This document shows positions 1 through 64,000 of a stretch of 64,000 nt of DNA, piece after piece (within the stretch, counting starts at the first letter, position 1; each line of letters begins with the position of its first letter). Origin of the DNA: Flavisolibacter ginsenosidimutans (lineage in GTDB: Bacteria; Bacteroidota; Bacteroidia; Chitinophagales; Chitinophagaceae); contig NZ_CP042433.1 in assembly GCF_007970805.1 (NCBI RefSeq), positions 2,170,001 to 2,234,000 of the forward strand, written 5' to 3'. A program made the position numbers and the translations under genes. The notes below the pieces were generated by a model. That model did no database searches and was not told the DNA's origin. It was given only the letters and a program-made list of their open reading frames with translations.

Positions 1-1
1 T

Positions 2-73
2 TTTTACAGCCATAGAAGAAAAGCCGTAGACAAATTAGTAGCCTTCCTGGGCGGCAAAAACACCGGTCATTAG
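2..73 (+). CDS. C-terminal tail of a gene cut by the left edge
   Basis: An open frame enters from the left edge and ends in TAG at 71-73. The 23 visible residues are basic and then hydrophobic (HRRKAVDKLVAFLGG), which fits the last helix of a larger protein. It converges on the next gene, whose stop lies 4 bp away. The tail is too short to assign a family, and a chance open frame of 24 codons is possible. Confidence 0.35.
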   Translation, partial: FYSHRRKAVDKLVAFLGGKNTGH

Positions 74-76
74 TGG

Positions 77-1387
77 TTAAAACGGAATAGGTTTTACATA
101 AGCGCGGTACTTGTCCACGTCAATGAGGCGCACGTCTTTTAAATTCTGTTTCTTGTACGTATCCATACCGCTTGCCAGGGCAAGATTAAACTGCTCGATG
201 TACGCTTTGTTTTTTTCCGCAGCCGTTTTCGCCTTGTTTAAATACATTGAATTCGACAGCAGGGTCGTTTCTAAAAAGGCAACGTTCTTCTTTGTTTTAT
301 CGGTGTAGTAACCCAAAAAACAATGGCCTGGAATGAGCACCATTAGCGGCGAGATGCCGATTTTTCTAAGAATGGAAGCAAAAACAACGGTGCCGTCAAC
401 ACAATTTGCCTGCTGTGTTTTCAACGCGTTGTCAAAGGTTCGCACCGCCTGGCTGGCCATTTTATCGCTGGTACCGGCGGTAGGCGTAATGCTGCTGTAT
501 TGAAATCCGCGGTCGTGCAAAACCCGCCAGATGGCGGCCACTTGCCGGTGCGTATTTTCTTCGTTGCCCTGGTAACCGCTAATGGCCGTCACCATTTTTG
601 TGTTCAGCGCTTCTTTTAAGATCTTGTCTATTTCGGGATCTTCTTCCTGAATGAAAGCCGTAAACAAAAAACTAAGATCTAAATCTTTGTATTGATAGAG
701 GCAATCGTTTACGCTGCGAAGAAGCAAAGGCATCAGCTTTTCTACTTTGTTATCGTCTTCGTCAAACAACCGGAAATAAACGTTGATGGGTGTGCTGGCC
801 AGTTGCTTTGCCAGTTCGTCGTAGTGCCAGGGAATTTCAGGCATCAAATACACTTCGCTTCCGGCTTGTGCGTACAAAAAAGAGCCGCTTAGTTTGTCGA
901 AGTATTTTTTATCAACGCATTCAATCTCCCACTTCAGCGGAATGTTTGCTTTTTGGCTGATGATGCGAAAGCCAAGCGGCCGGCTGATGGCTTCCATCTC
1001 GCCTTCAATTTTTCCTTTGTAAGTTGCCATGCTGATAATCGTTGACGGAAACAGTTGCCCGTCGAAATACGTAACGGGCTCCCATTTTAAATTCGTGAAT
1101 TCGCCTTTCTTGATTTTCGGTTTCGTTACATCGGCCGGCGGAACATTTCTCACGTCATCGCCGTTATTGCCTTTGACCACTTTTACCGTTTTGCCAAATT
1201 CAGCCGACGTTCGGTTGGCCGCGTTTACAAATTGAGCGGTTGTGTTCATCAGCGTAGTAGCGTCCCGCACCGTTTTGGTTATCTTATCCAGTTTTATTTG
1301 CGCACTTACGCACTGAACGAAGAGAAGAGCTGCACATACGGAAACGATTGTCCGTCCGGATTTTTTAGAAGACGTAAAGGCAAACAT
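77..1387 (-). CDS. Secreted protein with transglutaminase-like cysteine/histidine core
   Basis: 436 residues. The N-terminus has a basic stretch, a hydrophobic core (about 13-25) and VSA-Q near 30, which fits a Sec signal peptide. In the C-terminal third, Cys329 (ANCVDGTVVFASILRKIGI) and His355 (IPGHCFLGYY) are followed by an acidic residue in FLETTLL. This is the Cys-His-Asp/Glu pattern of the transglutaminase-like superfamily. The middle (100-300) is not recognised. It probably acts in the periplasm or at the cell surface, as a peptidase or an amide-bond remodelling enzyme; the substrate is unknown. It is the only gene on this strand here, convergent with the fragment at the window edge. 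Confidence 0.7.
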   Translation of the reverse strand: MFAFTSSKKSGRTIVSVCAALLFVQCVSAQIKLDKITKTVRDATTLMNTTAQFVNAANRTSAEFGKTVKVVKGNNGDDVRNVPPADVTKPKIKKGEFTNLKWEPVTYFDGQLFPSTIISMATYKGKIEGEMEAISRPLGFRIISQKANIPLKWEIECVDKKYFDKLSGSFLYAQAGSEVYLMPEIPWHYDELAKQLASTPINVYFRLFDEDDNKVEKLMPLLLRSVNDCLYQYKDLDLSFLFTAFIQEEDPEIDKILKEALNTKMVTAISGYQGNEENTHRQVAAIWRVLHDRGFQYSSITPTAGTSDKMASQAVRTFDNALKTQQANCVDGTVVFASILRKIGISPLMVLIPGHCFLGYYTDKTKKNVAFLETTLLSNSMYLNKAKTAAEKNKAYIEQFNLALASGMDTYKKQNLKDVRLIDVDKYRAYVKPIPF

Positions 1388-1781
1388 GACGCTGCGGTTT
1401 TATTGTGAAAAAATTGTTTCTCCGATTTGTCAGGATAGGGTGAACCAAATATTCAAAACTCTTTTCAGCAGCGGTACGATGTATCAACGGTTCTTTGCAA
1501 GAGATGTTGGCAGAGCAGACACGGATGGCTGTGGTGCGGAAGTCGGCGCCGGTCATTCTAAGTTAGGCTAAAATCTGGGGAAACAGCTCTTGCACAAGCG
1601 TTGGAGCGGCCTCACCTTTTTAAAGGTTCAGGCCTTTTTGTTCGTCCAAAGAGAAAAAGGCTTGGCGAAGGCGGTAAAATAATTCCATGCCGAAAAGATT
1701 TAATGTCAACATTTGTTACCGAAAAAGCCGGAAAAGCTCTGGTTTTATTTTTGAAGCAATCCCAGACAAAAGAAACAAATA
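1388..1781. other. 394-bp intergenic region between divergent genes
   Basis: Separates the leftward transglutaminase-like gene from the rightward sigma factor gene and should carry both promoters. I see no clear TAnnTTTG box. A hairpin with 8-bp arms (gccttttt / aaaaaggc, 1632-1661) is present and could be an attenuator or an old terminator. No coding potential is convincing. Confidence 0.5.
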
Positions 1782-2357
1782 TTGAACGGCGTAAGCAACC
1801 AATGGCACAGCGACAGCGACTTATTGGAAGGGTGCATCAGGGGCGACCGGAAAATGCAGCACGAATTGTATGACCGTTTTGCGCCAAAGATGTACGGTGT
1901 ATGCTTGCGGTATGCTGCCAATACAGAAGAAGCCGAGGACATTTTGCAGGAAAGCTTCATCAAGGTGTTTAAAAAAATTGCCTCGTTTCGCAAAGAAGGT
2001 TCGTTTGAAGGGTGGATCCGGCGCATTTTTGTAAACACCGCCATTGAGCATTACCGCAAGAAGATTTACCTGCAACCAATAACTGAGCACGAAGAGAATA
2101 CGGTGGAAGGCGGTTACCTTTCGGTGCTTGACAACCTGGCGGAGAAAGACATCATCAGCCTGGTTCAGCAGCTTTCGCCGGGATACCGTACCGTGTTTAA
2201 CATGTACGTTGTGGAAGGCTACTCGCACAAGCAAATTGCCGAGCAGTTGGGCATCAGTGAAGGCACCAGTAAGTCGCAGTTATCAAGAGCGAAACAGATT
2301 TTGCAGGATTTGGTGAAGACATTTATAGAAGAACGAAAACAAATGCCGGAACAATGA
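1782..2357 (+). CDS. ECF-type RNA polymerase sigma factor
   Basis: 191 residues, normal length for an extracytoplasmic-function sigma factor. Region 2 (about 25-95) contains YDRFAPKMYGVCLRY, the acidic EEAEDILQESFIKVFKKI segment and the FEGWIRRIFVNTAIEHYR part. Region 4 (about 125-180) shows LSPGYRTVFNMYVVEGYSH and the helix-turn-helix HKQIAEQLGISEGTSKSQL. The start chosen is TTG at 1782, because the frame is closed by a TGA 27 bp upstream and the first ATG (1854) would cut into region 2. The gene overlaps the next one by 4 bp (ATGA), so the two are translationally coupled. That neighbour is a single-pass membrane protein and likely its anti-sigma factor. Confidence 0.93.
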   Translation: MNGVSNQWHSDSDLLEGCIRGDRKMQHELYDRFAPKMYGVCLRYAANTEEAEDILQESFIKVFKKIASFRKEGSFEGWIRRIFVNTAIEHYRKKIYLQPITEHEENTVEGGYLSVLDNLAEKDIISLVQQLSPGYRTVFNMYVVEGYSHKQIAEQLGISEGTSKSQLSRAKQILQDLVKTFIEERKQMPEQ

Positions 2358-3130
2358 ACAGCAACCTTCAAAAGAAGCTTTTCCATTTTGAAGCGCCACC
2401 GCCAAAAAAAACCTGGGAGAAAATTGCTGAAGCACTGAACGAAGAAATGTCGTTTGCGCAGCGCCTGTACCGTTACGAAGAAACACCTCCCTTCGCAAGT
2501 TGGAAGGTTATTGAATCCTCCTTGCAGGAGCCGCAAACAACGGCAAAAGTTGTTCCGTTCATCACCCGTTACAAAGCACCGCTTCGCTACATCGCCGCGG
2601 CAAGCATGATTGCCGTGACGCTGGTTATCGTTAACCTGAGCATTCGGCACACCGCTGCCGGATCGCTGGCAAGCACGAGCAAAAGAGAGCACCCCCTTCA
2701 GCAGGCTTTGCAAAAAAAGAACGACCAGAAATTTTCGGACACACCCGAAACAACCGGACCACTTACCGCTGTCGCGCCGCGCATAAACGCAGGGAATCAC
2801 AAAGGCGATTTTATCGCCCCCAAAAGAACCCTTGCCTATATACAGCCGCAAACTATTTTCCCGGTATTGTCGCTGCGCAAAACCTTTATACCAAAACAGG
2901 TAAAAGAAAAAACATTCTTCGACCAATCTTCGGCCGATGATTTCATGGTGTACAGCGATGGGGACGGCGACGTTATGAAACTGTCCAAAAAATTGTTCAG
3001 CCTTGTTTGCTGCAAAGACGGCGACGGCAGTTGCAAGACGCGTCTCCAACGGCTTCGGCAAACACTTTCGGCAAGTGTGGCCTCTGCAGATTTTGTCGGC
3101 ATGATTGATATGCTGCGCCAGTTGCAATGA
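2354..3130 (+). CDS. Single-pass membrane protein, probable anti-sigma factor
   Basis: 258 residues. The cytosolic N-terminal 75 residues hold two copies of a short motif (EAPPPKKTWEKIAEAL and EETPPFASWKVIESSL), followed by one membrane segment at about 79-97 (AAASMIAVTLVIVNLSI). The remaining ~160 residues would be periplasmic. They are rich in Lys/Thr/Pro, with a Cys pair (LVCCKDGDGSC) near the C-terminus. Overlap with the ECF sigma gene and this topology point to an anti-sigma factor or regulator of that sigma. There is no clear zinc-binding anti-sigma signature, so the role is inferred from context. Confidence 0.7.
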   Translation: MNSNLQKKLFHFEAPPPKKTWEKIAEALNEEMSFAQRLYRYEETPPFASWKVIESSLQEPQTTAKVVPFITRYKAPLRYIAAASMIAVTLVIVNLSIRHTAAGSLASTSKREHPLQQALQKKNDQKFSDTPETTGPLTAVAPRINAGNHKGDFIAPKRTLAYIQPQTIFPVLSLRKTFIPKQVKEKTFFDQSSADDFMVYSDGDGDVMKLSKKLFSLVCCKDGDGSCKTRLQRLRQTLSASVASADFVGMIDMLRQLQ

Positions 3131-3256
3131 AGCTGGAAGTTGGAGGTTGGGCGTTTCGTGTTACGTGTGATCGCCTTTCGCTTCTTATCACTCAAACATA
3201 TAATTGCTGCGTTCGTGTATTCAGCGAATAAACTTCCAACCTCCAACATCCAGCTT
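3130..3256. repeat. Inverted word repeat, 21-bp arms, 85-bp loop
   Basis: Arms at 3130-3150 and 3236-3256 are complementary at 20 of 21 positions. The left arm begins on the last base of the anti-sigma TGA stop codon. The word is made of GGAAGTTGGAGGTTGG-type units. The loop contains no good ORF. Same class as the repeats at 14846, 31524, 38463 and others in this window. Confidence 0.85.
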
Positions 3257-3263
3257 TCAACTT

Positions 3264-3271
3264 TAGTTTTG
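3264..3271 (+). promoter_or_regulatory. -7 box TAGTTTTG, leaderless promoter for the thioesterase
   Basis: Matches the Bacteroidota -7 consensus TAnnTTTG at all fixed positions. It ends 3 bp before ATG 3275, so transcription should begin at or within a base or two of the start codon. Confidence 0.6.
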
Positions 3272-3274
3272 CGC

Positions 3275-3703
3275 ATGGCTCGAATCAAAATTCATCTTCC
3301 TGATACCTTTTCTTTTTTTGCCCGCATACCGGTTCGCATTACTGATGTGAATTACGGCAACCATCTTGGCAACGATGCGCTTCTTTCCCTCATTCACGAA
3401 GCCAGAATGCAGTATTTAAAAAGTTTAGGCTTTACCGAAATGGAATTTGCCGGCGTTGGTTTAATTATGAGCGATGCGGCCATTGAATTTAAAGCCGAAG
3501 CCTTTTACGGCGATGTCCTGAAAGTTTACGTTGCGGCAGCGGATTTCAGCAAAATTGGTTTTGACTTGTATTACGAATTGGTGAAAGAGGAGGCCGAAGC
3601 AACCATCGCTGTTGCCAAAACCGGCATGGTCTGCTTTGATTATACAAAGCGAAAGGTGACGGCCGTACCGCAAGAAGCAAAAGAGAAAATGTCTGAACCA
3701 TGA
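3275..3703 (+). CDS. Acyl-CoA thioesterase, hotdog fold (4HBT family)
   Basis: 142 residues, the usual size of a single hotdog domain. The segment VRITDVNYGNHLGNDALLSLIHEARMQYL is a clear 4HBT catalytic region, with Asp in RITDVN and Glu in HEAR. It should hydrolyse acyl-CoA thioesters in the cytosol; the substrate cannot be read from sequence. The frame is open upstream to 3140, but that part is the word repeat. The ATG at 3275 was chosen because the hotdog domain starts right after it and a perfect -7 box sits just before it. A terminator hairpin follows at 3755. Confidence 0.88.
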   Translation: MARIKIHLPDTFSFFARIPVRITDVNYGNHLGNDALLSLIHEARMQYLKSLGFTEMEFAGVGLIMSDAAIEFKAEAFYGDVLKVYVAAADFSKIGFDLYYELVKEEAEATIAVAKTGMVCFDYTKRKVTAVPQEAKEKMSEP

Positions 3704-3754
3704 TTTATAGGATTTTGAGGATTCGGCGGAAATGAAAACACCCCGATAAAGCAA

Positions 3755-3784
3755 GAGTCGTCCAGCAATGAACGACTCCTTTAT
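3755..3784 (+). terminator. Hairpin terminator after the thioesterase
   Basis: Arms gagtcgt (3755-3761) and acgactc (3772-3778) with a 10-nt loop, followed by a T-rich tract. It lies between the convergent thioesterase and aroE genes. Confidence 0.6.
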
Positions 3785-3817
3785 TTCCTATTAATCTTTT
3801 AATCCCCAAATCCGGGT

Positions 3818-4549
3818 TCAGACAGTCCATATCCGCCAGCTTGCTTCCGCCTGTTCAATCAGCATTTGTTGACCGTTGCAAATTTGAGCGCCACGCTTTT
3901 CCCCTTCCGCAAGGAATTTTGTTTTGGGCGGATTGTAAATCAGGTCGAACAAAAAATGCTGCGGCGTGATAAATTCATAAGGAATGGGGGGATCGGCATT
4001 GATGTTTGGATACATGCCCAATGGCGTTGTATTGATGATGAGATGATGCGTAGATAAAACTTCTTCGCCCAAATCTTCGTAACCACATTGCCCTTCTTGC
4101 TTGTGCCGGCTTACCAATTGCGGCTCTATGCCCAATTCATTTAATACGTACCAAATGGCCTTGGAAGCGCCCCCGGTTCCCAATACCAATGCTTTTTTAT
4201 GATGCGGCCTTAACTGCGGTTCAAGTGATTTACGAAAGCCGATAACATCGGTGTTGTAGCCGGTTAAATTTTCGCCTTCAATTTTAATGGTATTGCAAGC
4301 GCCGATGGCTTCTACCACATCATTCTTATCGGTCAGGAATTGTAGCACTTCCTCTTTGTAAGGAATGGTTACGTTCAGTCCTTTTAAGTCGGGACGCTCC
4401 GAAAGAAGAAGCGGAAATTCTTCAACGGTTTTCAATTCAAAGTTTTCGTAAACGGCATCGCTAATGCCTTCTTCTGCAAACTTTTTCGCGAAATAGCTTT
4501 TTGAAAAAGAATGCGTCAATGTACGGCCGAGCAAGCCATAGCGTTTCAT
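3818..4549 (-). CDS. aroE: Shikimate dehydrogenase
   Basis: 243 residues. Reduces 3-dehydroshikimate to shikimate with NADPH in aromatic amino acid synthesis. Visible motifs in order: GLLGRTLTHSFSKSYF (substrate Ser region, N-terminus), GLNVTIPYKE with the catalytic Lys (about 65-75), ACNTI and GYNTDVIGF with the catalytic Asp, GTGGASKA (nucleotide-binding loop, about 130) and NTTPLGMYP. It is slightly short for the family, as in other Bacteroidota. The frame continues upstream to 4714, but that part overlaps the comA-like gene. ATG 4549 overlaps the comA stop (ATGA), so the two genes are coupled. Confidence 0.95.
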   Translation of the reverse strand: MKRYGLLGRTLTHSFSKSYFAKKFAEEGISDAVYENFELKTVEEFPLLLSERPDLKGLNVTIPYKEEVLQFLTDKNDVVEAIGACNTIKIEGENLTGYNTDVIGFRKSLEPQLRPHHKKALVLGTGGASKAIWYVLNELGIEPQLVSRHKQEGQCGYEDLGEEVLSTHHLIINTTPLGMYPNINADPPIPYEFITPQHFLFDLIYNPPKTKFLAEGEKRGAQICNGQQMLIEQAEASWRIWTV

Positions 4550-5319
4550 TGCCCCGTTACTTTGTTCAGGAATAGATGAAAGGTGTCGCCGCGAAGACCA
4601 ATACGCATGGCTTCCAGCGGTATGACTTCCGTGGGTGCAATGTTGCCCAAGTTTACGTTGCATCCAAGCAGTTCGATGAAGTAAAGCTGTTGCGCTTTTT
4701 GCGGCGCTTCCCAAATGATTTTCTCGCCGGGAATTTGGGTAAGAATTTCCTGCACCAAGCCTTCCCGCACTTCGCCGCTGCCGCGGTAAATGCCCACGTT
4801 ACCAGCCTCGCGGGCTTCGGCAATCACGTAAGTAGCGCCGGCAGCCAGTTCGGCTCGCATCAGTTCAATCCATTTATACGGTGGAATAATGTGCTCGGCA
4901 TCTTTGCTGCCCACTTCGCTCAGCACGGTTCCGTATTTGGTGAGCTTTTCAATGTAGCCGCATTTCTCGGCATGTGGAATGGTAATAGAGCCGTCGCTCA
5001 CTTCCATGTAGCTTATACCAAATTCTTTACAAACTGCTATGTAATCGTCAAACTGGTTGCGGATCAAAAACGCTTCAAACAAGGTTCCTCCAAAATAAAT
5101 CGGCAGGTCGTAAGAACGATAAACTTCCAGTTTCTCTTTCAGGTTTGGCGTCACAAAAGAAGTTCCGAAGCCAAGCTTTATAATGTCAACGTGTGGGTGT
5201 GCAACGCTCAAAAAATTTTTTGCTTCTTCTACGCTAAGGCCTTTGTCCATGACCATGGTAACGCCTGCCGTGCGTGGACTTTGAAAGCGTTCCGGAATTT
5301 GCGAAAGATTAAAATTCAT
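4546..5319 (-). CDS. comA: Phosphosulfolactate synthase (ComA family)
   Basis: 257 residues, the full length of the family, a TIM-barrel-type enzyme. ComA joins sulfite and phosphoenolpyruvate into (R)-phosphosulfolactate, the first step of coenzyme M synthesis in methanogens. Family features are TMVMDKGLSVEEAKNFL near the N-terminus, DIIKLGFGTSFV, IYFGGTLFEAF, SYMEVSDGSI, VLSEVGSKD, VIAEAREAGNVGIY and IIWEAPQKAQQ. No comB or comC gene is nearby. In Bacteroidota the product may feed a sulfonate pathway; that is inference. The downstream coupled gene is aroE. A perfect -7 box lies 24 bp upstream. Confidence 0.88.
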   Translation of the reverse strand: MNFNLSQIPERFQSPRTAGVTMVMDKGLSVEEAKNFLSVAHPHVDIIKLGFGTSFVTPNLKEKLEVYRSYDLPIYFGGTLFEAFLIRNQFDDYIAVCKEFGISYMEVSDGSITIPHAEKCGYIEKLTKYGTVLSEVGSKDAEHIIPPYKWIELMRAELAAGATYVIAEAREAGNVGIYRGSGEVREGLVQEILTQIPGEKIIWEAPQKAQQLYFIELLGCNVNLGNIAPTEVIPLEAMRIGLRGDTFHLFLNKVTGQ

Positions 5320-5343
5320 TCAGTAGCTGATTAAAATTGCGGG

Positions 5344-5351
5344 CAAAAATA
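5344..5351 (-). promoter_or_regulatory. -7 box TATTTTTG of comA-aroE
   Basis: The minus-strand TATTTTTG fits TAnnTTTG exactly and lies 24 bp before the comA start, giving a leader of roughly 20 nt. No clear TTG -33 element was found. Confidence 0.55.
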
Positions 5352-5370
5352 GGGAAGTAATTTTTTGCCG

Positions 5371-6780
5371 CTACCGATTTCGTTTGTACCGTGCTATCAT
5401 GTCCACAACCTGCGCTTTTTGCAACATGGCCGGATTGAGTTGGACTAACTTTTTCACTCCTTTGGGCGAAGCTGTTAACCCTTTTTCCAAAAACAACAAC
5501 GCTTCTTTTGGTTTATTGAGCGCAAACAAGACGGCGCTGAGATAATAAAAAAAGACGGGTTTACCGCCCGTATGTTTAAGTGCAGACAAGGTTTGCTGGC
5601 GGGCTTCGGGATAATATTCTGCAAGGTATAAACAGCGAATCAGCGCTTCCCACCCGGAGATATTTCTTGGTCTTACACGCACTGCCGTTGACAAAAACTG
5701 CACGGCTTCTCTTGTTTCTTCCATCTGCAGCAGGCATTCCCCCATAAGCAGGTTATACTCGTGCTGGTTACGATGAATTTTCAGGGCAGCTTCCAATTGT
5801 TTTGCAGCGCTGGCCCATTGTCCTTCGTTGAAATACGTGCAAGCTATTTTATAATACAACTTGCTGTCTTCGGCGTTTAAATGCGAGGCTTTGCGGTAGT
5901 GAAAACGGGCCTGCGCATAATTGTGCATCCGGTCATAGCAATGGCCGATGGCTTCGTAAATCACTTCTTCCGGCTTGGATAACTCCAGCACTTTTTCCAG
6001 TGCCTCAATGGCTTCTTTGTATTTGCGAATACGGATGTAGGCATCGCCAACGTTGCGGTAGGCATAATCAAATTTTTCGTCAATGGCGATGGCGTATTGA
6101 TACGCATCAATGGCTTTTTCGTAAAGCTTCAATCCTTGGTAGGCCGCCGCCAAATTAAACCAAGCCAGTTCGTTGAAAGGATGTTCGTCAATGATTTTCA
6201 GGTGAAGCCGGATGCTTTCTTCGTTGCGCCCGGTGAAGTCGGTCCAAAAGCAGATTTTGTAAAGGGCTTCTTCATTGGTTGGTTCTTCTTCCAAAATCAC
6301 GTTTAAACAATCGAACACTTTATCAAATTCTTCGTAATCGTCGTATACATCAGCCAGTTCAAAAAGCAATTCAATTTTTTCTTCGCCTTCAAAATTTTGG
6401 ATGGCCGTTTGCAAAAGTTCAACCGCTTCTTCCTGCCGGTCCAGAGCCAGGTAAACATCTGTTTTCAAGATGAAGAGGTTGATGTCTTTGGCGTCAAATA
6501 GTTCGGCTTTTTCAAGCGTTTCCAAAGCCTGGTGATACTTTCGGGTAGCCAGCAGAAGATCGGCTTTTTTAATAAGGAGCAAAGAAGAGTAAGGGAAGTA
6601 TTCCAACGCAGTTTCCGCAGCCTCAAGCGCCTTGCTGATTTCTTCTTTTTCGTCGTAGTAGTCAATGATTTTTTCGAAAGCCTCTTCTTCGATAAAACTG
6701 CCGTGACCGTTCCGAAGATTGTTGTACAGTTTGAGAAGTTCGTCTATTCCGTCCTTGTCTTCTTGCGGGTATGCTTTCAT
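5371..6780 (-). CDS. Tetratricopeptide-repeat protein
   Basis: 469 residues made almost wholly of tandem 34-residue TPR units, for example LAWFNLAAAYQGLKLYEKAIDAYQYAI and ALYKICFW. There is no signal peptide or membrane segment, so it is probably a cytosolic scaffold. No catalytic domain is attached, and the function cannot be narrowed further. The ATG at 6780 is preceded by a rare strong Shine-Dalgarno in this genome (AGGAG, about 9 bp upstream on the minus strand). It is a stand-alone gene between comA and a divergent small secreted protein. Confidence 0.9.
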   Translation of the reverse strand: MKAYPQEDKDGIDELLKLYNNLRNGHGSFIEEEAFEKIIDYYDEKEEISKALEAAETALEYFPYSSLLLIKKADLLLATRKYHQALETLEKAELFDAKDINLFILKTDVYLALDRQEEAVELLQTAIQNFEGEEKIELLFELADVYDDYEEFDKVFDCLNVILEEEPTNEEALYKICFWTDFTGRNEESIRLHLKIIDEHPFNELAWFNLAAAYQGLKLYEKAIDAYQYAIAIDEKFDYAYRNVGDAYIRIRKYKEAIEALEKVLELSKPEEVIYEAIGHCYDRMHNYAQARFHYRKASHLNAEDSKLYYKIACTYFNEGQWASAAKQLEAALKIHRNQHEYNLLMGECLLQMEETREAVQFLSTAVRVRPRNISGWEALIRCLYLAEYYPEARQQTLSALKHTGGKPVFFYYLSAVLFALNKPKEALLFLEKGLTASPKGVKKLVQLNPAMLQKAQVVDMIARYKRNR

Positions 6781-6932
6781 AATAATGATCTCCTCTTAAA
6801 CAAAGTAAGCCGAATCCGGCAAATTTTCTATTTATAGACAACAAAATCCATGCACTTGCGTTAATAGAATTATAAAGAAAAAGGCCCAAAGTTGAAAGAT
6901 TGTTAATAAATGATGCTACCTTCGCCGCAACA

Positions 6933-7280
6933 ATGAACCTAAACACCGCTAAAATGAACCGCCTTCTTAAGAGAAAAGTCGCTACACTGTTGCTGGTAAC
7001 AGCTTCGGTAGCTGCCTTTGCTACTTTGGGCGATGACGGTGGAAAAAGAGGTCGCAAAGAGAATTCCTCCTTCTCACTTTACAGCGCAAAAAATTTTTCT
7101 CTTCGTTCCAATTACAATTACAAAAGCAACAGTTTGTTCAGCCAGCCGGAGAGAAAAGAATTTATCATGCTGAACCCAATGGTGACGTACCAAAAAGGAA
7201 ATGCCGCTTATGTATTGCCGTTGAAAAAAATGCCGCTTTTGGGAAAAATCACCTTCTCCTGCACTCCCCAGAAGTATTAA
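6933..7280 (+). CDS. Small secreted or lipid-anchorless hypothetical protein
   Basis: About 115 residues. It starts with a basic segment and a hydrophobic stretch (VATLLLVTASVAAFA) that fits a signal peptide. The rest is Ser/Asn/Tyr rich with no recognised domain. The frame is open up to a TTG at 6900, but ATG 6933 (or 6954) gives a normal signal peptide. A near-consensus -7 element, TACCTTCG (6917-6924), lies 8 bp upstream, so the leader would be very short. It converges on the GLPGLI-like gene with 1 bp between stops. Confidence 0.65.
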   Translation: MNLNTAKMNRLLKRKVATLLLVTASVAAFATLGDDGGKRGRKENSSFSLYSAKNFSLRSNYNYKSNSLFSQPERKEFIMLNPMVTYQKGNAAYVLPLKKMPLLGKITFSCTPQKY

Positions 7281-7281
7281 A

Positions 7282-7956
7282 TTATTTTCCGCCTTTACTT
7301 TCCTGGTAGGTCATAACCCGGTACCCCGATTTGGGCAATTCGAATTTTGACGCCGGTACGGGTGCAAAGCTCACTTTTGAAGCCGTGTACGTAACCTTTA
7401 AATTGCCCAATGTTGTCTCGTATTCCAAGGCAAGACCGGGCAGGTTTCTATTCACGTATTGAAAGTCTTTGTTGTCCACCACAATGTCAGGTGTATACCA
7501 AACTGTGAACGTTGTGCCGTCAGCCAGGTTGCCGATCGCTTTTTTAGCCACAAATCCCTGAATTGTTTTTGTAGCCGAAGGATCAAATGTGAAGCTTACG
7601 TTTTCGTATTTTTTATTTACGTCGGCCCAGTTGGCAGGCGTAAGGCTAATCATGTACTTCTGCTCACCGTATTCTTTTAATATCGTAATTTCTTTTTTGT
7701 CTCCTACTTGGTTGATGATGGTTGATTGCGTGCCAAGAGAACTCACCATCTCGGTGCGGCTTTTACCAGGCTTGAGATAGACTGCGTTTGTGGCGCCGTT
7801 TAAAAACTCACCGTTCTGTGGCTTTTCAGCACTCGTGCTAATGGTGATGTCGTAAAAGATAGAACCCTCCGTCAGTTTTTTTTGTGCCCACGCAGACGCA
7901 GAGAAAAAAACCGAAATGATCATTAAGCCAATGCTGTATCTAAAAATTCGTTTCAT
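7282..7956 (-). CDS. Secreted GLPGLI-like protein
   Basis: About 224 residues with a clear signal peptide (MKRIFRYS... ASAWA-Q). The motif YVNRNLPGLALEYET near 170-180 resembles the GLPGLI motif of a Bacteroidota-specific family of exported proteins; the surrounding beta-rich sequence fits too. The function of the family is unknown. ATG at 7956 was preferred to the ORF start 21 bp upstream because it places the basic residues directly before the hydrophobic core. Confidence 0.7.
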   Translation of the reverse strand: MKRIFRYSIGLMIISVFFSASAWAQKKLTEGSIFYDITISTSAEKPQNGEFLNGATNAVYLKPGKSRTEMVSSLGTQSTIINQVGDKKEITILKEYGEQKYMISLTPANWADVNKKYENVSFTFDPSATKTIQGFVAKKAIGNLADGTTFTVWYTPDIVVDNKDFQYVNRNLPGLALEYETTLGNLKVTYTASKVSFAPVPASKFELPKSGYRVMTYQESKGGK

Positions 7957-8092
7957 AACTGTGTTATCTTCTATCAAGACGAAGCAAATGTCGGCAAAAG
8001 TTGCGCAATCATTTTTTTCGTGCTAGATCTTAGACGAAGGAAAACCGTTGGGATTAATAATGCAAGGAATGATTTTGTTAATGTTGAAAAGA

Positions 8093-8124
8093 AAAAAGCG
8101 CCTTGCTTTTGGCAAGATGCTTTT
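8093..8124 (-). terminator. Hairpin terminator behind the M1 peptidase gene
   Basis: Read on the minus strand, aaaagc..cttgcc pairs with gcaag..gctttt and is followed by a T tract. It sits 18 bp after the peptidase stop codon. Confidence 0.6.
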
Positions 8125-8141
8125 GATCAACGTCTGCGGTT

Positions 8142-9998
8142 TTAAAACTTTAATTCGATGCGGTTGTTTTTGGGATTTACATCGGCCATGCGGCCCGAGG
8201 GATCTATTTCAACCGCTGTTATATCGGTAAGCTTGCGGTTAGTAGAAACGGTGAAATTTGGACTGGTCCAACGCCACGGTGCATATACCTTGCGATTTTC
8301 CTGTCCGTTCTCGGCGGGCTTTTCGCCAAACATTTGATAAGCGGGAACGTAATGCCATTCGCTGCTGCCATCTTTGAACGTAATTTTTATATCAACAGGC
8401 ATGGGCATTACGCCAATCTTAGCCAATCGAATATTGGTAGCGCCGCCCGCCTCCCACAGGCTGTCAATGCCGTAATCAATTGTTCTTGTTGTATTCACCC
8501 AGTATTCTTTGTACCAATCCAATTTTAGCCCGCTAACTTTTTCTGCCACGTGCATAAAATCATTCACGGCCGGTTCCTTAAATCGCCACAAGCGATAATA
8601 CTCCAACAGAATCTTATCCCGCACCGCATCACCAACTACGTAACCTAATTGCGAAAGAAAAATTCCACCTTTCGAATACGAAGCAATGCTGTACGCAAAA
8701 TTGGTATTGTAATGATCGGCGTGGGTGGACATCGGTTCTTCAAGCCCTGATCTTACCAAAGCCAGATAACTGTTGTATTCTCCCTCATGCGGAAACTCCT
8801 TTGTGTCGTGCAGAAAAGCAATGGTTTCGTTTTCGGCAAAAGTGGTAAAGCCTTCGTCCATCCATGGATACAAAGATTCATTCGTGCCCATCATTCCCTG
8901 GTACCAACTGTGTAAAAACTCGTGAACGGTAACGCCGTCGCCGGGACCGTTGATCATTGTAGCCATCGGGTATTCCATGCCGCCGTCGCCGCCGTGCACC
9001 CACGAATATTGTTTGTACGGATAAGGGCCAAACTTTTTTTCTACAAACGGAAATATCTTTTCCATCTTCGGTAACACTTGGTTCCATTCATCTACTCGCT
9101 TTACATCGCTTTTATCGTACAACACATGAAGCGTTAAATCGGAACGGATTTTTTTTGAGAGGTGAACAAAATCGGGGTCGGCCGCCCAGGCAAAATCATG
9201 CACGTTTGGTGCACTAAATTTCCACACCAGCTTGTTGCCCGCGGGACGCTGAACCGTTGTTCCTTTTTCTTCGTAACCGTAGCCAACTTGCGATGCATTT
9301 TGCAAGTAACCAGTTCCGCCAAGAATGTAACTTTTATCAATTGAAATCGTTACATCGTAGTCGCCCCAAACGCCATAAAACTCGCGGCCTACATAAGGCG
9401 TCGGATGCCAACCTTCGTAATCGTACTCACACATTTTCGGGTACCATTGGGTCATGGTATAGCGAACGTTTGTTTGCGGATTGTCTCTTCCGCTGCGGCG
9501 AATTTGCAAAGGCACTTGTGCGTCCCACTCCATGTCAAACGTTGCCTGCGATTTTGGAAGAATGGGCTTGTCAAGCAACACTTCCAAAATGGTTTCGCAG
9601 AGCTTTGTCTTTTGTTCGCGGCCGTTCATTTTTATCGACGTCACTTTTTCGTAACCAATTTCATCGGGCTTTAAATTGGCAATGCGGTCGCGAACACGAA
9701 CATCCCAGTCGGGTACACGATTGCTGCCGCGTGGTACCAAGATTGTTCCTTGCCGGCGGCTGCGTTCGTCCATCATGCTGCCCGGCTGAAAGGCATTCCA
9801 GTAAAGGTGAAAAAAGACATGCGTTAATGTATCGGGTGAATTGTTCCAATACTCCAACTTTTGTTTGCCTTTGTATTGATTGGTTTGCACGTTCACATCG
9901 GCATTGATGGTGTACTTCACCCGTTGCTGCCACCGGTCGGGCTGCGCAAGAAGGGTGAAAGAGAAAAGGAGGAAAAGAGAAAGCGAAATTGTTTTCAT
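8142..9998 (-). CDS. M1-family zinc metallopeptidase (aminopeptidase-like), secreted
   Basis: 618 residues after a signal peptide (SLSLFLLFSFTLLA-Q). The zinc site HEFLH (about 359-363) with the third ligand Glu in MDEGFTTF (about 382) is the HExxH-18-E pattern of family M1. GGMEYP (about 340-345) matches the family's exopeptidase GxMEN position. It should clip N-terminal residues from peptides in the periplasm or outside the cell. ATG 9998 was chosen over 10019 because it starts directly before the signal peptide. A terminator lies on each side, so it is probably monocistronic. Confidence 0.93.
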   Translation of the reverse strand: MKTISLSLFLLFSFTLLAQPDRWQQRVKYTINADVNVQTNQYKGKQKLEYWNNSPDTLTHVFFHLYWNAFQPGSMMDERSRRQGTILVPRGSNRVPDWDVRVRDRIANLKPDEIGYEKVTSIKMNGREQKTKLCETILEVLLDKPILPKSQATFDMEWDAQVPLQIRRSGRDNPQTNVRYTMTQWYPKMCEYDYEGWHPTPYVGREFYGVWGDYDVTISIDKSYILGGTGYLQNASQVGYGYEEKGTTVQRPAGNKLVWKFSAPNVHDFAWAADPDFVHLSKKIRSDLTLHVLYDKSDVKRVDEWNQVLPKMEKIFPFVEKKFGPYPYKQYSWVHGGDGGMEYPMATMINGPGDGVTVHEFLHSWYQGMMGTNESLYPWMDEGFTTFAENETIAFLHDTKEFPHEGEYNSYLALVRSGLEEPMSTHADHYNTNFAYSIASYSKGGIFLSQLGYVVGDAVRDKILLEYYRLWRFKEPAVNDFMHVAEKVSGLKLDWYKEYWVNTTRTIDYGIDSLWEAGGATNIRLAKIGVMPMPVDIKITFKDGSSEWHYVPAYQMFGEKPAENGQENRKVYAPWRWTSPNFTVSTNRKLTDITAVEIDPSGRMADVNPKNNRIELKF

Positions 9999-10056
9999 GT
10001 GTCGTTTATTCTTTTGCATGTTCTGTTGTCTTTTGCGAAAGCCGTAAATGTATCGA

Positions 10057-10090
10057 AAAACAAAGCCCTCAAAATCGAGGGCTTTGTTTT
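10057..10090 (-). terminator. Strong bidirectional terminator between pckA and the M1 peptidase
   Basis: Perfect 14-bp arms (aaaacaaagccctc / gagggctttgtttt) around a 6-nt loop, A-rich on one side and T-rich on the other. It follows the pckA stop by about 20 bp on the minus strand. Confidence 0.8.
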
Positions 10091-10109
10091 ATCCGAAGAT
10101 TTTTAACGC

Positions 10110-11717
10110 TTAGGGCTTTGGTGCAGCGCTCAAAATTTCTTCCGATACACCAGCGGCGTATTTCTCAAAATTTTTCACAAACAAACCCGCAAGAAATTTC
10201 GCTTTTTGGTCGTAAGCGTTATTATCGCTCCAGGTGTTTCGCGGCATCAATACGTCCGTCGGTACGCCGGGCACTTCCTTTGGAATGGCTACGCCAAAAA
10301 TTTCGTCGGAAACTTTTTCAACGTTATCCAACTTTCCTTCAAGCGCAGCGGTTATCATGGCTCTTGTGTAGGAAAGCTTCATGCGGCGGCCTACGCCGTA
10401 AGGGCCGCCGGTCCAGCCTGTATTCACCAACCAAACGTTTACGTTGTTCTCGTGCATTTTCTTCCCCAGCATCTCGGCATACTTGCCCGGATGCAGCGGC
10501 AGGAAAGGCGCACCAAAGCAAGCGCTGAAAGTAGGTTTTGGCTCTGTTACTCCCGTTTCTGTGCCGGCAACTTTTGCGGTATAACCCGAAATGAATTGAT
10601 ACATCGCTTGCCCTTTTGTTAGTTTGGAAATGGGCGGCAACACACCATAAGCATCGCAGGTTAAAAAGAAAATGTTTTTGGGCACGTTGCCAACTGATGG
10701 CTCCAATGCGTTGGAGATGAAATGCAAGGGATAAGAAACACGGGTATTTTCGGTGATGCTCCCGTCATCGAAATTAATCTGCTTTGTACCGGGATAGAAC
10801 CGAACGTTCTCCACAATTGCGCCGGGACGAATGGCGTGAAAAATTTCGGGCTCTTTTTCTTCCGATAAATTAATCAGCTTGGCATAACAACCGCCTTCAA
10901 AATTGAAGACATTATCACTTGCCCAGCCGTGTTCGTCATCACCAATTAGCTTTCGTTTTGGATCAGCGCTTAAGGTTGTTTTTCCCGTGCCGCTCAATCC
11001 AAAGAAAATCGCCGTGTCGCCATCGCTGCCCATATTGGCACTGCAATGCATACTCAATACATTTTTTTCCAGCGGAAGAATGTAATTCAGAATGGAGAAA
11101 ATGCCTTTTTTTGTTTCACCGGTATAACCCGTTCCCGCAATCAAAATGGTTCTGTGCTTGAACGAAACGATAACTGCGTTGTGCTGGCGAACGCCGCATT
11201 CTGTTGCATCCAGCTTTAAATCGGGAGCAGAAAGCAAGTGCCAGTCGGCTGTAAAATCATCCAACTCTTCTTCTGTGGGCCGGAGAAACATGTTGTAGGC
11301 AAACAAATTTGTCGAAGGCTTTTCGGTAATCACGCGAATGTTCAAACGGTAACGGGGATCGGCACAGGCGTAACAATCACGCACCCAAATTTCGTCCTTG
11401 TTGTTTAAGTAGTCCGCCATCTTTTTGTGAACGAGATGGAAGTACTTTTCTTCAATAGGAATGTTGAAATTGTTCCAGTGCACAGTGGTGGCAGTGGTTT
11501 CGTCTTTAACCGTAAACTTGTCGAGTGGCGCACGCCCGGTAAACTCGCCTGTGTTGATGGCAAGGGCGCCGCTGTCGGTTAACGTGCCCTCGCCCCTGCG
11601 CAAGGTGTCTTGCACTAATTCTTCGGGACTTGACTGGTAATGGATGTTGTCTGTGTGTTTTAATCCAATACGGATTAGGTTCTCCGTGGAGAACGAAACA
11701 ATGGTAGGTACTGACAT
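10110..11717 (-). CDS. pckA: Phosphoenolpyruvate carboxykinase (ATP)
   Basis: 536 residues, full family length. Converts oxaloacetate and ATP to phosphoenolpyruvate, CO2 and ADP, the entry step of gluconeogenesis. Motifs: GEFTGRAPLDKF (substrate Arg), GTGYTGETKKGIF, the kinase loop GLSGTGKTTLSAD, the metal site GDDEHGW, NFEGGCYAK, and NTGWTGGPYGVGRR near the C-terminus. The frame opens at 11759, but ATG 11717 gives the normal N-terminus and a perfect -7 box lies 27 bp further upstream. Confidence 0.97.
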   Translation of the reverse strand: MSVPTIVSFSTENLIRIGLKHTDNIHYQSSPEELVQDTLRRGEGTLTDSGALAINTGEFTGRAPLDKFTVKDETTATTVHWNNFNIPIEEKYFHLVHKKMADYLNNKDEIWVRDCYACADPRYRLNIRVITEKPSTNLFAYNMFLRPTEEELDDFTADWHLLSAPDLKLDATECGVRQHNAVIVSFKHRTILIAGTGYTGETKKGIFSILNYILPLEKNVLSMHCSANMGSDGDTAIFFGLSGTGKTTLSADPKRKLIGDDEHGWASDNVFNFEGGCYAKLINLSEEKEPEIFHAIRPGAIVENVRFYPGTKQINFDDGSITENTRVSYPLHFISNALEPSVGNVPKNIFFLTCDAYGVLPPISKLTKGQAMYQFISGYTAKVAGTETGVTEPKPTFSACFGAPFLPLHPGKYAEMLGKKMHENNVNVWLVNTGWTGGPYGVGRRMKLSYTRAMITAALEGKLDNVEKVSDEIFGVAIPKEVPGVPTDVLMPRNTWSDNNAYDQKAKFLAGLFVKNFEKYAAGVSEEILSAAPKP

Positions 11718-11744
11718 AAAAAGCAATCGTTTAATGTTAGGCAA

Positions 11745-11752
11745 CAAAGGTA
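11745..11752 (-). promoter_or_regulatory. -7 box TACCTTTG of pckA
   Basis: A full TAnnTTTG match on the minus strand, 27 bp before the pckA start. It rules out the upstream in-frame start at 11759, which would lie before the transcription start. Confidence 0.6.
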
Positions 11753-11850
11753 AAGGCAAAACCGCGCAGCTAAAAACAGCACGTGTAAAATCTACACAAC
11801 GTCGTTTCTTTCTTCAATTGTTTTACTTTGCTGCACCATAAACAAGTTGA

Positions 11851-13140
11851 ATGAAACATTTGCCCCTCAACCCGGAAATTTTTGTTACTAACCGCAAGCG
11901 CTTTGTTGAAAAGATGAAGCCGGCCAGCATTGCCATTTTTGTGAGCAACGACGAAGTACCGCGCAACGGCGATGCCATTTATACGTTTCAGCAAAACAGC
12001 GACCTGTATTGGCTTAGCGGCATTGAGCAGGAAGACAGCATGGTGATATTGTTTCCCGACAATCCCGATAAAAAATATCGCGAAGTATTGGTGCTCGTTC
12101 GCCCGAACGAGTTAAAAGAAAAATGGGACGGCAAGCGCCTGCGCAAAGAAGAAGCAACCGCCATCAGCGGCATCGAAACCATTGTGTGGTTAGACAGTTT
12201 AGATGGTTTGTTGCAACCCTGGATTCATTTAGCAGACAATGTTTTTTTAGACTCAAACGAGAACGACCGTAAGGCCAACCTGCTTCGTTCACGTGATTAC
12301 CGTTTCATTGATGAAATGAAATCACGGTATCCTTTGCATCAATACGAACGTGCGGCGAGGGTTATGAAGGAATTGCGGGCCATTAAAACGCCACTGGAAA
12401 TTGAGGTCGTAAAAAAAGCCGTTGCCGTTACGGGAAAAACTTTTGAACGGGTAATGAAGTTTATGAAACCCGGCGTAATGGAATACGAAATCGAAGCGGA
12501 GATCGTCCATTCATTTCTCAGCCAAAGAGCCAGCGGCGAAGCATACGGCAGCATCATTGCCAGCGGCGACAGGGCAAGAACGCTGCATTACGTTTCTAAT
12601 AACCAGGAATGCAAAGACGGCGAATTGGTGCTGATGGATTTTGGCGCCTTGTACGGCGGTTATGCGGCCGATTTAACGCGAACCATTCCGGTGAACGGCA
12701 AGTTTACCCCGCGACAAAAAGAGGTTTACAATGCTTGCTTGCATTTGCACAACTACGCAAAGAGTTTGCTGAAGCCAGGAATATCCATTGTTGATTACAC
12801 TGAAAAAGTTGGCGACGAGGCCACGGTACAATTCATGAAGATTGGCTTGCTGAAAGAAGAAGATTTTAAAAACGAGGACCCCGACAACCGAGCTTACCGT
12901 AAGTATTTGTATCACGGCATCTCACATCATTTGGGAATAGACGTTCACGATCTAGGTACTCGAACCGAACCCATTCAAGCGGGCATGTTGTTCACCGTTG
13001 AACCCGGCATTTATATTCAGGAAGAAGGCATGGGCATCCGCATCGAAAACAACGTGTGGATCACCGAAAATGGCAACGTTGATTTGTTTGAAGGCATCCC
13101 AATAACGGTGGAGGAAATTGAAGCGGTTATGACAAGGTAG
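11851..13140 (+). CDS. pepP: Xaa-Pro aminopeptidase (M24B)
   Basis: 429 residues. The N-terminal creatinase-like domain (1-170) is followed by the pita-bread catalytic domain. Dinuclear metal ligands are visible: Asp in LMDFGALYGG and in YAADLTRTI, His in GISHHLGIDVHD, Glu in FTVEPGIYIQ and Glu in GIRIENNVWI. It removes N-terminal residues preceding proline. No signal peptide, so cytosolic. The gene is divergent from pckA, with 133 bp between them. Its TAG stop is directly followed by the left arm of the inverted repeat around the next gene. Confidence 0.95.
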   Translation: MKHLPLNPEIFVTNRKRFVEKMKPASIAIFVSNDEVPRNGDAIYTFQQNSDLYWLSGIEQEDSMVILFPDNPDKKYREVLVLVRPNELKEKWDGKRLRKEEATAISGIETIVWLDSLDGLLQPWIHLADNVFLDSNENDRKANLLRSRDYRFIDEMKSRYPLHQYERAARVMKELRAIKTPLEIEVVKKAVAVTGKTFERVMKFMKPGVMEYEIEAEIVHSFLSQRASGEAYGSIIASGDRARTLHYVSNNQECKDGELVLMDFGALYGGYAADLTRTIPVNGKFTPRQKEVYNACLHLHNYAKSLLKPGISIVDYTEKVGDEATVQFMKIGLLKEEDFKNEDPDNRAYRKYLYHGISHHLGIDVHDLGTRTEPIQAGMLFTVEPGIYIQEEGMGIRIENNVWITENGNVDLFEGIPITVEEIEAVMTR

Positions 13141-13166
13141 TCCACAGACAACGGACAACGGTCCAC
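13140..13166 (+). repeat. Left terminal inverted repeat of the four-helix-bundle element
   Basis: Begins on the last base of the pepP stop codon. Complementary at 23 of 27 positions to 13638-13664. The internal word is GTCCAC..CAACGGA..GGTCCAC. Confidence 0.85.
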
Positions 13167-13273
13167 AGGCGGGCATGCAAATTTTGACTGTTTGCCATTT
13201 GAAATCCAAAATGAAATAACCATCATGAATGACCATCTGCCGACCGTCGTCAGTTGACCATAAACCAAAACCA

Positions 13274-13627
13274 ATGCCTTTCAAGTTTGAACAACTACAA
13301 GTTTGGAAATCAGCAATTGAATTAAGCGGAAGAGTTCATGAAATATGTAAACGCTTTCCCAAGGATGAACTTTTTATCCTGACAAGCCAAATAAAGCGAG
13401 CTTCCGATTCAGTTTCATTAAACATTGCAGAGGGTTCCACAGGTCAGTCAAACGATGAATTCAACCGCTTTCTCGGTTATGCGTTGCGCTCGGCCATTGA
13501 GGTTGTCAGTTGCCTGTATTTAGCGTTAAACCGAAAGTATATTTCTACAGACGAATTCAAAGAACTTTACGATTTCATAGATTCGCTCTGCAGAAAAATT
13601 CAAGCTTTACGAAACTCTCTAAAATAA
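13274..13627 (+). CDS. Four-helix-bundle protein (S23 / intervening-sequence protein family)
   Basis: 117 residues. The N-terminus FKFEQLQVWKSAIELS, the central SQIKRASDSVSLNIAEGS and FNRFLGYALRSAIEV are the signature of the S23-type four-helix-bundle family. This family was first found encoded in intervening sequences of 23S rRNA and is related to the Avd accessory protein of diversity-generating retroelements. Its biochemical role is unsettled; nucleic-acid binding is likely. The frame opens at 13229, but that part is word-repeat sequence, so ATG 13274 was chosen. The gene sits between 27-bp inverted repeats, in the short gap between pepP and pssA. Confidence 0.92.
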   Translation: MPFKFEQLQVWKSAIELSGRVHEICKRFPKDELFILTSQIKRASDSVSLNIAEGSTGQSNDEFNRFLGYALRSAIEVVSCLYLALNRKYISTDEFKELYDFIDSLCRKIQALRNSLK

Positions 13628-13637
13628 ACGCTCGTCA

Positions 13638-13664
13638 GTGGACCATTATCCGTTGACCGTGGAC
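13638..13664 (-). repeat. Right terminal inverted repeat of the four-helix-bundle element
   Basis: Partner of 13140-13166 (23/27 complementary). It ends 6 bp before the pssA ATG. The element spans 525 bp including both arms. Confidence 0.85.
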
Positions 13665-13670
13665 TAAATC

Positions 13671-14504
13671 ATGAAACAAATTCCAAACCTTTTTACACTT
13701 CTCAATTTGTTTTTTGGCTGCATTGCCATTGTTTACATCATGCAGGTGGACAGCGGCATTGTTGCATTAAACGATGCCGGCGCTGCCGAAGTGGTGTTCC
13801 CCGAAAAAATGGCTCTCGGTGCCTTGTTTATCTTTTTCGCGGCAGCGGTTGATTTTTTCGACGGTTTTTTTGCCCGCATGTTAAAAGCCTCTACCGACAA
13901 GGGAAAACAACTTGACTCGCTGAGCGACGTGGTGAGCTTTGGCGTCGCGCCGGGAATGATTCTTTACCAATTGTTGCGATTGGGTTATGCGCAAAAGGAA
14001 GATGCTTTATCAACTTCCTTTGCTTTGCTGCTGCCAGCTTTTCTATTCTCCTGTGCCGTTGCCTGGCGGCTGGCAAAGTTTAACGTGAGCACCAACCAAT
14101 CGGACAGTTTTAAAGGCGTTCCCTCTCCTGCTGCGGGTTTGGTGGTAGCCTCCTTTCCGCTCATCATTTGGTACGCCGATACAAACCCTTTGAGTTGGAA
14201 AGCAAGCCTGCACGTACCACAACTATTGATTAACGTTTGGTTGTTGTATGCCGTCATCATTCTTCTTAGTTATTTGATGACCTGTAACCGCACTTTTATC
14301 GCCATCAAGTTCAAAGACTATTCGCTGAAAAACAATTTGCTCAAATACATCCTAATTGCCCTCTCGCTTATTTGCCTCGTGGCTTTGCAATGGTTGGCTA
14401 TTCCGATCGTCTTCGTTCTGTATTTGATCTTTTCCGCTTTTTCAAAGGAGCCCTCCGCGTTGGCTAAAGGCAACAATAACAAAACCGTTGACGTAACGGT
14501 ATAA
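13671..14504 (+). CDS. pssA: CDP-diacylglycerol-serine O-phosphatidyltransferase
   Basis: 277 residues, an integral membrane protein with about seven hydrophobic segments. The CDP-alcohol phosphotransferase motif DG-x2-AR-x8-G-x3-D-x3-D is intact (DGFFAR, then GKQLDSLSD, about 63-85). It makes phosphatidylserine from CDP-diacylglycerol and serine, the precursor of phosphatidylethanolamine. The N-terminus KQIPNLFTLLNLFFGCIAI is typical of the PssA subfamily. ATG 13671 lies 6 bp after the repeat arm. Confidence 0.92.
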   Translation: MKQIPNLFTLLNLFFGCIAIVYIMQVDSGIVALNDAGAAEVVFPEKMALGALFIFFAAAVDFFDGFFARMLKASTDKGKQLDSLSDVVSFGVAPGMILYQLLRLGYAQKEDALSTSFALLLPAFLFSCAVAWRLAKFNVSTNQSDSFKGVPSPAAGLVVASFPLIIWYADTNPLSWKASLHVPQLLINVWLLYAVIILLSYLMTCNRTFIAIKFKDYSLKNNLLKYILIALSLICLVALQWLAIPIVFVLYLIFSAFSKEPSALAKGNNNKTVDVTV

Positions 14505-14558
14505 ACGCGAAGCATCAAACGACAATCGTGAATTAAAGTTCACATTCAATCTCTATCC

Positions 14559-14566
14559 TAAATTTG
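14559..14566 (+). promoter_or_regulatory. -7 box TAAATTTG of purS
   Basis: An exact TAnnTTTG match 26 bp before the purS start. A purine-rich AAAGGAA ribosome-binding region lies between. Confidence 0.55.
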
Positions 14567-14592
14567 CCCGCAAACAACAAAAGGAACAAACC

Positions 14593-14838
14593 ATGAAATA
14601 TTCGGTACAGGTTCATGTAATGCCACTAAAAGAATTGTTAGACCCGCAAGGCAAGGCGGTTTTAGGCGGATTAAAAAACCTGGGGCTAAATTCAGTAGAA
14701 GACGTTCGCGTGGGCAAGCATATTTCGCTGCAAATCGAAGCTTCATCTGAAGAAGAAGCAAAACGCATTGCCGAAGAGGCGAGCAAGAAATTGTTGGCCA
14801 ATGCGGTGATGGAATTTTACGAAATCGAAGTTCATTAG
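14593..14838 (+). CDS. purS: Phosphoribosylformylglycinamidine synthase subunit PurS
   Basis: 81 residues, the normal length. PurS bridges PurL and PurQ in the fourth step of purine synthesis. Family features are KYSVQVHVMPLKELLDPQGKAV, the GLNSVEDVRVGKHISL core and a C-terminal amphipathic helix EEEAKRIAEEASKKLLAN. purL and purQ are not in the window, so this is an isolated subunit gene with its own promoter. Confidence 0.93.
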   Translation: MKYSVQVHVMPLKELLDPQGKAVLGGLKNLGLNSVEDVRVGKHISLQIEASSEEEAKRIAEEASKKLLANAVMEFYEIEVH

Positions 14839-14845
14839 TTGCCTC

Positions 14846-14910
14846 GGTTGATTGGTTGATTGGTTTTTGACAACTACTGGTCAACCACTCAACAAATCAA
14901 CCAATCAACC
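14846..14910. repeat. Inverted word repeat, perfect 16-bp arms
   Basis: Arms 14846-14861 (ggttgattggttgatt) and 14895-14910 pair perfectly over a 33-nt loop. The right arm ends 5 bp before the rsmI ATG, so the hairpin would cover the ribosome-binding region. The same word occurs in the ftsQ-murC gap at 31524. Confidence 0.9.
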
Positions 14911-14915
14911 AGCAC

Positions 14916-15581
14916 ATGCTCTACCTTGTTCCCACTCCCATCGGCAACTTAAAAGACATTACGCTTCGTGCTTTAGAGGTATTGCAGCAGGTAGATGTTA
15001 TTCTTGCCGAGGACACAAGAACAACCTCAAAGCTGTTGAACCACTATCAAATTCAAAAGCCGCTCACGCCTTATCACCAGCACAACGAACACAAAATTCT
15101 TCAGCATTTAATTGACCAGTTAACAACCGGCAAAGTCATGGCCGTTGTAACAGATGCGGGAACGCCTGGCATTTCTGATCCCGCTTTTTTATTGGTGCGG
15201 GAGTGCATTAAAAACAATATCAAGGTAGAAAGTCTGCCCGGCGCAACGGCCTTTGTTCCGGCGCTTATCAACAGCGGTCTCACCACGAACCGTTTTTGCT
15301 TTGAAGGTTTTCTTCCGCTGAAAAAAGGGCGGCACACTTTACTCACACAATTAAGCAACGAAGAACGCACCCTTATTTTTTATGAATCGCCCATGCGCTT
15401 GATAAAAACATTGGAAGATTTCATTCAATATTTTGGCGCCGAACGCCAATGCTGTGTGAGCCGCGAGCTTACAAAAATGTTTGAAGAAAACGCAAGAGGC
15501 ACGTTGCAGGAAGTGCACGATTACTTCGGACAAAAAACCGTAAAAGGCGAGATTGTGATTGTTGTCGAAGGCAAAGAATAA
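14916..15581 (+). CDS. rsmI: 16S rRNA 2'-O-ribose C1402 methyltransferase
   Basis: 221 residues, SAM-dependent tetrapyrrole-methylase fold. Motifs: LYLVPTPIGNLKDITLRAL at the N-terminus, ILAEDTRTTSKLL, VVTDAGTPGISDPA (SAM loop), LPGATAFVPALINSGL and FEGFLP. It is shorter than the E. coli enzyme at the C-terminus. It methylates C1402 of 16S rRNA in the decoding centre. The stop codon TAA lies in the left arm of another word repeat (15577-15586). Confidence 0.93.
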   Translation: MLYLVPTPIGNLKDITLRALEVLQQVDVILAEDTRTTSKLLNHYQIQKPLTPYHQHNEHKILQHLIDQLTTGKVMAVVTDAGTPGISDPAFLLVRECIKNNIKVESLPGATAFVPALINSGLTTNRFCFEGFLPLKKGRHTLLTQLSNEERTLIFYESPMRLIKTLEDFIQYFGAERQCCVSRELTKMFEENARGTLQEVHDYFGQKTVKGEIVIVVEGKE

Positions 15582-15650
15582 GTTGACCCTGGCAATGAAA
15601 TTTGCTTTGTTTCCGCAGCCTCCAATAACTTATCAACCAATCAACTTATT
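15577..15650. repeat. Inverted word repeat spanning the rsmI stop codon
   Basis: aataagttga at 15577-15586 pairs perfectly with tcaacttatt at 15641-15650. The left arm contains the TAA stop of rsmI. More TTATCAACCAATCAACTTATT-like words lie beside the right arm. Confidence 0.65.
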
Positions 15651-15671
15651 AACTTAATCCCTATCTTCACA

Positions 15672-15693
15672 ATTAGTTGCATAACTAACTAAT
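15672..15693. promoter_or_regulatory. Palindromic operator-like site upstream of the beta-oxidation gene
   Basis: attagtt (15672-15678) and aactaat (15687-15693) form a symmetric site with centre GCATAACT, 7 bp before the ATG at 15700. The symmetry and position suggest a repressor site (MarR or TetR type), but no regulator gene is nearby. Confidence 0.4.
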
Positions 15694-15699
15694 TTCTGT

Positions 15700-18081
15700 A
15701 TGAACAAACGAATCATCAAAAAGGTAGCGGTTTTAGGGAGCGGCGTTATGGGCTCACGCATCGCCTGTCATTTTGCGGGCATTGGTTTGCAAGTGTTGTT
15801 ACTCGACATGGTTCCAACCGAAGCAAAAGAATCAACGGATAAGAATTTGCGCAACAAAATCGTGAACGATTCTTTGCAGGCGGCGATTAAAAGCAATCCC
15901 TCTCCTGTTTTTACCAAAGACGTTCCCAACCGCATTATCACCGGCAACTTTGATGACAACTTAAAGGATATTTCTGCCTGCGATTGGGTGATTGAAGTAG
16001 TGGTTGAACGCCTCGATGTCAAACAGGCACTTTACGAAAAAGTAGAACAATTTCGAAAGCCCGGAACGCTTATTACGTCCAATACATCGGGCATCCCCAT
16101 TCATCTTTTGTCGCAAGGAAGAAGCGAAGATTTCAGGAAAAATTTCTGCGGCACGCACTTTTTTAATCCACCGCGTTACCTGCGTTTATTAGAAATTATT
16201 CCAACACCCGATACCGACAAAAGTGTTGTTGATTTTCTATTGCACTATGGCGATTTGTATCTCGGCAAAACAACGGTGCTTGCCAAAGACACACCGGCTT
16301 TTATTGCAAACAGAATTGGCGTATTTGGCATCATGGCCATCTTCCAGGCCGTTGAAAAATTGGGTTTGACGATTGATGAAGTCGACGCACTTACCGGCCC
16401 AATCATTGGCCGTCCGAAGTCCGCAACCTTCCGCACGGCAGACGTTGTGGGCATTGATACCCTTGTGAAAGTTGCGAAAGGCGTTTATGATAATTGCCCA
16501 ACCGATGAACAACGCAGCACATTTCAAATTCCTTCGTGGTTAAATAAACTTGTTGAAAATAATTGGCTGGGCGACAAAGCCGGCCAGGGCTTTTTCAAAA
16601 AAGTAAAAGGCGCTGGCGGCGAAAAAGACATTCAAACGTTGAATCTGCAAACGCTTGAATACGCACCGCGACAAAAACCGAAGTTTGCATCGGTAGATGC
16701 TGCAAAACCGGTTGATGACCTAAAGCAGCAGTTAAAAATGTTGGTTGGCGCACAAGACAAAGCAGGTGAATTCTATCGTCAATTTCACTACGGGCTTTTC
16801 TCCTACATCTCGCACCGCATTCCTGAAATCAGCGACGAAGTTTACCGCATTGATGATGCGATGAAAGCCGGCTTTGGCTGGGAGATCGGCGCTTTCGAAA
16901 GCTGGGACGTATTGGGTGTTGAACGCACCGTTGCGGCAATGAAAGCTGCGGGTTATTCTGTTGCACCTTGGGTGGAAGACATGCTTGCTGCCGGCAACAA
17001 ATCTTTCTATAAAGTTGAAGGCGGAAAGATGCTTGTTTACGATCCTTCGTCAACAACGTATAAGTCAATTTCCGGCAGCAATGAGTTTATCATTCTCAGC
17101 AATTACCAGGACAAAATTGTTTGGAAAAACAACAGTTGTAAACTGTATGACATCGGCGATAACGTTCTTGGTTTGCAATGGAACACAAAAATGAATTCCA
17201 TCGGTGGCGATGTACTCACAGGCATCACCAAAAGCATTGAATTAGCGGAGAAAGATTTTAAAGGTTTGGTGATTGCAAACGAAGGCGCAAATTTTTCAGC
17301 CGGCGCCAACGTAGGAATGATTTTCATGATTGCGATTGAACAGGAATGGGACGAGTTGGACATGGCAATCCGAATGTTTCAAAACACGATGATGCGGGCA
17401 CGTTATTCTTCGGTTCCGGTTGTTGTGGCGCATCACGGTTTGTCGTTGGGTGGTGCATGTGAACTCGCTTTGCACAGTGATAAGGTTTGCGCGGCTGCGG
17501 AAACTTACGTGGGTCTTGTTGAATTGGGCGTTGGATTAATTCCGGGCGGTGGCGGCACCAAAGAATTTGTGCTTCGTGCTTCCGATGAAATGCACGAAGA
17601 CGAGCCCGAAACCATTACGTTAAAAAATCGTTTCCTCACCATCGCGACGGCGAAAGTTGCCACGTCGGCTTTTGAAGGATTTAACCTCGGCATCTACCGC
17701 AAAGGCCTTGACGAAGTGGTGATGAATCTTGACAGAAGAGTGATGGAAGCGAAAAAATCTGTGATAGAAATTTATGACAGCGGTTATGTGATGCCGACGC
17801 AACGAAAGGACATCAAAGCCATGGGACGCGATGTACTGGGGTCTTTGTATGCGGGCATTAACGGCATGACAAAAGCCGATTTCGCCACTGAACACGATGC
17901 AGTTGTTGCAAGAAAACTTGCTTACGTTATGTGCGGCGGCGATTTAAGCGAAGCCACGCTGGTAAGTGAACAATACTTGTTGGACCTGGAACGCGAAGCC
18001 TTTCTTTCTCTTTGCGGCGAACGCAAAACACTGGAAAGAATTCAAAGCGTGTTGAAAGGCGGCAAGCCTGTTCGCAACTAA
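15700..18081 (+). CDS. fadN: 3-hydroxyacyl-CoA dehydrogenase / enoyl-CoA hydratase (FadN type)
   Basis: 793 residues. The dehydrogenase comes first: Rossmann motif VAVLGSGVMGSRIACHFAG (8-26), then VIEVVVERLDVKQALY and the HFFNPP segment. A second dehydrogenase-type C-domain follows, and the C-terminal half carries an enoyl-CoA hydratase fold with GLVIANEGANFSAGANVGM (oxyanion loop) and HHGLSLGGACELALH. This order matches Bacillus FadN, not E. coli FadB. It performs hydration and oxidation in fatty-acid beta-oxidation. The usual partners, a thiolase and an acyl-CoA dehydrogenase, are not next to it. A metzincin gene follows 6 bp downstream. Confidence 0.93.
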   Translation: MNKRIIKKVAVLGSGVMGSRIACHFAGIGLQVLLLDMVPTEAKESTDKNLRNKIVNDSLQAAIKSNPSPVFTKDVPNRIITGNFDDNLKDISACDWVIEVVVERLDVKQALYEKVEQFRKPGTLITSNTSGIPIHLLSQGRSEDFRKNFCGTHFFNPPRYLRLLEIIPTPDTDKSVVDFLLHYGDLYLGKTTVLAKDTPAFIANRIGVFGIMAIFQAVEKLGLTIDEVDALTGPIIGRPKSATFRTADVVGIDTLVKVAKGVYDNCPTDEQRSTFQIPSWLNKLVENNWLGDKAGQGFFKKVKGAGGEKDIQTLNLQTLEYAPRQKPKFASVDAAKPVDDLKQQLKMLVGAQDKAGEFYRQFHYGLFSYISHRIPEISDEVYRIDDAMKAGFGWEIGAFESWDVLGVERTVAAMKAAGYSVAPWVEDMLAAGNKSFYKVEGGKMLVYDPSSTTYKSISGSNEFIILSNYQDKIVWKNNSCKLYDIGDNVLGLQWNTKMNSIGGDVLTGITKSIELAEKDFKGLVIANEGANFSAGANVGMIFMIAIEQEWDELDMAIRMFQNTMMRARYSSVPVVVAHHGLSLGGACELALHSDKVCAAAETYVGLVELGVGLIPGGGGTKEFVLRASDEMHEDEPETITLKNRFLTIATAKVATSAFEGFNLGIYRKGLDEVVMNLDRRVMEAKKSVIEIYDSGYVMPTQRKDIKAMGRDVLGSLYAGINGMTKADFATEHDAVVARKLAYVMCGGDLSEATLVSEQYLLDLEREAFLSLCGERKTLERIQSVLKGGKPVRN

Positions 18082-18087
18082 ACACAA

Positions 18088-18777
18088 ATGGGGCACGCTG
18101 AGTTATACCATACCAAAAGTTTATTCGTTATTTCTTCGCACATCATCACGTACGGCAACGCTGCAAACGAAGCCGTAACGGAACAAATACGCGATGAAAT
18201 AGAAATGATGTGGAACGAACCACAAGAAAAAATCATCTTCGGAAATCAATCTTATCTTATTCAATTCAACATCACCGCTCAATTAAAAAAAGATATTTCC
18301 GAACTGGAAGTTTTGCAAAACACCGATCCCCGAAACAATTATTTCCGCATCGAAGAATTTGCGCACGGCAGCATTTCGTTTGTGGACGGGCTGGGTTGCA
18401 ACAGCGGTTATTTTCTTCTTGAAAATTTATACAAGGGTTCCACCACAGCGGCACACGAATACGGCCATACGCTTGGCCTTGACCATCCAAAAATCTTAGA
18501 CATTCGCGGGCAGGGTGTGCCGGGTATTATGTATCCACGCGGAACGCTTGTGGACGCACGATACCAGTATGATCCTTCCGTTGCCGCAGGCTTAAAAGGC
18601 GGCACCATGCATCCAATGCACCGTAAAGTAAAACGGGAAGACATTGCGAACCTGAAATTGCAGCGGCTCGTTTTCCAAAACGGGAAAGCCACCGTTGGGG
18701 ACTTTACCAACGTCTATCATTACAATCACACCGAAGCCGGTCCGGAAGACATTTTCCGGCCTTCTGTTTTCGGCTGA
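18088..18777 (+). CDS. Metzincin-type zinc peptidase without signal peptide
   Basis: 229 residues. HEYGHTLGLDH at 123-133 is a complete HExxHxxGxxH metzincin zinc site. It is followed by a Met-turn candidate, GIMYP, at 146-150. The N-terminal 110 residues (LFVISSHIITYGNAANEAVTE) show no signal peptide, propeptide or membrane segment, so it appears cytosolic. That is unusual for metzincins. The gene follows fadN by only 6 bp and is probably co-transcribed. The substrate is unknown. The zinc-site call is strong; the family within the clan is not settled. Confidence 0.82.
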   Translation: MGHAELYHTKSLFVISSHIITYGNAANEAVTEQIRDEIEMMWNEPQEKIIFGNQSYLIQFNITAQLKKDISELEVLQNTDPRNNYFRIEEFAHGSISFVDGLGCNSGYFLLENLYKGSTTAAHEYGHTLGLDHPKILDIRGQGVPGIMYPRGTLVDARYQYDPSVAAGLKGGTMHPMHRKVKREDIANLKLQRLVFQNGKATVGDFTNVYHYNHTEAGPEDIFRPSVFG

Positions 18778-18895
18778 TAAAAAACCTTACGGCCGCTCTT
18801 CCGGCGTAATAACCACCCCAAAAAACCCATTGGCGAAACGTCAATTCCTGCTTATATTAGTCTCTCTTCAAAACCTTTTTTAACCAACACACGTT

Positions 18896-20254
18896 ATGAA
18901 AAAACTTCTGCTATTGCTGTGCGCCGGTTATGCCGCGTCGGCCTGGGCGCAGCCTCGCTTACCGAAAGACTACTACTGGCAAAAACTCGATAACGGTCTT
19001 GAAGTAGTGGTCATTGAAAACCACAAGGTGCCGCTCGCCACCATTGAGATTGCCGTCAAGAACGGCGCTTACACCGAAGGCCCGGAGTACAGCGGTCTTT
19101 CGCACCTTTTTGAACACATGTTTTTCAAAGCCAACAAGGATTATCCCGACCAGGAAAAATTTTTAAAACGCACACAAGAATTGGGCGCCATCTGGAACGG
19201 CACGACCGGCGAAGAAAGAGTGAATTACTTTTTCACGTTTGACAAGGACAGTCTTGAAGCCGGGTTGAAGTTTATGAATGCGGCCATTCGCTTCCCCATT
19301 TACCGCGAAGAAGACATGCAAAAAGAAAGGCCCGTTGTGGACGGTGAGTTTCAACGCGCCGAAAGTGATCCGTCCTTTCAATTATACTTTGAAGCAGGCA
19401 AGCGCATGTGGGGCGATTTGTTCACCCGCAAAAACCCCATCGGCGATCACGACATCATTAACTCCGCCACACCGGCCAAAATGATGGTGATTAAAGACAA
19501 ATATTACTTGCCAAATAATTCTTTGCTCGTTGTTTGCGGCGACGTTAATCCTTCGCAAGCCTTTGCGATGGCCAAAAATATTTTCGGCGATTGGAAACCT
19601 TCGGAGTGGAACCCGCAAACAAAATATCCCATTCCGGAATTTGCACCCGTTGCCAAAACCGATTATTTCATCAAGGAATCATCCATTGCGCAGAACCCGC
19701 AGATCATGATGTTCTGGCAAGGCCCTGACACACGCAACGATTCGGCGGCCACCGTTGCAGCCGATGTGTTTTCAAAAATCCTTTCACTCAATTCAAGTAA
19801 ATGGACACAGGCCTTGCGCGACAAAGGACTGGCGACGGCAGCCGATGTTGGTTACCAAACAAGCCGTTACGTAGGTCCTATTGGCGTTTACCTTACACCC
19901 ATTCCAAGCAAGCTGAAAGAATGTTACACCGAAGCAATGAACCAGATAAAACACTGGGGCGATGGGGATTATTTTTCCGATGCCGATCTGGCTACGGCCA
20001 AAGCCGGTTTAAAGCGGCAGAAGATAAGACAGGAGGAAAAACCGTCGAGCCTTGCCTCGCAACTCACATACAATTGGGCCAGTACATCGCTTGATTACAT
20101 GACCGATTATTTCGGCGCGATGGACAAAGTAACGCGGGCCGATATCCAGCGATACATTGCCAAATACATTACCGGCAAAACCTACGTGGCCGGCATGATC
20201 ATCAACAAAGAAATGAACGACAAATACAAACCATCGGAATACTTTAAAAACTAA
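18896..20254 (+). CDS. M16-family zinc peptidase, catalytic subunit, secreted
   Basis: 452 residues after a signal peptide (LLLLLCAGYAASAWA-Q). The inverted zinc motif HLFEH (70-74, HxxEH) is intact in GLSHLFEHMFFKAN, with downstream acidic residues in GTTGEERVNYFF and DGEFQRAESD. The second M16 domain lies at about 190-400. The next gene, 11 bp away, encodes a motif-less M16 protein. In such pairs the two form a clam-shell heterodimer that degrades peptides in the periplasm. Confidence 0.93.
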   Translation: MKKLLLLLCAGYAASAWAQPRLPKDYYWQKLDNGLEVVVIENHKVPLATIEIAVKNGAYTEGPEYSGLSHLFEHMFFKANKDYPDQEKFLKRTQELGAIWNGTTGEERVNYFFTFDKDSLEAGLKFMNAAIRFPIYREEDMQKERPVVDGEFQRAESDPSFQLYFEAGKRMWGDLFTRKNPIGDHDIINSATPAKMMVIKDKYYLPNNSLLVVCGDVNPSQAFAMAKNIFGDWKPSEWNPQTKYPIPEFAPVAKTDYFIKESSIAQNPQIMMFWQGPDTRNDSAATVAADVFSKILSLNSSKWTQALRDKGLATAADVGYQTSRYVGPIGVYLTPIPSKLKECYTEAMNQIKHWGDGDYFSDADLATAKAGLKRQKIRQEEKPSSLASQLTYNWASTSLDYMTDYFGAMDKVTRADIQRYIAKYITGKTYVAGMIINKEMNDKYKPSEYFKN

Positions 20255-20265
20255 ACCTCTCTGTC

Positions 20266-21591
20266 ATGAAAAAAATATTTGCTTATTTATTATTGATAGG
20301 TGCATGCGCAAATGCGCAGGAAACCAAGCCTTACGAAATGATGGTGAGTGGCGTAAAAGTAATTGTAGTGCCGAGTGGCAACGAGATTGTGCAAGTGGAC
20401 ATGGTCATCAAGGGCGGTGTGCAAAACTACACCGCTGACAAAGCCGGCATTGAAAAATTAGCCATGACCGCTTTAACCGAATGCGGTACGTTGAAACATA
20501 CCAAGAACGAATTTAAAAATGCTTTAGACGAGGTAGATGCCCGCATGAACGCTTACACGGGACAAGACGCAGCGCACATTCAGTTAAACTGCATCAAAAG
20601 CGATTTCGAAACCGTGTGGCCCTTGTACGCCGAGGCGATTACGATGCCGAAGTTTGATGCTAAGGAATTTGTCCGCATAAAGGAAGAAGCTATAAACCAG
20701 TTGCGTGAGGAAGAAAGCAATCCCGATGCTGCCTTGCAGAAGATGGCGATGCAAACGGCTTTCAAAGGAATGGATTATGCCAAGATGCCCAGCGGCACAA
20801 TGGAAAGCCTGCAGAAACTAACGCCAGAAGCAACGAAGTCTTATCTCTCGTCGGTGCTCGCCAAAAATCAAATTTTTTTGGTGGTAGTTGGCGACGTGGC
20901 CAAAGAGGATTTGCAGGCGAAGATGACGGCACTGTTCGCCAAGCTTCCGCAAGGCAAACCATTTGTTTTAAAAAGAACAACCTACGTTCCGCAGGCAAAC
21001 AGTTTTGCCGCGCAAAAGAAAGATAACGCTACCAATTACGTGATGGGATTTTCGGCAGCGCCGCAAGCAAACACCAAAGAATACTATCCCGCCTTGCTTG
21101 CTTCGAGAATGTTTTACGACAAAGCCTTTTTGGAAGTACGCACCAACAACGGTTTGTCGTATGCGCCTGCCGCGTGGATATCAACCGGGCTTACACCTTA
21201 CTCGGCCATGTACGTTACCACAAAAGAACCCGACAAATACATTGCCGTAGCCCGCAACATGGTAGATAAACTAAAGAAAGACGGCTTTCCTGCTGATGAC
21301 GTGAAGAACACAAAAACCACCTTTGCAACGTACCAGTATTACCAGAATGAAACCAATGGCTCATTGGCCGGTATGGTGTCGCGCAGCGAATTGCTGCAAG
21401 GTGATTGGCACAAGGCTTTTACCATGAAAGAAGACCTGGAGCCAGTAACCCCACAGGATGTGAACAACGTGTTTAATAAATACGTGAACAAGTTTACCTG
21501 GGTTTACCAGGGAGACCCGGCAAAGGTTAACCAGACTTTGTACACGCAGCCGCAAACGCCGCCGCTGCCCGAAAAGAAAAAAGCTTTTTAA
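20266..21591 (+). CDS. M16-family protein, non-catalytic partner, secreted
   Basis: 441 residues with a signal peptide (FAYLLLIGACANA-Q). It has the M16 fold features (VDMVIKGGVQNYTADKAGIEKLAMTAL...) but the HxxEH site is replaced, so zinc cannot be bound in the usual way. The second-domain RTNNGLSYAPAAW segment, the Arg/Tyr substrate-contact region, is kept. It is paired with the catalytic M16 gene directly upstream and followed by a terminator. Confidence 0.9.
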   Translation: MKKIFAYLLLIGACANAQETKPYEMMVSGVKVIVVPSGNEIVQVDMVIKGGVQNYTADKAGIEKLAMTALTECGTLKHTKNEFKNALDEVDARMNAYTGQDAAHIQLNCIKSDFETVWPLYAEAITMPKFDAKEFVRIKEEAINQLREEESNPDAALQKMAMQTAFKGMDYAKMPSGTMESLQKLTPEATKSYLSSVLAKNQIFLVVVGDVAKEDLQAKMTALFAKLPQGKPFVLKRTTYVPQANSFAAQKKDNATNYVMGFSAAPQANTKEYYPALLASRMFYDKAFLEVRTNNGLSYAPAAWISTGLTPYSAMYVTTKEPDKYIAVARNMVDKLKKDGFPADDVKNTKTTFATYQYYQNETNGSLAGMVSRSELLQGDWHKAFTMKEDLEPVTPQDVNNVFNKYVNKFTWVYQGDPAKVNQTLYTQPQTPPLPEKKKAF

Positions 21592-21598
21592 AACTAAC

Positions 21599-21624
21599 AG
21601 CGCCTCAACCGGGGCGCTTTTTTA
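21599..21624 (+). terminator. Terminator after the M16 pair
   Basis: agcgcc and ggcgct form a GC-rich stem over an 8-nt loop, followed by TTTTTTAT. It overlaps the end of the convergent EamA gene. Confidence 0.75.
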
Positions 21625-22503
21625 TTTGAGAAGAATGATGACGACCGAACCAACAATCATAATGACCGACCCAATCATTTTTTTGCGCACGTCTTTTTCA
21701 TTGAACATCCGGTGGCCCAACCATACGCTGACGATGATGGAAAGCTGAAACAGCGCCAGCGCATAGCCTACGGGCATGTGATCAAAAGCGTAATTCGTTG
21801 TGGCCTGCATTGTGCCAATGCAAGCCACAAGCGAAGCATATTTACCCAAATCTGTCTGTTTTATTTTTTGCGTTTCTGCTTTTACGTTCACGCAGTAAAC
21901 GAGCAAAAGAAGCAGGGAGAAAAACCCGCCAAACCAACACCAACTTAAAAAGGCAACGGACACTGATGACAGCAGAATAACTTTCTTCACAAACACGGCT
22001 TCAACCGCCGTGAAGACCATTGCCCACACACGAAACTGTATTTCGCGCCGCTTAAACAAGCTCCATGAAAATTTTTCTTCTGTTGTGTCCAACACGAAAT
22101 AGCTTCCGTACACAATCGAAGCAATGCCGAGCAAGCCCCAGAGATTTGGAACTTCTCCTAACAGAAAAATTCCGACGACTATGCTTACGATAGCCTTGTA
22201 CGAATTGATTGGTCCAAGCACCGAAAGCTCGCCTTTTTGCAGTGCCTTTACCAAAAAGCCGTTACCCAAAGCGCCAACGATTCCGCCTGCGATTGAATAA
22301 AACCAAAACGGCTGAGGCAAAGTTTTCCAATGCACGGTAAAAGCGATCACAAGGCATACAAGGGACAAAAGAAAATAAGTAAGAAAATTAACGAGCAAAG
22401 GATGATGTCCTTTTGCAGTGAGTTGCTTTTGAAAAACATTTCCCAAAGGATTGGAAACGATGCGTAGGGTAACGGCTACTGCCGTAAAAAAAGTTTCAAT
22501 CAA
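21622..22503 (-). CDS. EamA/DMT-family membrane transporter
   Basis: 293 residues with about ten hydrophobic segments arranged as two five-helix EamA repeats. Typical pieces are GGIVGALGNGFLVKALQKG in the first repeat and LGLASIVYGSYFVLD-like sequence between them. The substrate is unknown; the family exports metabolites. The open frame begins at 22566, but a perfect TAnnTTTG box lies inside that stretch (22524-22531). The start is therefore placed at the TTG at 22503, the first start codon after the predicted transcription start. Confidence 0.85.
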   Translation of the reverse strand: MIETFFTAVAVTLRIVSNPLGNVFQKQLTAKGHHPLLVNFLTYFLLSLVCLVIAFTVHWKTLPQPFWFYSIAGGIVGALGNGFLVKALQKGELSVLGPINSYKAIVSIVVGIFLLGEVPNLWGLLGIASIVYGSYFVLDTTEEKFSWSLFKRREIQFRVWAMVFTAVEAVFVKKVILLSSVSVAFLSWCWFGGFFSLLLLLVYCVNVKAETQKIKQTDLGKYASLVACIGTMQATTNYAFDHMPVGYALALFQLSIIVSVWLGHRMFNEKDVRKKMIGSVIMIVGSVVIILLK

Positions 22504-22523
22504 TGGGATTTGTTTTCTGGGTG

Positions 22524-22531
22524 CAAAATTA
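22524..22531 (-). promoter_or_regulatory. -7 box TAATTTTG of the EamA gene
   Basis: Exact minus-strand match to TAnnTTTG, 20 bp before the TTG start. It lies inside the longest open frame and so decides against the upstream start. Confidence 0.55.
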
Positions 22532-22637
22532 GGTGCGATAAGCGCGAATGAAAGTTGTGGTATCAACTTGCCAGGGAAAGCACATTCGTTTCTGAACGTA
22601 CGGGCATGCCTTCTTATCTTTAAGAAAATTTCGCTGT

Positions 22638-22868
22638 ATGGACAAGCATTTTCCGCTTCAATTTACATTGGATGATGGCATGCACGTGACCGTAAACAAA
22701 ACCGGCAGCCACCTTTACGATTTTACACTGAAAACTGACAACAAGGAAGTGCGGCATTTCACGTACAACGATAGCGAAGAATTCACCGATGCAAAAGAAG
22801 CTTCGCTCGACTTCGATCAACTGAATGCCTTGCGCAAATTTTGGCTACTGACGAGGGATGAAGACTAG
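22638..22868 (+). CDS. Small hypothetical protein
   Basis: 76 residues, acidic, no signal peptide or membrane segment. The sequence FTLDDGMHVTVNKTGSHLYDFTLKTD reads as alternating beta strands, followed by a short C-terminal helix (FDQLNALRKFWLL). I do not recognise the family. The ATG lies 15 bp after a near-consensus -7 element, TATCTTTA (22615-22622). The gene is divergent from the EamA transporter and convergent with the epimerase-like gene. Confidence 0.7.
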   Translation: MDKHFPLQFTLDDGMHVTVNKTGSHLYDFTLKTDNKEVRHFTYNDSEEFTDAKEASLDFDQLNALRKFWLLTRDED

Positions 22869-22898
22869 GCCGCTTCGTTGCTAAAGACGAATGTGTTT

Positions 22899-23831
22899 TT
22901 ACTTAATGGCTGTTCTGCCTTCTCCTTCCAATTGCCTGACCGCATCCCCAATTTGCGGATACAAAAATTGATAACCTTGCGTCTGAATTTTTTCAGCGCT
23001 AACGGTTGCGCTTTTCAACACTTCAACACTCATTTCTCCCAAAGCGATTTTTAGAGCAACGGCCGGAACACGAACGGGGATATAAAATTTGCCTCTTTGT
23101 TTCGCCATCGTTAAAACGATCTCTTTGTTGGAAACCGGCTGTGGCGCCACGGCGTTATAAACACCGGAATAATATTCACTTTCAATAGCGGCAACGTACT
23201 GGGCTACCAAATCATCAATGTGAATCCAGCTAACGACCTGTTTGCCGCTTCCTAAAATCGTTGCCATTCCAAATTGCAGCGGCTTTTTAAATTCTGCGTA
23301 AGCACCGCCTTCGTTGCTCAACACAATTCCCGTTCGCAAAATCACAAGTCGTTTGTTCAACTGCCTTACCGGCTCTATGGCAAGCTCCCATTTTACGCAA
23401 GTCTGTCCCAAAAAATCATTGTGTGCGCCATCCGTTTCAACAAAAGGCCTTCGGTTTGGAACCTGCGAATCAGGGCCGTACCAGCCAATAGCCGAAGCAC
23501 TGATAACGGCTTTTACTTTGTTAGAAATGGAGCTTAATGCTTTCACCAAAAGTTCGCCGCTCTTTACGCGGCTGTCAAGTATTTCTTTCTTTCGTTTGTC
23601 CGTCCATCTCACTTCGGCCACGTTAGCACCGGCCAAATGAACAATATAATCAGCTTCGCGAACGGCGTTTTCGTCTATCGTTCCCTCTTCAACGTTCCAT
23701 TCTTTAAAATCAGGATCGTTTCCTTTTTTCTTCCGCGTAAGAATTACTGCACGATGCCCTTTGCGACGCAATTCTTTTGTCAATGCCGAACCAATCATAC
23801 CAGAGCCGCCTGTAATTAAAATCGTTGCCAT
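22899..23831 (-). CDS. TIGR01777-type NAD(P)-binding epimerase-like protein
   Basis: 310 residues, extended SDR fold. ILITGGSGMIGSALTKEL is the GxxGxxG nucleotide loop. YIVHLAGANVAEVRWTDKRKKEIL and SASAIGWYG are typical of the TIGR01777/YfcH (SulA-like) family, and the DUF1731-like C-terminal tail (PVRVPAVALKIALGEMSVEVL) is present. The biochemical role is unknown. ATG 23831 was chosen because it starts the Rossmann fold; the frame extends upstream over the ABC gene start. Confidence 0.9.
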   Translation of the reverse strand: MATILITGGSGMIGSALTKELRRKGHRAVILTRKKKGNDPDFKEWNVEEGTIDENAVREADYIVHLAGANVAEVRWTDKRKKEILDSRVKSGELLVKALSSISNKVKAVISASAIGWYGPDSQVPNRRPFVETDGAHNDFLGQTCVKWELAIEPVRQLNKRLVILRTGIVLSNEGGAYAEFKKPLQFGMATILGSGKQVVSWIHIDDLVAQYVAAIESEYYSGVYNAVAPQPVSNKEIVLTMAKQRGKFYIPVRVPAVALKIALGEMSVEVLKSATVSAEKIQTQGYQFLYPQIGDAVRQLEGEGRTAIK

Positions 23832-23951
23832 AGTGAAGGAACAAAGAAAAAGGAGGAATGGTTGATATGCCGCAAAATCGTTTTGGTGTAACGAAAATTG
23901 TGAAAGCGAAGCTTGTCGCTTACCTTCAAACCAAACTAAACCGCATTGCTG

Positions 23952-24866
23952 ATGACGACAGTTCTCTCGGTTCAAAACCTTACGAAATTTTACGGCTCTA
24001 TTCGTGCACTCAACGGTGTTTCGTTCGACGTTCCCAACGGAAGTGTGTTCGGCATTCTTGGTCCCAACGGCAGTGGCAAGACCACCTTGCTGGGCATTGT
24101 GATGGACATTTTAAAACCAACATCCGGCAGCTTCCAGTTTTTTGGCAAAACACCTGACGCCGATACGCGGAAGCATATTGGAACCTTGCTCGAAACGCCT
24201 AACTTTTATCATTATCTCTCCGGCGAACGCAACTTGCGCATTGCGGCCGAAATCAAACAAAAAGGCTACGACCAGATTGACGACGTACTCAAAAAAGTAA
24301 ACCTTTACCAGCGCAAGGACAGCAAGTTCAGCACGTATTCGTTAGGCATGAAACAACGGCTTGCCATTGCGTCTGCGCTATTGGGAAATCCCGATGTTTT
24401 GGTCTTTGACGAACCGACGAACGGCCTTGACCCGGTTGGCATTGCGGAGATTCGCGATCTCATCCGGTTACTGGCCACCGAAGGCAAAACCATCATCATG
24501 GCCAGCCATATTTTAGACGAAGTAGAGAAGGTGTGCAGCCACGTCGCCATCATCCAAAAAGGTGACTTAAAAACGGTTGGTACGGTGACCGAAGTGCTTT
24601 CAAAGAATGCCGATCAAAACGTGGTGATTGAAATTGGTTCGGATAATCTTGAGCAGTTACTCGTTGTTGTGAAAACCTTACCAGGTGTGATCAACGCTTA
24701 CGTTGAGGAAAATTTTGTTCGCGTTGTTTGTGAGCAAAGCGTAACGGCCAAAGAACTTAACCGCCTTTGTTTTGAAGCGGGCATTGTGCTGGACCGGCTC
24801 AACCTCAAACGCAAATCCCTCGAAACAACTTTCCTTGAAATCACCGGCAAAGTAAGCGACCGCTAA
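23952..24866 (+). CDS. ABC transporter ATP-binding protein
   Basis: 304 residues. Walker A GPNGSGKTT (about 38-46), signature TYSLGMKQRLAIASALL, Walker B VLVFDEPTNGLDP, and the H-loop MASHILDEVEKV are all intact. It has the DrrA/CcmA-type long C-terminal domain. It is followed by a six-helix ABC-2 permease, so the pair forms an export ATPase; the cargo is unknown. ATG 23952 was preferred to the TTG 6 bp upstream. The gene is divergent from the epimerase-like gene. Confidence 0.94.
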   Translation: MTTVLSVQNLTKFYGSIRALNGVSFDVPNGSVFGILGPNGSGKTTLLGIVMDILKPTSGSFQFFGKTPDADTRKHIGTLLETPNFYHYLSGERNLRIAAEIKQKGYDQIDDVLKKVNLYQRKDSKFSTYSLGMKQRLAIASALLGNPDVLVFDEPTNGLDPVGIAEIRDLIRLLATEGKTIIMASHILDEVEKVCSHVAIIQKGDLKTVGTVTEVLSKNADQNVVIEIGSDNLEQLLVVVKTLPGVINAYVEENFVRVVCEQSVTAKELNRLCFEAGIVLDRLNLKRKSLETTFLEITGKVSDR

Positions 24867-24987
24867 AAAGCCCAGTTAATAGGCTGATACGTTAATAAGT
24901 TACTATGTAATTGTTCGCACGGTTCTTAACTTATCAAATCGCATTACCTATCAACTGATTAACCAATTAACTTATCAACTAATCACC
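24867..24987. repeat. Word-repeat tract between the ABC genes
   Basis: The gap is filled with GTTAATAAGTTA- and AACTTATCAAC-type words on both strands. gttaataagtta (24891-24902) is complementary at 11 of 12 positions to the tract starting near 24969. No coding or promoter signal was seen. The same class as the other word repeats. Confidence 0.7.
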
Positions 24988-25773
24988 ATGCTCCATCTGC
25001 TAAAAATCGAATGGCTGAAAATTAAAAACTACCGCGCCTTCTGGGTATTCGGTGTTCTGTATCTCGTTTCCATTTTCCTCATCAATTACATTGCGTGGAA
25101 AGCGCACCAACGCACCGTTGAGGCCATGCCTGCCAGCGAACAAATCCTCGGCAACCCGTTTGCGTTTCCCAAAGTGTGGCAAACCGTTGGATGGATGAGC
25201 AGTTGGCTGCTTTATTTTCCGGGCATGATCATCATCATGCTGATGGTGAACGAGTTTAATTTTAAAACGCACCGGCAAAACATCATTGACGGCTTGAGCC
25301 GCCAGCAATTCATCGGCGTAAAAATATTGCTTTGCGTCATCATGGCCGTGCTCATTACCATCATCAACGTCATCACCGGTTTTGTGTTTGGCTCGATGTC
25401 GCAGGGATCGTTTTCCTGGGAAGGATTTGAGAACATCGGCTACGTTTTTTTGCAGGCCATTGCTTACATCTTTTTTGCGCTCATGCTGGCCGTGCTTTTC
25501 CGCCGGAGCGGCCTTGCCATCATCGTTTTCATTTTGTACGGACTTATTTTTGAGTGGCTGGCGACGGCCCTGATGACCTTCAATTTTCACATGGCGCCCT
25601 ATGGTTATTTCTTCCCGCTTCAGGTAACGGACGTGATGCTGCCCATTCCCTTTGGTAAAAAAGTTTTTTATCCCGACACGCCGGCTATAGGCGTGCTGAT
25701 TGCGGCACTTGCGGTTTATCTTTTCGCCTACGTGTTTTTTACGCGGCGGAAATTTGTAACCGATGACTTGTAA
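24988..25773 (+). CDS. ABC-2 type permease
   Basis: 261 residues with six hydrophobic segments (starts at about 19, 66, 113, 148, 178 and 232). The N-terminal LLKIEWLKIKNYRAFW is the amphipathic helix common to ABC-2 permeases. It pairs with the ATPase encoded upstream. A hairpin (25821-25848) and T-rich stretch after the stop may end the transcript. Confidence 0.88.
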   Translation: MLHLLKIEWLKIKNYRAFWVFGVLYLVSIFLINYIAWKAHQRTVEAMPASEQILGNPFAFPKVWQTVGWMSSWLLYFPGMIIIMLMVNEFNFKTHRQNIIDGLSRQQFIGVKILLCVIMAVLITIINVITGFVFGSMSQGSFSWEGFENIGYVFLQAIAYIFFALMLAVLFRRSGLAIIVFILYGLIFEWLATALMTFNFHMAPYGYFFPLQVTDVMLPIPFGKKVFYPDTPAIGVLIAALAVYLFAYVFFTRRKFVTDDL

Positions 25774-25820
25774 GCAAAGCAACCAATCGCACGAAAAATC
25801 GGTCTCTAAAAGTTTTCGCG

Positions 25821-25858
25821 GCAATCGGCCATTCCTTGCGCCGATTGTTGTATTTTTC
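25821..25858 (+). terminator. Weak hairpin terminator after the ABC permease
   Basis: gcaatcgg and ccgattgt form a stem with a short loop, followed by TGTATTTTT. The T-rich part (TATTTTTC, 25851-25858) could instead be the -7 element of the response-regulator gene. Confidence 0.4.
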
Positions 25859-25879
25859 AAATCTGAATTGAACTGTTTT

Positions 25880-26302
25880 ATGCAAGCAAGCCACAGCATT
25901 TTATTGGTGGAGGACGATGCAGACGACCGGTATATTATGCATCTGGCTTTCACCGAACTGACTTACACCGACCACATAAAAGTTTTTAACACAGGTGAAG
26001 AAATTTTAAGGTACCTGCACAACCTTCCCGATTCTTCGCTTTATCCGGCTTTGATTGTTTTGGATTACAACATGCCCGGCATGAACGGCGGCGAAGTGCT
26101 CATGCGCCTGAAGATGGACGACGCCCTTCGCGACATATCCATAGCAATGTACTCCACCGGCATGAGCACAATGGAATCAAAACTAAAAGCACTCGGCGCC
26201 TCTTATTGTTTTGAAAAAGGGCACCAGATTGGCGACGTGTACGCACTGGCCGAGAAACTGAAGGCCATTGTAGAAGGTGAAGAGGTGATTGAAAAAAAGT
26301 AA
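25880..26302 (+). CDS. Single-domain response regulator
   Basis: 140 residues, a receiver domain only. Acidic pocket VEDDADD (about 11-17), phosphoacceptor Asp in LIVLDYNMPGMNG (about 60), Thr/Ser in MYSTGMS and Lys in FEKGHQ are all present. No output domain, so it probably relays phosphate or acts by protein contact, like the Rcp1-type receivers common in Bacteroidota. No kinase is nearby. The frame is open upstream into the permease stop, but ATG 25880 starts the fold. Confidence 0.92.
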   Translation: MQASHSILLVEDDADDRYIMHLAFTELTYTDHIKVFNTGEEILRYLHNLPDSSLYPALIVLDYNMPGMNGGEVLMRLKMDDALRDISIAMYSTGMSTMESKLKALGASYCFEKGHQIGDVYALAEKLKAIVEGEEVIEKK

Positions 26303-26326
26303 GAGACTTGTCGAAAGATTTTTGAA

Positions 26327-26357
26327 TTGCCTGCAGAGTGATGCAGGCAATTTTTTT
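26327..26357 (+). terminator. Strong terminator after the response regulator
   Basis: Perfect 9-bp arms ttgcctgca / tgcaggcaa with a 6-nt loop, followed by seven T. Confidence 0.9.
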
Positions 26358-26371
26358 GCACCCTGCTTTTG

Positions 26372-26432
26372 GAATTCTATGAGGCTTTTGTTGCGTCACA
26401 TCTTGTACGTTCAGCAAGTGTCTATTCGTTAA
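26372..26432 (+). repeat. Dispersed TGTTGCGTCGCAC element, copy A
   Basis: Contains TTTTGTTGCGTCACATCTTGT, ACGTTC and CTATTCG in the same order as copies at 30250, 49045, 55840, 60404 and (inverted) 45362. It lies in the 358-bp gap between the response regulator and ftsZ. The rest of that gap holds the two terminators and nothing else I can support. Confidence 0.65.
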
Positions 26433-26554
26433 AGACTACTAACCTGAAGTTTACGTTGGCACGAACGCCAACCTGCGCAGCACTGCAGCCAGAAGTACAT
26501 AAACAATGAAATCAATCCCGATAATCCTTCTCCAACCCTCTCTATCCGCGGGCA

Positions 26555-26582
26555 TAAAAAAACCCCGCTGCGAGCAGCGGGG
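26555..26582 (-). terminator. Terminator of the dcw cluster behind ftsZ
   Basis: On the minus strand, 8-bp GC-rich arms (ccccgctg / cagcgggg) with a 4-nt loop are followed by seven T. It is about 80 bp after the ftsZ stop. Confidence 0.9.
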
Positions 26583-26660
26583 AACAACTAAAAACACAAG
26601 CCTATTCTGGAGTCCGGTAGTTGAAAACTACGTGGACGGCGGCTTCAATAGAAACAAACA

Positions 26661-28574
26661 TTAATCGGGCTTCTTCCCGTCTAGAAATGTATTGATGGTG
26701 CTGATGGTCGCGTTGTTCTTGCCATCGCTTTTCACCGTGTAATTGCTGTAAAAATTCTCAACAGCCGATCTGCCCTGTTGCAAGTCCATGTTGCGGCGAA
26801 TGTAGGCCGGCACGTTTTCGTACTCGTTGTTCGGGTCAGCCGCGTTCAGGTTGAACGACAGGTTGCGTAGCTTTTGCAAGCGGTCGGTTGCACGCTGCTT
26901 GTCGTCACCAGCATCGTTCACCGGCTGCTGTTCACCTGCCTTCGCTTGAGGCGTTTGTGGCGCATCGGCTGAAGGCTTTTCTTCACTTTGCGCTTCGGCT
27001 TTTATCACCAGTTTCATGTCCGACACCTCATCTTCTTTAAAAACATTTACAAGCGATGGCTTCGCGTCGTCCCGGGTATTTGCCTGCGGCGTTTCTTTCT
27101 TTGGCTCACTGTAAATATTCGAGGGCCGCGAAAGGTATCCTCCCGCTCCGGCGGCGGGTGCATTTTGCGAAGGCGCTGTTTTCTGTCCGCCCAAAATATT
27201 TTGGCGCAGGGCTTCAAACTTGTCTTCGAGCGCCTGCTTTTTGCGTTCCATTTCCACGCGTTCTTTTTCGCGTTCGGCCGCGGCAGTGTCCTCTTCGTCG
27301 GTTACAAACCTGAGTTGAATCGCCGGTGCAGGTGCTTCTTCTTTCGGCTCTTCTTCTTTTGTTGCCGTTCCGTCAAGGGAGAAAAGTTCGCGGGGTCCCT
27401 GCGGCTCTTCTTCTTCCTTAAAACTCAACTGCGGCATCGGTATGTCAGTAATGTTTTCTTCTTCGTCCACCAGCGTCGGCGCAAGCACATCCTCAGTTTT
27501 TTCTTCAATAACCGGTGCCGCTCTGGGGGCTTCTTTTTCCCCAAGCGTCATCACAATTTTTTCCTCCTGTGGCTGATGCTTGATGGCTACTTTTTTCACA
27601 AACGGATCTTTGTGCTCAAAACCGGTGGCGATGAGGGTGATGCCGATCTTTTCGCCCAGCGAATTGTCGTAACCCAGCCCCAAAATCACGTCGGTGTTCT
27701 CGCCCGCCTGGCTCAACAAATGCGTTTGAATGATCTCTACTTCGTCCATCGTGAACTCGTGTTCGCCCTCTGCAGAATTGATGTTGATGAGAATCCACTT
27801 GGCACCACGAATGTCGTTGTCGTTCAGCAGCGGTGAGTTCAATGCATCTTCAATAGCACGTTGCGCACGGTCTTCGCCCTCGCAGGCTGCGTTGCCTAAA
27901 ATGGCCACACCACCGTTCTTCATCACCGTGCACACGTCGGCAAAGTCAACGTTGATTTGGCCTGTACTGTTAATAACGTCGGTGATGCATTTCGCGGCCG
28001 TCGCCAATACGTTGTCGGCTTTTGCGAAAGCGTCGCGCATTTTCAGGTTGCCAAATTGATGGCGCAGTTTGTCGTTGCTGATCACCAACAGTGTGTCAAC
28101 GTACTGCTTTAAGTTCTTGATGCCTTCTTCGGCCTGCATCTGGCGCTTGCGGCCTTCGTACGAAAACGGGGTCGTAACGATGCCGACGGTTAGGATACCG
28201 AGATCTTTGCAAATTTTGGAAATGATGGGCGCACCGCCGGTTCCCGTACCGCCGCCCATACCGGCCGTAACGAAGGCCATCTTGGTGTTTACTTCCAAAA
28301 TGCGTTTGATTTCTTCCAGGCTTTCTTCGGTTGCCTGGCGGCCAATGTCGGGATTGGCGCCGGCGCCAAGTCCTTGCGTAAGGTGGGGCCCAAGCTGCAC
28401 TTTGTTAGGCACGGTGCTTTGCGTAATGGACTGTGCGTCGGTGTTGCAAATGATAAAGTTTACGCCTTCAATGTTTTGGCTGTACATGTGGTTGACGGCG
28501 TTGCTTCCGCCGCCGCCAATGCCGATCACTTTTATTATGGATGACTTTTCTTTGGGCAAATCAAAATGGATCAT
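26661..28574 (-). CDS. ftsZ: Cell division protein FtsZ
   Basis: 637 residues, much longer than the ~390 of E. coli. The tubulin-like core occupies 1-320: VIGIGGGGSNAVNHM, the GTP loop GMGGGTGTGGAP (about 108-119) and FADVCTVMKNGG. A ~260-residue acidic, Pro/Glu/Ala-rich linker follows. The conserved tip VPAYIRRN (FtsA-binding peptide) is at about 585, and a further ~45 residues follow it, which is unusual compared with proteobacteria. It forms the cytokinetic ring. It is the last gene of the cluster, after ftsA and a word-repeat gap. Confidence 0.97.
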   Translation of the reverse strand: MIHFDLPKEKSSIIKVIGIGGGGSNAVNHMYSQNIEGVNFIICNTDAQSITQSTVPNKVQLGPHLTQGLGAGANPDIGRQATEESLEEIKRILEVNTKMAFVTAGMGGGTGTGGAPIISKICKDLGILTVGIVTTPFSYEGRKRQMQAEEGIKNLKQYVDTLLVISNDKLRHQFGNLKMRDAFAKADNVLATAAKCITDVINSTGQINVDFADVCTVMKNGGVAILGNAACEGEDRAQRAIEDALNSPLLNDNDIRGAKWILININSAEGEHEFTMDEVEIIQTHLLSQAGENTDVILGLGYDNSLGEKIGITLIATGFEHKDPFVKKVAIKHQPQEEKIVMTLGEKEAPRAAPVIEEKTEDVLAPTLVDEEENITDIPMPQLSFKEEEEPQGPRELFSLDGTATKEEEPKEEAPAPAIQLRFVTDEEDTAAAEREKERVEMERKKQALEDKFEALRQNILGGQKTAPSQNAPAAGAGGYLSRPSNIYSEPKKETPQANTRDDAKPSLVNVFKEDEVSDMKLVIKAEAQSEEKPSADAPQTPQAKAGEQQPVNDAGDDKQRATDRLQKLRNLSFNLNAADPNNEYENVPAYIRRNMDLQQGRSAVENFYSNYTVKSDGKNNATISTINTFLDGKKPD

Positions 28575-28652
28575 AAAATCGTTTTTTGTGTCGTCGCCTA
28601 CAGCAACGACGGTTGAGAATTGTTTTGGGTGGAAGGACTGGGCTTGCTTGAG

Positions 28653-28724
28653 AATTATGAGTTATGAGTTAGAAATTATGAGTTGGTTTCAACATTCATA
28701 ATTCATCATTCTAAACTCATAATT
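28653..28724. repeat. Inverted word repeat between ftsA and ftsZ
   Basis: aattatgagtt at 28653-28663 (repeated at 28675) pairs perfectly with aactcataatt at 28714-28724. The right arm ends 2 bp from the ftsA stop codon. Words of the ATTATGAGTT type fill the rest. Confidence 0.85.
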
Positions 28725-28726
28725 AA

Positions 28727-30100
28727 TTACAGTTTCTCGTCTTCGTCTTCTTTAAACATTTCAATCAAACTGTTTTTGAATTTGGGCCAGAAATTCGTTA
28801 AACCCCTACTGCGGGCGGGTTTCATTGCACTGCCGTTCGCATCTACCAAAACCGATTCCTCGTGTATGATTTCCTGCTTCAAACCTTCGGGCACTTCCAC
28901 TCTTTTATAAGTAGAATTAAACTGCTTGCGGTCATGCTCAAAATCATCATAGCCTTTTAAGATCAAACCCAAACAAGTGGCGTACGTTGGCTTGGCCAAT
29001 TCGTCAATGTGGTTGGGTGCAAGATGCTCGTTGGGCAAGCCAATGCGTGCATTTAAACCCGTTGCGTATTCTGTCAATTGAATCAGGTGTTTCAACTGTG
29101 AGCCTCCACCTGTAAGAATGATGCCACCATTTAAATTTTTATTGTCTAATCCAACCTGTTTTAAATGGTAGGTCACAAAATCCAGGATTTCGCTCATGCG
29201 TGCCTGAATGATGTGCGCCAGATTTTTTACGCTGATTTCTTTGGCCGGCATGCCGCGCAGACCCGGAATGGTAATGTAGGCATTGGTCTTTGCTTCGTTG
29301 GCCAGCGCACTGCCGAACTGCACCTTCATTTGCTCTGCCTGAGTTTTTAAAACGCCCAGCCCTGTCTTGATATCATTGGTGATATTTTCTCCCGCAAACG
29401 GAATCACGGCTGTGTGTTTTAAAATCCCTTCATAGAAGATGGCAAGGTCGGTAGTGCCGCCGCCAATGTCCACAATGGCCACACCGGCTTCCAGGTCTTC
29501 TTCGGCCATTACGGCCGCCGCAGAAGCCAGTGGTTGCAACACCAGGTCCTTCGTTACCAGGTCCGATTTTTCCACCGAACGCTTGATGTTGCGGATAGCA
29601 TTTTTGTCGCCGGTGATGATGTGAAAATTGGCGCCCACTTTTACGCCACTGTAGCCGATGGGGTCCTGAATGTTTTGAAAATTGTCAACGGTAAATTCCT
29701 GCGGAATTACGTCAATGATCTGGTCGCCGGCCGGAATGTACGTCTTGTACTGGTCGGCGATCAGTTGGTCAATCTCGCGTTGCGAAATTTCGTTTTCCGT
29801 TTCCTGCCGTACAATGTCGCCGCGGGTTTGCAAGCTCTTGATGTGATGCCCTGCAATGCCCACGTAAACTTCGTTGATTACCAAACTTGGGTTCGACGAA
29901 TAGCAGGCTTCCAGCGCCTGCTTAATGGCCTTAATGGTTTCGTCAATGTTGAGGACTTGCCCGTGTTTCACGCCGTTGGAATTAGCGCGGCCAAATCCCA
30001 AAATCTCCAGCTTGTCGAACTCGTTCTTTCGTCCGGCAATCACGGCAATTTTGGTGGTTCCAATGTCAAGCCCCACAATAATTGGTTGCTCGTTGTTCAT
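28727..30100 (-). CDS. ftsA: Cell division protein FtsA
   Basis: 457 residues, actin fold. IVGLDIGTTKIAVIAGR (phosphate 1), VDIGGGTTDLAIF (phosphate 2), and ILTGGGSQLKHLIQL (adenosine) are all visible. The SHS2 (1C) subdomain is near 85-165. The C-terminal NSLIEMFKEDEDEKL is an amphipathic, acidic tail that should tether FtsZ to the membrane. The order ftsQ-ftsA-ftsZ is canonical, but ftsA and ftsQ are separated by a 293-bp gap with a repeat element. Confidence 0.96.
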   Translation of the reverse strand: MNNEQPIIVGLDIGTTKIAVIAGRKNEFDKLEILGFGRANSNGVKHGQVLNIDETIKAIKQALEACYSSNPSLVINEVYVGIAGHHIKSLQTRGDIVRQETENEISQREIDQLIADQYKTYIPAGDQIIDVIPQEFTVDNFQNIQDPIGYSGVKVGANFHIITGDKNAIRNIKRSVEKSDLVTKDLVLQPLASAAAVMAEEDLEAGVAIVDIGGGTTDLAIFYEGILKHTAVIPFAGENITNDIKTGLGVLKTQAEQMKVQFGSALANEAKTNAYITIPGLRGMPAKEISVKNLAHIIQARMSEILDFVTYHLKQVGLDNKNLNGGIILTGGGSQLKHLIQLTEYATGLNARIGLPNEHLAPNHIDELAKPTYATCLGLILKGYDDFEHDRKQFNSTYKRVEVPEGLKQEIIHEESVLVDANGSAMKPARSRGLTNFWPKFKNSLIEMFKEDEDEKL

Positions 30101-30393
30101 ATTGTTGTTTTTAGTTGTTGCTCACGGATTACAAGGAAAAACGAATTGCACGGATTGGATGAACACTCTTCTTCCGTTTTCCTTTTTGTGGTTGCGCCTT
30201 TGCATAACCAATATTTTTTTGTACTGAGCAACAGTGCTGCTATTAAGCTTCTGTTGCGTCGCACACTTCAACGTTCGTCCCGCTATTCGGCAAGACCGCC
30301 CATTCCGGCTTGCACATTCGCTTCGGCTGGCGAGGCTTTGTGCGCCAGTAGCTTCTCCCTATTGGAAAAGCGTGAATGCGCTTAACGAGTAAA
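30101..30393. other. ftsQ-ftsA gap containing dispersed element copy B
   Basis: 293 bp inside the division cluster. It contains CACGGATTACAAGG-type words near 30123, then a copy of the dispersed element. The core runs about 30250-30295 (CTGTTGCGTCGCACACTTC, ACGTTCG and CTATTCGGCAAGA), and homology to copy F extends back to about 30195 through TTTTTTGTACTGAGCAACAGTGCTGCTATT-like sequence in two pieces. No ORF on either strand is convincing. Confidence 0.65.
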
Positions 30394-31506
30394 CTAATAC
30401 TCGTTCCTGCTTTTTGCCGGCATAACTGCCTTTGGCTTTAGCGTTTGTTTCTTAATCGGCTTTTTCGGTGGCTTTTGAGGACTGGGTTTCTGGATTTGGT
30501 TTTTCGCTGGATTGGATTTTTGTTGCCCTGGTCTATCAGCAGTTGATGGATTGTTCTCAGTCGTTGTTGGCTCTAACGGCGGTTCGGTCAACGAATCGTT
30601 TATTGTTGTTGGTTGCGCCTTTACCCACGGTATGGCAGGCAACGCATCATCCGGTTCTTCTTCCGCTGCTTTACGCTTCATCAGTTCTTCAATGTTCTTC
30701 TGCAGTTGAATGGAATCAACAACCGAGGTCGGTCCTTTGCGAACCGCAACAACCTGGCCTTCAAACTGCACGTCAAGCGTACTGTATTTTGCAAGGCCCG
30801 CTTTGGGCAGGACCTGCTTGTAAAAAATCATCAGGTTGTTCAGCTTCTTTTCCACGTCTTCGCCGTAACCGAGTTTGATGATGTGGCTTCCAATCACAGG
30901 CACCAGCTCAAACTTTCGTTCGGGTGTAATGTCTATCTGCCCTATTTGCGCATTCCAGAACGAATCCTTCACAATTGCCGCAACCACGTCTTTCAAACCC
31001 CGCAGTGTTATGCTGTCTTTCGCGTTAAACCTTTTATCGCTTGTGAAGCCCGTAACCACCGGTAGCCTGACGCTGTAGGTCTCCAGCAAGGGCAATTGAA
31101 AACCCGAACTGTCAATGTAAAACGAAGCGCCGGCCGTATTGAATACTCTTGCTATCGGTTGTCGTTCCCAAACCGAAACGTGCAGCACGTCTTTCGTGTC
31201 TAAATAAATTTCAGCATCGCGTATCCACGGATTTGCTTCCAGGGTTCTTTCCAGCGCACCCAGGTTCAGGTCGCCAAAATGTTTGTTTACAACTGGCCCC
31301 TTTGCCGTGTGCTCGATTGTTTTCAACACGTCGCCTTTCTGCACATAAAGCGTTTCTCCGTCGCCGTTAATAGAAACCGTTACACCCTTGCAGGTACGTG
31401 ATTTTGTTTTGCCATTGGCCGCAATGACCAGCGTGGCAATACCACCCAGCACCGCAATCCACGCAGCGAAGAAAAGAATACGATATATGGGTCGTTTAAA
31501 CTTCAA
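30394..31506 (-). CDS. ftsQ: Cell division protein FtsQ
   Basis: 370 residues. A short cytosolic part, one membrane segment at about 10-28 (ILFFAAWIAVLGGIATLVIAA), a POTRA-like region (about 40-115) and the FtsQ beta domain to about 255. The last ~90 residues are a Pro/Lys-rich low-complexity tail (for example KPSPQKPPKKPIKKQ). Sequence identity in this family is low; position between murC and ftsA supports the call. It links FtsL/FtsB-type proteins to the divisome. The start is 82 bp after murC, with a perfect inverted repeat between. Confidence 0.88.
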   Translation of the reverse strand: MKFKRPIYRILFFAAWIAVLGGIATLVIAANGKTKSRTCKGVTVSINGDGETLYVQKGDVLKTIEHTAKGPVVNKHFGDLNLGALERTLEANPWIRDAEIYLDTKDVLHVSVWERQPIARVFNTAGASFYIDSSGFQLPLLETYSVRLPVVTGFTSDKRFNAKDSITLRGLKDVVAAIVKDSFWNAQIGQIDITPERKFELVPVIGSHIIKLGYGEDVEKKLNNLMIFYKQVLPKAGLAKYSTLDVQFEGQVVAVRKGPTSVVDSIQLQKNIEELMKRKAAEEEPDDALPAIPWVKAQPTTINDSLTEPPLEPTTTENNPSTADRPGQQKSNPAKNQIQKPSPQKPPKKPIKKQTLKPKAVMPAKSRNEY

Positions 31507-31523
31507 TCGTTTTTTATTTAGAA

Positions 31524-31601
31524 GTTGATTGGTTGATAAGTTGACAGGTGCTTGGCTGCGTCAACGTACTTTTCAACGAATCAACTTATCAACCAATCAA
31601 C
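31524..31601. repeat. Perfect 21-bp inverted word repeat overlapping the murC stop
   Basis: Arms 31524-31544 and 31581-31601 match at all 21 positions over a 36-nt loop. The right arm includes the last codons of murC and its TGA stop (31589-31591). The word gttgattggttgat is shared with the repeat before rsmI at 14846. Confidence 0.95.
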
Positions 31602-33016
31602 ATTTCCTTCACCGGTTTCACCAATGCATCAATGTCACCCGCGCCGGCCATCACCATCACTTCACCAAATTCCTTGTTCAATTCTTTTGCGTGCTGTTTC
31701 ATCCACGCTAAAAATTCTTCTTTCGATAAGACTTGCTTATCATCCCGTTCCACGCCTTTCAAAATCATTTCGCTGCTCACGCCTTCAACGGGCAGTTCCC
31801 TGGCCGGATAAATGGGCAAAAGAATTACCCGGTCGGCAATGGACAATGCGTCGGCAAAGCCACCGGCCAGGTCGCGGGTTCTGCTGAATAAATGCGGTTG
31901 GAAAATGATCGTCACCACACGCTGCGGGAACAAGCTTCGAACACTCGTGAGCAAAGCTCTCAACTCCTCGGGATGATGCGCATAATCATCGACCAACACG
32001 GGTTGCACGTAGGCGCCTTCGCTGAATTTTTTCGGTGGAATCACGTACTCAAACCTTCGGTGCACGCCTTTAAATGCCGCAAGGGCCGCTTTAACTTTTT
32101 CGTCGTCAATTTTTAACGACGAAGCCACCGCAACCGCAGCCACAGCATTCTCCACGTTGTGCATGCCGCCGATCCGCAACTCGCAATTTGAAAGAACTTT
32201 ATCTTTTAGCTGAACATCGAAACGATAACCGCCTTCTTCTATTTTTATTCGGGCCGCAAATATATCGGCTGCATCGTTCTGAAGACTGTATGTCCAGCGT
32301 TTTTTTACCGTTGTTTCTTTTAATCGCTTTAAACCAAATTTACCGATGAGCAGGCCGCCTTCTTTTACCTTGTTGGCAAACTGCACAAACGCATCCTGCA
32401 CCGCTTCCTCATCACCATAAATATCCAGGTGATCAGCATCCATAGCCGTAATTACCGCTACGTCCGGACTCAACTTCAAAAAGCTACGGTCGTATTCGTC
32501 GGCTTCAATCACACACACGTTGTTGTCGCTGCTCCAAAAGTTTGTGTCGTAGTTAGACGCAATACCGCCGAGGAATGCGTTGCAACCATAACCGCTGTGC
32601 CGCAGGATGTGTGCAACCATTGTTGTGATGGTTGTTTTGCCGTGCGTGCCACCGATACAGATGTTAAAAGAACTTTCGCTGATGGCTCCTAACACGTCGC
32701 TGCGTTTGACAACGTTGTAACCGTTCGTTTGATAATAAACCAACTCTTTGTGGTCTTTTGGAACGGCCGGCGTGTACACCACCAAAGCAACGTCTTTCGG
32801 AACGGCTGCCACGTCTTCTGTGTAATGAATCTCCGCCCCTTCTGCACGAAGTGCTTTTGTCAGCGCTGTTTCCGTTTTGTCGTAACCACTAACCTTAATC
32901 CCTTTTGAAAGGAAGTAACGGGCAAGGGCACTCATGCCGATGCCGCCGATGCCAATGAAATAAACCCTCCGCGAAGGAGAATCCAGTATTTCCTGTATGT
33001 TCACCGTAGGGTTCAT
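31589..33016 (-). CDS. murC: UDP-N-acetylmuramate-L-alanine ligase
   Basis: 475 residues. Adds L-Ala to UDP-MurNAc. N-terminal nucleotide-sugar loop YFIGIGGIGMSALARYF (about 19-34), ATP loop GGTHGKTTITTMVAHIL (about 118), EADEYDRSFL, and HPEEL in the C-terminal domain. The final three residues (LIG) and the stop codon are encoded by a repeat arm. It lies 15 bp after murG. Confidence 0.97.
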   Translation of the reverse strand: MNPTVNIQEILDSPSRRVYFIGIGGIGMSALARYFLSKGIKVSGYDKTETALTKALRAEGAEIHYTEDVAAVPKDVALVVYTPAVPKDHKELVYYQTNGYNVVKRSDVLGAISESSFNICIGGTHGKTTITTMVAHILRHSGYGCNAFLGGIASNYDTNFWSSDNNVCVIEADEYDRSFLKLSPDVAVITAMDADHLDIYGDEEAVQDAFVQFANKVKEGGLLIGKFGLKRLKETTVKKRWTYSLQNDAADIFAARIKIEEGGYRFDVQLKDKVLSNCELRIGGMHNVENAVAAVAVASSLKIDDEKVKAALAAFKGVHRRFEYVIPPKKFSEGAYVQPVLVDDYAHHPEELRALLTSVRSLFPQRVVTIIFQPHLFSRTRDLAGGFADALSIADRVILLPIYPARELPVEGVSSEMILKGVERDDKQVLSKEEFLAWMKQHAKELNKEFGEVMVMAGAGDIDALVKPVKEMLIG

Positions 33017-33031
33017 CCGGCAGTTAGTTCC

Positions 33032-34126
33032 TTAGTTTATTGTTTTCAAAATTTCGTCTGCAATTTTTTTGTCTGCATCGGTTACCGCCAATGCAGAGAT
33101 GTTTTCTTTCAACTTGGTTTGCTTTGTTTCATCATTTGCCAACGCAATGATGGTTGATACGACTTTCTCCTTTGCTTCGCTATCCTTCACCATTAATGCG
33201 GCATCTTTTTTCACAAGGTTTTGTGCGTTCACCGTTTGGTGGTCTTCGGCAGCAAACGGATAGGGCACGAACAAAACGGGCTTTCTCACCACGCACAATT
33301 CGGCGATTGCCATCGCCCCGGCTCTTGAGACAACAATATCCGCTGCTGCATAGGCATATTGCATTTCTTTTATGAAATCGCTAACCCAAACATTTTCTTT
33401 TTTCGCGGCCGCATCCTCCCATCTCTGTGCGCCGGTCTTGCCGGTTTGCCAAATCAGTTGCAGGCCTGCGTTCGTTAATTCAATCAAACCGTTTTCAATG
33501 GCTTCGTTGATGGACCGCGCACCCAAACTCCCTCCCACAATTAACACCGTTTTCTTTCCCGGCTGTAAATTAAAAAAGCGCAAGGCTTCTTCTTTTGCAA
33601 CGGTCGCAACGTTCACAATGTCGGGCCGCACAGGGTTGCCCGTAATCATAATTTTTTCTTGCGGAAAGAATTGCTGCATGTTATCGCTTGCCACAAACAC
33701 CTTTGTTGCCTTTTTCCCCAAGAGCATGTTTGACTTTCCCGCGAACGAATTTGATTCGTGAACGAAGGAAGGAATGCCCTTTGCCTGCGCAAAACGCAAA
33801 ACCGGAAAGGATGAATAACCACCCACGCCAATCACGGCATTGGGTACAAACTTTTTAAAGATGCGGCGCACCTGCAAAAAGCTTTTCACCAGCTTGGCCG
33901 GCAGACTTATGTTTTTTATCAAAGAGCTTCGGTTAAAACCCGCAATGTCTAATCCTTCTATTTTGTATCCCGCTTGCGGCACTTTCTCCATCTCCATTTT
34001 CCCCTTTGCTCCGACAAACAAAATTTCAACTGTATTGTCTGCTTTTTTCAACGCATTGGCAATGGCAATTGCAGGGAAAATGTGCCCGCCTGTTCCACCG
34101 CCTGCTATGATGATTCGTTTTGCCAT
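33032..34126 (-). CDS. murG: UDP-GlcNAc:lipid I GlcNAc transferase
   Basis: 364 residues, GT-B fold. N-terminal loop IIAGGGTGGHIFPAIAIA (5-22), second loop VIGVGGYSSFPVL, C-terminal donor site VVSRAGAMAIAEL and FVPYPFAAEDHQTVNA. It converts lipid I to lipid II on the inner face of the membrane. It is 50 bp after ftsW. Confidence 0.96.
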   Translation of the reverse strand: MAKRIIIAGGGTGGHIFPAIAIANALKKADNTVEILFVGAKGKMEMEKVPQAGYKIEGLDIAGFNRSSLIKNISLPAKLVKSFLQVRRIFKKFVPNAVIGVGGYSSFPVLRFAQAKGIPSFVHESNSFAGKSNMLLGKKATKVFVASDNMQQFFPQEKIMITGNPVRPDIVNVATVAKEEALRFFNLQPGKKTVLIVGGSLGARSINEAIENGLIELTNAGLQLIWQTGKTGAQRWEDAAAKKENVWVSDFIKEMQYAYAAADIVVSRAGAMAIAELCVVRKPVLFVPYPFAAEDHQTVNAQNLVKKDAALMVKDSEAKEKVVSTIIALANDETKQTKLKENISALAVTDADKKIADEILKTIN

Positions 34127-34176
34127 TCGTTACATTACCTTCTATTCATTTTCGGTGGACGTGCCAAGGGCTGTCC

Positions 34177-35550
34177 CTACGCAAGTGCTGGTTTTGCCGC
34201 TGTTGATTCTTCTACTTCTTCGTCTTCCTCGTCATATTCTTCTTCGTCTATTTCGTCGTACTCTTTGTTTGCTTCCGCTGCTTCCTGCGCTTTCTTCCCT
34301 TCAAGGCCTTCAACGTTGCGGGCTACACTTAAAATAATGCCAATAGACAAACACGTAAACAAAAAACTACTACCGCCCATGCTCACAAGCGGAAGCGTAA
34401 CACCGGTAACGGGAAAGAGATTCACGTTCACCGCCATGTTGGCCATGGCCTGAATGACCAACGTAAAGCTTAATCCCAATGCAAGGAAGGCACCGAATGC
34501 GTAGGGACATTTTTTAAACAACCGTATGCTTCGAAACAAAAACACGAGGTAAATAAAGATGATAAACGCACCGCCAAGCAAACCGTATTCTTCAATCAGC
34601 GTGGCATAGATGTAATCATTGTAAGCCTGTGGCAAAAAATTTCTTGCTTCGCCATTGCCGGGGCCTTTACCCAACACACCGCCGCGTGCAATGGCAATCT
34701 TTGCCTGGTTTACCTGGTAATGATCGTCGTCGTTGGCGCCTTCTTTCGAACCGTACATAAAGTTTTCCACGCGGCCGATCCAGGTGTCCACGCGGGCAAA
34801 AAGACGCGAAGATTTTTCTTTCTTTTTTGTTGTGGCCACTTCATCTTCCGCATCACCGGATTTGTGCTTGATAACCGCTGCCATAATTAAAAAGCTCACG
34901 GGAATTAACGCACAACCAATCGTCAATAGAATATGCTTCATGCTTACCCTTCCGATGAACATGAGCAACATGCAGCTTGCACCCAGCAACAAAGCCGTGG
35001 ACAGATTGGCCGGCGCAATCAACATGCACACAACCGCAACGGGAATGATGACAGGAAGAAATCCTTTTTTAAAATCCTTGATCTTGTTCTGCTTGCGGCT
35101 AAGCATTCTTGCCAAAAACATGAAAAGCGCAAGCTTTGCCAAATCGGAAGTCTGCATTGTCATGTTGATGATGGGCAGGCGAATCCAGCGGCTTCCTTCG
35201 TTCATGCGCACGCCAAAGAACAGCGTGTAAAAAAGCAAAGGAATAGACAAGAGCAAAAGAATCTTGGCAACTTTGGAGTAGATGGTGTAATTAACCCGGT
35301 GGGCAAAATAGATGATGACAAAACCAATGGCAATGAACGCAATTTGCTTGAAAAGATAAACTTCCGTATTGCCTTTGTAGTTTTTATAGGCCAACGAACC
35401 GGTAGCACTGTACACCACCAGCAAGGACACAAGTCCAAGTAACAACACCAAGGCCCAAATCACCTTGTCGCCGCTGGTTTTTTGCAGCAGCGCCTTGGTC
35501 TTTATGTTTTGCGCCAGGTCAGAAAATTTTATGTCTTGTGGTTCGGTCAT
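34177..35550 (-). CDS. ftsW: Lipid II polymerase / division SEDS protein FtsW
   Basis: 457 residues with about ten membrane segments. SEDS features are VYSATGSLAYK at the first helix, RWIRLPIINMTMQTSDLAKLAL, the GKGPGNGEARNFLPQAYNDYIYA loop (seen in two blocks), and PVTGVTLPLVSMGGSS near the C-terminus. The extreme C-terminus is a long acidic tail (EEEYDEEDEEVEE). It should polymerise glycan strands together with the FtsI-type PBP of the same cluster. Confidence 0.95.
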   Translation of the reverse strand: MTEPQDIKFSDLAQNIKTKALLQKTSGDKVIWALVLLLGLVSLLVVYSATGSLAYKNYKGNTEVYLFKQIAFIAIGFVIIYFAHRVNYTIYSKVAKILLLLSIPLLFYTLFFGVRMNEGSRWIRLPIINMTMQTSDLAKLALFMFLARMLSRKQNKIKDFKKGFLPVIIPVAVVCMLIAPANLSTALLLGASCMLLMFIGRVSMKHILLTIGCALIPVSFLIMAAVIKHKSGDAEDEVATTKKKEKSSRLFARVDTWIGRVENFMYGSKEGANDDDHYQVNQAKIAIARGGVLGKGPGNGEARNFLPQAYNDYIYATLIEEYGLLGGAFIIFIYLVFLFRSIRLFKKCPYAFGAFLALGLSFTLVIQAMANMAVNVNLFPVTGVTLPLVSMGGSSFLFTCLSIGIILSVARNVEGLEGKKAQEAAEANKEYDEIDEEEYDEEDEEVEESTAAKPALA

Positions 35551-35607
35551 TGTTTTTACAGTTGGAGTTTTTCAAGGTATAGCAACGATAGTGGTTGGCT
35601 GTTGTTC

Positions 35608-35655
35608 GTTGATTGTTGGTCGTCTTTGGCCAACGGTCAATATCCAACGATCAAC
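35608..35655. repeat. Imperfect inverted word repeat between murD and ftsW
   Basis: gttgattgttgg (35608-35619) pairs at 11 of 12 positions with ccaacgatcaac (35644-35655). The right arm reaches the first base of the murD stop codon. Related GTTGG and CCAACGG words lie between. Confidence 0.7.
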
Positions 35656-36992
35656 TATAAATTTTTCACCGCTTCTTTAAACTGCTTCCCGCGATCTTCG
35701 TAATTGCTGAACAAATCAAACGACGCGCAGGCCGGACTTAACAACACCACATCGCCTGGAGCAGCAACCTGAAACGCAGCCTGTACCGCGTTTTCTGCAC
35801 TGCCGGTGTCAACCAATCTCGTAATACCATCAAACGCAGCATGAATCTTTGAATTGTCCACACCCATGCAAACAATGGCTTTTACTTTCTCTTTTACCAA
35901 GTCTTCAATGAGAGTGTAGTCGTTGCCTTTATCCACACCACCCAAGATCAAAATCGTTGGCTTGGTCATACTTTCCAACGCATACCAGGTTGAATTCACG
36001 TTGGTAGCCTTGCTGTCGTTAATAAATTCCACTCCCCGCACCGTGGCCACCGGCTCCATCCGGTGCTCCAGGTTTTCGAAGGTTTGCACCGCTTCCCGGA
36101 TTTTGTTTTTCCGGATATCCATCGTTGCTCCCGCTACACTTGCTGCCATGGTGTTGTATTGGTTGTGTTTTCCTTTTAACGCAAAATCATAAACGCTCAT
36201 GCTCTGCTCTTCCGAGCCGGTTTTGACGTGCATTTCGTCGTTCTGAATGTAGCCACCTTGGTTAACCTTCTGCTTCATACTCATTGGTAATTGAATTGAG
36301 TGAATGGGGTTTCGTTCCATGTATTGGATGATGACATCATCATCCAGGTTATAAATAAAATAATCGCCTGATGTCTGGTTCATCGCAATGCGAAACTTGC
36401 TGCGGATGTAGTTTTCAAACCTGTAATCGTACCGATCCAGATGATCTTCCGTGATATTAAGGAGCACGGCCACATCGGGACGAAACCTTACAATGTCATC
36501 CAACTGGAACGAGCTAATTTCCGCTACGTACAAAGGCTTTGGGTCTTCGGCCACTTGTTTGGCAAACGAATAACCAATGTTGCCAACCAGCGCGCAATCC
36601 AAGGCCGCCGTTTTGCAGATGTGATAGATAAGCGACGTTGTCGTTGACTTTCCGTTGCTTCCGGTGATGGCGATGATCTTGCTTTCGCCCTTGTGCCGGT
36701 ACGCCAATTCAATTTCGCTGATGACAGAAACGCCTTTCGCCCTTAACTTTTTCACCCACGCATTTTTTTCGGGAATGCCCGGGCTTTTCACCACTTCATC
36801 GGCGTTCAGCAACTCATCTTCGTTCACTCCACCTTCTAAAAAAAGCACACCTGCTTTTTGCAATTCGCTGCGATAACCTTCTTTCAAAGAGCTTTCATCC
36901 ATTAACGTCACGTCGTAGTCTTTCTTCTTCGCCAACACCGCCGCACCTACGCCGCTTTCGCCACCGCCAAGTATCACGAGTTTGCGCTTCAT
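35655..36992 (-). CDS. murD: UDP-N-acetylmuramoylalanine-D-glutamate ligase
   Basis: 445 residues. Adds D-Glu to UDP-MurNAc-L-Ala. N-terminal LVILGGGESGVGAAVLA (4-20), ATP loop ITGSNGKSTTTSLIYHI (about 110), ILLNITEDHLDRY, and LSPACASFDLFSNYEDRG at the C-terminus. It is flanked on both sides by word-repeat gaps. Confidence 0.97.
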   Translation of the reverse strand: MKRKLVILGGGESGVGAAVLAKKKDYDVTLMDESSLKEGYRSELQKAGVLFLEGGVNEDELLNADEVVKSPGIPEKNAWVKKLRAKGVSVISEIELAYRHKGESKIIAITGSNGKSTTTSLIYHICKTAALDCALVGNIGYSFAKQVAEDPKPLYVAEISSFQLDDIVRFRPDVAVLLNITEDHLDRYDYRFENYIRSKFRIAMNQTSGDYFIYNLDDDVIIQYMERNPIHSIQLPMSMKQKVNQGGYIQNDEMHVKTGSEEQSMSVYDFALKGKHNQYNTMAASVAGATMDIRKNKIREAVQTFENLEHRMEPVATVRGVEFINDSKATNVNSTWYALESMTKPTILILGGVDKGNDYTLIEDLVKEKVKAIVCMGVDNSKIHAAFDGITRLVDTGSAENAVQAAFQVAAPGDVVLLSPACASFDLFSNYEDRGKQFKEAVKNL

Positions 36993-37128
36993 GCAGTAGC
37001 TTTCGGTTGACAGTTGACTGTTGTCCGTTGTCCGCTCGACAGGTTAGGTTGGTTTTTCAAAAGCATCGTCATTTCCGTTGTTTGTTGTTGGTTCATCATT
37101 AGGACCTTACTGGTATGGTTTTTCCTGT
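36993..37128. other. murD-mraY gap with one-armed word repeat
   Basis: 136 bp. Near 37004-37035 (plus strand) it has GGTTGACAGTTGACTG followed by TTGTCCGTTGTCCG direct words, and near 37078 TTGTTTGTTGTTGG. I did not find a matching second arm. No ORF or promoter is evident. Confidence 0.5.
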
Positions 37129-38433
37129 CTATCTTATTTTTAAGGTTACAATCGAAACAACAGCACACAGAATGGTAACGATCCAAAACCGTGTGACAAT
37201 CTTCGCTTCAGGGTAACCTTTCTTTTGATAATGGTGATGCAAGGGACTCATTAAAAAAATCCGCCGGCCTTCACCGTATTTTTTCTTCGTGTATTTGAAA
37301 TACGATACCTGCAGCGTTACGCTCAATGTTTCTACAAAGAACACAGCGCAAATCAGCGGTATCAACAATTCTTTGTGAACGATAAATGCAAGGGCCGCAA
37401 TGATGCCGCCAAGTGTTAAACTTCCCGTATCGCCCATGAAAACCTGCGCCGGGTAAGAGTTGTACCACAAGAAGCCGATGCAGGCGCCCACCAACGCACC
37501 GATGAAAATGGAAAGCTCGGCAAGGTTGGGGATGTACATGATGTTGAGATAATCGGCAATTAATAAACTGCCGCTGGCATAAGCAAAAATGCCGAAGGCG
37601 CCGCAGATAACGGCCGACGTTCCCGTTGCCAAACCGTCTAACCCATCGGTCAGGTTTGCACCGTTGGACACAGCCGTTACAATAAAAATGGTTACGAGAA
37701 TATAGAGTATCCAGGTATAATCGCTCCAGGCCGCCGGCAATAATCTTGCGTAGTTAAACTCGTGGTTTTTTACAAAAGGAATGGTGGTAACGAAAGATTT
37801 TGCTTCCACAAACACTCTCTTCTTTCCGTTAATGATGACAACCTTGAATGGTCCTTTGTAAGTTGAATCCGATGCCTTGGCAACGATGCCTTTGTCGGCG
37901 CCTACATACTCACGCCAAATCTTTACGTTCTGGTTGAAATAGAGAGTTGCGCCTACCACGATGCCCAACATTACTTGTCCAAATATTTTGAACTTGCCAG
38001 CCAAACCATCGCTGTCGCTTTTTTTGTAGGCAATTCCTTTTTGCTGTGCAATGCGCTTTGCCCGAATCTTTAAATAGTCATCCAAAAAGCCGATGGCGCC
38101 CATCCACACCGTGCAGAAAATCATCAGTCGGATGTACACCTTTGTCAGATCGGCAAGTAACAAGGTAGGAATGAGAATAGCGGCAATGATGATCAGCCCG
38201 CCCATGGTTGGCGTGCCCTTCTTTTGTTGTTCGCCCTGCAGGCCCAGTTCACGCACCGACTCGCCCATTTGCTTGCGCTGCAAAAGCCGGATGATATTTT
38301 TGCCGTAAATGGTGGTGATGAAAAGCGACAACAACACTGCTATCAATATCCGGAAGGTGATAAAGCGAAACAGTTCGCTTCCGGGGAAGCGGATGTTGTT
38401 TGCTCTTAACCATTCAAAAAGATGATACAGCAT
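37129..38433 (-). CDS. mraY: Phospho-MurNAc-pentapeptide transferase
   Basis: 434 residues, longer than E. coli MraY (360) because of an inserted stretch at about 150-215 (KSDSDGLAGKFK... to KSFVTTIPF), seen in other Bacteroidota. About ten membrane segments. Catalytic motifs are GFLDDYLKIRAK (Asp pair, about 118-129), NLTDGLDGLATG and MGDTGSLTLGG; the C-terminal SPLHHHYQKKG is present. It makes lipid I from UDP-MurNAc-pentapeptide and undecaprenyl phosphate. murF is not in the cluster. Confidence 0.97.
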   Translation of the reverse strand: MLYHLFEWLRANNIRFPGSELFRFITFRILIAVLLSLFITTIYGKNIIRLLQRKQMGESVRELGLQGEQQKKGTPTMGGLIIIAAILIPTLLLADLTKVYIRLMIFCTVWMGAIGFLDDYLKIRAKRIAQQKGIAYKKSDSDGLAGKFKIFGQVMLGIVVGATLYFNQNVKIWREYVGADKGIVAKASDSTYKGPFKVVIINGKKRVFVEAKSFVTTIPFVKNHEFNYARLLPAAWSDYTWILYILVTIFIVTAVSNGANLTDGLDGLATGTSAVICGAFGIFAYASGSLLIADYLNIMYIPNLAELSIFIGALVGACIGFLWYNSYPAQVFMGDTGSLTLGGIIAALAFIVHKELLIPLICAVFFVETLSVTLQVSYFKYTKKKYGEGRRIFLMSPLHHHYQKKGYPEAKIVTRFWIVTILCAVVSIVTLKIR

Positions 38434-38462
38434 TTTTGTTTTGCTTTCAGTTATCAGTTGTC

Positions 38463-38503
38463 AGCCATCAGCTCTGAAAGCTGAAGGCCGATAGCTGACG
38501 GCT
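38463..38503. repeat. Inverted word repeat overlapping the murE stop
   Basis: agccatcagct (38463-38473) pairs with agctgacggct (38493-38503) at 10 of 11 positions. The right arm covers two bases of the murE stop codon (38502-38504). A second inner stem, agctctgaaagct, is nested. Confidence 0.8.
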
Positions 38504-39968
38504 ACTTATTTAATAATTCAAACATTTCCTGCACCACTTCTTTGTCGTCGAAGTGATGCTTTACACCGTTTATCTCCTGATATTTTTCGTGTCCTTTACC
38601 CGCCACCAAAACAATGTCTTCCGGCTGCGCCATGGAGATGGCAGTTTTAATCGCTTGCTTTCTGTCGGCAATGGCAATGTATTTCCGCTTGGCAGAAACC
38701 GGCAAACCCGTTTCCATGTCATTCAGTATTTCCATCGGGTCTTCGCTGCGCGGATTGTCGCTGGTGAAGATGACTTTGTCGCTGTGTTCGCAAGCCACTT
38801 CGCCCATTACCGGACGTTTTGTTTTGTCCCTATCGCCACCGCAACCCACAACGGTTATCACCTGTTCGTTTCCTTGTCTTAATTTTTTTATGGTCGCCAA
38901 TACGTTAATCAACGCATCCGGGGTGTGTGCATAATCAACAATGGCAATGACTTTTTCTTTTGGCGAAACCGTGTAGTCAAACCGTCCTTCTGCACCGGTT
39001 GTATTGCTCAAGCATTGCAGCACTTCCTGCTTGTCTTGCCCAAGTGAAACGGCCGCCCCGTAAACCGCCAGAAGATTGTAGGCGTTGAATTCACCAATCA
39101 ACCGGAAATGAACTTCCTGGTCGTTGATGGTCATTACCAAACCCGAGAGGCCGTTCTCCAAAATCTTTCCTTTGAAATCGGCCATCGAACGCAGGCTGTA
39201 CGAAAGCTTTTTTGCCGCCGTGTTTTGCAACATCACCAGGCCGCGTTTGTCGTCTATATTGGTGATGGCAAAGGCCGAAGAAGAAAGGCCGTCAAAGAAA
39301 GCCTTCTTCGCCTTGATGTATTCGTCAAAGGTTTTGTGATAATCAAGATGATCGTGGGTAATGTTACTGAATAGGGCGCCAACAAATTCCAATCCTGCAA
39401 TTCTTCTTTGATGCACGGCGTGTGAACTCACCTCCATAAAAGCGTATTCGCAACCTTCGTCTACCATTTGCTTCAACAAAGCATTCAAACTGATTGCATC
39501 CGGCGTTGTATGAGTAGAAGGAATGATCTTTCCGTTGATGATGTTTTCTACTGTGCTAACCAACCCACATTGATAGCCGAGACAAATGAACAGTTTATAC
39601 AGAAGCGTTGCAATGGTTGTTTTACCGTTCGTTCCGGTTACACCAACGAGCTTTAATTTTTGCGAAGGCTGCCCGTAAAAATTGTGTGCGAGAATGCCAG
39701 CCGCTTCCGCAGTGCTTTCGGTTTGCACGTAGGTCACACCTTCCTTTTGCTGCGAAGGCAACTCTTCGCAAACAACGGCAATCGCACCAAGCTCAATGGC
39801 TTTATCAATAAACTTGTGACCGTCAATTGCCACACCTTTTACTGCCACAAATACGCTGCGGTTTGATGCTTTACGGGAATCAATCTGCACACCGCTCACT
39901 ACGACATCGGTTGAACCCGATACAGCCTTTAAAGGCACCTTATACAATATATCAGCAAGCGTCTTCAC
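38502..39968 (-). CDS. murE: UDP-MurNAc-tripeptide synthetase (meso-DAP adding)
   Basis: 488 residues. ATP loop GVTGTNGKTTIATLLYKL (about 108-125), THTTPDAI, and the diamino-acid selectivity motif DNPRSEDP. DNPR indicates meso-diaminopimelate rather than lysine. It adds meso-DAP to UDP-MurNAc-L-Ala-D-Glu. The start abuts the stop of the PBP gene with no bases between, so the two are coupled. Confidence 0.96.
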   Translation of the reverse strand: MKTLADILYKVPLKAVSGSTDVVVSGVQIDSRKASNRSVFVAVKGVAIDGHKFIDKAIELGAIAVVCEELPSQQKEGVTYVQTESTAEAAGILAHNFYGQPSQKLKLVGVTGTNGKTTIATLLYKLFICLGYQCGLVSTVENIINGKIIPSTHTTPDAISLNALLKQMVDEGCEYAFMEVSSHAVHQRRIAGLEFVGALFSNITHDHLDYHKTFDEYIKAKKAFFDGLSSSAFAITNIDDKRGLVMLQNTAAKKLSYSLRSMADFKGKILENGLSGLVMTINDQEVHFRLIGEFNAYNLLAVYGAAVSLGQDKQEVLQCLSNTTGAEGRFDYTVSPKEKVIAIVDYAHTPDALINVLATIKKLRQGNEQVITVVGCGGDRDKTKRPVMGEVACEHSDKVIFTSDNPRSEDPMEILNDMETGLPVSAKRKYIAIADRKQAIKTAISMAQPEDIVLVAGKGHEKYQEINGVKHHFDDKEVVQEMFELLNK

Positions 39969-42083
39969 TTAGTTTAATAAAATGGTTACGGTTGTATTTT
40001 TCTTTAACGGTGTTCCAGGCAATATGTCTTGCGCCTCTACTTTGCCTTTGCCTTTTACGGTCACTTTTATGTTGCGGCTTTCCAACACGTACAAGGCATC
40101 ACGCAAGGTCATGTGGCGCACATCAGGCATCACGGCTTTTGTTTCCAAAACGGTTTTGGCAACTGGCTTATAATTATATGGATACAATTGCCCAAGCGAT
40201 GTTCCTTTGTCCATCGAATCCACGTATCGGATGCTTAACTGTTGCAACACTTTCTGCATATCGTCTTTACTGCCGGCATAGATGTACGATGAGCTATCCG
40301 GCACCACGGTAACCACTCCAATATTTTTATCCCGCATGTATTGCGAGTAAACGCCGGTTACAATTTCTTTAAACACCGGCGCTGCCAATTGTCCACCAAA
40401 GTGAATGGGTGCGTGGGGCTTGGTTTTGATTACCACGACGCAAGTATATTGTGGGTTATCAGCGGGGAAATAACCAACAAAAGAGGCTTGATAAATGCCG
40501 TCTTCGTAACCCACATCACCGCCGGCTACGTGCGCCGTACCGGTTTTGCCGGCAACGGGAATCGGAAAATTTTTAAACACAGGTGCGCCGGTTCCAATGG
40601 AAACAACGGCTTCCATGCTGCTTTTTGCCGCGGCAATTACTTCGGGTTTGCAAAGCTTTTCGTCAAGCACTGTCGGCTCGAATTCTTTTACGGTGACGCC
40701 GTTGTCTTTAATACTGTTCACCAAATAAGGCTTCATCATCTTACCGTCGTTGGCAATGGCGTTGTAAAGCATCAACGTGTGCAGCGGGCTTACCTGCAAG
40801 GCATAACCAAAGGCCGCAGTCACCATCGCGTGAAGACCTTCTTTGTTGCGTTTGATGCGCGGCAATAAAGGCGGTGTTTCTCCTAAAAGATCAATGCCTG
40901 TTTTTTTATCGAGATGAAATTTTTGAAGATAGCTTTTGTAAACATCGGGCTTGTCGGCAAAGGCTTTGTAAGCCAGTTTTGCAAAGCCCACATTTGAACT
41001 GTGCGCAAAACATTCGCGAACGGTCAGCAAAGGTTTTGGCGCTCTTTCTGCGTCGTTCACGTTTCTCACACCAACGTATTCATGCCCCGCAGAACCTACT
41101 TCCACCATGTCGTCAATCTTGCTGGAACCGTGATCAAGAACCGCCAACAGCGTTGCCAGTTTGATGGTAGAACCCGGCTCTGTTGTTTGCAGCGCATAGT
41201 TCATCGTTTCGCTGTAACCGGTATCCTTTTTTTGGCGGCCAAGATTGGCGATGGCTTTGATCTTACCTGTTTTTGTTTCCATCACGATAGCCGTGCCGTG
41301 TTCCGAACCGCTTTGCTGCATCATCTTCATCAAGGCCGACTCCACCATGTCTTGCATGTGAATGTCAAGCGTAGTGTAAACGTCTTTGCCGTTCTCGGGT
41401 TCTATCTGGTAACCTTCAACGGGGATGGGCGCACCGCCGGCAATGTAACGCACAAGTTGCTTACCGGTTTGCCCCTGTAACATATTGTCGTAAGTGCGTT
41501 CAATGCCCACGTTCTGTGCGTTCTCCCGTGCAAGCCCAATGGTGCGGCGTGCAAGCAAACCAAAGGGGTTTAAACGCTTGCTGTGTTCTTCTGCAATCAC
41601 ACCGCTTTTGTTACGGCCCAATCGAACGAGCGGGAAGCTTCTAAACTTTTTGTATTGCTCAAACGTGAGACCCTTGTGCAGAAGATAATAACGGTTTTCG
41701 TCCTGGTAACCTTGCTTTAGTTCTTTGCGATAAGCAGAAACGGGTTTGTCACCAAACAGGTTGGCAAGAGAAATAGAAAGTGAATCCAGGTTTTCGCGAA
41801 AGCGCTTGCCGTTTTTCTCATGCAGACCTTCCGCGCCAAAATCAATATAAATATCAAAGAAAGGAATCGAGGTGCTGAGCATCTGGCCGTCTTCACTGAA
41901 GATAGTACCGCGTTCGGCATCAAGCGCAATGTACTTCTGGTGCATGCTGTCGGAAAGACTGCGCCAGTGATCTCCCTGCACGTTTTGAATGTAAGCCGCA
42001 CGACCCAACACAAAGAGGCTGAACACCACCATACCAATGAAGCTTAAGTAAGCCCGCCACAATATGTCTTTTTTGATTTCCAC
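39969..42083 (-). CDS. ftsI: Division transpeptidase FtsI/PBP3 with C-terminal PASTA domain
   Basis: 704 residues. One N-terminal membrane anchor (FIGMVVFSLFVLGRAAYI, about 14-31), a pedestal domain, then the transpeptidase domain. The active-site Ser is in PGSTIKLATLL (SxxK), with SSN in AHSSNVGFAKL and KTG in VAGKTGTAHV. One PASTA domain closes the protein (VMPDVRHMTLRDALYVLESR to the end). It crosslinks septal peptidoglycan with FtsW. Confidence 0.95.
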   Translation of the reverse strand: MEIKKDILWRAYLSFIGMVVFSLFVLGRAAYIQNVQGDHWRSLSDSMHQKYIALDAERGTIFSEDGQMLSTSIPFFDIYIDFGAEGLHEKNGKRFRENLDSLSISLANLFGDKPVSAYRKELKQGYQDENRYYLLHKGLTFEQYKKFRSFPLVRLGRNKSGVIAEEHSKRLNPFGLLARRTIGLARENAQNVGIERTYDNMLQGQTGKQLVRYIAGGAPIPVEGYQIEPENGKDVYTTLDIHMQDMVESALMKMMQQSGSEHGTAIVMETKTGKIKAIANLGRQKKDTGYSETMNYALQTTEPGSTIKLATLLAVLDHGSSKIDDMVEVGSAGHEYVGVRNVNDAERAPKPLLTVRECFAHSSNVGFAKLAYKAFADKPDVYKSYLQKFHLDKKTGIDLLGETPPLLPRIKRNKEGLHAMVTAAFGYALQVSPLHTLMLYNAIANDGKMMKPYLVNSIKDNGVTVKEFEPTVLDEKLCKPEVIAAAKSSMEAVVSIGTGAPVFKNFPIPVAGKTGTAHVAGGDVGYEDGIYQASFVGYFPADNPQYTCVVVIKTKPHAPIHFGGQLAAPVFKEIVTGVYSQYMRDKNIGVVTVVPDSSSYIYAGSKDDMQKVLQQLSIRYVDSMDKGTSLGQLYPYNYKPVAKTVLETKAVMPDVRHMTLRDALYVLESRNIKVTVKGKGKVEAQDILPGTPLKKNTTVTILLN

Positions 42084-42136
42084 GTTCTGCTTTGCGTTAG
42101 GTCGTTTGTTGGTTTTGTATCTACATTCTTGTTTGC

Positions 42137-42457
42137 CTACTCTTTTGTACTGTCAACCAATATCACCGGTTCCGTTGTCAGTTCTTTTAAGCCCAAAGGC
42201 TTTACGGTTTCTACCATCTCGCTTTGCCGGCTGCGCAACAGCACATCGCCGGTTACGGATTTGTATTCGCCCTGCAGGTCTTTCAGTTCGCTGCTGGCTT
42301 TGCCAATGTGTCGAATGGTTTTATCGGCGTTGTGCCCGTTATAGATGTACACCACTGCCAGCAAAGCCAGAAAAAGAAAAAACGGAATCTGCTTTACGAT
42401 GGACTGATAGTTCAGCCACCGGTTCCATTTGTATTTTCTTTTCTTCGCTTGTTCCAT
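42137..42457 (-). CDS. ftsL: FtsL-like division protein
   Basis: 106 residues, a small bitopic protein. Basic cytosolic start (QAKKRKYKWNRW), one membrane helix at about 25-41 (IPFFLFLALLAVVYIY), then a short coiled-coil-like helix (IRHIGKASSELKDLQGEYKS). Family sequence identity is low, so the name rests on size, topology and its place between rsmH and ftsI. It would form the FtsQLB-type complex. Confidence 0.85.
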   Translation of the reverse strand: MEQAKKRKYKWNRWLNYQSIVKQIPFFLFLALLAVVYIYNGHNADKTIRHIGKASSELKDLQGEYKSVTGDVLLRSRQSEMVETVKPLGLKELTTEPVILVDSTKE

Positions 42458-42470
42458 ACATTTATTTGTT

Positions 42471-43388
42471 TCACATTTTCTCCGCTACCCGAAGCTTGGC
42501 ACTTCTTGCCCGCGGATTCAATCGCACTTCACTTTCCGAAGCCACAATGGGCTTTTTGTTTATTTTTTTTAAATGCCTTGTTATCTCTACCGAAACGAAA
42601 GGATTTTCTTCTTCGGTAACGAAGGTTTCGCGTTGAAAAAAAGTCTTCACCAACCGGTCTTCTATCGAATGGAAGGTGATGACTGCCGCACGTCCGCCCT
42701 TTTTCAACACGTTAGGTAATTGCTGCAACATTTCTTTCAGTGCGGGCACTTCTTCGTTAACCTCCATGCGCAAGGCTTGATAGACCTGCGCAAAATATTT
42801 ATTGGGATTGCCTTTCACCGCGCTGAACACCGCATCTCTGAAAGCTTCGCTGCTTTGAAAAGGTGCAGTCTTTCGCTTTTCGACAATCAGCTTCGCCAAT
42901 GTTTTTGAATTCGTCACTTCGCCGTATTGTTCAAAGAGCTTGTGCAATTCCGCTTCGCTGTAATTGTTCAGAACATCGGCTGCCGTTTTCTCGCCGCGTT
43001 GGTCCATGCGCATATCAAGCGATGCATCGAAGCGAATGGAAAAGCCGCGGCTCCTTTCGTCAAACTGGTAACTGCTAACGCCCAGGTCAGCCAACACTCC
43101 GTCCACTTCATTTATGCCGTTCAAGCGCAAAAAACGTTGCAAGTGCCGGAAGTTGTGCGGAACAAAAACAACCCGCTCGTCGTCGGGTAAATTTTGTTTG
43201 GCGTCAGCATCCTGGTCAAAAGCAACCAGCTTTCCATTCTTGTTTAATTTTTGAAGAATGGCTTTTGAATGCCCGCCGCCGCCGAAGGTGCAATCAACGT
43301 AAACACCCGCCGGCTTAACGGCGAGGTATTCGATGACTTCGTTCAGCAAAACGGGAACGTGGTAAGATGTCTCGTTTCTTTCTTCCAT
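42471..43388 (-). CDS. rsmH: 16S rRNA m4C1402 methyltransferase
   Basis: 305 residues. SAM loop VYVDCTFGGGGHSKAIL (about 31-47), GVLADLGVSSYQFDERSRGF, RMDQR, and ITFHSIEDRLVK near 230. It methylates N4 of C1402 in 16S rRNA, the same base whose ribose is methylated by RsmI in this window. It is 1 bp after mraZ and 13 bp before ftsL. Confidence 0.97.
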   Translation of the reverse strand: MEERNETSYHVPVLLNEVIEYLAVKPAGVYVDCTFGGGGHSKAILQKLNKNGKLVAFDQDADAKQNLPDDERVVFVPHNFRHLQRFLRLNGINEVDGVLADLGVSSYQFDERSRGFSIRFDASLDMRMDQRGEKTAADVLNNYSEAELHKLFEQYGEVTNSKTLAKLIVEKRKTAPFQSSEAFRDAVFSAVKGNPNKYFAQVYQALRMEVNEEVPALKEMLQQLPNVLKKGGRAAVITFHSIEDRLVKTFFQRETFVTEEENPFVSVEITRHLKKINKKPIVASESEVRLNPRARSAKLRVAEKM

Positions 43389-43389
43389 C

Positions 43390-43845
43390 TTACTTCGATT
43401 CCCCTCCCATTACTTTTTGCGCCAGCGCACTAAACTGGGTTGGCGAATAATTCTCAAAGAACTGTTGGTAAGCATCCTTCGACCAGATTTCGATCTTGTC
43501 AACCGATGATGAGAGCACCGCGTCTTTTATCAAACCCGCATATTCTTTCAGGTTCGGCGGCAACAGCAGGCGACCCGCAGAATCTATCTCCACTTCCGTT
43601 GCACCGTTCAAAAAATAGCGAACGAAATTTCTCACCTCCGGATCAAACTGGTTCAACGAACTAATCTTTTCAAACACAGGCTCCCAGGCTTGTTTGGTGT
43701 AAAGGCTCAGGCATTTTTCAAAGCCACGGTTGATGACGAAGTGCGTATTTTCGCCCTCCGGCAATTGCTTTTTCAAGCCTGCTGGAAGCAGAAAGCGACC
43801 CTTAGCGTCCAACGTAACTTCGAATTCGCCGAGAAAGCCTGCCAT
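43390..43845 (-). CDS. mraZ: Transcriptional regulator MraZ
   Basis: 151 residues, two AbrB/SpoVT-type half domains: FEVTLDAKGRFLLPAGLKK near the start and EVEIDSAGRLLLPPNLKEY near 90. MraZ binds direct repeats upstream of its own gene and represses the dcw cluster. The frame opens at a GTG 45 bp upstream, but that lies within the candidate promoter, so ATG 43845 was chosen. First gene of the cluster. Confidence 0.96.
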   Translation of the reverse strand: MAGFLGEFEVTLDAKGRFLLPAGLKKQLPEGENTHFVINRGFEKCLSLYTKQAWEPVFEKISSLNQFDPEVRNFVRYFLNGATEVEIDSAGRLLLPPNLKEYAGLIKDAVLSSSVDKIEIWSKDAYQQFFENYSPTQFSALAQKVMGGESK

Positions 43846-43879
43846 GGAAGATTTGGGAAAAGTGTTTAAAGATTCGACA

Positions 43880-43901
43880 CAAAATAACACTTTTTACCAC
43901 T
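43880..43901 (-). promoter_or_regulatory. Candidate promoter and MraZ operator of the dcw cluster
   Basis: On the minus strand AGTGGTAAAA is followed at exactly 10-bp spacing by AGTGTTATTT, the repeat geometry expected for MraZ boxes. The second unit merges into TATTTTG (43880-43886), a one-base-short -7 element about 35 bp before the mraZ ATG. Both assignments are tentative. Confidence 0.45.
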
Positions 43902-44021
43902 TTCGTTACGCGATTTCGTGCGGTATAGTTTTCCACGTTGCGCAAAAAGATGAAAGCCGTTTATTTCACTGTGTTTCACGCAAAAAATTGGTTCAGCGAA
44001 AGATTTTCGCTGTGCATTGCA

Positions 44022-44057
44022 TGTGAATAACTGTGGATAAACTCAGAGTAATCCACA
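44022..44057. promoter_or_regulatory. Cluster of three DnaA-box-like sites between mraZ and queA
   Basis: TGTGAATAA (44022-44030) and TGTGGATAA (44032-44040) are exact complements of the DnaA box TTATnCACA in the same orientation, 10 bp apart. TAATCCACA (44049-44057) is a one-mismatch box in the opposite orientation. They lie in the divergent spacer of the dcw cluster and queA. Confidence 0.55.
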
Positions 44058-44093
44058 ACTAATTCTTGAACTCTTGCTGTTGTTAGCCGTATT

Positions 44094-45302
44094 ATGATAA
44101 ACGCTGAAAAAATTCTGATAGAAGACTACACGTATAACCTTCCAAACGAACGCATCTCCGCGTATCCGTTACCAAAAAGAGACGACTCAAAGCTGTTGGT
44201 GTACAAAAGTGGGAAGATCACCCATGACCGCTTCTACAACCTGCCGCAACAACTTCCTCCCAACAGCTTATTAATATTGAACAATACCAAAGTCATTGAA
44301 GCACGGCTGCTTTTTAAAAAGCAAAGCGGCGGTGTGATTGAAATTTTTTGCCTGGAACCGCACTTGCAAAGCATGGAAAACGCTTTGCAGCAGCAAGGCT
44401 CGTGCAAATGGCAATGCCTCATTGGTGGCGCTTCAAAATGGAAACCGGGGCAGGTACTTGAGAAGAGCCTGAGCGTTGAGGACAAAAAGGTAATTCTTCA
44501 GGCAAGATATTTAGGCAAGGTTGAGGACAGTTTTATCATTCAGTTTGACTGGCAGCCCGAAGATTTTCATTTTGTACAAGTTCTGCACGCTGCCGGGGCC
44601 ATTCCACTACCGCCTTATATTAAAAGAGGTGCTGAGGAAATAGATGCTGCCCGCTATCAAACCATCTTTGGCAAATACGAAGGCTCGGTTGCCGCACCAA
44701 CTGCGGCTTTGCATTTTACCGATGCCGTGTTTGAAGCCTTGCGTAAAAAAAATATGCAAACCGAATTCGTTACGCTGAACGTCGGCGCAGGAACCTTTAA
44801 GCCGGTCAAGTCAAGTGCTATTGCCGACCACCAAATGCACGGCGAAGATTTTACGGTAGAGAAAGCGGCCTTGCAAAAAATCATTGAAGCCAATACGATT
44901 GTTGCCGTTGGAACAACCTCGCTGCGAACGCTTGAAAGTATTTACTGGCTCGGTGTGAAGTTGCTGAACGGATCACTTGCGGATGAATGGATTCTCGGCC
45001 AATGGGAAGTTTATTCCTTGTCCAGCGATGTGGATTACAAAAAAAGTTTAGAAGCAATTGTGCAATGGATGGATGAAAGAGCGATTACACAACTGCATTG
45101 CCGAACGAGTTTGTTGATTGTGCCGGGTTACCAATTTAAAATTCCGTCGGCGCTGGTTACCAATTTTCACCAGCCGCAATCTACACTCTTGTTGTTGGTG
45201 GCAGCTTTCATTGGCGAGGATTGGAAAAAAGTGTACGAACACGCCTTGCAGAACGATTACCGCTTTTTAAGTTACGGCGACAGCAGTTTGCTGTTCCGGT
45301 GA
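44094..45302 (+). CDS. queA: tRNA preQ1-34 S-adenosylmethionine ribosyltransferase-isomerase
   Basis: 402 residues. Transfers and isomerises the ribosyl part of SAM to make epoxyqueuosine at tRNA position 34. Family blocks: YNLPNERISAYPLPKRDDSKLLV, LLILNNTKVIEARL, GAIPLPPYIKRG, AAPTAALHFT, TLNVGAGTFKPV and VGTTSLRTLES. It is somewhat longer than E. coli QueA (356). It is divergent from mraZ across the DnaA-box region. Confidence 0.95.
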   Translation: MINAEKILIEDYTYNLPNERISAYPLPKRDDSKLLVYKSGKITHDRFYNLPQQLPPNSLLILNNTKVIEARLLFKKQSGGVIEIFCLEPHLQSMENALQQQGSCKWQCLIGGASKWKPGQVLEKSLSVEDKKVILQARYLGKVEDSFIIQFDWQPEDFHFVQVLHAAGAIPLPPYIKRGAEEIDAARYQTIFGKYEGSVAAPTAALHFTDAVFEALRKKNMQTEFVTLNVGAGTFKPVKSSAIADHQMHGEDFTVEKAALQKIIEANTIVAVGTTSLRTLESIYWLGVKLLNGSLADEWILGQWEVYSLSSDVDYKKSLEAIVQWMDERAITQLHCRTSLLIVPGYQFKIPSALVTNFHQPQSTLLLLVAAFIGEDWKKVYEHALQNDYRFLSYGDSSLLFR

Positions 45303-45315
45303 TTTTGACCACGGA

Positions 45316-45351
45316 GAACACAGAGAATTTTTTTTGTCCTTCGCTGTGTTC
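45316..45351. terminator. Hairpin of ACACAGAGAA-type sequence after queA
   Basis: gaacacag (45316-45323) pairs with ctgtgttc (45344-45351) across a T-rich loop. It belongs to the CCACGGAGAACACAGAGAA type of intergenic filler, also seen near 55926. It may act as a terminator for queA. Confidence 0.45.
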
Positions 45352-45361
45352 TTTATAGTTC

Positions 45362-45515
45362 AATCTTGCCGCGCAGCGAACAAGGCGCACAAGAGTGCGA
45401 CGCAACGATGCTCAATGGATGCCTTGGCTTCTGGTCCATAAAAAATTATTTCGCACGGAGCAAAGGGGCAAAGGAGAAGAAAGCATCTGCGCACGCCAAC
45501 TCCAAACCTCAAACT
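45362..45515 (-). repeat. Dispersed TGTTGCGTCGCAC element, copy E (inverted, long)
   Basis: Read on the minus strand it carries a tract of GTTTGAGGTTTGGAG words, GCGTGCGCAG, a CTTTGCTCC...TGCGAAATAATTTTTTATG block, and the core GTTGCGTCGCACTCTTGTGC. It matches copy F (60404) over most of its length and copy D (55840) at the TTTTTATGGACC and core parts. It lies in the gap between queA and mdh. Confidence 0.75.
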
Positions 45516-45541
45516 TCAAACCCGGAACCTTTTTCTTCCCT

Positions 45542-45549
45542 TACTTTTG
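45542..45549 (+). promoter_or_regulatory. -7 box TACTTTTG of mdh
   Basis: Exact TAnnTTTG match 39 bp before the mdh ATG. It shows that the in-frame start at 45547 cannot be used. Confidence 0.55.
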
Positions 45550-45588
45550 CGACACAAATATTTTCTTACACATAAATCGTTTCACGAA

Positions 45589-46518
45589 ATGAAAATTACC
45601 GTTGTAGGCGCTGGTGCGGTTGGCGCAACCACTGCCGATAATATTGCCCGCAAAGAATTGTGTGAAGAACTGGTGCTGCTCGACATTAAAGAAGGCCTGG
45701 CCGAAGGAAAGACCACGGACATGATGCAAACCGCTCAACTGCTTGGCTTTGACACAAAAGTTGTTGGCAGTACGAACGACTACGCAAAAACAAAAGGCTC
45801 CGATGTCGTTGTCATCACCTCCGGCCTGCCGCGCAAACCGGGCATGACCCGCGAAGAACTCATTGGCACCAACGCCAACATTGTTCGCGGCGTTACGCAA
45901 AACATTTTGCAGCACTCACCCGATGCCATCATCGTGGTAGTAAGCAACCCGATGGACACGATGACTTACCTGACGATGACGACAAGCGGTTTGCCGCAGA
46001 ACAAAGTCATCGGCATGGGCGGCATTCTCGATAGTTCCCGCTTTAAATATTATTTGAGCCAGGCCTTAGGTTGTTCGCCGAGCGACTTGAACGCAACGGT
46101 GATTGGCGGCCATGGCGATACAACGATGATTCCCTTGATTCGCTACGCAACGTGGAACTCTGTTCCGGTAACGGAATATTTAAGCGAAGAACAACAGAAG
46201 AAAATTGTGGCGGATACAATGGTGGGCGGCGCTACGCTGACAAAGCTTATCGGCACATCGGCCTGGTACGCACCCGGCGCAGCAAGTGCGGCTTTGGTAG
46301 AAAGCATTGTGCGAGATGAAAAGCGCCTCTTCCCTTGCTGCGTTGCGCTGAACGGCGAATACGGGCAAAAGGATATTTGCCTTGGCGTGCCTGTGGTGAT
46401 TGGCAAAGGCGGCTGGGAAAAAGTTGTTGACTACAAGCTGAACGAAGAAGAGCAAGGCCTTTTCAACAAGAGTGCCGATGCCGTTCGCAACATGAACGAC
46501 GTACTGAAGACACTGTAA
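45589..46518 (+). CDS. mdh: Malate dehydrogenase (LDH-like type)
   Basis: 309 residues. Interconverts malate and oxaloacetate with NAD in the TCA cycle. NAD loop MKITVVGAGAVGATTADN at the N-terminus, Asp of LLDIKEG for NAD, substrate Arg pair in LPRKPGMTREEL, VVSNPMDTMTYL and the catalytic His in GGHGDTTMIPL (about 175). The Arg at LPRKPGM rather than Gln marks malate over lactate specificity. The frame is open upstream, but ATG 45589 begins the Rossmann strand. Confidence 0.97.
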   Translation: MKITVVGAGAVGATTADNIARKELCEELVLLDIKEGLAEGKTTDMMQTAQLLGFDTKVVGSTNDYAKTKGSDVVVITSGLPRKPGMTREELIGTNANIVRGVTQNILQHSPDAIIVVVSNPMDTMTYLTMTTSGLPQNKVIGMGGILDSSRFKYYLSQALGCSPSDLNATVIGGHGDTTMIPLIRYATWNSVPVTEYLSEEQQKKIVADTMVGGATLTKLIGTSAWYAPGAASAALVESIVRDEKRLFPCCVALNGEYGQKDICLGVPVVIGKGGWEKVVDYKLNEEEQGLFNKSADAVRNMNDVLKTL

Positions 46519-46540
46519 TGATGAACCAATACCAACAAGC

Positions 46541-46567
46541 AAAAGCCGGCCTTGCGCCGGCTTTTTT
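46541..46567. terminator. Bidirectional terminator between mdh and the rRNA methyltransferase gene
   Basis: aaaagccggc and gccggctttttt form a GC-rich stem with A and T tails on both sides, between convergent genes. Confidence 0.9.
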
Positions 46568-46579
46568 GTGCAACGGTAT

Positions 46580-47536
46580 TTATTTGGTGATTTGAAAACA
46601 TTGCCGTTTTAGTTTGCCGGCAAAATCAAAAGGCGTTGTTTGCCGGGTGATGTCTTTGATTTGTGAAGAATGGATTTTGTCTTTTTCCAAAATAAATTTT
46701 GTGTAATTGGTGCTGAAGTAAAGCAAACCGTTTTGCGTAAGCGCCTTTAAGCAATCGTTGACGAGAGAGACGTGATCTCGTTGAATGTCCAATATGTCTT
46801 CCATTCGTTTGCTGTTGCTAAAGGTCGGCGGGTCCATCACAATCAAATCAAAACTTCCCGCGGGCAGTTCTTTCAAGTATTGCAGTACATCGGCATGAAT
46901 GACTTTATGTTTTTTTTCACCCGGAAAATTCAACGCCATGTTCTTTTCAACCCACGCCAGGTAAGTTTTTGAAAGATCAACGGAGACAACTTCGCTTGCG
47001 CCGCCGGCTGCCGCATAAACGGAGAACGAACCCGTGTAGCAAAAAAGATTCAGCACCCGTTTCCCGCTGCTTTGTTCACGCACCATTTGCCGCGTAATGC
47101 GGTGATCGAGGAACAAACCTGTGTCGAGATAGTCACTTAAGTTGACGATAAACTTCAAGCCGCCTTCGCTTACCACAAATTCATTTTTGTCTTCGGCCAC
47201 TTTCTGGTATTGCCCACCTCTGCCCTCTTTACGCTGCCGCAATTTGGTGTAAATATTTTGCGGTGCAATGCCGGTTACTTCGCTCATGATGCGCAGGCAT
47301 TCAGCCAGCCATTCTTCGTGCTCTTCATCGCCGAGATTGTGTCGCCGCTTGTATTCCGAAACGTACAATTTGTCTTCGTAAACTTCCACAATAAACGGCG
47401 CTTCAGGCAAGTCGTGGTCGTAAATGCGGTAACAGGAAATGCCTTGCCGCCTCGCTCCTTTGCTCAGGTGACGGTAAACTTTTTCGAGCCGGTTTTTTAA
47501 CGATAAAAATTTTTCCACTGATTGTGCCATTGCCAA
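46580..47536 (-). CDS. 23S rRNA methyltransferase, RlmK-like
   Basis: 318 residues, class I SAM methyltransferase. It resembles the C-terminal (RlmK) half of E. coli RlmKL, which makes m7G2069. Features are an N-terminal RNA-binding EEHE region, YTKLRQRKEGRGGQYQK, LDTGLFLDHRITRQMV, SAM loop VLNLFCYTGSFSVYAA (about 161-176), VVSVDLSKTYLAWVEKN and catalytic VMDPPTFSNSKRM. The RlmL half is absent, so this is a stand-alone enzyme. Start ATG 47536, or 47530. Confidence 0.88.
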   Translation of the reverse strand: MAMAQSVEKFLSLKNRLEKVYRHLSKGARRQGISCYRIYDHDLPEAPFIVEVYEDKLYVSEYKRRHNLGDEEHEEWLAECLRIMSEVTGIAPQNIYTKLRQRKEGRGGQYQKVAEDKNEFVVSEGGLKFIVNLSDYLDTGLFLDHRITRQMVREQSSGKRVLNLFCYTGSFSVYAAAGGASEVVSVDLSKTYLAWVEKNMALNFPGEKKHKVIHADVLQYLKELPAGSFDLIVMDPPTFSNSKRMEDILDIQRDHVSLVNDCLKALTQNGLLYFSTNYTKFILEKDKIHSSQIKDITRQTTPFDFAGKLKRQCFQITK

Positions 47537-47572
47537 AAATTTTAGACCTTCGACGTCCTTTATTGTTTACCC

Positions 47573-47652
47573 GTTCACTTGTTCACTTGTTGGTGGACGA
47601 ATGTAACGGTTTGCGTAAACAGGTAAACAAGTGAACAGCCAAACAAGTGAAC
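47573..47652. repeat. Inverted word repeat with doubled arms before the exonuclease gene
   Basis: gttcacttgtt occurs twice (47573 and 47581). Its complement aacaagtgaac occurs twice on the other side (47626 and 47642). The last copy ends 6 bp before the ATG at 47659. A hairpin here would cover the ribosome-binding region. Confidence 0.85.
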
Positions 47653-47658
47653 AAAGCG

Positions 47659-49023
47659 ATGTACGCCATTGTAGACATTGAAACGACGGGCAGCTATGCG
47701 GCGGCTAACGGCATTACCGAAATCTCCATTCAGGTATTTGACGGAGAAAAAGTCATTGAGCAATTTGAAACCCTGGTCAATCCCGGAAAAACCATCCCGC
47801 GCTACATCCAGGCTTTTACCGGCATTACCAACGAAATGGTGGCCGATGCTCCGTACTTTGAAGAGATTGCCGAAAAAGTTTTTACCGTTTTGCAAGGCAA
47901 TATTTTTGTGGCGCACAACGTCAACTTCGACTACTCGTTTATCAAAAGCAGCCTGGCGCATTTTGGTTATTCGCTCAACGTAAAAAAGCTTTGCACGGTA
48001 CGCCTGGCGCGACAAATTTTTCCGGGCTTTCCTTCCTACAGTTTGGGCAATCTTTGTCATTCCCTTAACATCCAAATAAAAGACCGTCACCGTGCCGGCG
48101 GCGACGCATCGGCTACGGTTGTGCTGTTTCAGAAACTGTTGAACGGCGATGCAAAAGGTGCGATACAATCGGCGCTTAACCGCCATTCGAAAGATGCCGT
48201 TTTACCGCCTGCCGTTCCCAAAGAACATTTTGATGCCCTGCCTCATTCACCGGGCATCTATTACTTCCACGATGCAAAAGGCAAAGTGGTTTACGTGGGC
48301 AAGGCCAAGGACATTCGCAGCCGCGTGAACTCGCACTTCAGCAACAACAGCGACAGCAAGCAGAAGCAAAATTTTTTGCGTACTGTACACGCCATTTCCT
48401 TTCAGCAAACGGCAACGGAACTAATGGCGGCGATACTGGAATCAACCGAGATAAAACGTTTGTGGCCGGCCTTTAACGTGTCGCAGAAAAAGCCCGAAGA
48501 ACTCTTTGGCATTTTTGTGTACGAAGACCAAAACGGTTACATGCGATTGGCCATTGAAAAGAAGCGCAAAAACTCCACGCCCATTTACACCTTTCATTAC
48601 AAAGTTGACGGCCACGGCGTGCTGCGCAAGCTGATGAAAGAATTTTCGCTTTGCCCCAAGCTTTGCTTTATGCAAACGAGCAACGACGCTTGCGTGGGCA
48701 TGGACGAAGGCCATTGCAACGGCGCCTGCGAGAAAAAAGAATTGCCCTCGCTTTACAACGACCGTGTGCTACAAGCTATTTCTTCACTCACCAAACGGCC
48801 TTCTTATGTTGTGCTTGACAAAGGTTTAACCGAAGACGAAGTTTCGTGCATCATGGTGGTGCAGGGAAATTTTTTCGGCATGGGTTATTTGCCGAAGAAT
48901 TTTGAAATCACTTCTGAAAGAGCAATCCAGGAATACATCACGCCGTACAAAGACAACAGCACGATACGGGCTTTGTTGAGTTCATTTGCGAATGCGAATC
49001 CGGAAAGGATAAAGATGTTGTGA
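47659..49023 (+). CDS. DEDDh exonuclease fused to GIY-YIG nuclease with UvrC-like Cys cluster
   Basis: 454 residues. The DnaQ-type exonuclease domain comes first (1-165): VDIETTG (Asp6, Glu8), AHNVNFDYSF (Asp) and HRAGGDASAT (His, Asp). The GIY-YIG domain (about 192-280) has SPGIYYFHDAKGKVVYVGKAKDIRSRV and a conserved Glu in ILESTEIKRL. Then Cys332, Cys345, Cys353 and Cys357 show spacing x12, x7, x3, close to the iron-sulfur cysteines of UvrC. It probably acts in DNA repair, like the UvrC homologue Cho. The frame starts with GTG 12 bp upstream inside the word repeat; ATG 47659 is preferred. Confidence 0.92.
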   Translation: MYAIVDIETTGSYAAANGITEISIQVFDGEKVIEQFETLVNPGKTIPRYIQAFTGITNEMVADAPYFEEIAEKVFTVLQGNIFVAHNVNFDYSFIKSSLAHFGYSLNVKKLCTVRLARQIFPGFPSYSLGNLCHSLNIQIKDRHRAGGDASATVVLFQKLLNGDAKGAIQSALNRHSKDAVLPPAVPKEHFDALPHSPGIYYFHDAKGKVVYVGKAKDIRSRVNSHFSNNSDSKQKQNFLRTVHAISFQQTATELMAAILESTEIKRLWPAFNVSQKKPEELFGIFVYEDQNGYMRLAIEKKRKNSTPIYTFHYKVDGHGVLRKLMKEFSLCPKLCFMQTSNDACVGMDEGHCNGACEKKELPSLYNDRVLQAISSLTKRPSYVVLDKGLTEDEVSCIMVVQGNFFGMGYLPKNFEITSERAIQEYITPYKDNSTIRALLSSFANANPERIKML

Positions 49024-49044
49024 GAAGATGATGAACCGATCTGC

Positions 49045-49108
49045 ATTGCTACTATCATCGCCTGTTGCGTCGCACTCTTGTGCGTTCGAATTTCTATTCG
49101 GCAAGAAT
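49045..49108 (+). repeat. Dispersed TGTTGCGTCGCAC element, copy C
   Basis: ATTGCTACTATCATCG, CCTGTTGCGTCGCACTCTTG, TGCGTTCG and TTTCTATTCGGCAAG in that order, directly after the exonuclease gene. It is the best-preserved core. Confidence 0.75.
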
Positions 49109-49169
49109 TGTACAGTTAGTGCCTTATTGCAGAAGCTTTTAAGTGTAGTTATGTTGCGTAAATACACCC

Positions 49170-49664
49170 GTTGGTGGCAACCAGTGACAGCACCCCAATG
49201 AAATTTCAGTGACGAAAAGAAAGAAACTTCTAATTTGCTTTTTCCTCGCTCTATCTGTAGTAACCCTTCAGTTTATACTCGCCAGGCAGGAGCGTTTACG
49301 ACTTGCTGCCAGCGGAATAATAACAAACGCTGCTTCAACTTATTATAAAGACTAGTCAGGTGAATATGCACATTTTACGTTTACGACCATAGACGGCCGA
49401 GAAATAGAACATTCTCAAAAATGTGGTAGTAAAAAGACCTTCGAAGAACAATATGCAAACATGAAGGTTATTTACAACGCAAAGAACCCTGAGGAGTTTA
49501 TGAATTGGTATGACCGCTATTCTTTGACATACCGCCTTTTCTTTTATTTTGGTATTTACCTTAGTTTTCTAACCTTCTTCTTGTATGTACTGCAACGAAA
49601 TATGAGAGGGCTGTATGAATTCTTTAAAAGAGGTTAGATTCGTCTAAATACGGCTGCCACCAAC
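49170..49664. repeat. 13-bp inverted repeats around the interrupted ORF
   Basis: gttggtggcaacc (49170-49182) and ggctgccaccaac (49652-49664) are complementary at 12 of 13 positions. The right one is also part of a separate hairpin: cggctgcca (49651-49659) pairs with tggcagccg (49683-49691). They could mark the ends of an inserted cassette. Confidence 0.55.
49209..49637 (+). pseudogene. Two-helix membrane protein ORF broken by one amber codon
   Basis: A single reading frame of 143 codons from GTG 49209 to TAG 49635 is interrupted only by TAG at 49353-49355. Before it is a signal-anchor-like helix (LLICFFLALSVVTLQFIL). After it come a soluble part (YAHFTFTTIDGREIEHS, MKVIYNAKNPEEFM) and a second membrane helix (LFFYFGIYLSFLTFFLYVL). 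The soluble part, ending in VIYNAKNPEEF, resembles DUF3592-type proteins. Frame and composition stay coding-like on both sides, so the disruption is recent, a sequencing error, or a read-through codon. Confidence 0.7.
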
Positions 49665-49901
49665 AACAGTTTTGCAATAGGCTGGCAGCCGGAAGAACAA
49701 TCCACTACAAATCGCCAATCAGCAGCGGTTGTTATCAGGAAGTACACAAATCATCTTTTGTTCTTATTTTCATCACCATCAATCTAATCAACTTTTGTAT
49801 AGGCAGACGAACCACAGAAGTCCAGCCCATCGCAAAGCCGATAACCGTTGTGCGAAACTTGCTCCGATACTCCAAAGCTCATAGAGACCCCTTTAAATCT
49901 T
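49638..49901. other. Intergenic region before the PIN gene
   Basis: 264 bp. It contains the hairpin at 49651-49691 and, near 49840-49860, AAGCCGATAACCGTTGTGCGAAACTT-like sequence in two short blocks. No ORF is supported. It is AT-richer than the flanking housekeeping DNA. Confidence 0.4.
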
Positions 49902-49909
49902 TACCTTTG
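49902..49909 (+). promoter_or_regulatory. -7 box TACCTTTG, leaderless promoter of the PIN/antitoxin pair
   Basis: Exact TAnnTTTG match ending 5 bp before ATG 49915, so transcription should start at the A of the start codon or next to it. Confidence 0.6.
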
Positions 49910-49914
49910 AAACA

Positions 49915-50385
49915 ATGACGAAAAGGGTGTACATAGATACATCGGTTGTGGGTGGGCAGTTTGACAAAGAGTTTTCTGCTGACACCATTCCATTCTTTGA
50001 AGCAGTTGTTAATGGACGGCTTTCAATTATTGTTTCCGATTTGTTAGAAGCCGAATTATTAAGAGCACCACAACAAGTTAGAGACTTTTTGGCGACACTT
50101 CCGTCAAATCAGATTGAAAACATTAGGTTGACACCAGAAGCAGCTCAACTTGCTGACCAATATATTGTAGCAAAGGTTGTCGGACAAACAAGCCGTGCGG
50201 ACTGCCAACACATTGCGATGGCGACACTTGCCAAAGCTGACGTTTTAGTGAGTTGGAACTTCAAGCATATCGTGAACCTTGACAAAATACGTGGTTACAA
50301 CGGTATAAACTACCAACTTGGACACGGTATGATTGAAATTAGAACACCAAAAGAAATCATCAATTATGACGACGCAAACAGTTAA
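49915..50385 (+). CDS. PIN-domain protein, probable toxin ribonuclease
   Basis: 156 residues. The PIN fold is marked by VYIDTSVVGGQFD (first Asp, residue 7), an acidic residue in SDLLEAELLRA, and TSRADCQHIAMATLAKADVLVSWN (third Asp) with FKHIV following. This is the single-stranded RNA nuclease fold used by many toxins. The next gene overlaps its end by 20 bp and encodes a small acidic protein, so the order is toxin first, the reverse of most VapBC pairs. The region is accessory and AT-rich. Confidence 0.85.
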   Translation: MTKRVYIDTSVVGGQFDKEFSADTIPFFEAVVNGRLSIIVSDLLEAELLRAPQQVRDFLATLPSNQIENIRLTPEAAQLADQYIVAKVVGQTSRADCQHIAMATLAKADVLVSWNFKHIVNLDKIRGYNGINYQLGHGMIEIRTPKEIINYDDANS

Positions 50386-50554
50386 TACGCAACAAAACGT
50401 AGTAAAAGATTTACGGAAAATTCGTGAACAAATCAGCAATGAAATTAAAGACATGACCTTTGAAGAAGAACGTGCCTACATAGATAAGTTACTTGCTGAA
50501 AAAGAAACGTCTTCGCACAACAGTAATACTGCTACAAGTGGGGCTGAACGCTAA
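50366..50554 (+). CDS. Small partner protein, probable antitoxin
   Basis: 62 residues from ATG 50366. It is mostly helical and charged (DLRKIREQISNEIKDM, FEEERAYIDKLLAE) with a Ser/Thr/Asn tail. No DNA-binding motif is seen at the N-terminus. Overlap with the PIN gene and size suggest it neutralises it; no family was recognised. The open frame begins 33 bp upstream inside the PIN gene. Confidence 0.65.
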   Translation: MTTQTVNTQQNVVKDLRKIREQISNEIKDMTFEEERAYIDKLLAEKETSSHNSNTATSGAER

Positions 50555-50701
50555 ACATCAACTATGTGATACTATCGCTAGTTGTTCAGGCTTCACCAAT
50601 AAAACCCAGCAAAAGTTCTTCGTTTTATCATCAAACCAAGCTAAGCTGCAGTAACGGACTGACAGTCATAAAATATTCCACCTGCAGCAATACCTTAACG
50701 T

Positions 50702-51244
50702 TCATTTCGAATCCGTACTATTCGATCCAATCGTTACGCGATTCAATCGAATTTTGTGCGTCTTGCCTTCTCGGTCAATTTCAAACTGTCCGCCCCACGC
50801 AGTCTCTTTAAAAGGCCCGCTTGTCCATTGCACGGTTTTCGTGTTTGTGTTATAGGTGTAAGCACCTTGACCGATTTGTTTTTTGGCGAGATTGTAATAC
50901 GTGTACGTTCCATTGCTTAACGTAAAATAGCCAATGCGTAGCGGGTTTGTCTGACTACTGTACGAAAGAATAACATACTCTCCTGCACGCGGGCTTGTTG
51001 CTGCTGCAGCCGCAGCCGTTTTAACGGCTCTTACGTTTTCAGCTTTCACCCATTGGCCGACTGTATACTTCTCCCACTGAATGTAATAGTAGCCTTGGTA
51101 ATTGCCCGAACCAATTTGCGTGACTGTGCCCTTGTACCATTCGCCGGAATTATAGCCTTCTACTCTTTGTCCAAGCGAAAAGCTTTGTGCAAAGGCAAGC
51201 AAAAGAAAAAGCTGGAAGCAAAGCGTTAGAAAAAGTTTTCGCAT
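50702..51244 (-). CDS. Secreted protein with SH3/Tudor-like N-terminal domain
   Basis: 180 residues, signal peptide MRKLFLTLCFQLFLLLAFA-Q. The part after it (GQRVEGYNSGEWYKGTVTQIG...YYIQWEKY) reads like a small beta-barrel of Agenet/Tudor type, as found in several exported Bacteroidota proteins. A second beta-rich half follows (GYFTLSNGTYTYYNLAKKQ). Function unknown. It is on the opposite strand to its neighbours. Confidence 0.75.
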   Translation of the reverse strand: MRKLFLTLCFQLFLLLAFAQSFSLGQRVEGYNSGEWYKGTVTQIGSGNYQGYYYIQWEKYTVGQWVKAENVRAVKTAAAAAATSPRAGEYVILSYSSQTNPLRIGYFTLSNGTYTYYNLAKKQIGQGAYTYNTNTKTVQWTSGPFKETAWGGQFEIDREGKTHKIRLNRVTIGSNSTDSK

Positions 51245-51558
51245 ACCGCATGCATTGATGTGTAGTTAAAAAATTGAAGCCTGAACTTATTCATTTCTCC
51301 GCAATTAAGCGAAGAAGATTGTATTTATTCTTCCGTGGCCATTCACTGGTTTCTGTCTGTTGCTCTCGTTGGCGTCCCGCCAACGAGCCACCAAGTAAAA
51401 CCGTTGACACGGACGCCACCGGCCGCGACTGATTTCTGTCTTTGCCCTTGCCTTCTATTTCAACCGGCATTCTACTGGAGGCAGGCTTTATCAATGACAA
51501 AATTTTATCGAATACCTTTAAGGAAGCTTCAACAAGCTAAAAATTTAAACTCCCTGCC
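51245..51558. other. Intergenic region with perfect palindrome
   Basis: 314 bp. ctcgttggcg (51365-51374) and cgccaacgag (51378-51387) form a perfect 10-bp stem with a 3-nt loop. A near-consensus -7 element, TACCTTTA (51513-51520), precedes the next gene. The minus-strand open frame here lacks coding character. Confidence 0.55.
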
Positions 51559-52122
51559 ATGGCGCAAACCTGGACCTACGAAACCCTTGCACAAGCCGAC
51601 AAGGCCACGCTGGAAAATGTTTTGCTCACCGGCACCGCGCCGGACGTGGAGCAACTAAACGGCTACATTTATTGCGGCTGGAACCACGAACCCGTGGGCA
51701 AACTATCGGGTGAGAAATTCAAGAAAGGCTTTTATAAAAAAGACGGCCGCAATTTCGGCTACAACGAAACGGTGGTTCAGGACAATCAAAAGTTCAGGGG
51801 CAAATGGGAAGTTGGTTTGCACAAAGTTCGACCTAACCAATTGGGATACTTTAGGGTGTCGTATGTAAAGGACGAACCTTACCACAAACTGTATCAGCCT
51901 TACTTGCACCTTGCGCATTTCAATTACGACATTGACCATTTTCACAAATGGTATTTAAGCTTCTTCCGTGTTATCCGCGATTTTGTGGTGCTGCCAAACG
52001 AAGGCGATCACAGCCTTATGCTGTGCAAGGCTTATTTGCACATCAGCGAAAGCATCAACCTTTTTTATTGTTATTTTTTATTGGGTCATCCGGAAAAGAT
52101 AAAGTACCTGCCGTGGTTGTAA
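51559..52122 (+). CDS. Conserved-looking hypothetical protein
   Basis: 187 residues, no signal peptide or clear membrane helix, rich in aromatic residues and His (HLAHFNYDIDHFHKWYLSFF). I do not recognise a family. The middle, GYIYCGWNHEPVG and KFKKGFYKKDGRNFGYNETVV, looks like a structured beta region. The ATG at 51559 follows TACCTTTA by about 38 bp. Located at the edge of the accessory patch. Confidence 0.75.
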   Translation: MAQTWTYETLAQADKATLENVLLTGTAPDVEQLNGYIYCGWNHEPVGKLSGEKFKKGFYKKDGRNFGYNETVVQDNQKFRGKWEVGLHKVRPNQLGYFRVSYVKDEPYHKLYQPYLHLAHFNYDIDHFHKWYLSFFRVIRDFVVLPNEGDHSLMLCKAYLHISESINLFYCYFLLGHPEKIKYLPWL

Positions 52123-52329
52123 AATAGCGGGTGCGTACTCTTTCCCATTTCTCTGTTGCTGCGTTTGCCAGCGACCGCTACAACACAAATGTTTCGACCT
52201 GTTGCGTATCCAAATCAGTTCTATTCACGAAACTTCATAAAGACGATTAACACTTGGCTTAGCCAAAATTGAGGGATTAACGTCTCTGCCCGCCGCCCAC
52301 TCATAGTGTGGCATGAATCTTAGACTGTA

Positions 52330-53388
52330 ATGGCGCCTCTTAATTATAACCCCAATTCATTTATGGCTATTGTGTTAACAGACCCGGCCTTTTTCGCGAA
52401 AGAACGATGGAACAAACTTGACAATTTTGCTTTAAAGTTCATTAACGATAAAAGAGATCTTCCTTTCATTTACCTTACCCTGAAAATAACCGTTACCGTC
52501 ATTCCGTTTGCGCTTCTTCTTTTTTTTGCCAACGACATTCACTGGCTCTTTTACGTTGCCTACTTTGCCTTGTATATTTTCTTTCTTGGCCCCTACGTTC
52601 TCATGTTGCACAACACCTGCCACAGAAAGCTTTTTAAAAAGAAGTACACTTTTTTAACCAAATACATTCATTGGTTCGTGGGCCTCTTTTTCGGGCAAAC
52701 ACCCGAAACCTATTTTCATCACCACATTGCCATGCACCATGCAGAAAATAACCTTGAGGAAGACCTTAGTTCTACCATGAGCTACAAGCGCGACAGCATT
52801 CGCTCGTTCTTGCATTACCTTATTCATTTCTATTTTCTGGGCGTGCTGCACCTGTCGTTTTACTTCAGCAAAAAAAACCGTCACAAGTTTGCCTGGCGGG
52901 TGTTGGCCGGAGAAACCATTTACATACTTCTTGTGGTTGGGCTTTGCTTCTTTAACCTGAAGGCCACGCTGGTTGTTTTTATTTTGCCGCTCTTATTCAC
53001 CCGCTTTTCCATGATGGCTGGCAATTGGGCACAGCATGCATTCATTGACGAAAAACAGCCTGAGAATGTTTACACCAACAGCATTACCTGCATCAATACG
53101 GTGTATAACAAAAAATGCTTTAACGACGGCTATCATATCGGTCATCACCTTCGGTCTTCGCTGCACTGGACGGAGATGCCTGCCGACTTTCTAAAGAACA
53201 TTGAAAAGTATCGTTTGAATAAAGCCGTTGTCTTTGCCGGCCTGGATTATTTCCAGATCTGGTTTTTGCTGATGACAAAAAACTACGGATACCTGAGCAA
53301 GAGATTTGTTTCACTGACCGACCAGCCGCAGGCCAGTAATGAAATACAGGCTTTCTTAAGAAGCCGGACAAGAAGAATCAGTCAATAA
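52330..53388 (+). CDS. Membrane fatty acid desaturase-like di-iron protein
   Basis: 352 residues with about five membrane segments. Histidine boxes typical of the membrane desaturase/hydroxylase superfamily are HNTCHRK (HxxxH, about 94-98), HHHIAMHH (about 131-138) and GYHIGHHL (about 262-269), plus NWAQHAF. It probably introduces a double bond or hydroxyl group into lipid chains. The start is ATG 52330, or ATG 52363 eleven codons later, which also reads well. It stands alone, convergent with the thioesterase gene. Confidence 0.85.
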   Translation: MAPLNYNPNSFMAIVLTDPAFFAKERWNKLDNFALKFINDKRDLPFIYLTLKITVTVIPFALLLFFANDIHWLFYVAYFALYIFFLGPYVLMLHNTCHRKLFKKKYTFLTKYIHWFVGLFFGQTPETYFHHHIAMHHAENNLEEDLSSTMSYKRDSIRSFLHYLIHFYFLGVLHLSFYFSKKNRHKFAWRVLAGETIYILLVVGLCFFNLKATLVVFILPLLFTRFSMMAGNWAQHAFIDEKQPENVYTNSITCINTVYNKKCFNDGYHIGHHLRSSLHWTEMPADFLKNIEKYRLNKAVVFAGLDYFQIWFLLMTKNYGYLSKRFVSLTDQPQASNEIQAFLRSRTRRISQ

Positions 53389-53405
53389 GCTTTCGGATAA
53401 TCAGG

Positions 53406-53840
53406 TCATTGCCACTCGAATCCATTTCCACGCGGCATCTTCTCAAACACTTCAATTACCTTTTCCGGTGGCGACATCAGCTTGCGTTCCCGCACGTTCA
53501 TCCACGCACCGTCAACGCTCAACACAGCGCTAAGCACATCGCCGTTTTTGGTAATCTGGTGCTGAATGCTCCACCGCGAATAATCCCTTCGCGACTTCGT
53601 TACCGCAAGGTTTATTTTCACTTCATCACCGCTCCTGATTTCTCTTCTAAACACGCATTCTTCGCGAAACAAAATCGGTCCGAATTGCAGTTTCGTCATC
53701 ACGTCTGCTGTCAATCCGTATTCGTTTAAAAATTCCACGCGGCAAAAAGCGCCCCAGTCATAATACACTGAATGACGCAAATGAAAATTGGGATCTAAAT
53801 CCGACCAACGGATTTGAATGATGCGGCTAAACTCGTTCAT
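53406..53840 (-). CDS. Acyl-CoA thioesterase-like hotdog protein (4HBT)
   Basis: 144 residues. IQIRWSDLDPNFHLRHSVYYDWGAFCRVEFL is the 4HBT catalytic stretch, with Asp in SDLDPN; the C-terminal half gives the hotdog strands (DYSRWSIQHQI, VDGAWMNV). It overlaps the MFS gene by 14 bp, so the two are co-transcribed. The physiological acyl-CoA is unknown. Confidence 0.87.
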   Translation of the reverse strand: MNEFSRIIQIRWSDLDPNFHLRHSVYYDWGAFCRVEFLNEYGLTADVMTKLQFGPILFREECVFRREIRSGDEVKINLAVTKSRRDYSRWSIQHQITKNGDVLSAVLSVDGAWMNVRERKLMSPPEKVIEVFEKMPRGNGFEWQ

Positions 53841-55032
53841 CAAAACTCTTTTTTAAAAAATAAAACCCCGCTGCGGCCATAGTGCAAAACAAAAAGTCAA
53901 CAATCCACAAGGTGCCGAAACCCGCACGGGCGGCTACTTGCGTAGCCAGTGTGGGCGCCAGCACCGAGGCGCCGGACCAGGCCATCATGTAAACCGATGC
54001 GTATTGCCCGCGGTTGCTTTCGCCGCTTCGCTTTACCCAAAAATTGTTCATGAAGGGAAAGAGAAACATCTCGCCAAAGGTTACCAATATCATGCTCACC
54101 ACCGCCACGGTGGCCGACTTCCCCGATTCGTAAAACAAAAAAGAAACGGCAATGAGCGCAGCACCGGTCATGATGTAAGTGAGCGAATTCTTTCGGCCTT
54201 CGAGCTTGTACACCAGCACCATTTCAACAGCCGCAATCAACAGTCCGTTCATGGCCAATATCCAACCAATGGTGGCTTCGTTCAAACCCAATTCGGATTT
54301 GTAGTAAACCGGCACAACGCTGAACAACTGAAAGAAGGCAAGGGCAATCAAAAACAGAAAAGCCATGCCGCGCAAAAAAGGGCCGTCCTGATATGCCGAA
54401 CTTTCTTTTTGCGCAATCTTTTTAACGGCCGCTTTTTTTTCGGCTGTTCCGGGCCGAAGAAACAGGAGAAGGAGTATCGAAGCCGCAATGCAGGTAAGGC
54501 CGTCGGCCCAAAAAAGCAAACCGTAATTGACGCTGGCAAGAATACCGCCAACCGCGGGACCAATGGACCATCCGAGGTTTATGGCCAGGCGGTTGAGTGA
54601 ATAACAACGAATCCGGTTGCCATCATCGCTGTAATTAGCGATGGCTACGGAGTTGGCCGGGCGAAAGGCTTCGCCCAAACTGCTTAGCACGAAAATGCAG
54701 ACGGCAAATTGCGCCAGCGTTTGCATTCTTCCCAGCACAATAAACATGATGCCGTTCAGCAAAAGGCTAAAGAATTGAACGTAGTACGAACCGAACTTAT
54801 CGGTAAGCTTTCCGCCAAGATAGCTGCCCAAAATAGAACCCGTGCCAAAGGCCGCCATAACATAACCGGCTTGTTCCAGCGAAAAGCCTCTTGCGGTGGT
54901 GAGATAGACGGTCAGAAAGGGAATCACCATCGTGCCGCACCGGTTTACAAACATCACCAGACCCAGCCACCAAACGGGCCGCGGAATGCCGCTGTATGCG
55001 TTTTTGTACAATTGTGCCGGCGCCTGAAGCAT
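53827..55032 (-). CDS. Major facilitator superfamily transporter
   Basis: 401 residues with twelve hydrophobic segments. The loop 2-3 signature is visible as GSILGSYLGGKLTDKFGSYYV (about 69-89). It is closest in style to drug or sugar exporters of the MFS, such as the YdgF/MdtH type; no substrate can be read. Its last codons overlap the thioesterase start, suggesting a joint operon. The start at 55032 is divergent from the FKBP gene. Confidence 0.9.
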   Translation of the reverse strand: MLQAPAQLYKNAYSGIPRPVWWLGLVMFVNRCGTMVIPFLTVYLTTARGFSLEQAGYVMAAFGTGSILGSYLGGKLTDKFGSYYVQFFSLLLNGIMFIVLGRMQTLAQFAVCIFVLSSLGEAFRPANSVAIANYSDDGNRIRCYSLNRLAINLGWSIGPAVGGILASVNYGLLFWADGLTCIAASILLLLFLRPGTAEKKAAVKKIAQKESSAYQDGPFLRGMAFLFLIALAFFQLFSVVPVYYKSELGLNEATIGWILAMNGLLIAAVEMVLVYKLEGRKNSLTYIMTGAALIAVSFLFYESGKSATVAVVSMILVTFGEMFLFPFMNNFWVKRSGESNRGQYASVYMMAWSGASVLAPTLATQVAARAGFGTLWIVDFLFCTMAAAGFYFLKKSFDERV

Positions 55033-55069
55033 GGCCCGAAATTAAAGGAAGCTTTACAACCCACTCCCC

Positions 55070-55077
55070 TATTTTTG
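55070..55077 (+). promoter_or_regulatory. -7 box TATTTTTG of the FKBP gene
   Basis: Exact TAnnTTTG match 20 bp before ATG 55098. Confidence 0.55.
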
Positions 55078-55097
55078 CGGCTTAATTTTCTTGCAGC

Positions 55098-55787
55098 ATG
55101 AAAAAAATTTTGATAGCGGGCCTGGTGCTTTTGAGCGTATCGGCCAGCGCACAAAAAAGAACAATTAAGAAAAAGACAATCGCGCCGGCGAAAGGAACGT
55201 TTTTAAAAAATTCGCTTGATTCCGTGTCGTATGCTTTGGGCTTAAGCGTGGCGAACTTTTATCGCCAGCAAGGCATAAAAAACCTCAACGTTTCGTGTAT
55301 TGCCAAAGCCATTACCGACGCACAAGCGGGCAAGCCGGGGTTGTTCACCGAAGGCGAGGCCAACGAAGTGATGGCCGTTTATTTTAATCCGGCGCTGAAA
55401 AAAAATCTCGCCGAAGGCAAGTCGTTTTTGGCTGCCAATAAAAATAAGCCGGGCATAAAAACCACAGCAGACGGCATTCAGTACGAAGTGCTGAAAGATG
55501 CGCAGGGGCAGCGTCCAAAAGCAACGGACACGGTGGTGGTAAACTACCGCGGCACATTGATTAACGGAACGGAGTTTGACAATTCGGCGAAGGCTGGCAA
55601 GCCCATCGAATTCCCGCTCGACCGCGTTATCAAAGGCTGGACAGAAGGTTTGCAACTGATGCCCGTTGGTTCCAAATACAAGTTTTACATTCCGTACAAT
55701 CTTGCGTACGGCATGAACGACAGCGGCCCCATACCCGGCGGCTCTACCTTGATTTTTGAGGTGGAGTTGTTGCAAATAAAAAGATAG
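55098..55787 (+). CDS. Secreted FKBP-type peptidyl-prolyl isomerase
   Basis: 229 residues. Signal peptide ILIAGLVLLSVSASA-Q, an N-terminal dimerisation-type region (SLDSVSYALGLSVANFYRQQG, as in FkpA/Mip), then a complete FKBP domain (about 120-229): VVVNYRGTLINGTEFDNS, FPLDRVIKGWTEGLQLMPVGSKYKFYIP and a C-terminal GSTLIFEVELL. It should catalyse proline isomerisation and act as a periplasmic chaperone. A terminator-like hairpin lies at 55812-55842. Confidence 0.94.
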   Translation: MKKILIAGLVLLSVSASAQKRTIKKKTIAPAKGTFLKNSLDSVSYALGLSVANFYRQQGIKNLNVSCIAKAITDAQAGKPGLFTEGEANEVMAVYFNPALKKNLAEGKSFLAANKNKPGIKTTADGIQYEVLKDAQGQRPKATDTVVVNYRGTLINGTEFDNSAKAGKPIEFPLDRVIKGWTEGLQLMPVGSKYKFYIPYNLAYGMNDSGPIPGGSTLIFEVELLQIKR

Positions 55788-55811
55788 AACCGCACAACGA
55801 TATTCTGAAAG

Positions 55812-55842
55812 CTCAATCCTGTTTGCGATTGGGCTTTTCTTT
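55812..55842 (+). terminator. Hairpin terminator after the FKBP gene
   Basis: gctcaatc and gattgggc pair with one G-T and an 8-nt loop, followed by TTTTCTTTTT. It merges into the dispersed element copy D. Confidence 0.65.
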
Positions 55843-55925
55843 TTATGGACCAAGGGTTCGTCTATCCATTGGGCTTTTGTTGCGTCGCACTCTTGTACAC
55901 CTTGTTCGCTGCGCGGCAGCATTGT
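55840..55925 (+). repeat. Dispersed TGTTGCGTCGCAC element, copy D
   Basis: TTTTTATGGACCAAGGG, CCATTGGGC, TTTTGTTGCGTCGCACTCTT and ACCTTGTTCGCTGCGCGGCA, in the order also seen in inverted copy E near 45370. A CCACAGAGACTGCAGAAAAG tract follows. It lies between the FKBP gene and cmk. Confidence 0.75.
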
Positions 55926-56029
55926 ACCACAGAGACTGCAGAAAAGCACAAAGAATTTCTGATGCGGCTCTCCGCGGTTAAAAAAGTTGATTGTCGTAAA
56001 AAAGCCTGCTGAATAGAGCCGGCAAAGAT

Positions 56030-56716
56030 TTAAGCAGGAACCTGCAGTTTCTGCTGCACCCATTTCATGGCTTTTTGAAACTGTTCTTTTTCTGTGCAGG
56101 CCGTGTTGTCCAGCACAACGGCGTCTTCTGCTTTTCGCAAGGGTGAAAACTCGCGGTTGGAATCAATATAGTCGCGCATTTCAAGGTTGGCTTTTACTTC
56201 TTCGAGTGTTACGTTGGGATTTTTTTCGTACAACTCCTTAAAGCGCCGCTCAACACGAACGGCATTATCGGCGGTCATAAAAATTTTCAATTCAGCGTCT
56301 GGAAAAACAACGGTGCCGATGTCGCGTCCGTCCATCACAATGCCGCGGCCTTTGCCCATTTTTTGTTGCTGCGATACGGCAAACTCACGCACTTCTTTAA
56401 TGGCCGCCACTTCGCTTACTTTTTCGGCTACCACCAAATCTCGAATCACATATTCTACGTTTTCGCCGTTCAAATACATTTCCGATTGCTGGCTTTTTTC
56501 GTTGAAGACAAATTGAAGAGAGATTTCTTTTAGTGCCTTGTGCACCTCTTTTTCATCGGTCCAATCCACGTGGTTGCGCAAAAAATAAAGCGTGATGGCA
56601 CGGTACATGGCGCCGCTGTCAACGTACACATAATTCAGGGCTTTCGCCATTTGTTTGGCAAGCGTGCTTTTGCCGCAGCTCGACCAGCCGTCTATGGTGA
56701 TGATAATTTTCTTCAT
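56030..56716 (-). CDS. cmk: Cytidylate kinase
   Basis: 228 residues. Phosphorylates CMP and dCMP. P-loop ITIDGWSSCGKSTLAKQMA (about 5-23), YVDSGAMYRAITL (substrate site), GRGIVMDGRDIGTVVFPDAELKIF (catalytic Arg/Asp), and EVKANLEMRDYIDSNREFSPL near the C-terminus. ATG 56716 was chosen since the extra upstream codons carry no homology and a near-consensus -7 element (GATTTTTG, 56727-56734) sits there, leaving a leader of only a few bases. Confidence 0.95.
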   Translation of the reverse strand: MKKIIITIDGWSSCGKSTLAKQMAKALNYVYVDSGAMYRAITLYFLRNHVDWTDEKEVHKALKEISLQFVFNEKSQQSEMYLNGENVEYVIRDLVVAEKVSEVAAIKEVREFAVSQQQKMGKGRGIVMDGRDIGTVVFPDAELKIFMTADNAVRVERRFKELYEKNPNVTLEEVKANLEMRDYIDSNREFSPLRKAEDAVVLDNTACTEKEQFQKAMKWVQQKLQVPA

Positions 56717-56777
56717 GACTATGCGGCAAAAATCAGCACTATAATCTGGACTGCAAAAAGAATGTGGAGGGAAAAGA

Positions 56778-56839
56778 ATATTGGATATTGAAGTATTGCC
56801 GCGAACAAAATATCCCACTATCACAATATCTCAATATCA
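56778..56839. repeat. Imperfect inverted word repeat overlapping the ppa stop
   Basis: AATATTGGATATTGAAGTATT words (56778-56797) face AATATCTCAATATC (56825-56838) with about 12 of 15 positions complementary. The right arm includes two bases of the ppa stop codon (56837-56839). Confidence 0.6.
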
Positions 56840-57334
56840 CGTTCTCGCAGTCGCAATCAGCTTCCTGGCTTCTTCCGCTCCTGCCCAACCTTGGGGCTCA
56901 AATTTCTTTCCGGCTAATTGATTGTACGACACAAAGAATTGTTCAATCTGCCTGAGAATGTTTTCGCTTAAAGCATTAATGTCTTCAATATCGCTGTACA
57001 ACTCAGACAAAACCGACACACCAATTAAGCGATCGTTTGTTTCAGTTTTTTTATCCCGCTCTGTTTGTCTTGCTTTTAGAACGCCAACGATGCGACATTC
57101 CAGAACACAACCCGGAAAGGCCGGTTCATCCATAATCACCAGCACGTCAAGAGGGTCGCCGTCGCCACCTTTTGTTCCCGGCACAAAACCAAAATCGAAG
57201 GGAAACACAGAGCCGAGCGGCAAGATTTTTTTCAGCCGGAAAACTTTTTCTTTTTCATCCCATGCGTATTTATTGCGGCAGTCTTTGGGCGTTTCTATCA
57301 CTACATCAACAGAATCTTTTTTATTCTTTTTCAT
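56837..57334 (-). CDS. ppa: Inorganic pyrophosphatase
   Basis: 165 residues, family I fold. Hydrolyses pyrophosphate to drive biosynthesis. The metal site GDGDPLDVLVIMD (about 57-69) is the DxDPxD motif. PFDFGFVPGTKG and the Glu/Lys residues of RNKYAWDEKEKVF are also present. It is 60 bp downstream of clpC, separated by a strong terminator. Confidence 0.93.
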   Translation of the reverse strand: MKKNKKDSVDVVIETPKDCRNKYAWDEKEKVFRLKKILPLGSVFPFDFGFVPGTKGGDGDPLDVLVIMDEPAFPGCVLECRIVGVLKARQTERDKKTETNDRLIGVSVLSELYSDIEDINALSENILRQIEQFFVSYNQLAGKKFEPQGWAGAEEARKLIATART

Positions 57335-57349
57335 AAGGGCTGTAAAACA

Positions 57350-57378
57350 AAAATCCCGCCTTACAGCGGGATTTTTTA
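57350..57378 (-). terminator. Terminator of clpC
   Basis: aaaaatcccgc and gcgggatttttt form a perfect stem with a 6-nt loop; T-rich on both strands. It lies between the clpC stop and the ppa start. Confidence 0.9.
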
Positions 57379-57394
57379 TCGTTGTTTTTTAGGT

Positions 57395-59923
57395 TTACGC
57401 TTTTGATTCTTCCTGAACCTCTTTCTTCAGGCTAAACGTAAGCTTGCCGGCTTCTTTGTCCAAATCGGCCTGCAGCACGTCGCCGTTCTTGATGTTCATG
57501 TTCAGGATTTCTTCCGCAAGCGGGTCTTCCAAATACTTCTGAATGGCTCTGTGCAAAGGTCGTGCACCAAACTGCTGGTCGTAACCTTTCTCGGCAATAA
57601 AGCTTTTTGCTTCTTCCGTTAATTCAAGGCTAAAACCAAGGTTGTTCAAGCGCTTCATTACACCTTTCATCAGAATGTCGATGATTTCAAAGATGTGCTC
57701 TTTCGTGAGTGAGTTGAAGATGATCACGTCGTCAATCCTGTTTAAGAATTCGGGCGAGAAGGTGCGCTTCAAGGCTTTTTCAATCACGGCCTTGTTTGCC
57801 TCGTCTTGATTCTGCACTCTCGACTGCGTAGCAAAGCCAACGCCTTCTCCAAAGTCCTTCAATTGCCGTGCACCAATGTTCGACGTCATGATGATCATGG
57901 TGTTCTTAAAGTCAACCTTGCGGCCCAAGCCATCGGTTAACTGGCCGTCGTCCAGCACTTGCAACAGAATGTTGTAAATATCAGGGTGAGCCTTTTCAAT
58001 TTCATCCAACAAGATCACGCTGTAGGGCTTGCGGCGAACACGTTCCGTTAATTGTCCGCCTTCTTCATAGCCAACATATCCGGGAGGCGCACCAATTAAA
58101 CGAGACACGGTGAATTTTTCCATGTATTCGCTCATGTCAATGCGAATGAGTGCGTCTTCGCTGTCGAACATGTGACGTGCAAGTGCACGAGCCAATTCTG
58201 TTTTGCCCACACCGGTCGGGCCAAGGAAGATGAATGTACCAATCGGCTTCTTCGGATCTTTTAAGCCCACGCGGTTGCGCTGGATGGCCTTCACCACTTT
58301 GCTGATGGCTTCATCTTGCCCAACCACCATGCCCTTCATTTCATCGGCCATTTTGCGCAGTTTCTCTGTTTCGGCTTCTACCATTCTGCGCACCGGAATG
58401 CCCGTCATCATGCTGATGACTTCGGCAATTTCTTCTTCCCCGATGGGATAGCGTTTGTGTTTACTTTCTTCTTCCCATTGGTTCTTGGCTTTTTCCAGTT
58501 CTTCACCCAAACGTTTTTCCGTATCTCGCAAAGCCGCAGCTTCTTCAAACTTCTGGCTTTTTACCACGCGGTTCTTTTCCACCTTAATGTCTTCGATTTT
58601 CTTTTCGAGATCAAGGATGTTTTGCGGAACGTTGATGTTTTTCAAGTGAACTCTTGCGCCTACTTCGTCCATCACGTCAATTGCTTTGTCGGGTAACAAT
58701 CGATCGGTAATGTAACGGTCGCTGAGTTTCACGCAGGCATCAATGGCTTCCTGGTCGTAATCAACGTTGTGATAGTCTTCGTATTTCGACTTAATGTTGT
58801 TCAATATCTGGATCGTGTCTTCTACCGACGGCGGATCGATCATTACTTTCTGAAAGCGGCGGTCAAGCGCACCGTCTTTCTCAATGTACATTCTGTATTC
58901 ATCCAGGGTAGAAGCGCCAATGCATTGGAGTTCGCCGCGGGCCAAAGCCGGTTTAAAAATGTTTGAGGCATCCAGCGAACCGCTTGCGCCACCTGCACCG
59001 ACGATCGTGTGGATTTCGTCAATGAACAAAATCACGTCACGGTTTTTCTCCAATTCGTTCATGATGGCCTTCATGCGTTCTTCAAACTGACCACGGTATT
59101 TTGTACCGGCTACGAGTGCTGCGAGGTCAAGCGAAATGACGCGTTTGTCGAACAGCACACGACTTACCTTGCGCTGCACGATGCGAAGAGCAAGACCTTC
59201 AACGATAGCGGTCTTACCCACACCGGGCTCGCCAATTAAAATTGGGTTGTTCTTTTTGCGCCGCGAAAGAATCTGCGATACCCTTTCAATTTCTTTTTCG
59301 CGGCCGATGATGGGGTCAAGCTGGCCGGTTTCGGCAAGTTTGGTAATGTCGCGACCAAAATTGTCAAGCACGGGTGTCTTGCTTTTGGCAGCGCCTTGCT
59401 GACGCGATTTTGAACCGGAGTATTTGCTTTTCTCGTCGTCAAAATCGTCGTCGTTTTCTTCCTGGTATTCGGCACGGGTGTCGTTCGATTTCACCATGCC
59501 CAGTTCCTGTCTGAAGATGTCGTAGTCCACGTCAAATTGATTTAAGATTTGCGTTGCAATGTTTTCTTTGTTCTTGAGGATGGACAGCATCAGGTGCTCG
59601 GTTTCAACGGTCGGGCTTTTCAAAGCTTTTGCTTCCAGCACCGTTACACGAATCACCTTTTCGGCCTGCTTGGTTAAAGGCAGGCTGTTGATGTTGGCGA
59701 TGTTTTTCCCGGTTTTGTCTTTCACGGCCAACTCTACTTCTTTGCGCAATTCATAAAGGTCAACGTTAAAGCTTTTCAAAATGCGAACCGCCGTGTTGTC
59801 CCCCTCACGAATTAAGCCAAGCAATAAGTGTTCCGTCCCGATAAAATCATTGCCCAACCGCAACGCTTCCTCCCTGCTGAACGAGATGATTTCTTTTACT
59901 TGCGAGGAAAAATTATTATCCAT
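57395..59923 (-). CDS. clpC: ATP-dependent Clp protease ATPase subunit ClpC
   Basis: 842 residues. N-domain with two repeats ([20 protein letters not shown]... and [16 protein letters not shown]), AAA-1 with Walker [14 protein letters not shown] (about 210) and [11 protein letters not shown], a ClpC-type middle domain with a UVR-like coiled coil ([20 protein letters not shown]), AAA-2 with [14 protein letters not shown] (about 556) and a [11 protein letters not shown] box. A ClpP-docking loop is expected near the end of AAA-2. It unfolds proteins for ClpP. A divergent promoter region for the STAS gene lies upstream. Confidence 0.96.
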
Positions 59924-59931
59924 TTTGCTGA

Positions 59932-59961
59932 TTGTGCTTTATTCAATAAAAAATACTTTTG
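59932..59961 (+). promoter_or_regulatory. Full Bacteroidota-type promoter of the STAS gene
   Basis: TTG at 59932-59934, a 19-bp spacer, then TACTTTTG at 59954-59961: both the -33 and -7 elements at the expected distance. The STAS ATG is 47 bp further. Confidence 0.65.
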
Positions 59962-60008
59962 ATCAAACGAAGACGATAAATGTAGGCGTCTTTTTCTTTT
60001 AAACCAAT

Positions 60009-60386
60009 ATGGAAGTCAAAACTGATACCAAAGAGAAATTTACTGTCATAAGGGTAAAAACCCAGGAGTTGTCTGCTACTCTGGCAGCAGAATTAGCCCG
60101 CCCGTTGGAAGAACTGCTTAAAGGTAACATAAGAAATGTGGTACTCAATCTGGAGGCTGTTAATTCTGTGCAAGAAGAAGCTGCCGAAAGCCTGGTGCGC
60201 CTGCAACAAAAATTTTACGAATCCGGGGCCTCGTTTGTGGTATGCGAACTGCAACAAAGCGTCGAAGATTTCTTAGACAATAAAAATCTTCTGGAATTAA
60301 TGAACGCAACGCCAACGGAAAGTGAAGCCGGCGACATTGTGCAAATGGAAGAGATTGAACGAGAGTTGCTGGACGAGGAAGAATAG
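60009..60386 (+). CDS. STAS-domain protein (anti-sigma antagonist-like)
   Basis: 125 residues. The STAS fold is seen as FTVIRVKTQELSATLAAELARPLEELL, VVLNLEAVNSVQEEAAESLVRLQQ (phosphorylation-site region) and FVVCELQQSVEDFLD. In SpoIIAA-type proteins the loop holds a phosphorylatable Ser; here it reads NSVQEEA, so Ser is present but the context is altered. An acidic tail follows. No anti-sigma kinase is nearby, so the partner is unknown. Confidence 0.85.
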   Translation: MEVKTDTKEKFTVIRVKTQELSATLAAELARPLEELLKGNIRNVVLNLEAVNSVQEEAAESLVRLQQKFYESGASFVVCELQQSVEDFLDNKNLLELMNATPTESEAGDIVQMEEIERELLDEEE

Positions 60387-60403
60387 TTCGAGGTTTGAGG
60401 TTG

Positions 60404-60538
60404 ACGTGATGTGCGCAGGAACTTTTCTTCCCTTTTGCTCCTTGTTTCTTTGCGAAATAATTTTTATGTACTTGGCCGTAGTGCTACTATCAGCGTCTGT
60501 TGTGTCACTCACTTCGGCGTCCGGGAATTCTATTGAAT
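60404..60538 (+). repeat. Dispersed TGTTGCGTCGCAC element, copy F
   Basis: Starts with GACGTGATGTGCGCAGG next to GAGGTTTGAGGTT words, then CTTTTGCTCCTTG, TTTGCGAAATAATTTTTATG, GTGCTACTATCAGCG, CTGTTGTGTCACTCACTTC and TCTATTGAATAA. It is co-linear with inverted copy E (45362-45515). It fills the gap between the STAS and kinase-family genes. Confidence 0.7.
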
Positions 60539-60542
60539 AAAA

Positions 60543-61424
60543 ATGCAGGTCTCTGCCGCAATACAATCAATCATTCAACAAAAGCTTTCAGAACATTTTT
60601 CCGCCGTTCGCCCGGTACAATTTTCAGGCATCGGCGGCGAAAGCATCAACGAAACTTACCGGATAAGTTTCGGAGCCGAAAACGTTTTCTGCAAGCTAAA
60701 CTCTGTTTCAGAATTTCCGCAGTTGTTTCAAAAGGAAAAAGCAGGGCTGGAATTGCTTGCCAAGCAAGGCATTCTAAAAACGCCTGCAATAATTGAATGC
60801 TTTGAACAGGCCAACTCACAAGTTCTTGTACTGGAGTGGATTCAGCCCGGCGAAAAAACAGAAGGCTTCTGGAAAAAATTTGGGGAACAATTAGCCACAC
60901 TTCACCGCATCTCTACTGACTCCTTTGGCTTGCACGAAGACAACTACATGGGCAGCATTCCGCAAAGCAATCGCCAACACAAAACCTGGGTTGATTTTTT
61001 TGCAGAAGAAAGACTAAAGCCGATGATCGGTCGCTGTTTTCACAAAAAGCTGCTGAGCAAAACGCATCGCCAACAATTTGAAAGCGTAGAAAAAAAGCTC
61101 ACCGAAATTTTTGCCGAAGAAAAACCTTCCTTGTTACACGGCGATTTATGGAACGGCAATTTTATGTGCAATCAGAACAACGAACCCGTCTTGATTGACC
61201 CCTCAGTTTACTTCGGCCACCGCTCCGTAGACCTTGCCATGACGACTTTATTCGGTGGCTTTCGCCAGCCCTTTTACGAGGCTTATCATCATCACTTCCC
61301 GCTGCCAAAAAACCATGAACAACAGTGGGCTGTTTGCAACCTTTATCCCTTGCTAATTCATTTATATTTGTTCGGCGGCGGTTATTTACCGCAAATTGAA
61401 AATATCCTTCGCGGCTTCGCTTAA
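60543..61424 (+). CDS. Fructosamine/ketosamine-3-kinase family protein
   Basis: 293 residues, aminoglycoside-phosphotransferase-like fold. GGESINETYRISF (nucleotide region), FCKLN (ATP Lys), LVLEWIQPG, catalytic LLHGDLWNGNFMCN (HGD, with Asn) and VLIDPSVYFGHRSVDLAM (metal Asp) are the markers of the fructosamine kinase family. It should phosphorylate sugars attached to protein amines so that they detach. ATG 60543 immediately follows element copy F. Confidence 0.9.
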   Translation: MQVSAAIQSIIQQKLSEHFSAVRPVQFSGIGGESINETYRISFGAENVFCKLNSVSEFPQLFQKEKAGLELLAKQGILKTPAIIECFEQANSQVLVLEWIQPGEKTEGFWKKFGEQLATLHRISTDSFGLHEDNYMGSIPQSNRQHKTWVDFFAEERLKPMIGRCFHKKLLSKTHRQQFESVEKKLTEIFAEEKPSLLHGDLWNGNFMCNQNNEPVLIDPSVYFGHRSVDLAMTTLFGGFRQPFYEAYHHHFPLPKNHEQQWAVCNLYPLLIHLYLFGGGYLPQIENILRGFA

Positions 61425-61502
61425 CGAATGAATTGTTCGTTAATCCGGATACACGGATTACAGGATTAATCCGTCAGGGTTTTAACTTATCCACCCGTCA
61501 AC

Positions 61503-61510
61503 TAAATTTG
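61503..61510 (+). promoter_or_regulatory. -7 box TAAATTTG, leaderless promoter of rnz
   Basis: Exact TAnnTTTG match ending 4 bp before ATG 61515, which puts the transcription start at the start codon. Confidence 0.6.
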
Positions 61511-61514
61511 CCCG

Positions 61515-62420
61515 ATGCTATCGGTCACTATCCTTGGAAATAACTCCGCTGTTCCTGCGTTCAATCGTCATCCCACAAGCCAGGTGGTATCCCACGACGG
61601 CACCAATTATCTGGTTGATTGTGGCGAAGGAACACAGATACAAATGATCAAGTACAAAATCCGCCGCGGAAAAATCACGCACATTTTTATTTCTCACCTT
61701 CACGGCGATCATTACTTTGGGTTGATTGGTCTCATCAATACCTTTTCGCTTCTTTCGCACAAGCAAGAGATGCACATATACGCACCGGCGCCGCTTCAAC
61801 AAATCATCGAGATACAACTGAAGGTGGCGGACAATATACTCTCCTACCCTTTGCAATTTCATACATTAACCGAGCCTGCGGTTTTGGTGGATAACGAGAA
61901 AATAAAAATCTCCTGTTTTCGCACCACCCACCGCATCGAGTGCTACGGTTTTCTGTTTGAAGAAAAAGAAGGCAAGCGAAAACTGTTGATTGATAAAGTG
62001 CAGAAGCAAGAGATTCCTGTTTCGTTTTACAGCAGCCTGCAAGCGGGGCTTGATTACATTACACCCAAAGGCAAGCGCATCCCGAATGAAGACGTAACCG
62101 CCAATCCGGAAAAGGGCAAGAAATACGCATTTTGCGCCGATACGCGTTACGACGAAAGCATCATTCCGCACATTTACGGCGCCGATGCCATCTACCACGA
62201 AACAACTTACCTGGACAATATGCGTGAACGAGCCGTTGAACGCTTTCACAGCACAACCAAGCAAGCCGCTTTGATTGCGCGAAAAGCTATGGTGAAGAAA
62301 TTATTGATCGGTCACTTTAGTTCGAAGTACGCAACGCTTGAACAATTTTTACAGGAAACAAAGGAAGTGTTTCCGAATACGGAGCTGGCGTTGGAAGGAG
62401 TTACTTATAATATTCACTAA
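61515..62420 (+). CDS. rnz: Ribonuclease Z
   Basis: 301 residues, metallo-beta-lactamase fold. LVDCGEGTQIQM (metal region), FISHLHGDHYFGLIG (HxHxDH zinc motif, about 60-72), FRTTHRIECYGFLFEE (His), AFCADTRYD (Asp) and GHFSSKY (His) are the tRNase Z set. It removes the 3' trailer from tRNA precursors. The start codon lies 4 bp after a -7 box. Confidence 0.96.
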   Translation: MLSVTILGNNSAVPAFNRHPTSQVVSHDGTNYLVDCGEGTQIQMIKYKIRRGKITHIFISHLHGDHYFGLIGLINTFSLLSHKQEMHIYAPAPLQQIIEIQLKVADNILSYPLQFHTLTEPAVLVDNEKIKISCFRTTHRIECYGFLFEEKEGKRKLLIDKVQKQEIPVSFYSSLQAGLDYITPKGKRIPNEDVTANPEKGKKYAFCADTRYDESIIPHIYGADAIYHETTYLDNMRERAVERFHSTTKQAALIARKAMVKKLLIGHFSSKYATLEQFLQETKEVFPNTELALEGVTYNIH

Positions 62421-62455
62421 GAAGATTATTTTAAATGTTGAATGCTACAGTCTAA

Positions 62456-62914
62456 ATGAATAAAGTTCTCACATTTGAAACGCTTGATACAATTTGTCAA
62501 TTAAACATTGATAAAGATTACGTAGCCGATTGTTTAAAAATCATGAGAGAAGAAAAATGCTTCTTCTTCGACGGTGTTGTCTTACCCCAAGAACATACTG
62601 CAAGTTTATATCGCCTGCGGTTGGAGATCAAAAAGGACAATAAGAATCCCAATCATCAATTAATTACTGATTGGGAAAAAGCAGTCGTAAATATCGAAAA
62701 CTCGAAATCAAGAAACATTGGACTCACATCAATTATAGGTGAAGTTGACAACTTCCTTATATTTTATGAACCGTTTACGAGGAAAATTTTAGGGGTATCA
62801 AAAACGAAGAGTTCTGATGTTTTCCAAAATTTGGAAAAGAAGTTTAAAGAAAAAGACATTTACGGCTTAGGTGGTTTTGAACTATATAATAAAGCCATTC
62901 CGACAAAAGAGTAA
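62456..62914 (+). CDS. Hypothetical protein, AT-rich
   Basis: 152 residues, mixed alpha/beta, charged, no signal peptide or membrane helix. No family recognised. Base composition is AT-richer than the neighbouring rnz and uvrA genes, suggesting a later arrival. No clear promoter box was seen in the 35-bp gap after rnz, so it may be co-transcribed. It converges on uvrA. Confidence 0.65.
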   Translation: MNKVLTFETLDTICQLNIDKDYVADCLKIMREEKCFFFDGVVLPQEHTASLYRLRLEIKKDNKNPNHQLITDWEKAVVNIENSKSRNIGLTSIIGEVDNFLIFYEPFTRKILGVSKTKSSDVFQNLEKKFKEKDIYGLGGFELYNKAIPTKE

Positions 62915-62938
62915 AGTCTCATTCGAATCATCTTAAGT

Positions 62939-64000
62939 TCACTTCAACTCCTCCTTCAAAAACTGCCCGGTAAAACTTTCCTTCACTTTCAGCAAATCTT
63001 CCGGCGTTCCTTCAAACAAAATTTTACCGCCGCCGTTGCCGCCTTCGGGACCAAGATCAATGATGTGATCCGCCACTTTAATCACGTCCATGTTGTGTTC
63101 AATCACGAGTACCGTGTTGCCGCGGTCAACAAGCTTGTTCAACACTTCAAGCAAGTGATGAATGTCTTCAAAGTGCAAACCCGTTGTAGGCTCGTCAAGA
63201 ATGTAAAAGGTTTTGCCGGTATCGCGTTTGGCGAGTTCCGTTGCCAGTTTCACACGTTGCGCTTCGCCGCCACTCAGCGTTACCGCAGATTGACCAAGTG
63301 TGATATAACCCAAGCCAACGTCTTCAAGCACTTTTATTTTGCGGTAGATGAAAGGCACGGCCTGGAAAAATTCAACCGCTTCTTCCACCGTCATGTCAAG
63401 TACATCGGCAATAGATTTTCCTTTATACCGAATCTCCAGTGTTTCGCGGTTGTAACGTTTGCCGTTGCACTTTTCGCAGTGCACATAAACATCGGGGAGG
63501 AAGTTCATTTCGATGGTGCGCAAACCACTGCCTTCGCACACTTCGCAACGGCCGCTTTTTACATTGAACGAAAAACGTCCGGCGTTGTACCCTCTAATTT
63601 TTGCTTCGGGAATGGAAGCAAACAATGTTCGTATCTCGGTAAAAAAACCACAGTAAGTTGCCGGGTTGCTGCGCGGCGTACGGCCAATCGGCGATTGATC
63701 TATCTCAATCACTTTGTCAATCTCGTCCAAACCTTTCACCGACTTGTACGGCATGGGCGTCATCTTGCTGTTGTAGCAATGCACCGAGAGAAGCGGGTAA
63801 AGTGTTTCGTTAATCAACGTCGATTTTCCGCTGCCGCTTACACCTGTTACAACAATCAGTTTTCCCAACGGAAATTTTACACTCACGTTCTTCAGATTGT
63901 TGCCGCTGGCGCCTTTTATTTCAACGCACTTGCCGTTGCCTTTGCGTCGCTCTTTCGGAACCGCTATTTCTCTTTCGCCGTTTAAGAAGTGTGCGGTTAA
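62939..64000 (-). CDS. uvrA: Excinuclease ABC subunit A, C-terminal part
   Basis: Partial; the frame runs off the right edge, and 353 codons are visible. Part of the second ATPase: P-loop [20 protein letters not shown], the zinc finger CEVCEGSG...CEKCNGKRY, signature [16 protein letters not shown] and Walker [18 protein letters not shown]. It finds bulky DNA damage and loads UvrB. The GTG at 63886 is an internal codon, not a start: 38 in-frame codons precede it up to the edge. Confidence 0.97.

Follow-up and report, generated by a model that had tools for sequence, protein, structure and literature searches.

Intervening sequences (IVSs) of 23S rRNA, as in Coxiella and Leptospira, carry an S23p ORF between inverted arms that can form a long stem, and they are distributed patchily at fixed sites. 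We know of no catalytic signature or role for the 23S rRNA-intervening-sequence protein (IVP). S23p of Xanthomonas is a homopentamer and the function of S23p is stated to be unknown (PMC4990558). REPIN-RAYT systems comprise small intergenic hairpin elements that form several groups per genome, each beside its own protein gene (PMC3116915).

The locus considered here carries an IVP gene between two protein genes of Flavisolibacter ginsenosidimutans. It lies in a window of 64,000 nucleotides, which is the whole stretch of DNA that was analysed and to which all positions refer. The unit occupies 13138-13666, between pepP and pssA:

11851-13140, plus strand: pepP, Xaa-Pro aminopeptidase (M24 peptidase), the upstream host gene (ORF list, profile matches)
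13138-13174, plus strand: left arm, with the words GTCCACA GACAACG GACAACG GTCCACA, including the pepP stop (0 of 200 shuffles as good; locus L004)
13247-13266, plus strand: partial copy of the right arm, 85% identical, between the left arm and the ORF (repeat search, D2)
13274-13627, plus strand: S23/IVP gene, 117 amino acids, Avd-type four-helix fold (profile matches, structure model)
13630-13666, plus strand: right arm, an inverted copy of the left arm (repeat search, I1; shuffle test)
13671-14504, plus strand: pssA, CDP-alcohol phosphatidyltransferase, the downstream host gene (ORF list, profile matches)

The first-pass annotation had described 27-nt arms complementary at 23 of 27 positions, of which the right one stopped 6 bp short of the pssA ATG (13671), around a single gene of the S23/IVP type. 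Re-reading the sequence bears out the arms and their distance from pssA, and profile matches to PF05635 (E 1.5e-33) and TIGR02436 (E 4.1e-32) bear out the gene. The arms extend past 27 nt, to 37 nt with 81% complementarity, and the left arm takes in the pepP stop codon TAG (13138-13140). Both are arrays of the 7-nt words GTCCACA and GACAACG, and none of 200 dinucleotide-shuffled versions of the flanks attained their score of 39. An alternative, longer start of the IVP gene is possible at 13229. Matches of the PF05635/TIGR02436 type are the sole protein matches inside the unit, which holds no Y1/HUH transposase gene and gave no transposase match in profile searches.

An AlphaFold2 model of the window protein (pLDDT 96.6) resembles 2gsc (TM 0.96), 2rld (0.82) and the Avd structures 4dwl (0.80) and 8ub7 (0.78), the Avd matches having Foldseek E values of 0.06 and above. 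The 2gsc and 2rld entries contain five chains each. Residues Q39, S46, N50, E53, G54 and E76 are invariant over 37 members of the family.

Like the 23S rRNA IVS, the unit has a PF05635-type ORF between inverted arms able to form a long stem, and IVP units are patchily distributed at fixed sites. It differs in lying between protein genes, outside rRNA, and IVP units differ further in that their arms are tandem 7-8 nt subfamily-specific words, in having ORF-less relatives, and in giving no sign of an RNA-level pairing constraint. With REPIN-RAYT the IVP units share small intergenic hairpins, several groups per genome, each beside one protein gene of its own, and dispersed ORF-less units with the repeats of the protein-coding units (by a score test in this genome and in a second genome, G015, and by a count test in this genome only). 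However, the IVP protein is an Avd-fold ring protein and not a Y1 transposase, and the units are built from tandem words and not from GC-rich palindromes; the two systems coexist in several related genomes. The likeness to Avd of diversity-generating retroelements (4dwl, 8ub7) is one of fold (TM ~0.8), whereas sequence identity is 6-10%, the IVP unit contains no reverse transcriptase, and its neighbours are pepP and pssA. Gene-bearing and ORF-less units with common terminal repeats recall MITEs and insertion sequences, from which the IVP unit differs by having no transposase match and internally repetitive arms. We found no description of S23/IVP genes outside rRNA with flanking word arrays in the open-licence PMC papers covered. 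The IVP unit may be filed as an IVS-related element working like REPIN-RAYT, set apart from the rRNA IVS by its location and from REPIN-RAYT by its protein.

Inverted arms are a common attribute of IVP genes. The present genome (G000, 5.08 Mb) gave 14 PF05635 rows, counted as 13 genes, and nine of these have arms that no shuffle out of 200 equalled when 350 bp were searched on each side. For the other four, 1 (L009), 11 (L010), 30 (L002) and 116 (L013) of 200 shuffles were as good. When relatives are included, arms at 0/200 shuffles flank 64 of 103 IVP ORFs (a total that includes the split halves of L002 and L117), compared with 2 of 159 control genes, which are other genes from the window and from the same loci (Fisher p 5e-31). 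One positive control, L014, is a divergent IVP gene overlooked by the analysis HMM, and the other is the window gene 14916-15581, which adjoins ORF-less arrays. Arms at 1/200 shuffles or better are absent from 36 of the 103 ORFs. L026, near a contig end and with an apparent 118-nt fold-back, was excluded from the arm test, and L015 is the other half of the frameshifted L012 gene. Arms pass in 11 of the 30 phylum-wide best matches fetched and, in the window subfamily, in 49 of 80 loci sampled from 385 relatives found; L390 and L398 among these duplicate L017 and L018. Of 296 genomes sampled from the phylum, 232 contain PF05635, whereas none of 14 control genomes does. Neither the window nor any of 20 IVP loci gave an Rfam match at the gathering score, and there was no rRNA context. 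S23-family genes outside rRNA with inverted arms, for which the first-pass annotation had proposed a search, are therefore common in related genomes, and the IVS-like architecture between protein genes that it had put forward holds.

The anatomy of the arms was studied in 67 elements whose arms pass at 1/200 shuffles or better. A repeat lag of 7 nt fits best in 52 of them, 8 nt in 13 and 9 nt in two, and the 5' arm has more G than C in 56. The two arms are in-register copies, with an identity of 0.87 that drops to 0.74 after a one-word shift (48 of 49 elements), the in-register value being biased upward by the picking of arms on their in-register score. The median arm measures 31 nt, or about 4.4 words; this figure, beside the five chains in solved relatives, is the one cited for the one-word-per-subunit idea given below. 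Of 127 cases, 94 have both neighbouring genes in the same sense as the IVP ORF and eight have both antisense to it, counts that include orthologous sites and hence cases that are not all independent.

Protein identity and the sharing of arm 5-mers are correlated across the 67 elements (Mantel r 0.48, a value reached by none of 2000 permutations). Part of this signal is common descent, because word and gene are linked in cis. Within the window subfamily, 33 of 80 loci have 7-nt words and 19 have 8-nt words, the remainder being unclassed, and a single change on the protein tree (support 99/98) suffices to separate the two classes, against a mean of 15.8 after shuffling. GTC-type words are kept in Bacteroidota and in loci labelled Omnitrophota, Nitrospirota (Thermodesulfovibrionales) and Schekmanbacteria, the non-Bacteroidota loci being MAG contigs, some of 4-6 kb, a few labels of which may be binning errors. 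This persistence goes beyond common descent, as neutral spacer DNA should be unrecognisable at such distances, and so do the joint changes at fixed sites and the own-genome resemblance of ORF-less arrays described below.

Fixed sites are instructive in this respect. The 32 loci at the site of genus g54 divide into 22 with words of class T and 10 with words of class A, with L227, which has no countable words, assigned to T by default. Twelve protein columns differ between A and T at >80% majority (30 loci with an ORF), and the two classes need nine changes on a flanking-gene tree of 50 g54-site loci, which could be blurred by recombination. At the aguB-aguA site, the 8-nt word is found in 15 of 20 loci, and four are unclassed; the remaining one, L412, has a 7-nt word paired with a 7-nt-type protein. 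Both genus g54 and L412 show the protein and its word being replaced jointly while the site stays fixed. In the window subfamily, the switch from 7-nt to 8-nt words tracks two substitutions, K/R to V at window residue 107 and Q to N at 110; the window protein itself has R107 and Q110, in its last helix, and a 7-nt word. These two positions are candidate specificity residues, as a lead only, since one clade split would leave the same pattern.

Five inverted arrays of the same kind, each without an ORF, lie elsewhere in the window:

3130-3256, no strand assigned: ORF-less inverted array, word GTTGGAR, best fit to IVP gene L006 of the same genome (34 vs 21)
14846-14910, no strand assigned: ORF-less inverted array, word GGTTGATT, resembles L005, with a better fit to the foreign arm L085 (38 vs 25)
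28653-28724, no strand assigned: ORF-less inverted array, word TTATGAG, resembles L011, tied with a foreign arm
31524-31601, no strand assigned: ORF-less inverted array, word GTTGATWR, resembles L005, tied with a foreign arm
47563-47646, no strand assigned: ORF-less inverted array, word GTTCACTT, best fit to IVP gene L007 of the same genome (46 vs 26)

An own-genome arm is thus best for two of the five, tied with a foreign arm for two, and surpassed by a foreign arm for one. Over larger samples, the mean best score of arrays against IVP arms of their own genome is 26.5 in G000 (18.4 permuted; 0 of 2000) and 19.5 in G015 (14.9 permuted; 3 of 2000). The own arm beats every foreign arm for 9 of 22 ORF-less arrays in G000, where 7 of 2000 permutations gave as many, and for 1 of 11 in G015, which is no better than permuted. 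The proposal that the ORF-less repeats of the window are non-autonomous relatives of the unit stands in part: the ORF-less arrays of this genome resemble its IVP arms beyond permutation, but their words belong to other IVP genes. The GTCCAC word of the window gene was absent, by eye, from the ORF-less arrays found in 464 kb of G000.

Those 464 kb hold 23 arrays, 22 of them without an IVP ORF; the window unit itself lies below the periodicity cut-off and is not among the 23. G015 has 11 arrays in 400 kb, two of which are one short palindrome and not a word array. No array was found in 400 kb of the IVP-free genomes G185, G060 and G062, and one was found in 400 kb of G034, which counts as IVP-free by the window protein only. 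Since five further IVP-rich genomes gave only three arrays in 400 kb, the number of arrays is not simply a function of the number of IVP genes. Both the A and the T word occur in all 30 g54 genomes, which is taken to be caused by several IVP paralogs per genome. The trans word count in these genomes gave a median A-word fraction of 0.378 vs 0.189 (p 0.015), a weak difference given that both words occur everywhere.

For the pepP-pssA site, a pssA match was present in 36 relatives, of which 29 were fetched; six of the 29 have no pepP match. In the other 23, pepP lies directly before pssA with spacers of 12-198 bp, and the IVP gene is absent from every one, which provides the pepP-pssA arrangement without the element that the first-pass annotation had suggested looking for. 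The window site is nevertheless not a fresh insertion, because in four other genomes (L337, L348, L399 and L408, labelled Chitinophagales bacterium, bacterium, Bacteroidota bacterium and Bacteroidetes bacterium) an IVP gene of 60-65% identity occupies exactly this position. A fifth, L407, carries such a gene beside pssA, near a contig start. The number of shuffles out of 200 with arms as good is 4 for L337, 2 for L348, 0 for L399 (whose arm alignment extends into pepP), 53 for L408 and 158 for L407, and only one of the five orthologues passes 1/200. Orthologues with the same neighbours and no arms, which had been named as evidence against a mobile element, are therefore seen in part, the arms of these five being only partly significant.

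The window subfamily also occupies the aguB-aguA site (20 of 80 loci) and a site between two metH-like genes (18 of 80). In genus g54, the element is present in all of the 30 nearest genomes, two of which lack an intact ORF; no ORF of 80 codons is found in 2 of 32 loci. Among 20 further genomes the gene is present in nine and absent in 11, and the 11 gene-free spacers carry other hairpins (one weak), the whole spacer having been swapped. Homologous recombination through the flanks could swap these spacers. Gene-free spacers at the pepP-pssA and g54 sites often hold another hairpin. On the g54 flank tree, presence and absence change at least six times, four of them forced by starred branches. 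The IVP ORF at this site is under purifying selection, because its median dN/dS is 0.098 in class T (210 pairs) and 0.047 in class A (35 pairs).

Two elements of this genome, L008 and L010, are 80% identical over 455 bp, with homology ending about 5 nt or less from the outer arm ends. From these boundaries they would appear to have moved as a unit, and we count them in support of the mobile-element reading. The L010 site has an orthologous counterpart in G006 (L099), and no target-site duplication was seen by eye at L008 or L010. No clean insertion junction or target duplication was established at pepP-pssA, g54 or L008/L010 or among the listed pairs of the 80 subfamily loci, and the sites examined yielded neither a closely related empty site nor a base-precise insertion into a hairpin-free site. 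At least eight pairs above 82% identity among the 80 subfamily loci are orthologous sites, because both flanks are common (one cut by a contig end). The pattern is one of long residence with repeated replacement, rather than frequent fresh insertion.

Two explanations place the function of the unit in RNA. It could be an IVS-like element in which RNase III cleaves an mRNA stem made by the arms and so releases the IVP message from the transcript of the operon, in the manner of the 23S rRNA IVS. The protein family and the ORF-in-loop layout are common to both, the ORF is mostly in sense with its neighbours, and the predicted RNA fold of the window unit contains the arm stem (z -3.93; 0 of 100 shuffles equally stable). 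PMC4990558 gives a terminal stem of 28 bp for the Coxiella 23S IVS, and IVS elements are said there to be excised by RNase III. However, there is no rRNA context, and the words are common to ORF-less arrays. Moreover, arms kept alike through pairing of coding-strand RNA should show a G-U bias in their mismatches. G-U-type and A-C-type mismatches number 63 vs 65 in the 67 elements, with no coding-strand G-U excess, and lean the opposite way at the g54 site (27 vs 51, p 0.009) and in the window subfamily (47 vs 87, p 0.0007), so that where an excess exists the wobble is on the antisense strand. RNA-level maintenance of the arms is unsupported by the mismatch direction in all three sets, and the earlier suggestion that the protein binds its own stem, read as an RNA stem, finds no support in arm evolution. 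Action at the RNA level is possible, as the RNA is predicted still to fold into the arm stem; as an account of the whole unit we consider this explanation unlikely. Equally improbable, in our estimate, is a host-useful regulator, in which the arrays would be intercistronic hairpins acting in processing, stability or termination and the IVP protein their post-transcriptional reader. Long residence at the same operon sites, such as aguB-aguA and the metH-like pair, dN/dS of 0.05-0.10, and the other hairpins in gene-free spacers are all consistent with such a role. It fits less well with the absence of the gene from all 23 fetched pepP-pssA spacers of relatives, with repeated replacement or loss at the g54 site and the two loci there without an ORF of 80 codons, and with differing words at the same site (g54, aguB-aguA).

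Other explanations make the IVP gene a bystander. The arrays could be REP-type repeats moved in trans by a Y1 (RAYT) transposase or a reverse transcriptase, with IVP genes captured as passive cargo. Y1 transposases occur in 41 of 56 genomes, the present genome has two Y1 and two RVT_1 matches (the latter both outside the window), and the fold matches Avd, a reverse-transcriptase partner. But a reverse transcriptase is not generally needed, because G006, G008, G012, G026 and G029 (at least 99% completeness) have IVP genes without an RVT_1 match, and there is likewise no Y1 match in IVP-bearing G024 and G051 (at least 99% completeness). In addition, GC-rich palindromic repeats (type judged by eye) flank 13 of 20 Y1 genes at 0/200 shuffles, in a set of ORFs picked mechanically of which two (L328, L331) do not look like Y1 proteins. 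The two Y1 genes of this genome have no repeats of their own (16 and 184 of 200 shuffles as good). As Y1-flanking repeats are of a different kind, Y1 genes are ruled out as owners of the word arrays. Dependence on either enzyme is unsupported by presence and absence, a comparison in which a divergent enzyme could escape the HMMs, and we regard passive cargo as very unlikely. We rate as least probable of all an account in which the hairpins are ordinary, variable intergenic structures that homologous recombination exchanges, while the IVP gene is a passenger whose protein does not recognise the words. In its favour, whole spacers are swapped at the g54 site, and these spacers also house short hairpins of several other kinds; yet a given protein type retains its word over wide distances, the two switch jointly at one site, and ORF-less arrays supply matching words in trans.

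With moderate confidence, we favour the explanation that the window unit is a member of a large family of DNA-level elements, whose protein recognises its own words and which has long been resident and has sometimes moved or been exchanged. Both the binding of word arrays by the protein and the movement of the element are what we infer. Each member carries an IVP gene flanked on both sides by 7-8 nt words in inverted arrays, and in some genomes ORF-less elements built from such words are found elsewhere. In the proposed mechanism, the Avd-fold protein, which forms a five-subunit ring in solved relatives, would recognise word arrays on DNA both in trans and in cis, and each ring may hold several words at once. 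Hairpin or template-switch correction, together with word slippage and not RNA pairing, would keep the arms alike. The element would ride on read-through transcription and stay long at tolerated intergenic sites. It may occasionally move or be exchanged between genomes, helped by host replication, repair or recombination, by a route that would need neither a detectable reverse transcriptase nor a Y1 transposase.

A bolder version, possible though doubtful, is that these units represent a new kind of selfish DNA. Their ring protein, itself non-catalytic, would read the 7-8 nt words in tandem, each subunit perhaps taking one, and its grip on both arrays would drive host repair or replication to copy word arrays into spacers, with word length and sequence set by a few last-helix residues.

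The IVP family is phylum-wide and has solved structures and an orphan function. If each IVP protein reads the word in its own flanks, a candidate ligand is attached to every member and function becomes directly testable. The same relationship, if true, would provide an origin for many short intergenic repeat arrays in some of these bacteria, and would amount to a second system of the REPIN kind, one whose protein has no known nuclease.

Mismatches between the paired arms of the word arrays, the inverted runs of tandem 7-8 nt words around IVP (S23-family) genes, tilt toward what would be wobble pairs on the antisense strand, both at the fixed intergenic IVP site of genus g54 (27 v 51) and in the 80 loci of the window subfamily (47 v 87).

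Arrays that enclose no IVP match also occur, both in the relative G015 and in the window, as follows.

L171 9924-10484 (G015), inverted arrays nested within one another, with words from several families
L160 6443-6951 (G015), a like nest of inverted arrays, also with words from several families
Window 14846-14910 and 15622-15656, GTTGATTG-type arrays flanking the gene at 14916-15581

No IVP match was found inside either nested G015 array, and the outer arms of the L171 array are built from GTCCACGGTCGACAG, which is the word of the window subfamily. Because GTTGATTG-type arrays lie on both sides of it, gene 14916-15581 is a host gene framed by inverted word arrays and is itself outside any element.

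Another type of hairpin, with CCCCCT / CCTCTCC arms and without 7-nt words, is present in relatives' spacers at the pepP-pssA and g54 sites (L051, L258, L263).

Table 5 of PMC5524665 places a "four helix bundle protein" of two Flavobacterium columnare strains under phage elements, with guanylate kinase and nicotinate mononucleotide adenylyltransferase genes as its neighbours, one on each side. On the basis of these table entries, the spacer between the two genes may be a further IVP site.

In related genomes, GC-rich palindromic repeats flank six loci of Y1 transposases, the family of REP/REPIN-type (RAYT) systems (L318, L322, L324, L328, L329, L335). These loci and their palindromes are a REP-type system that exists alongside the IVP word system.
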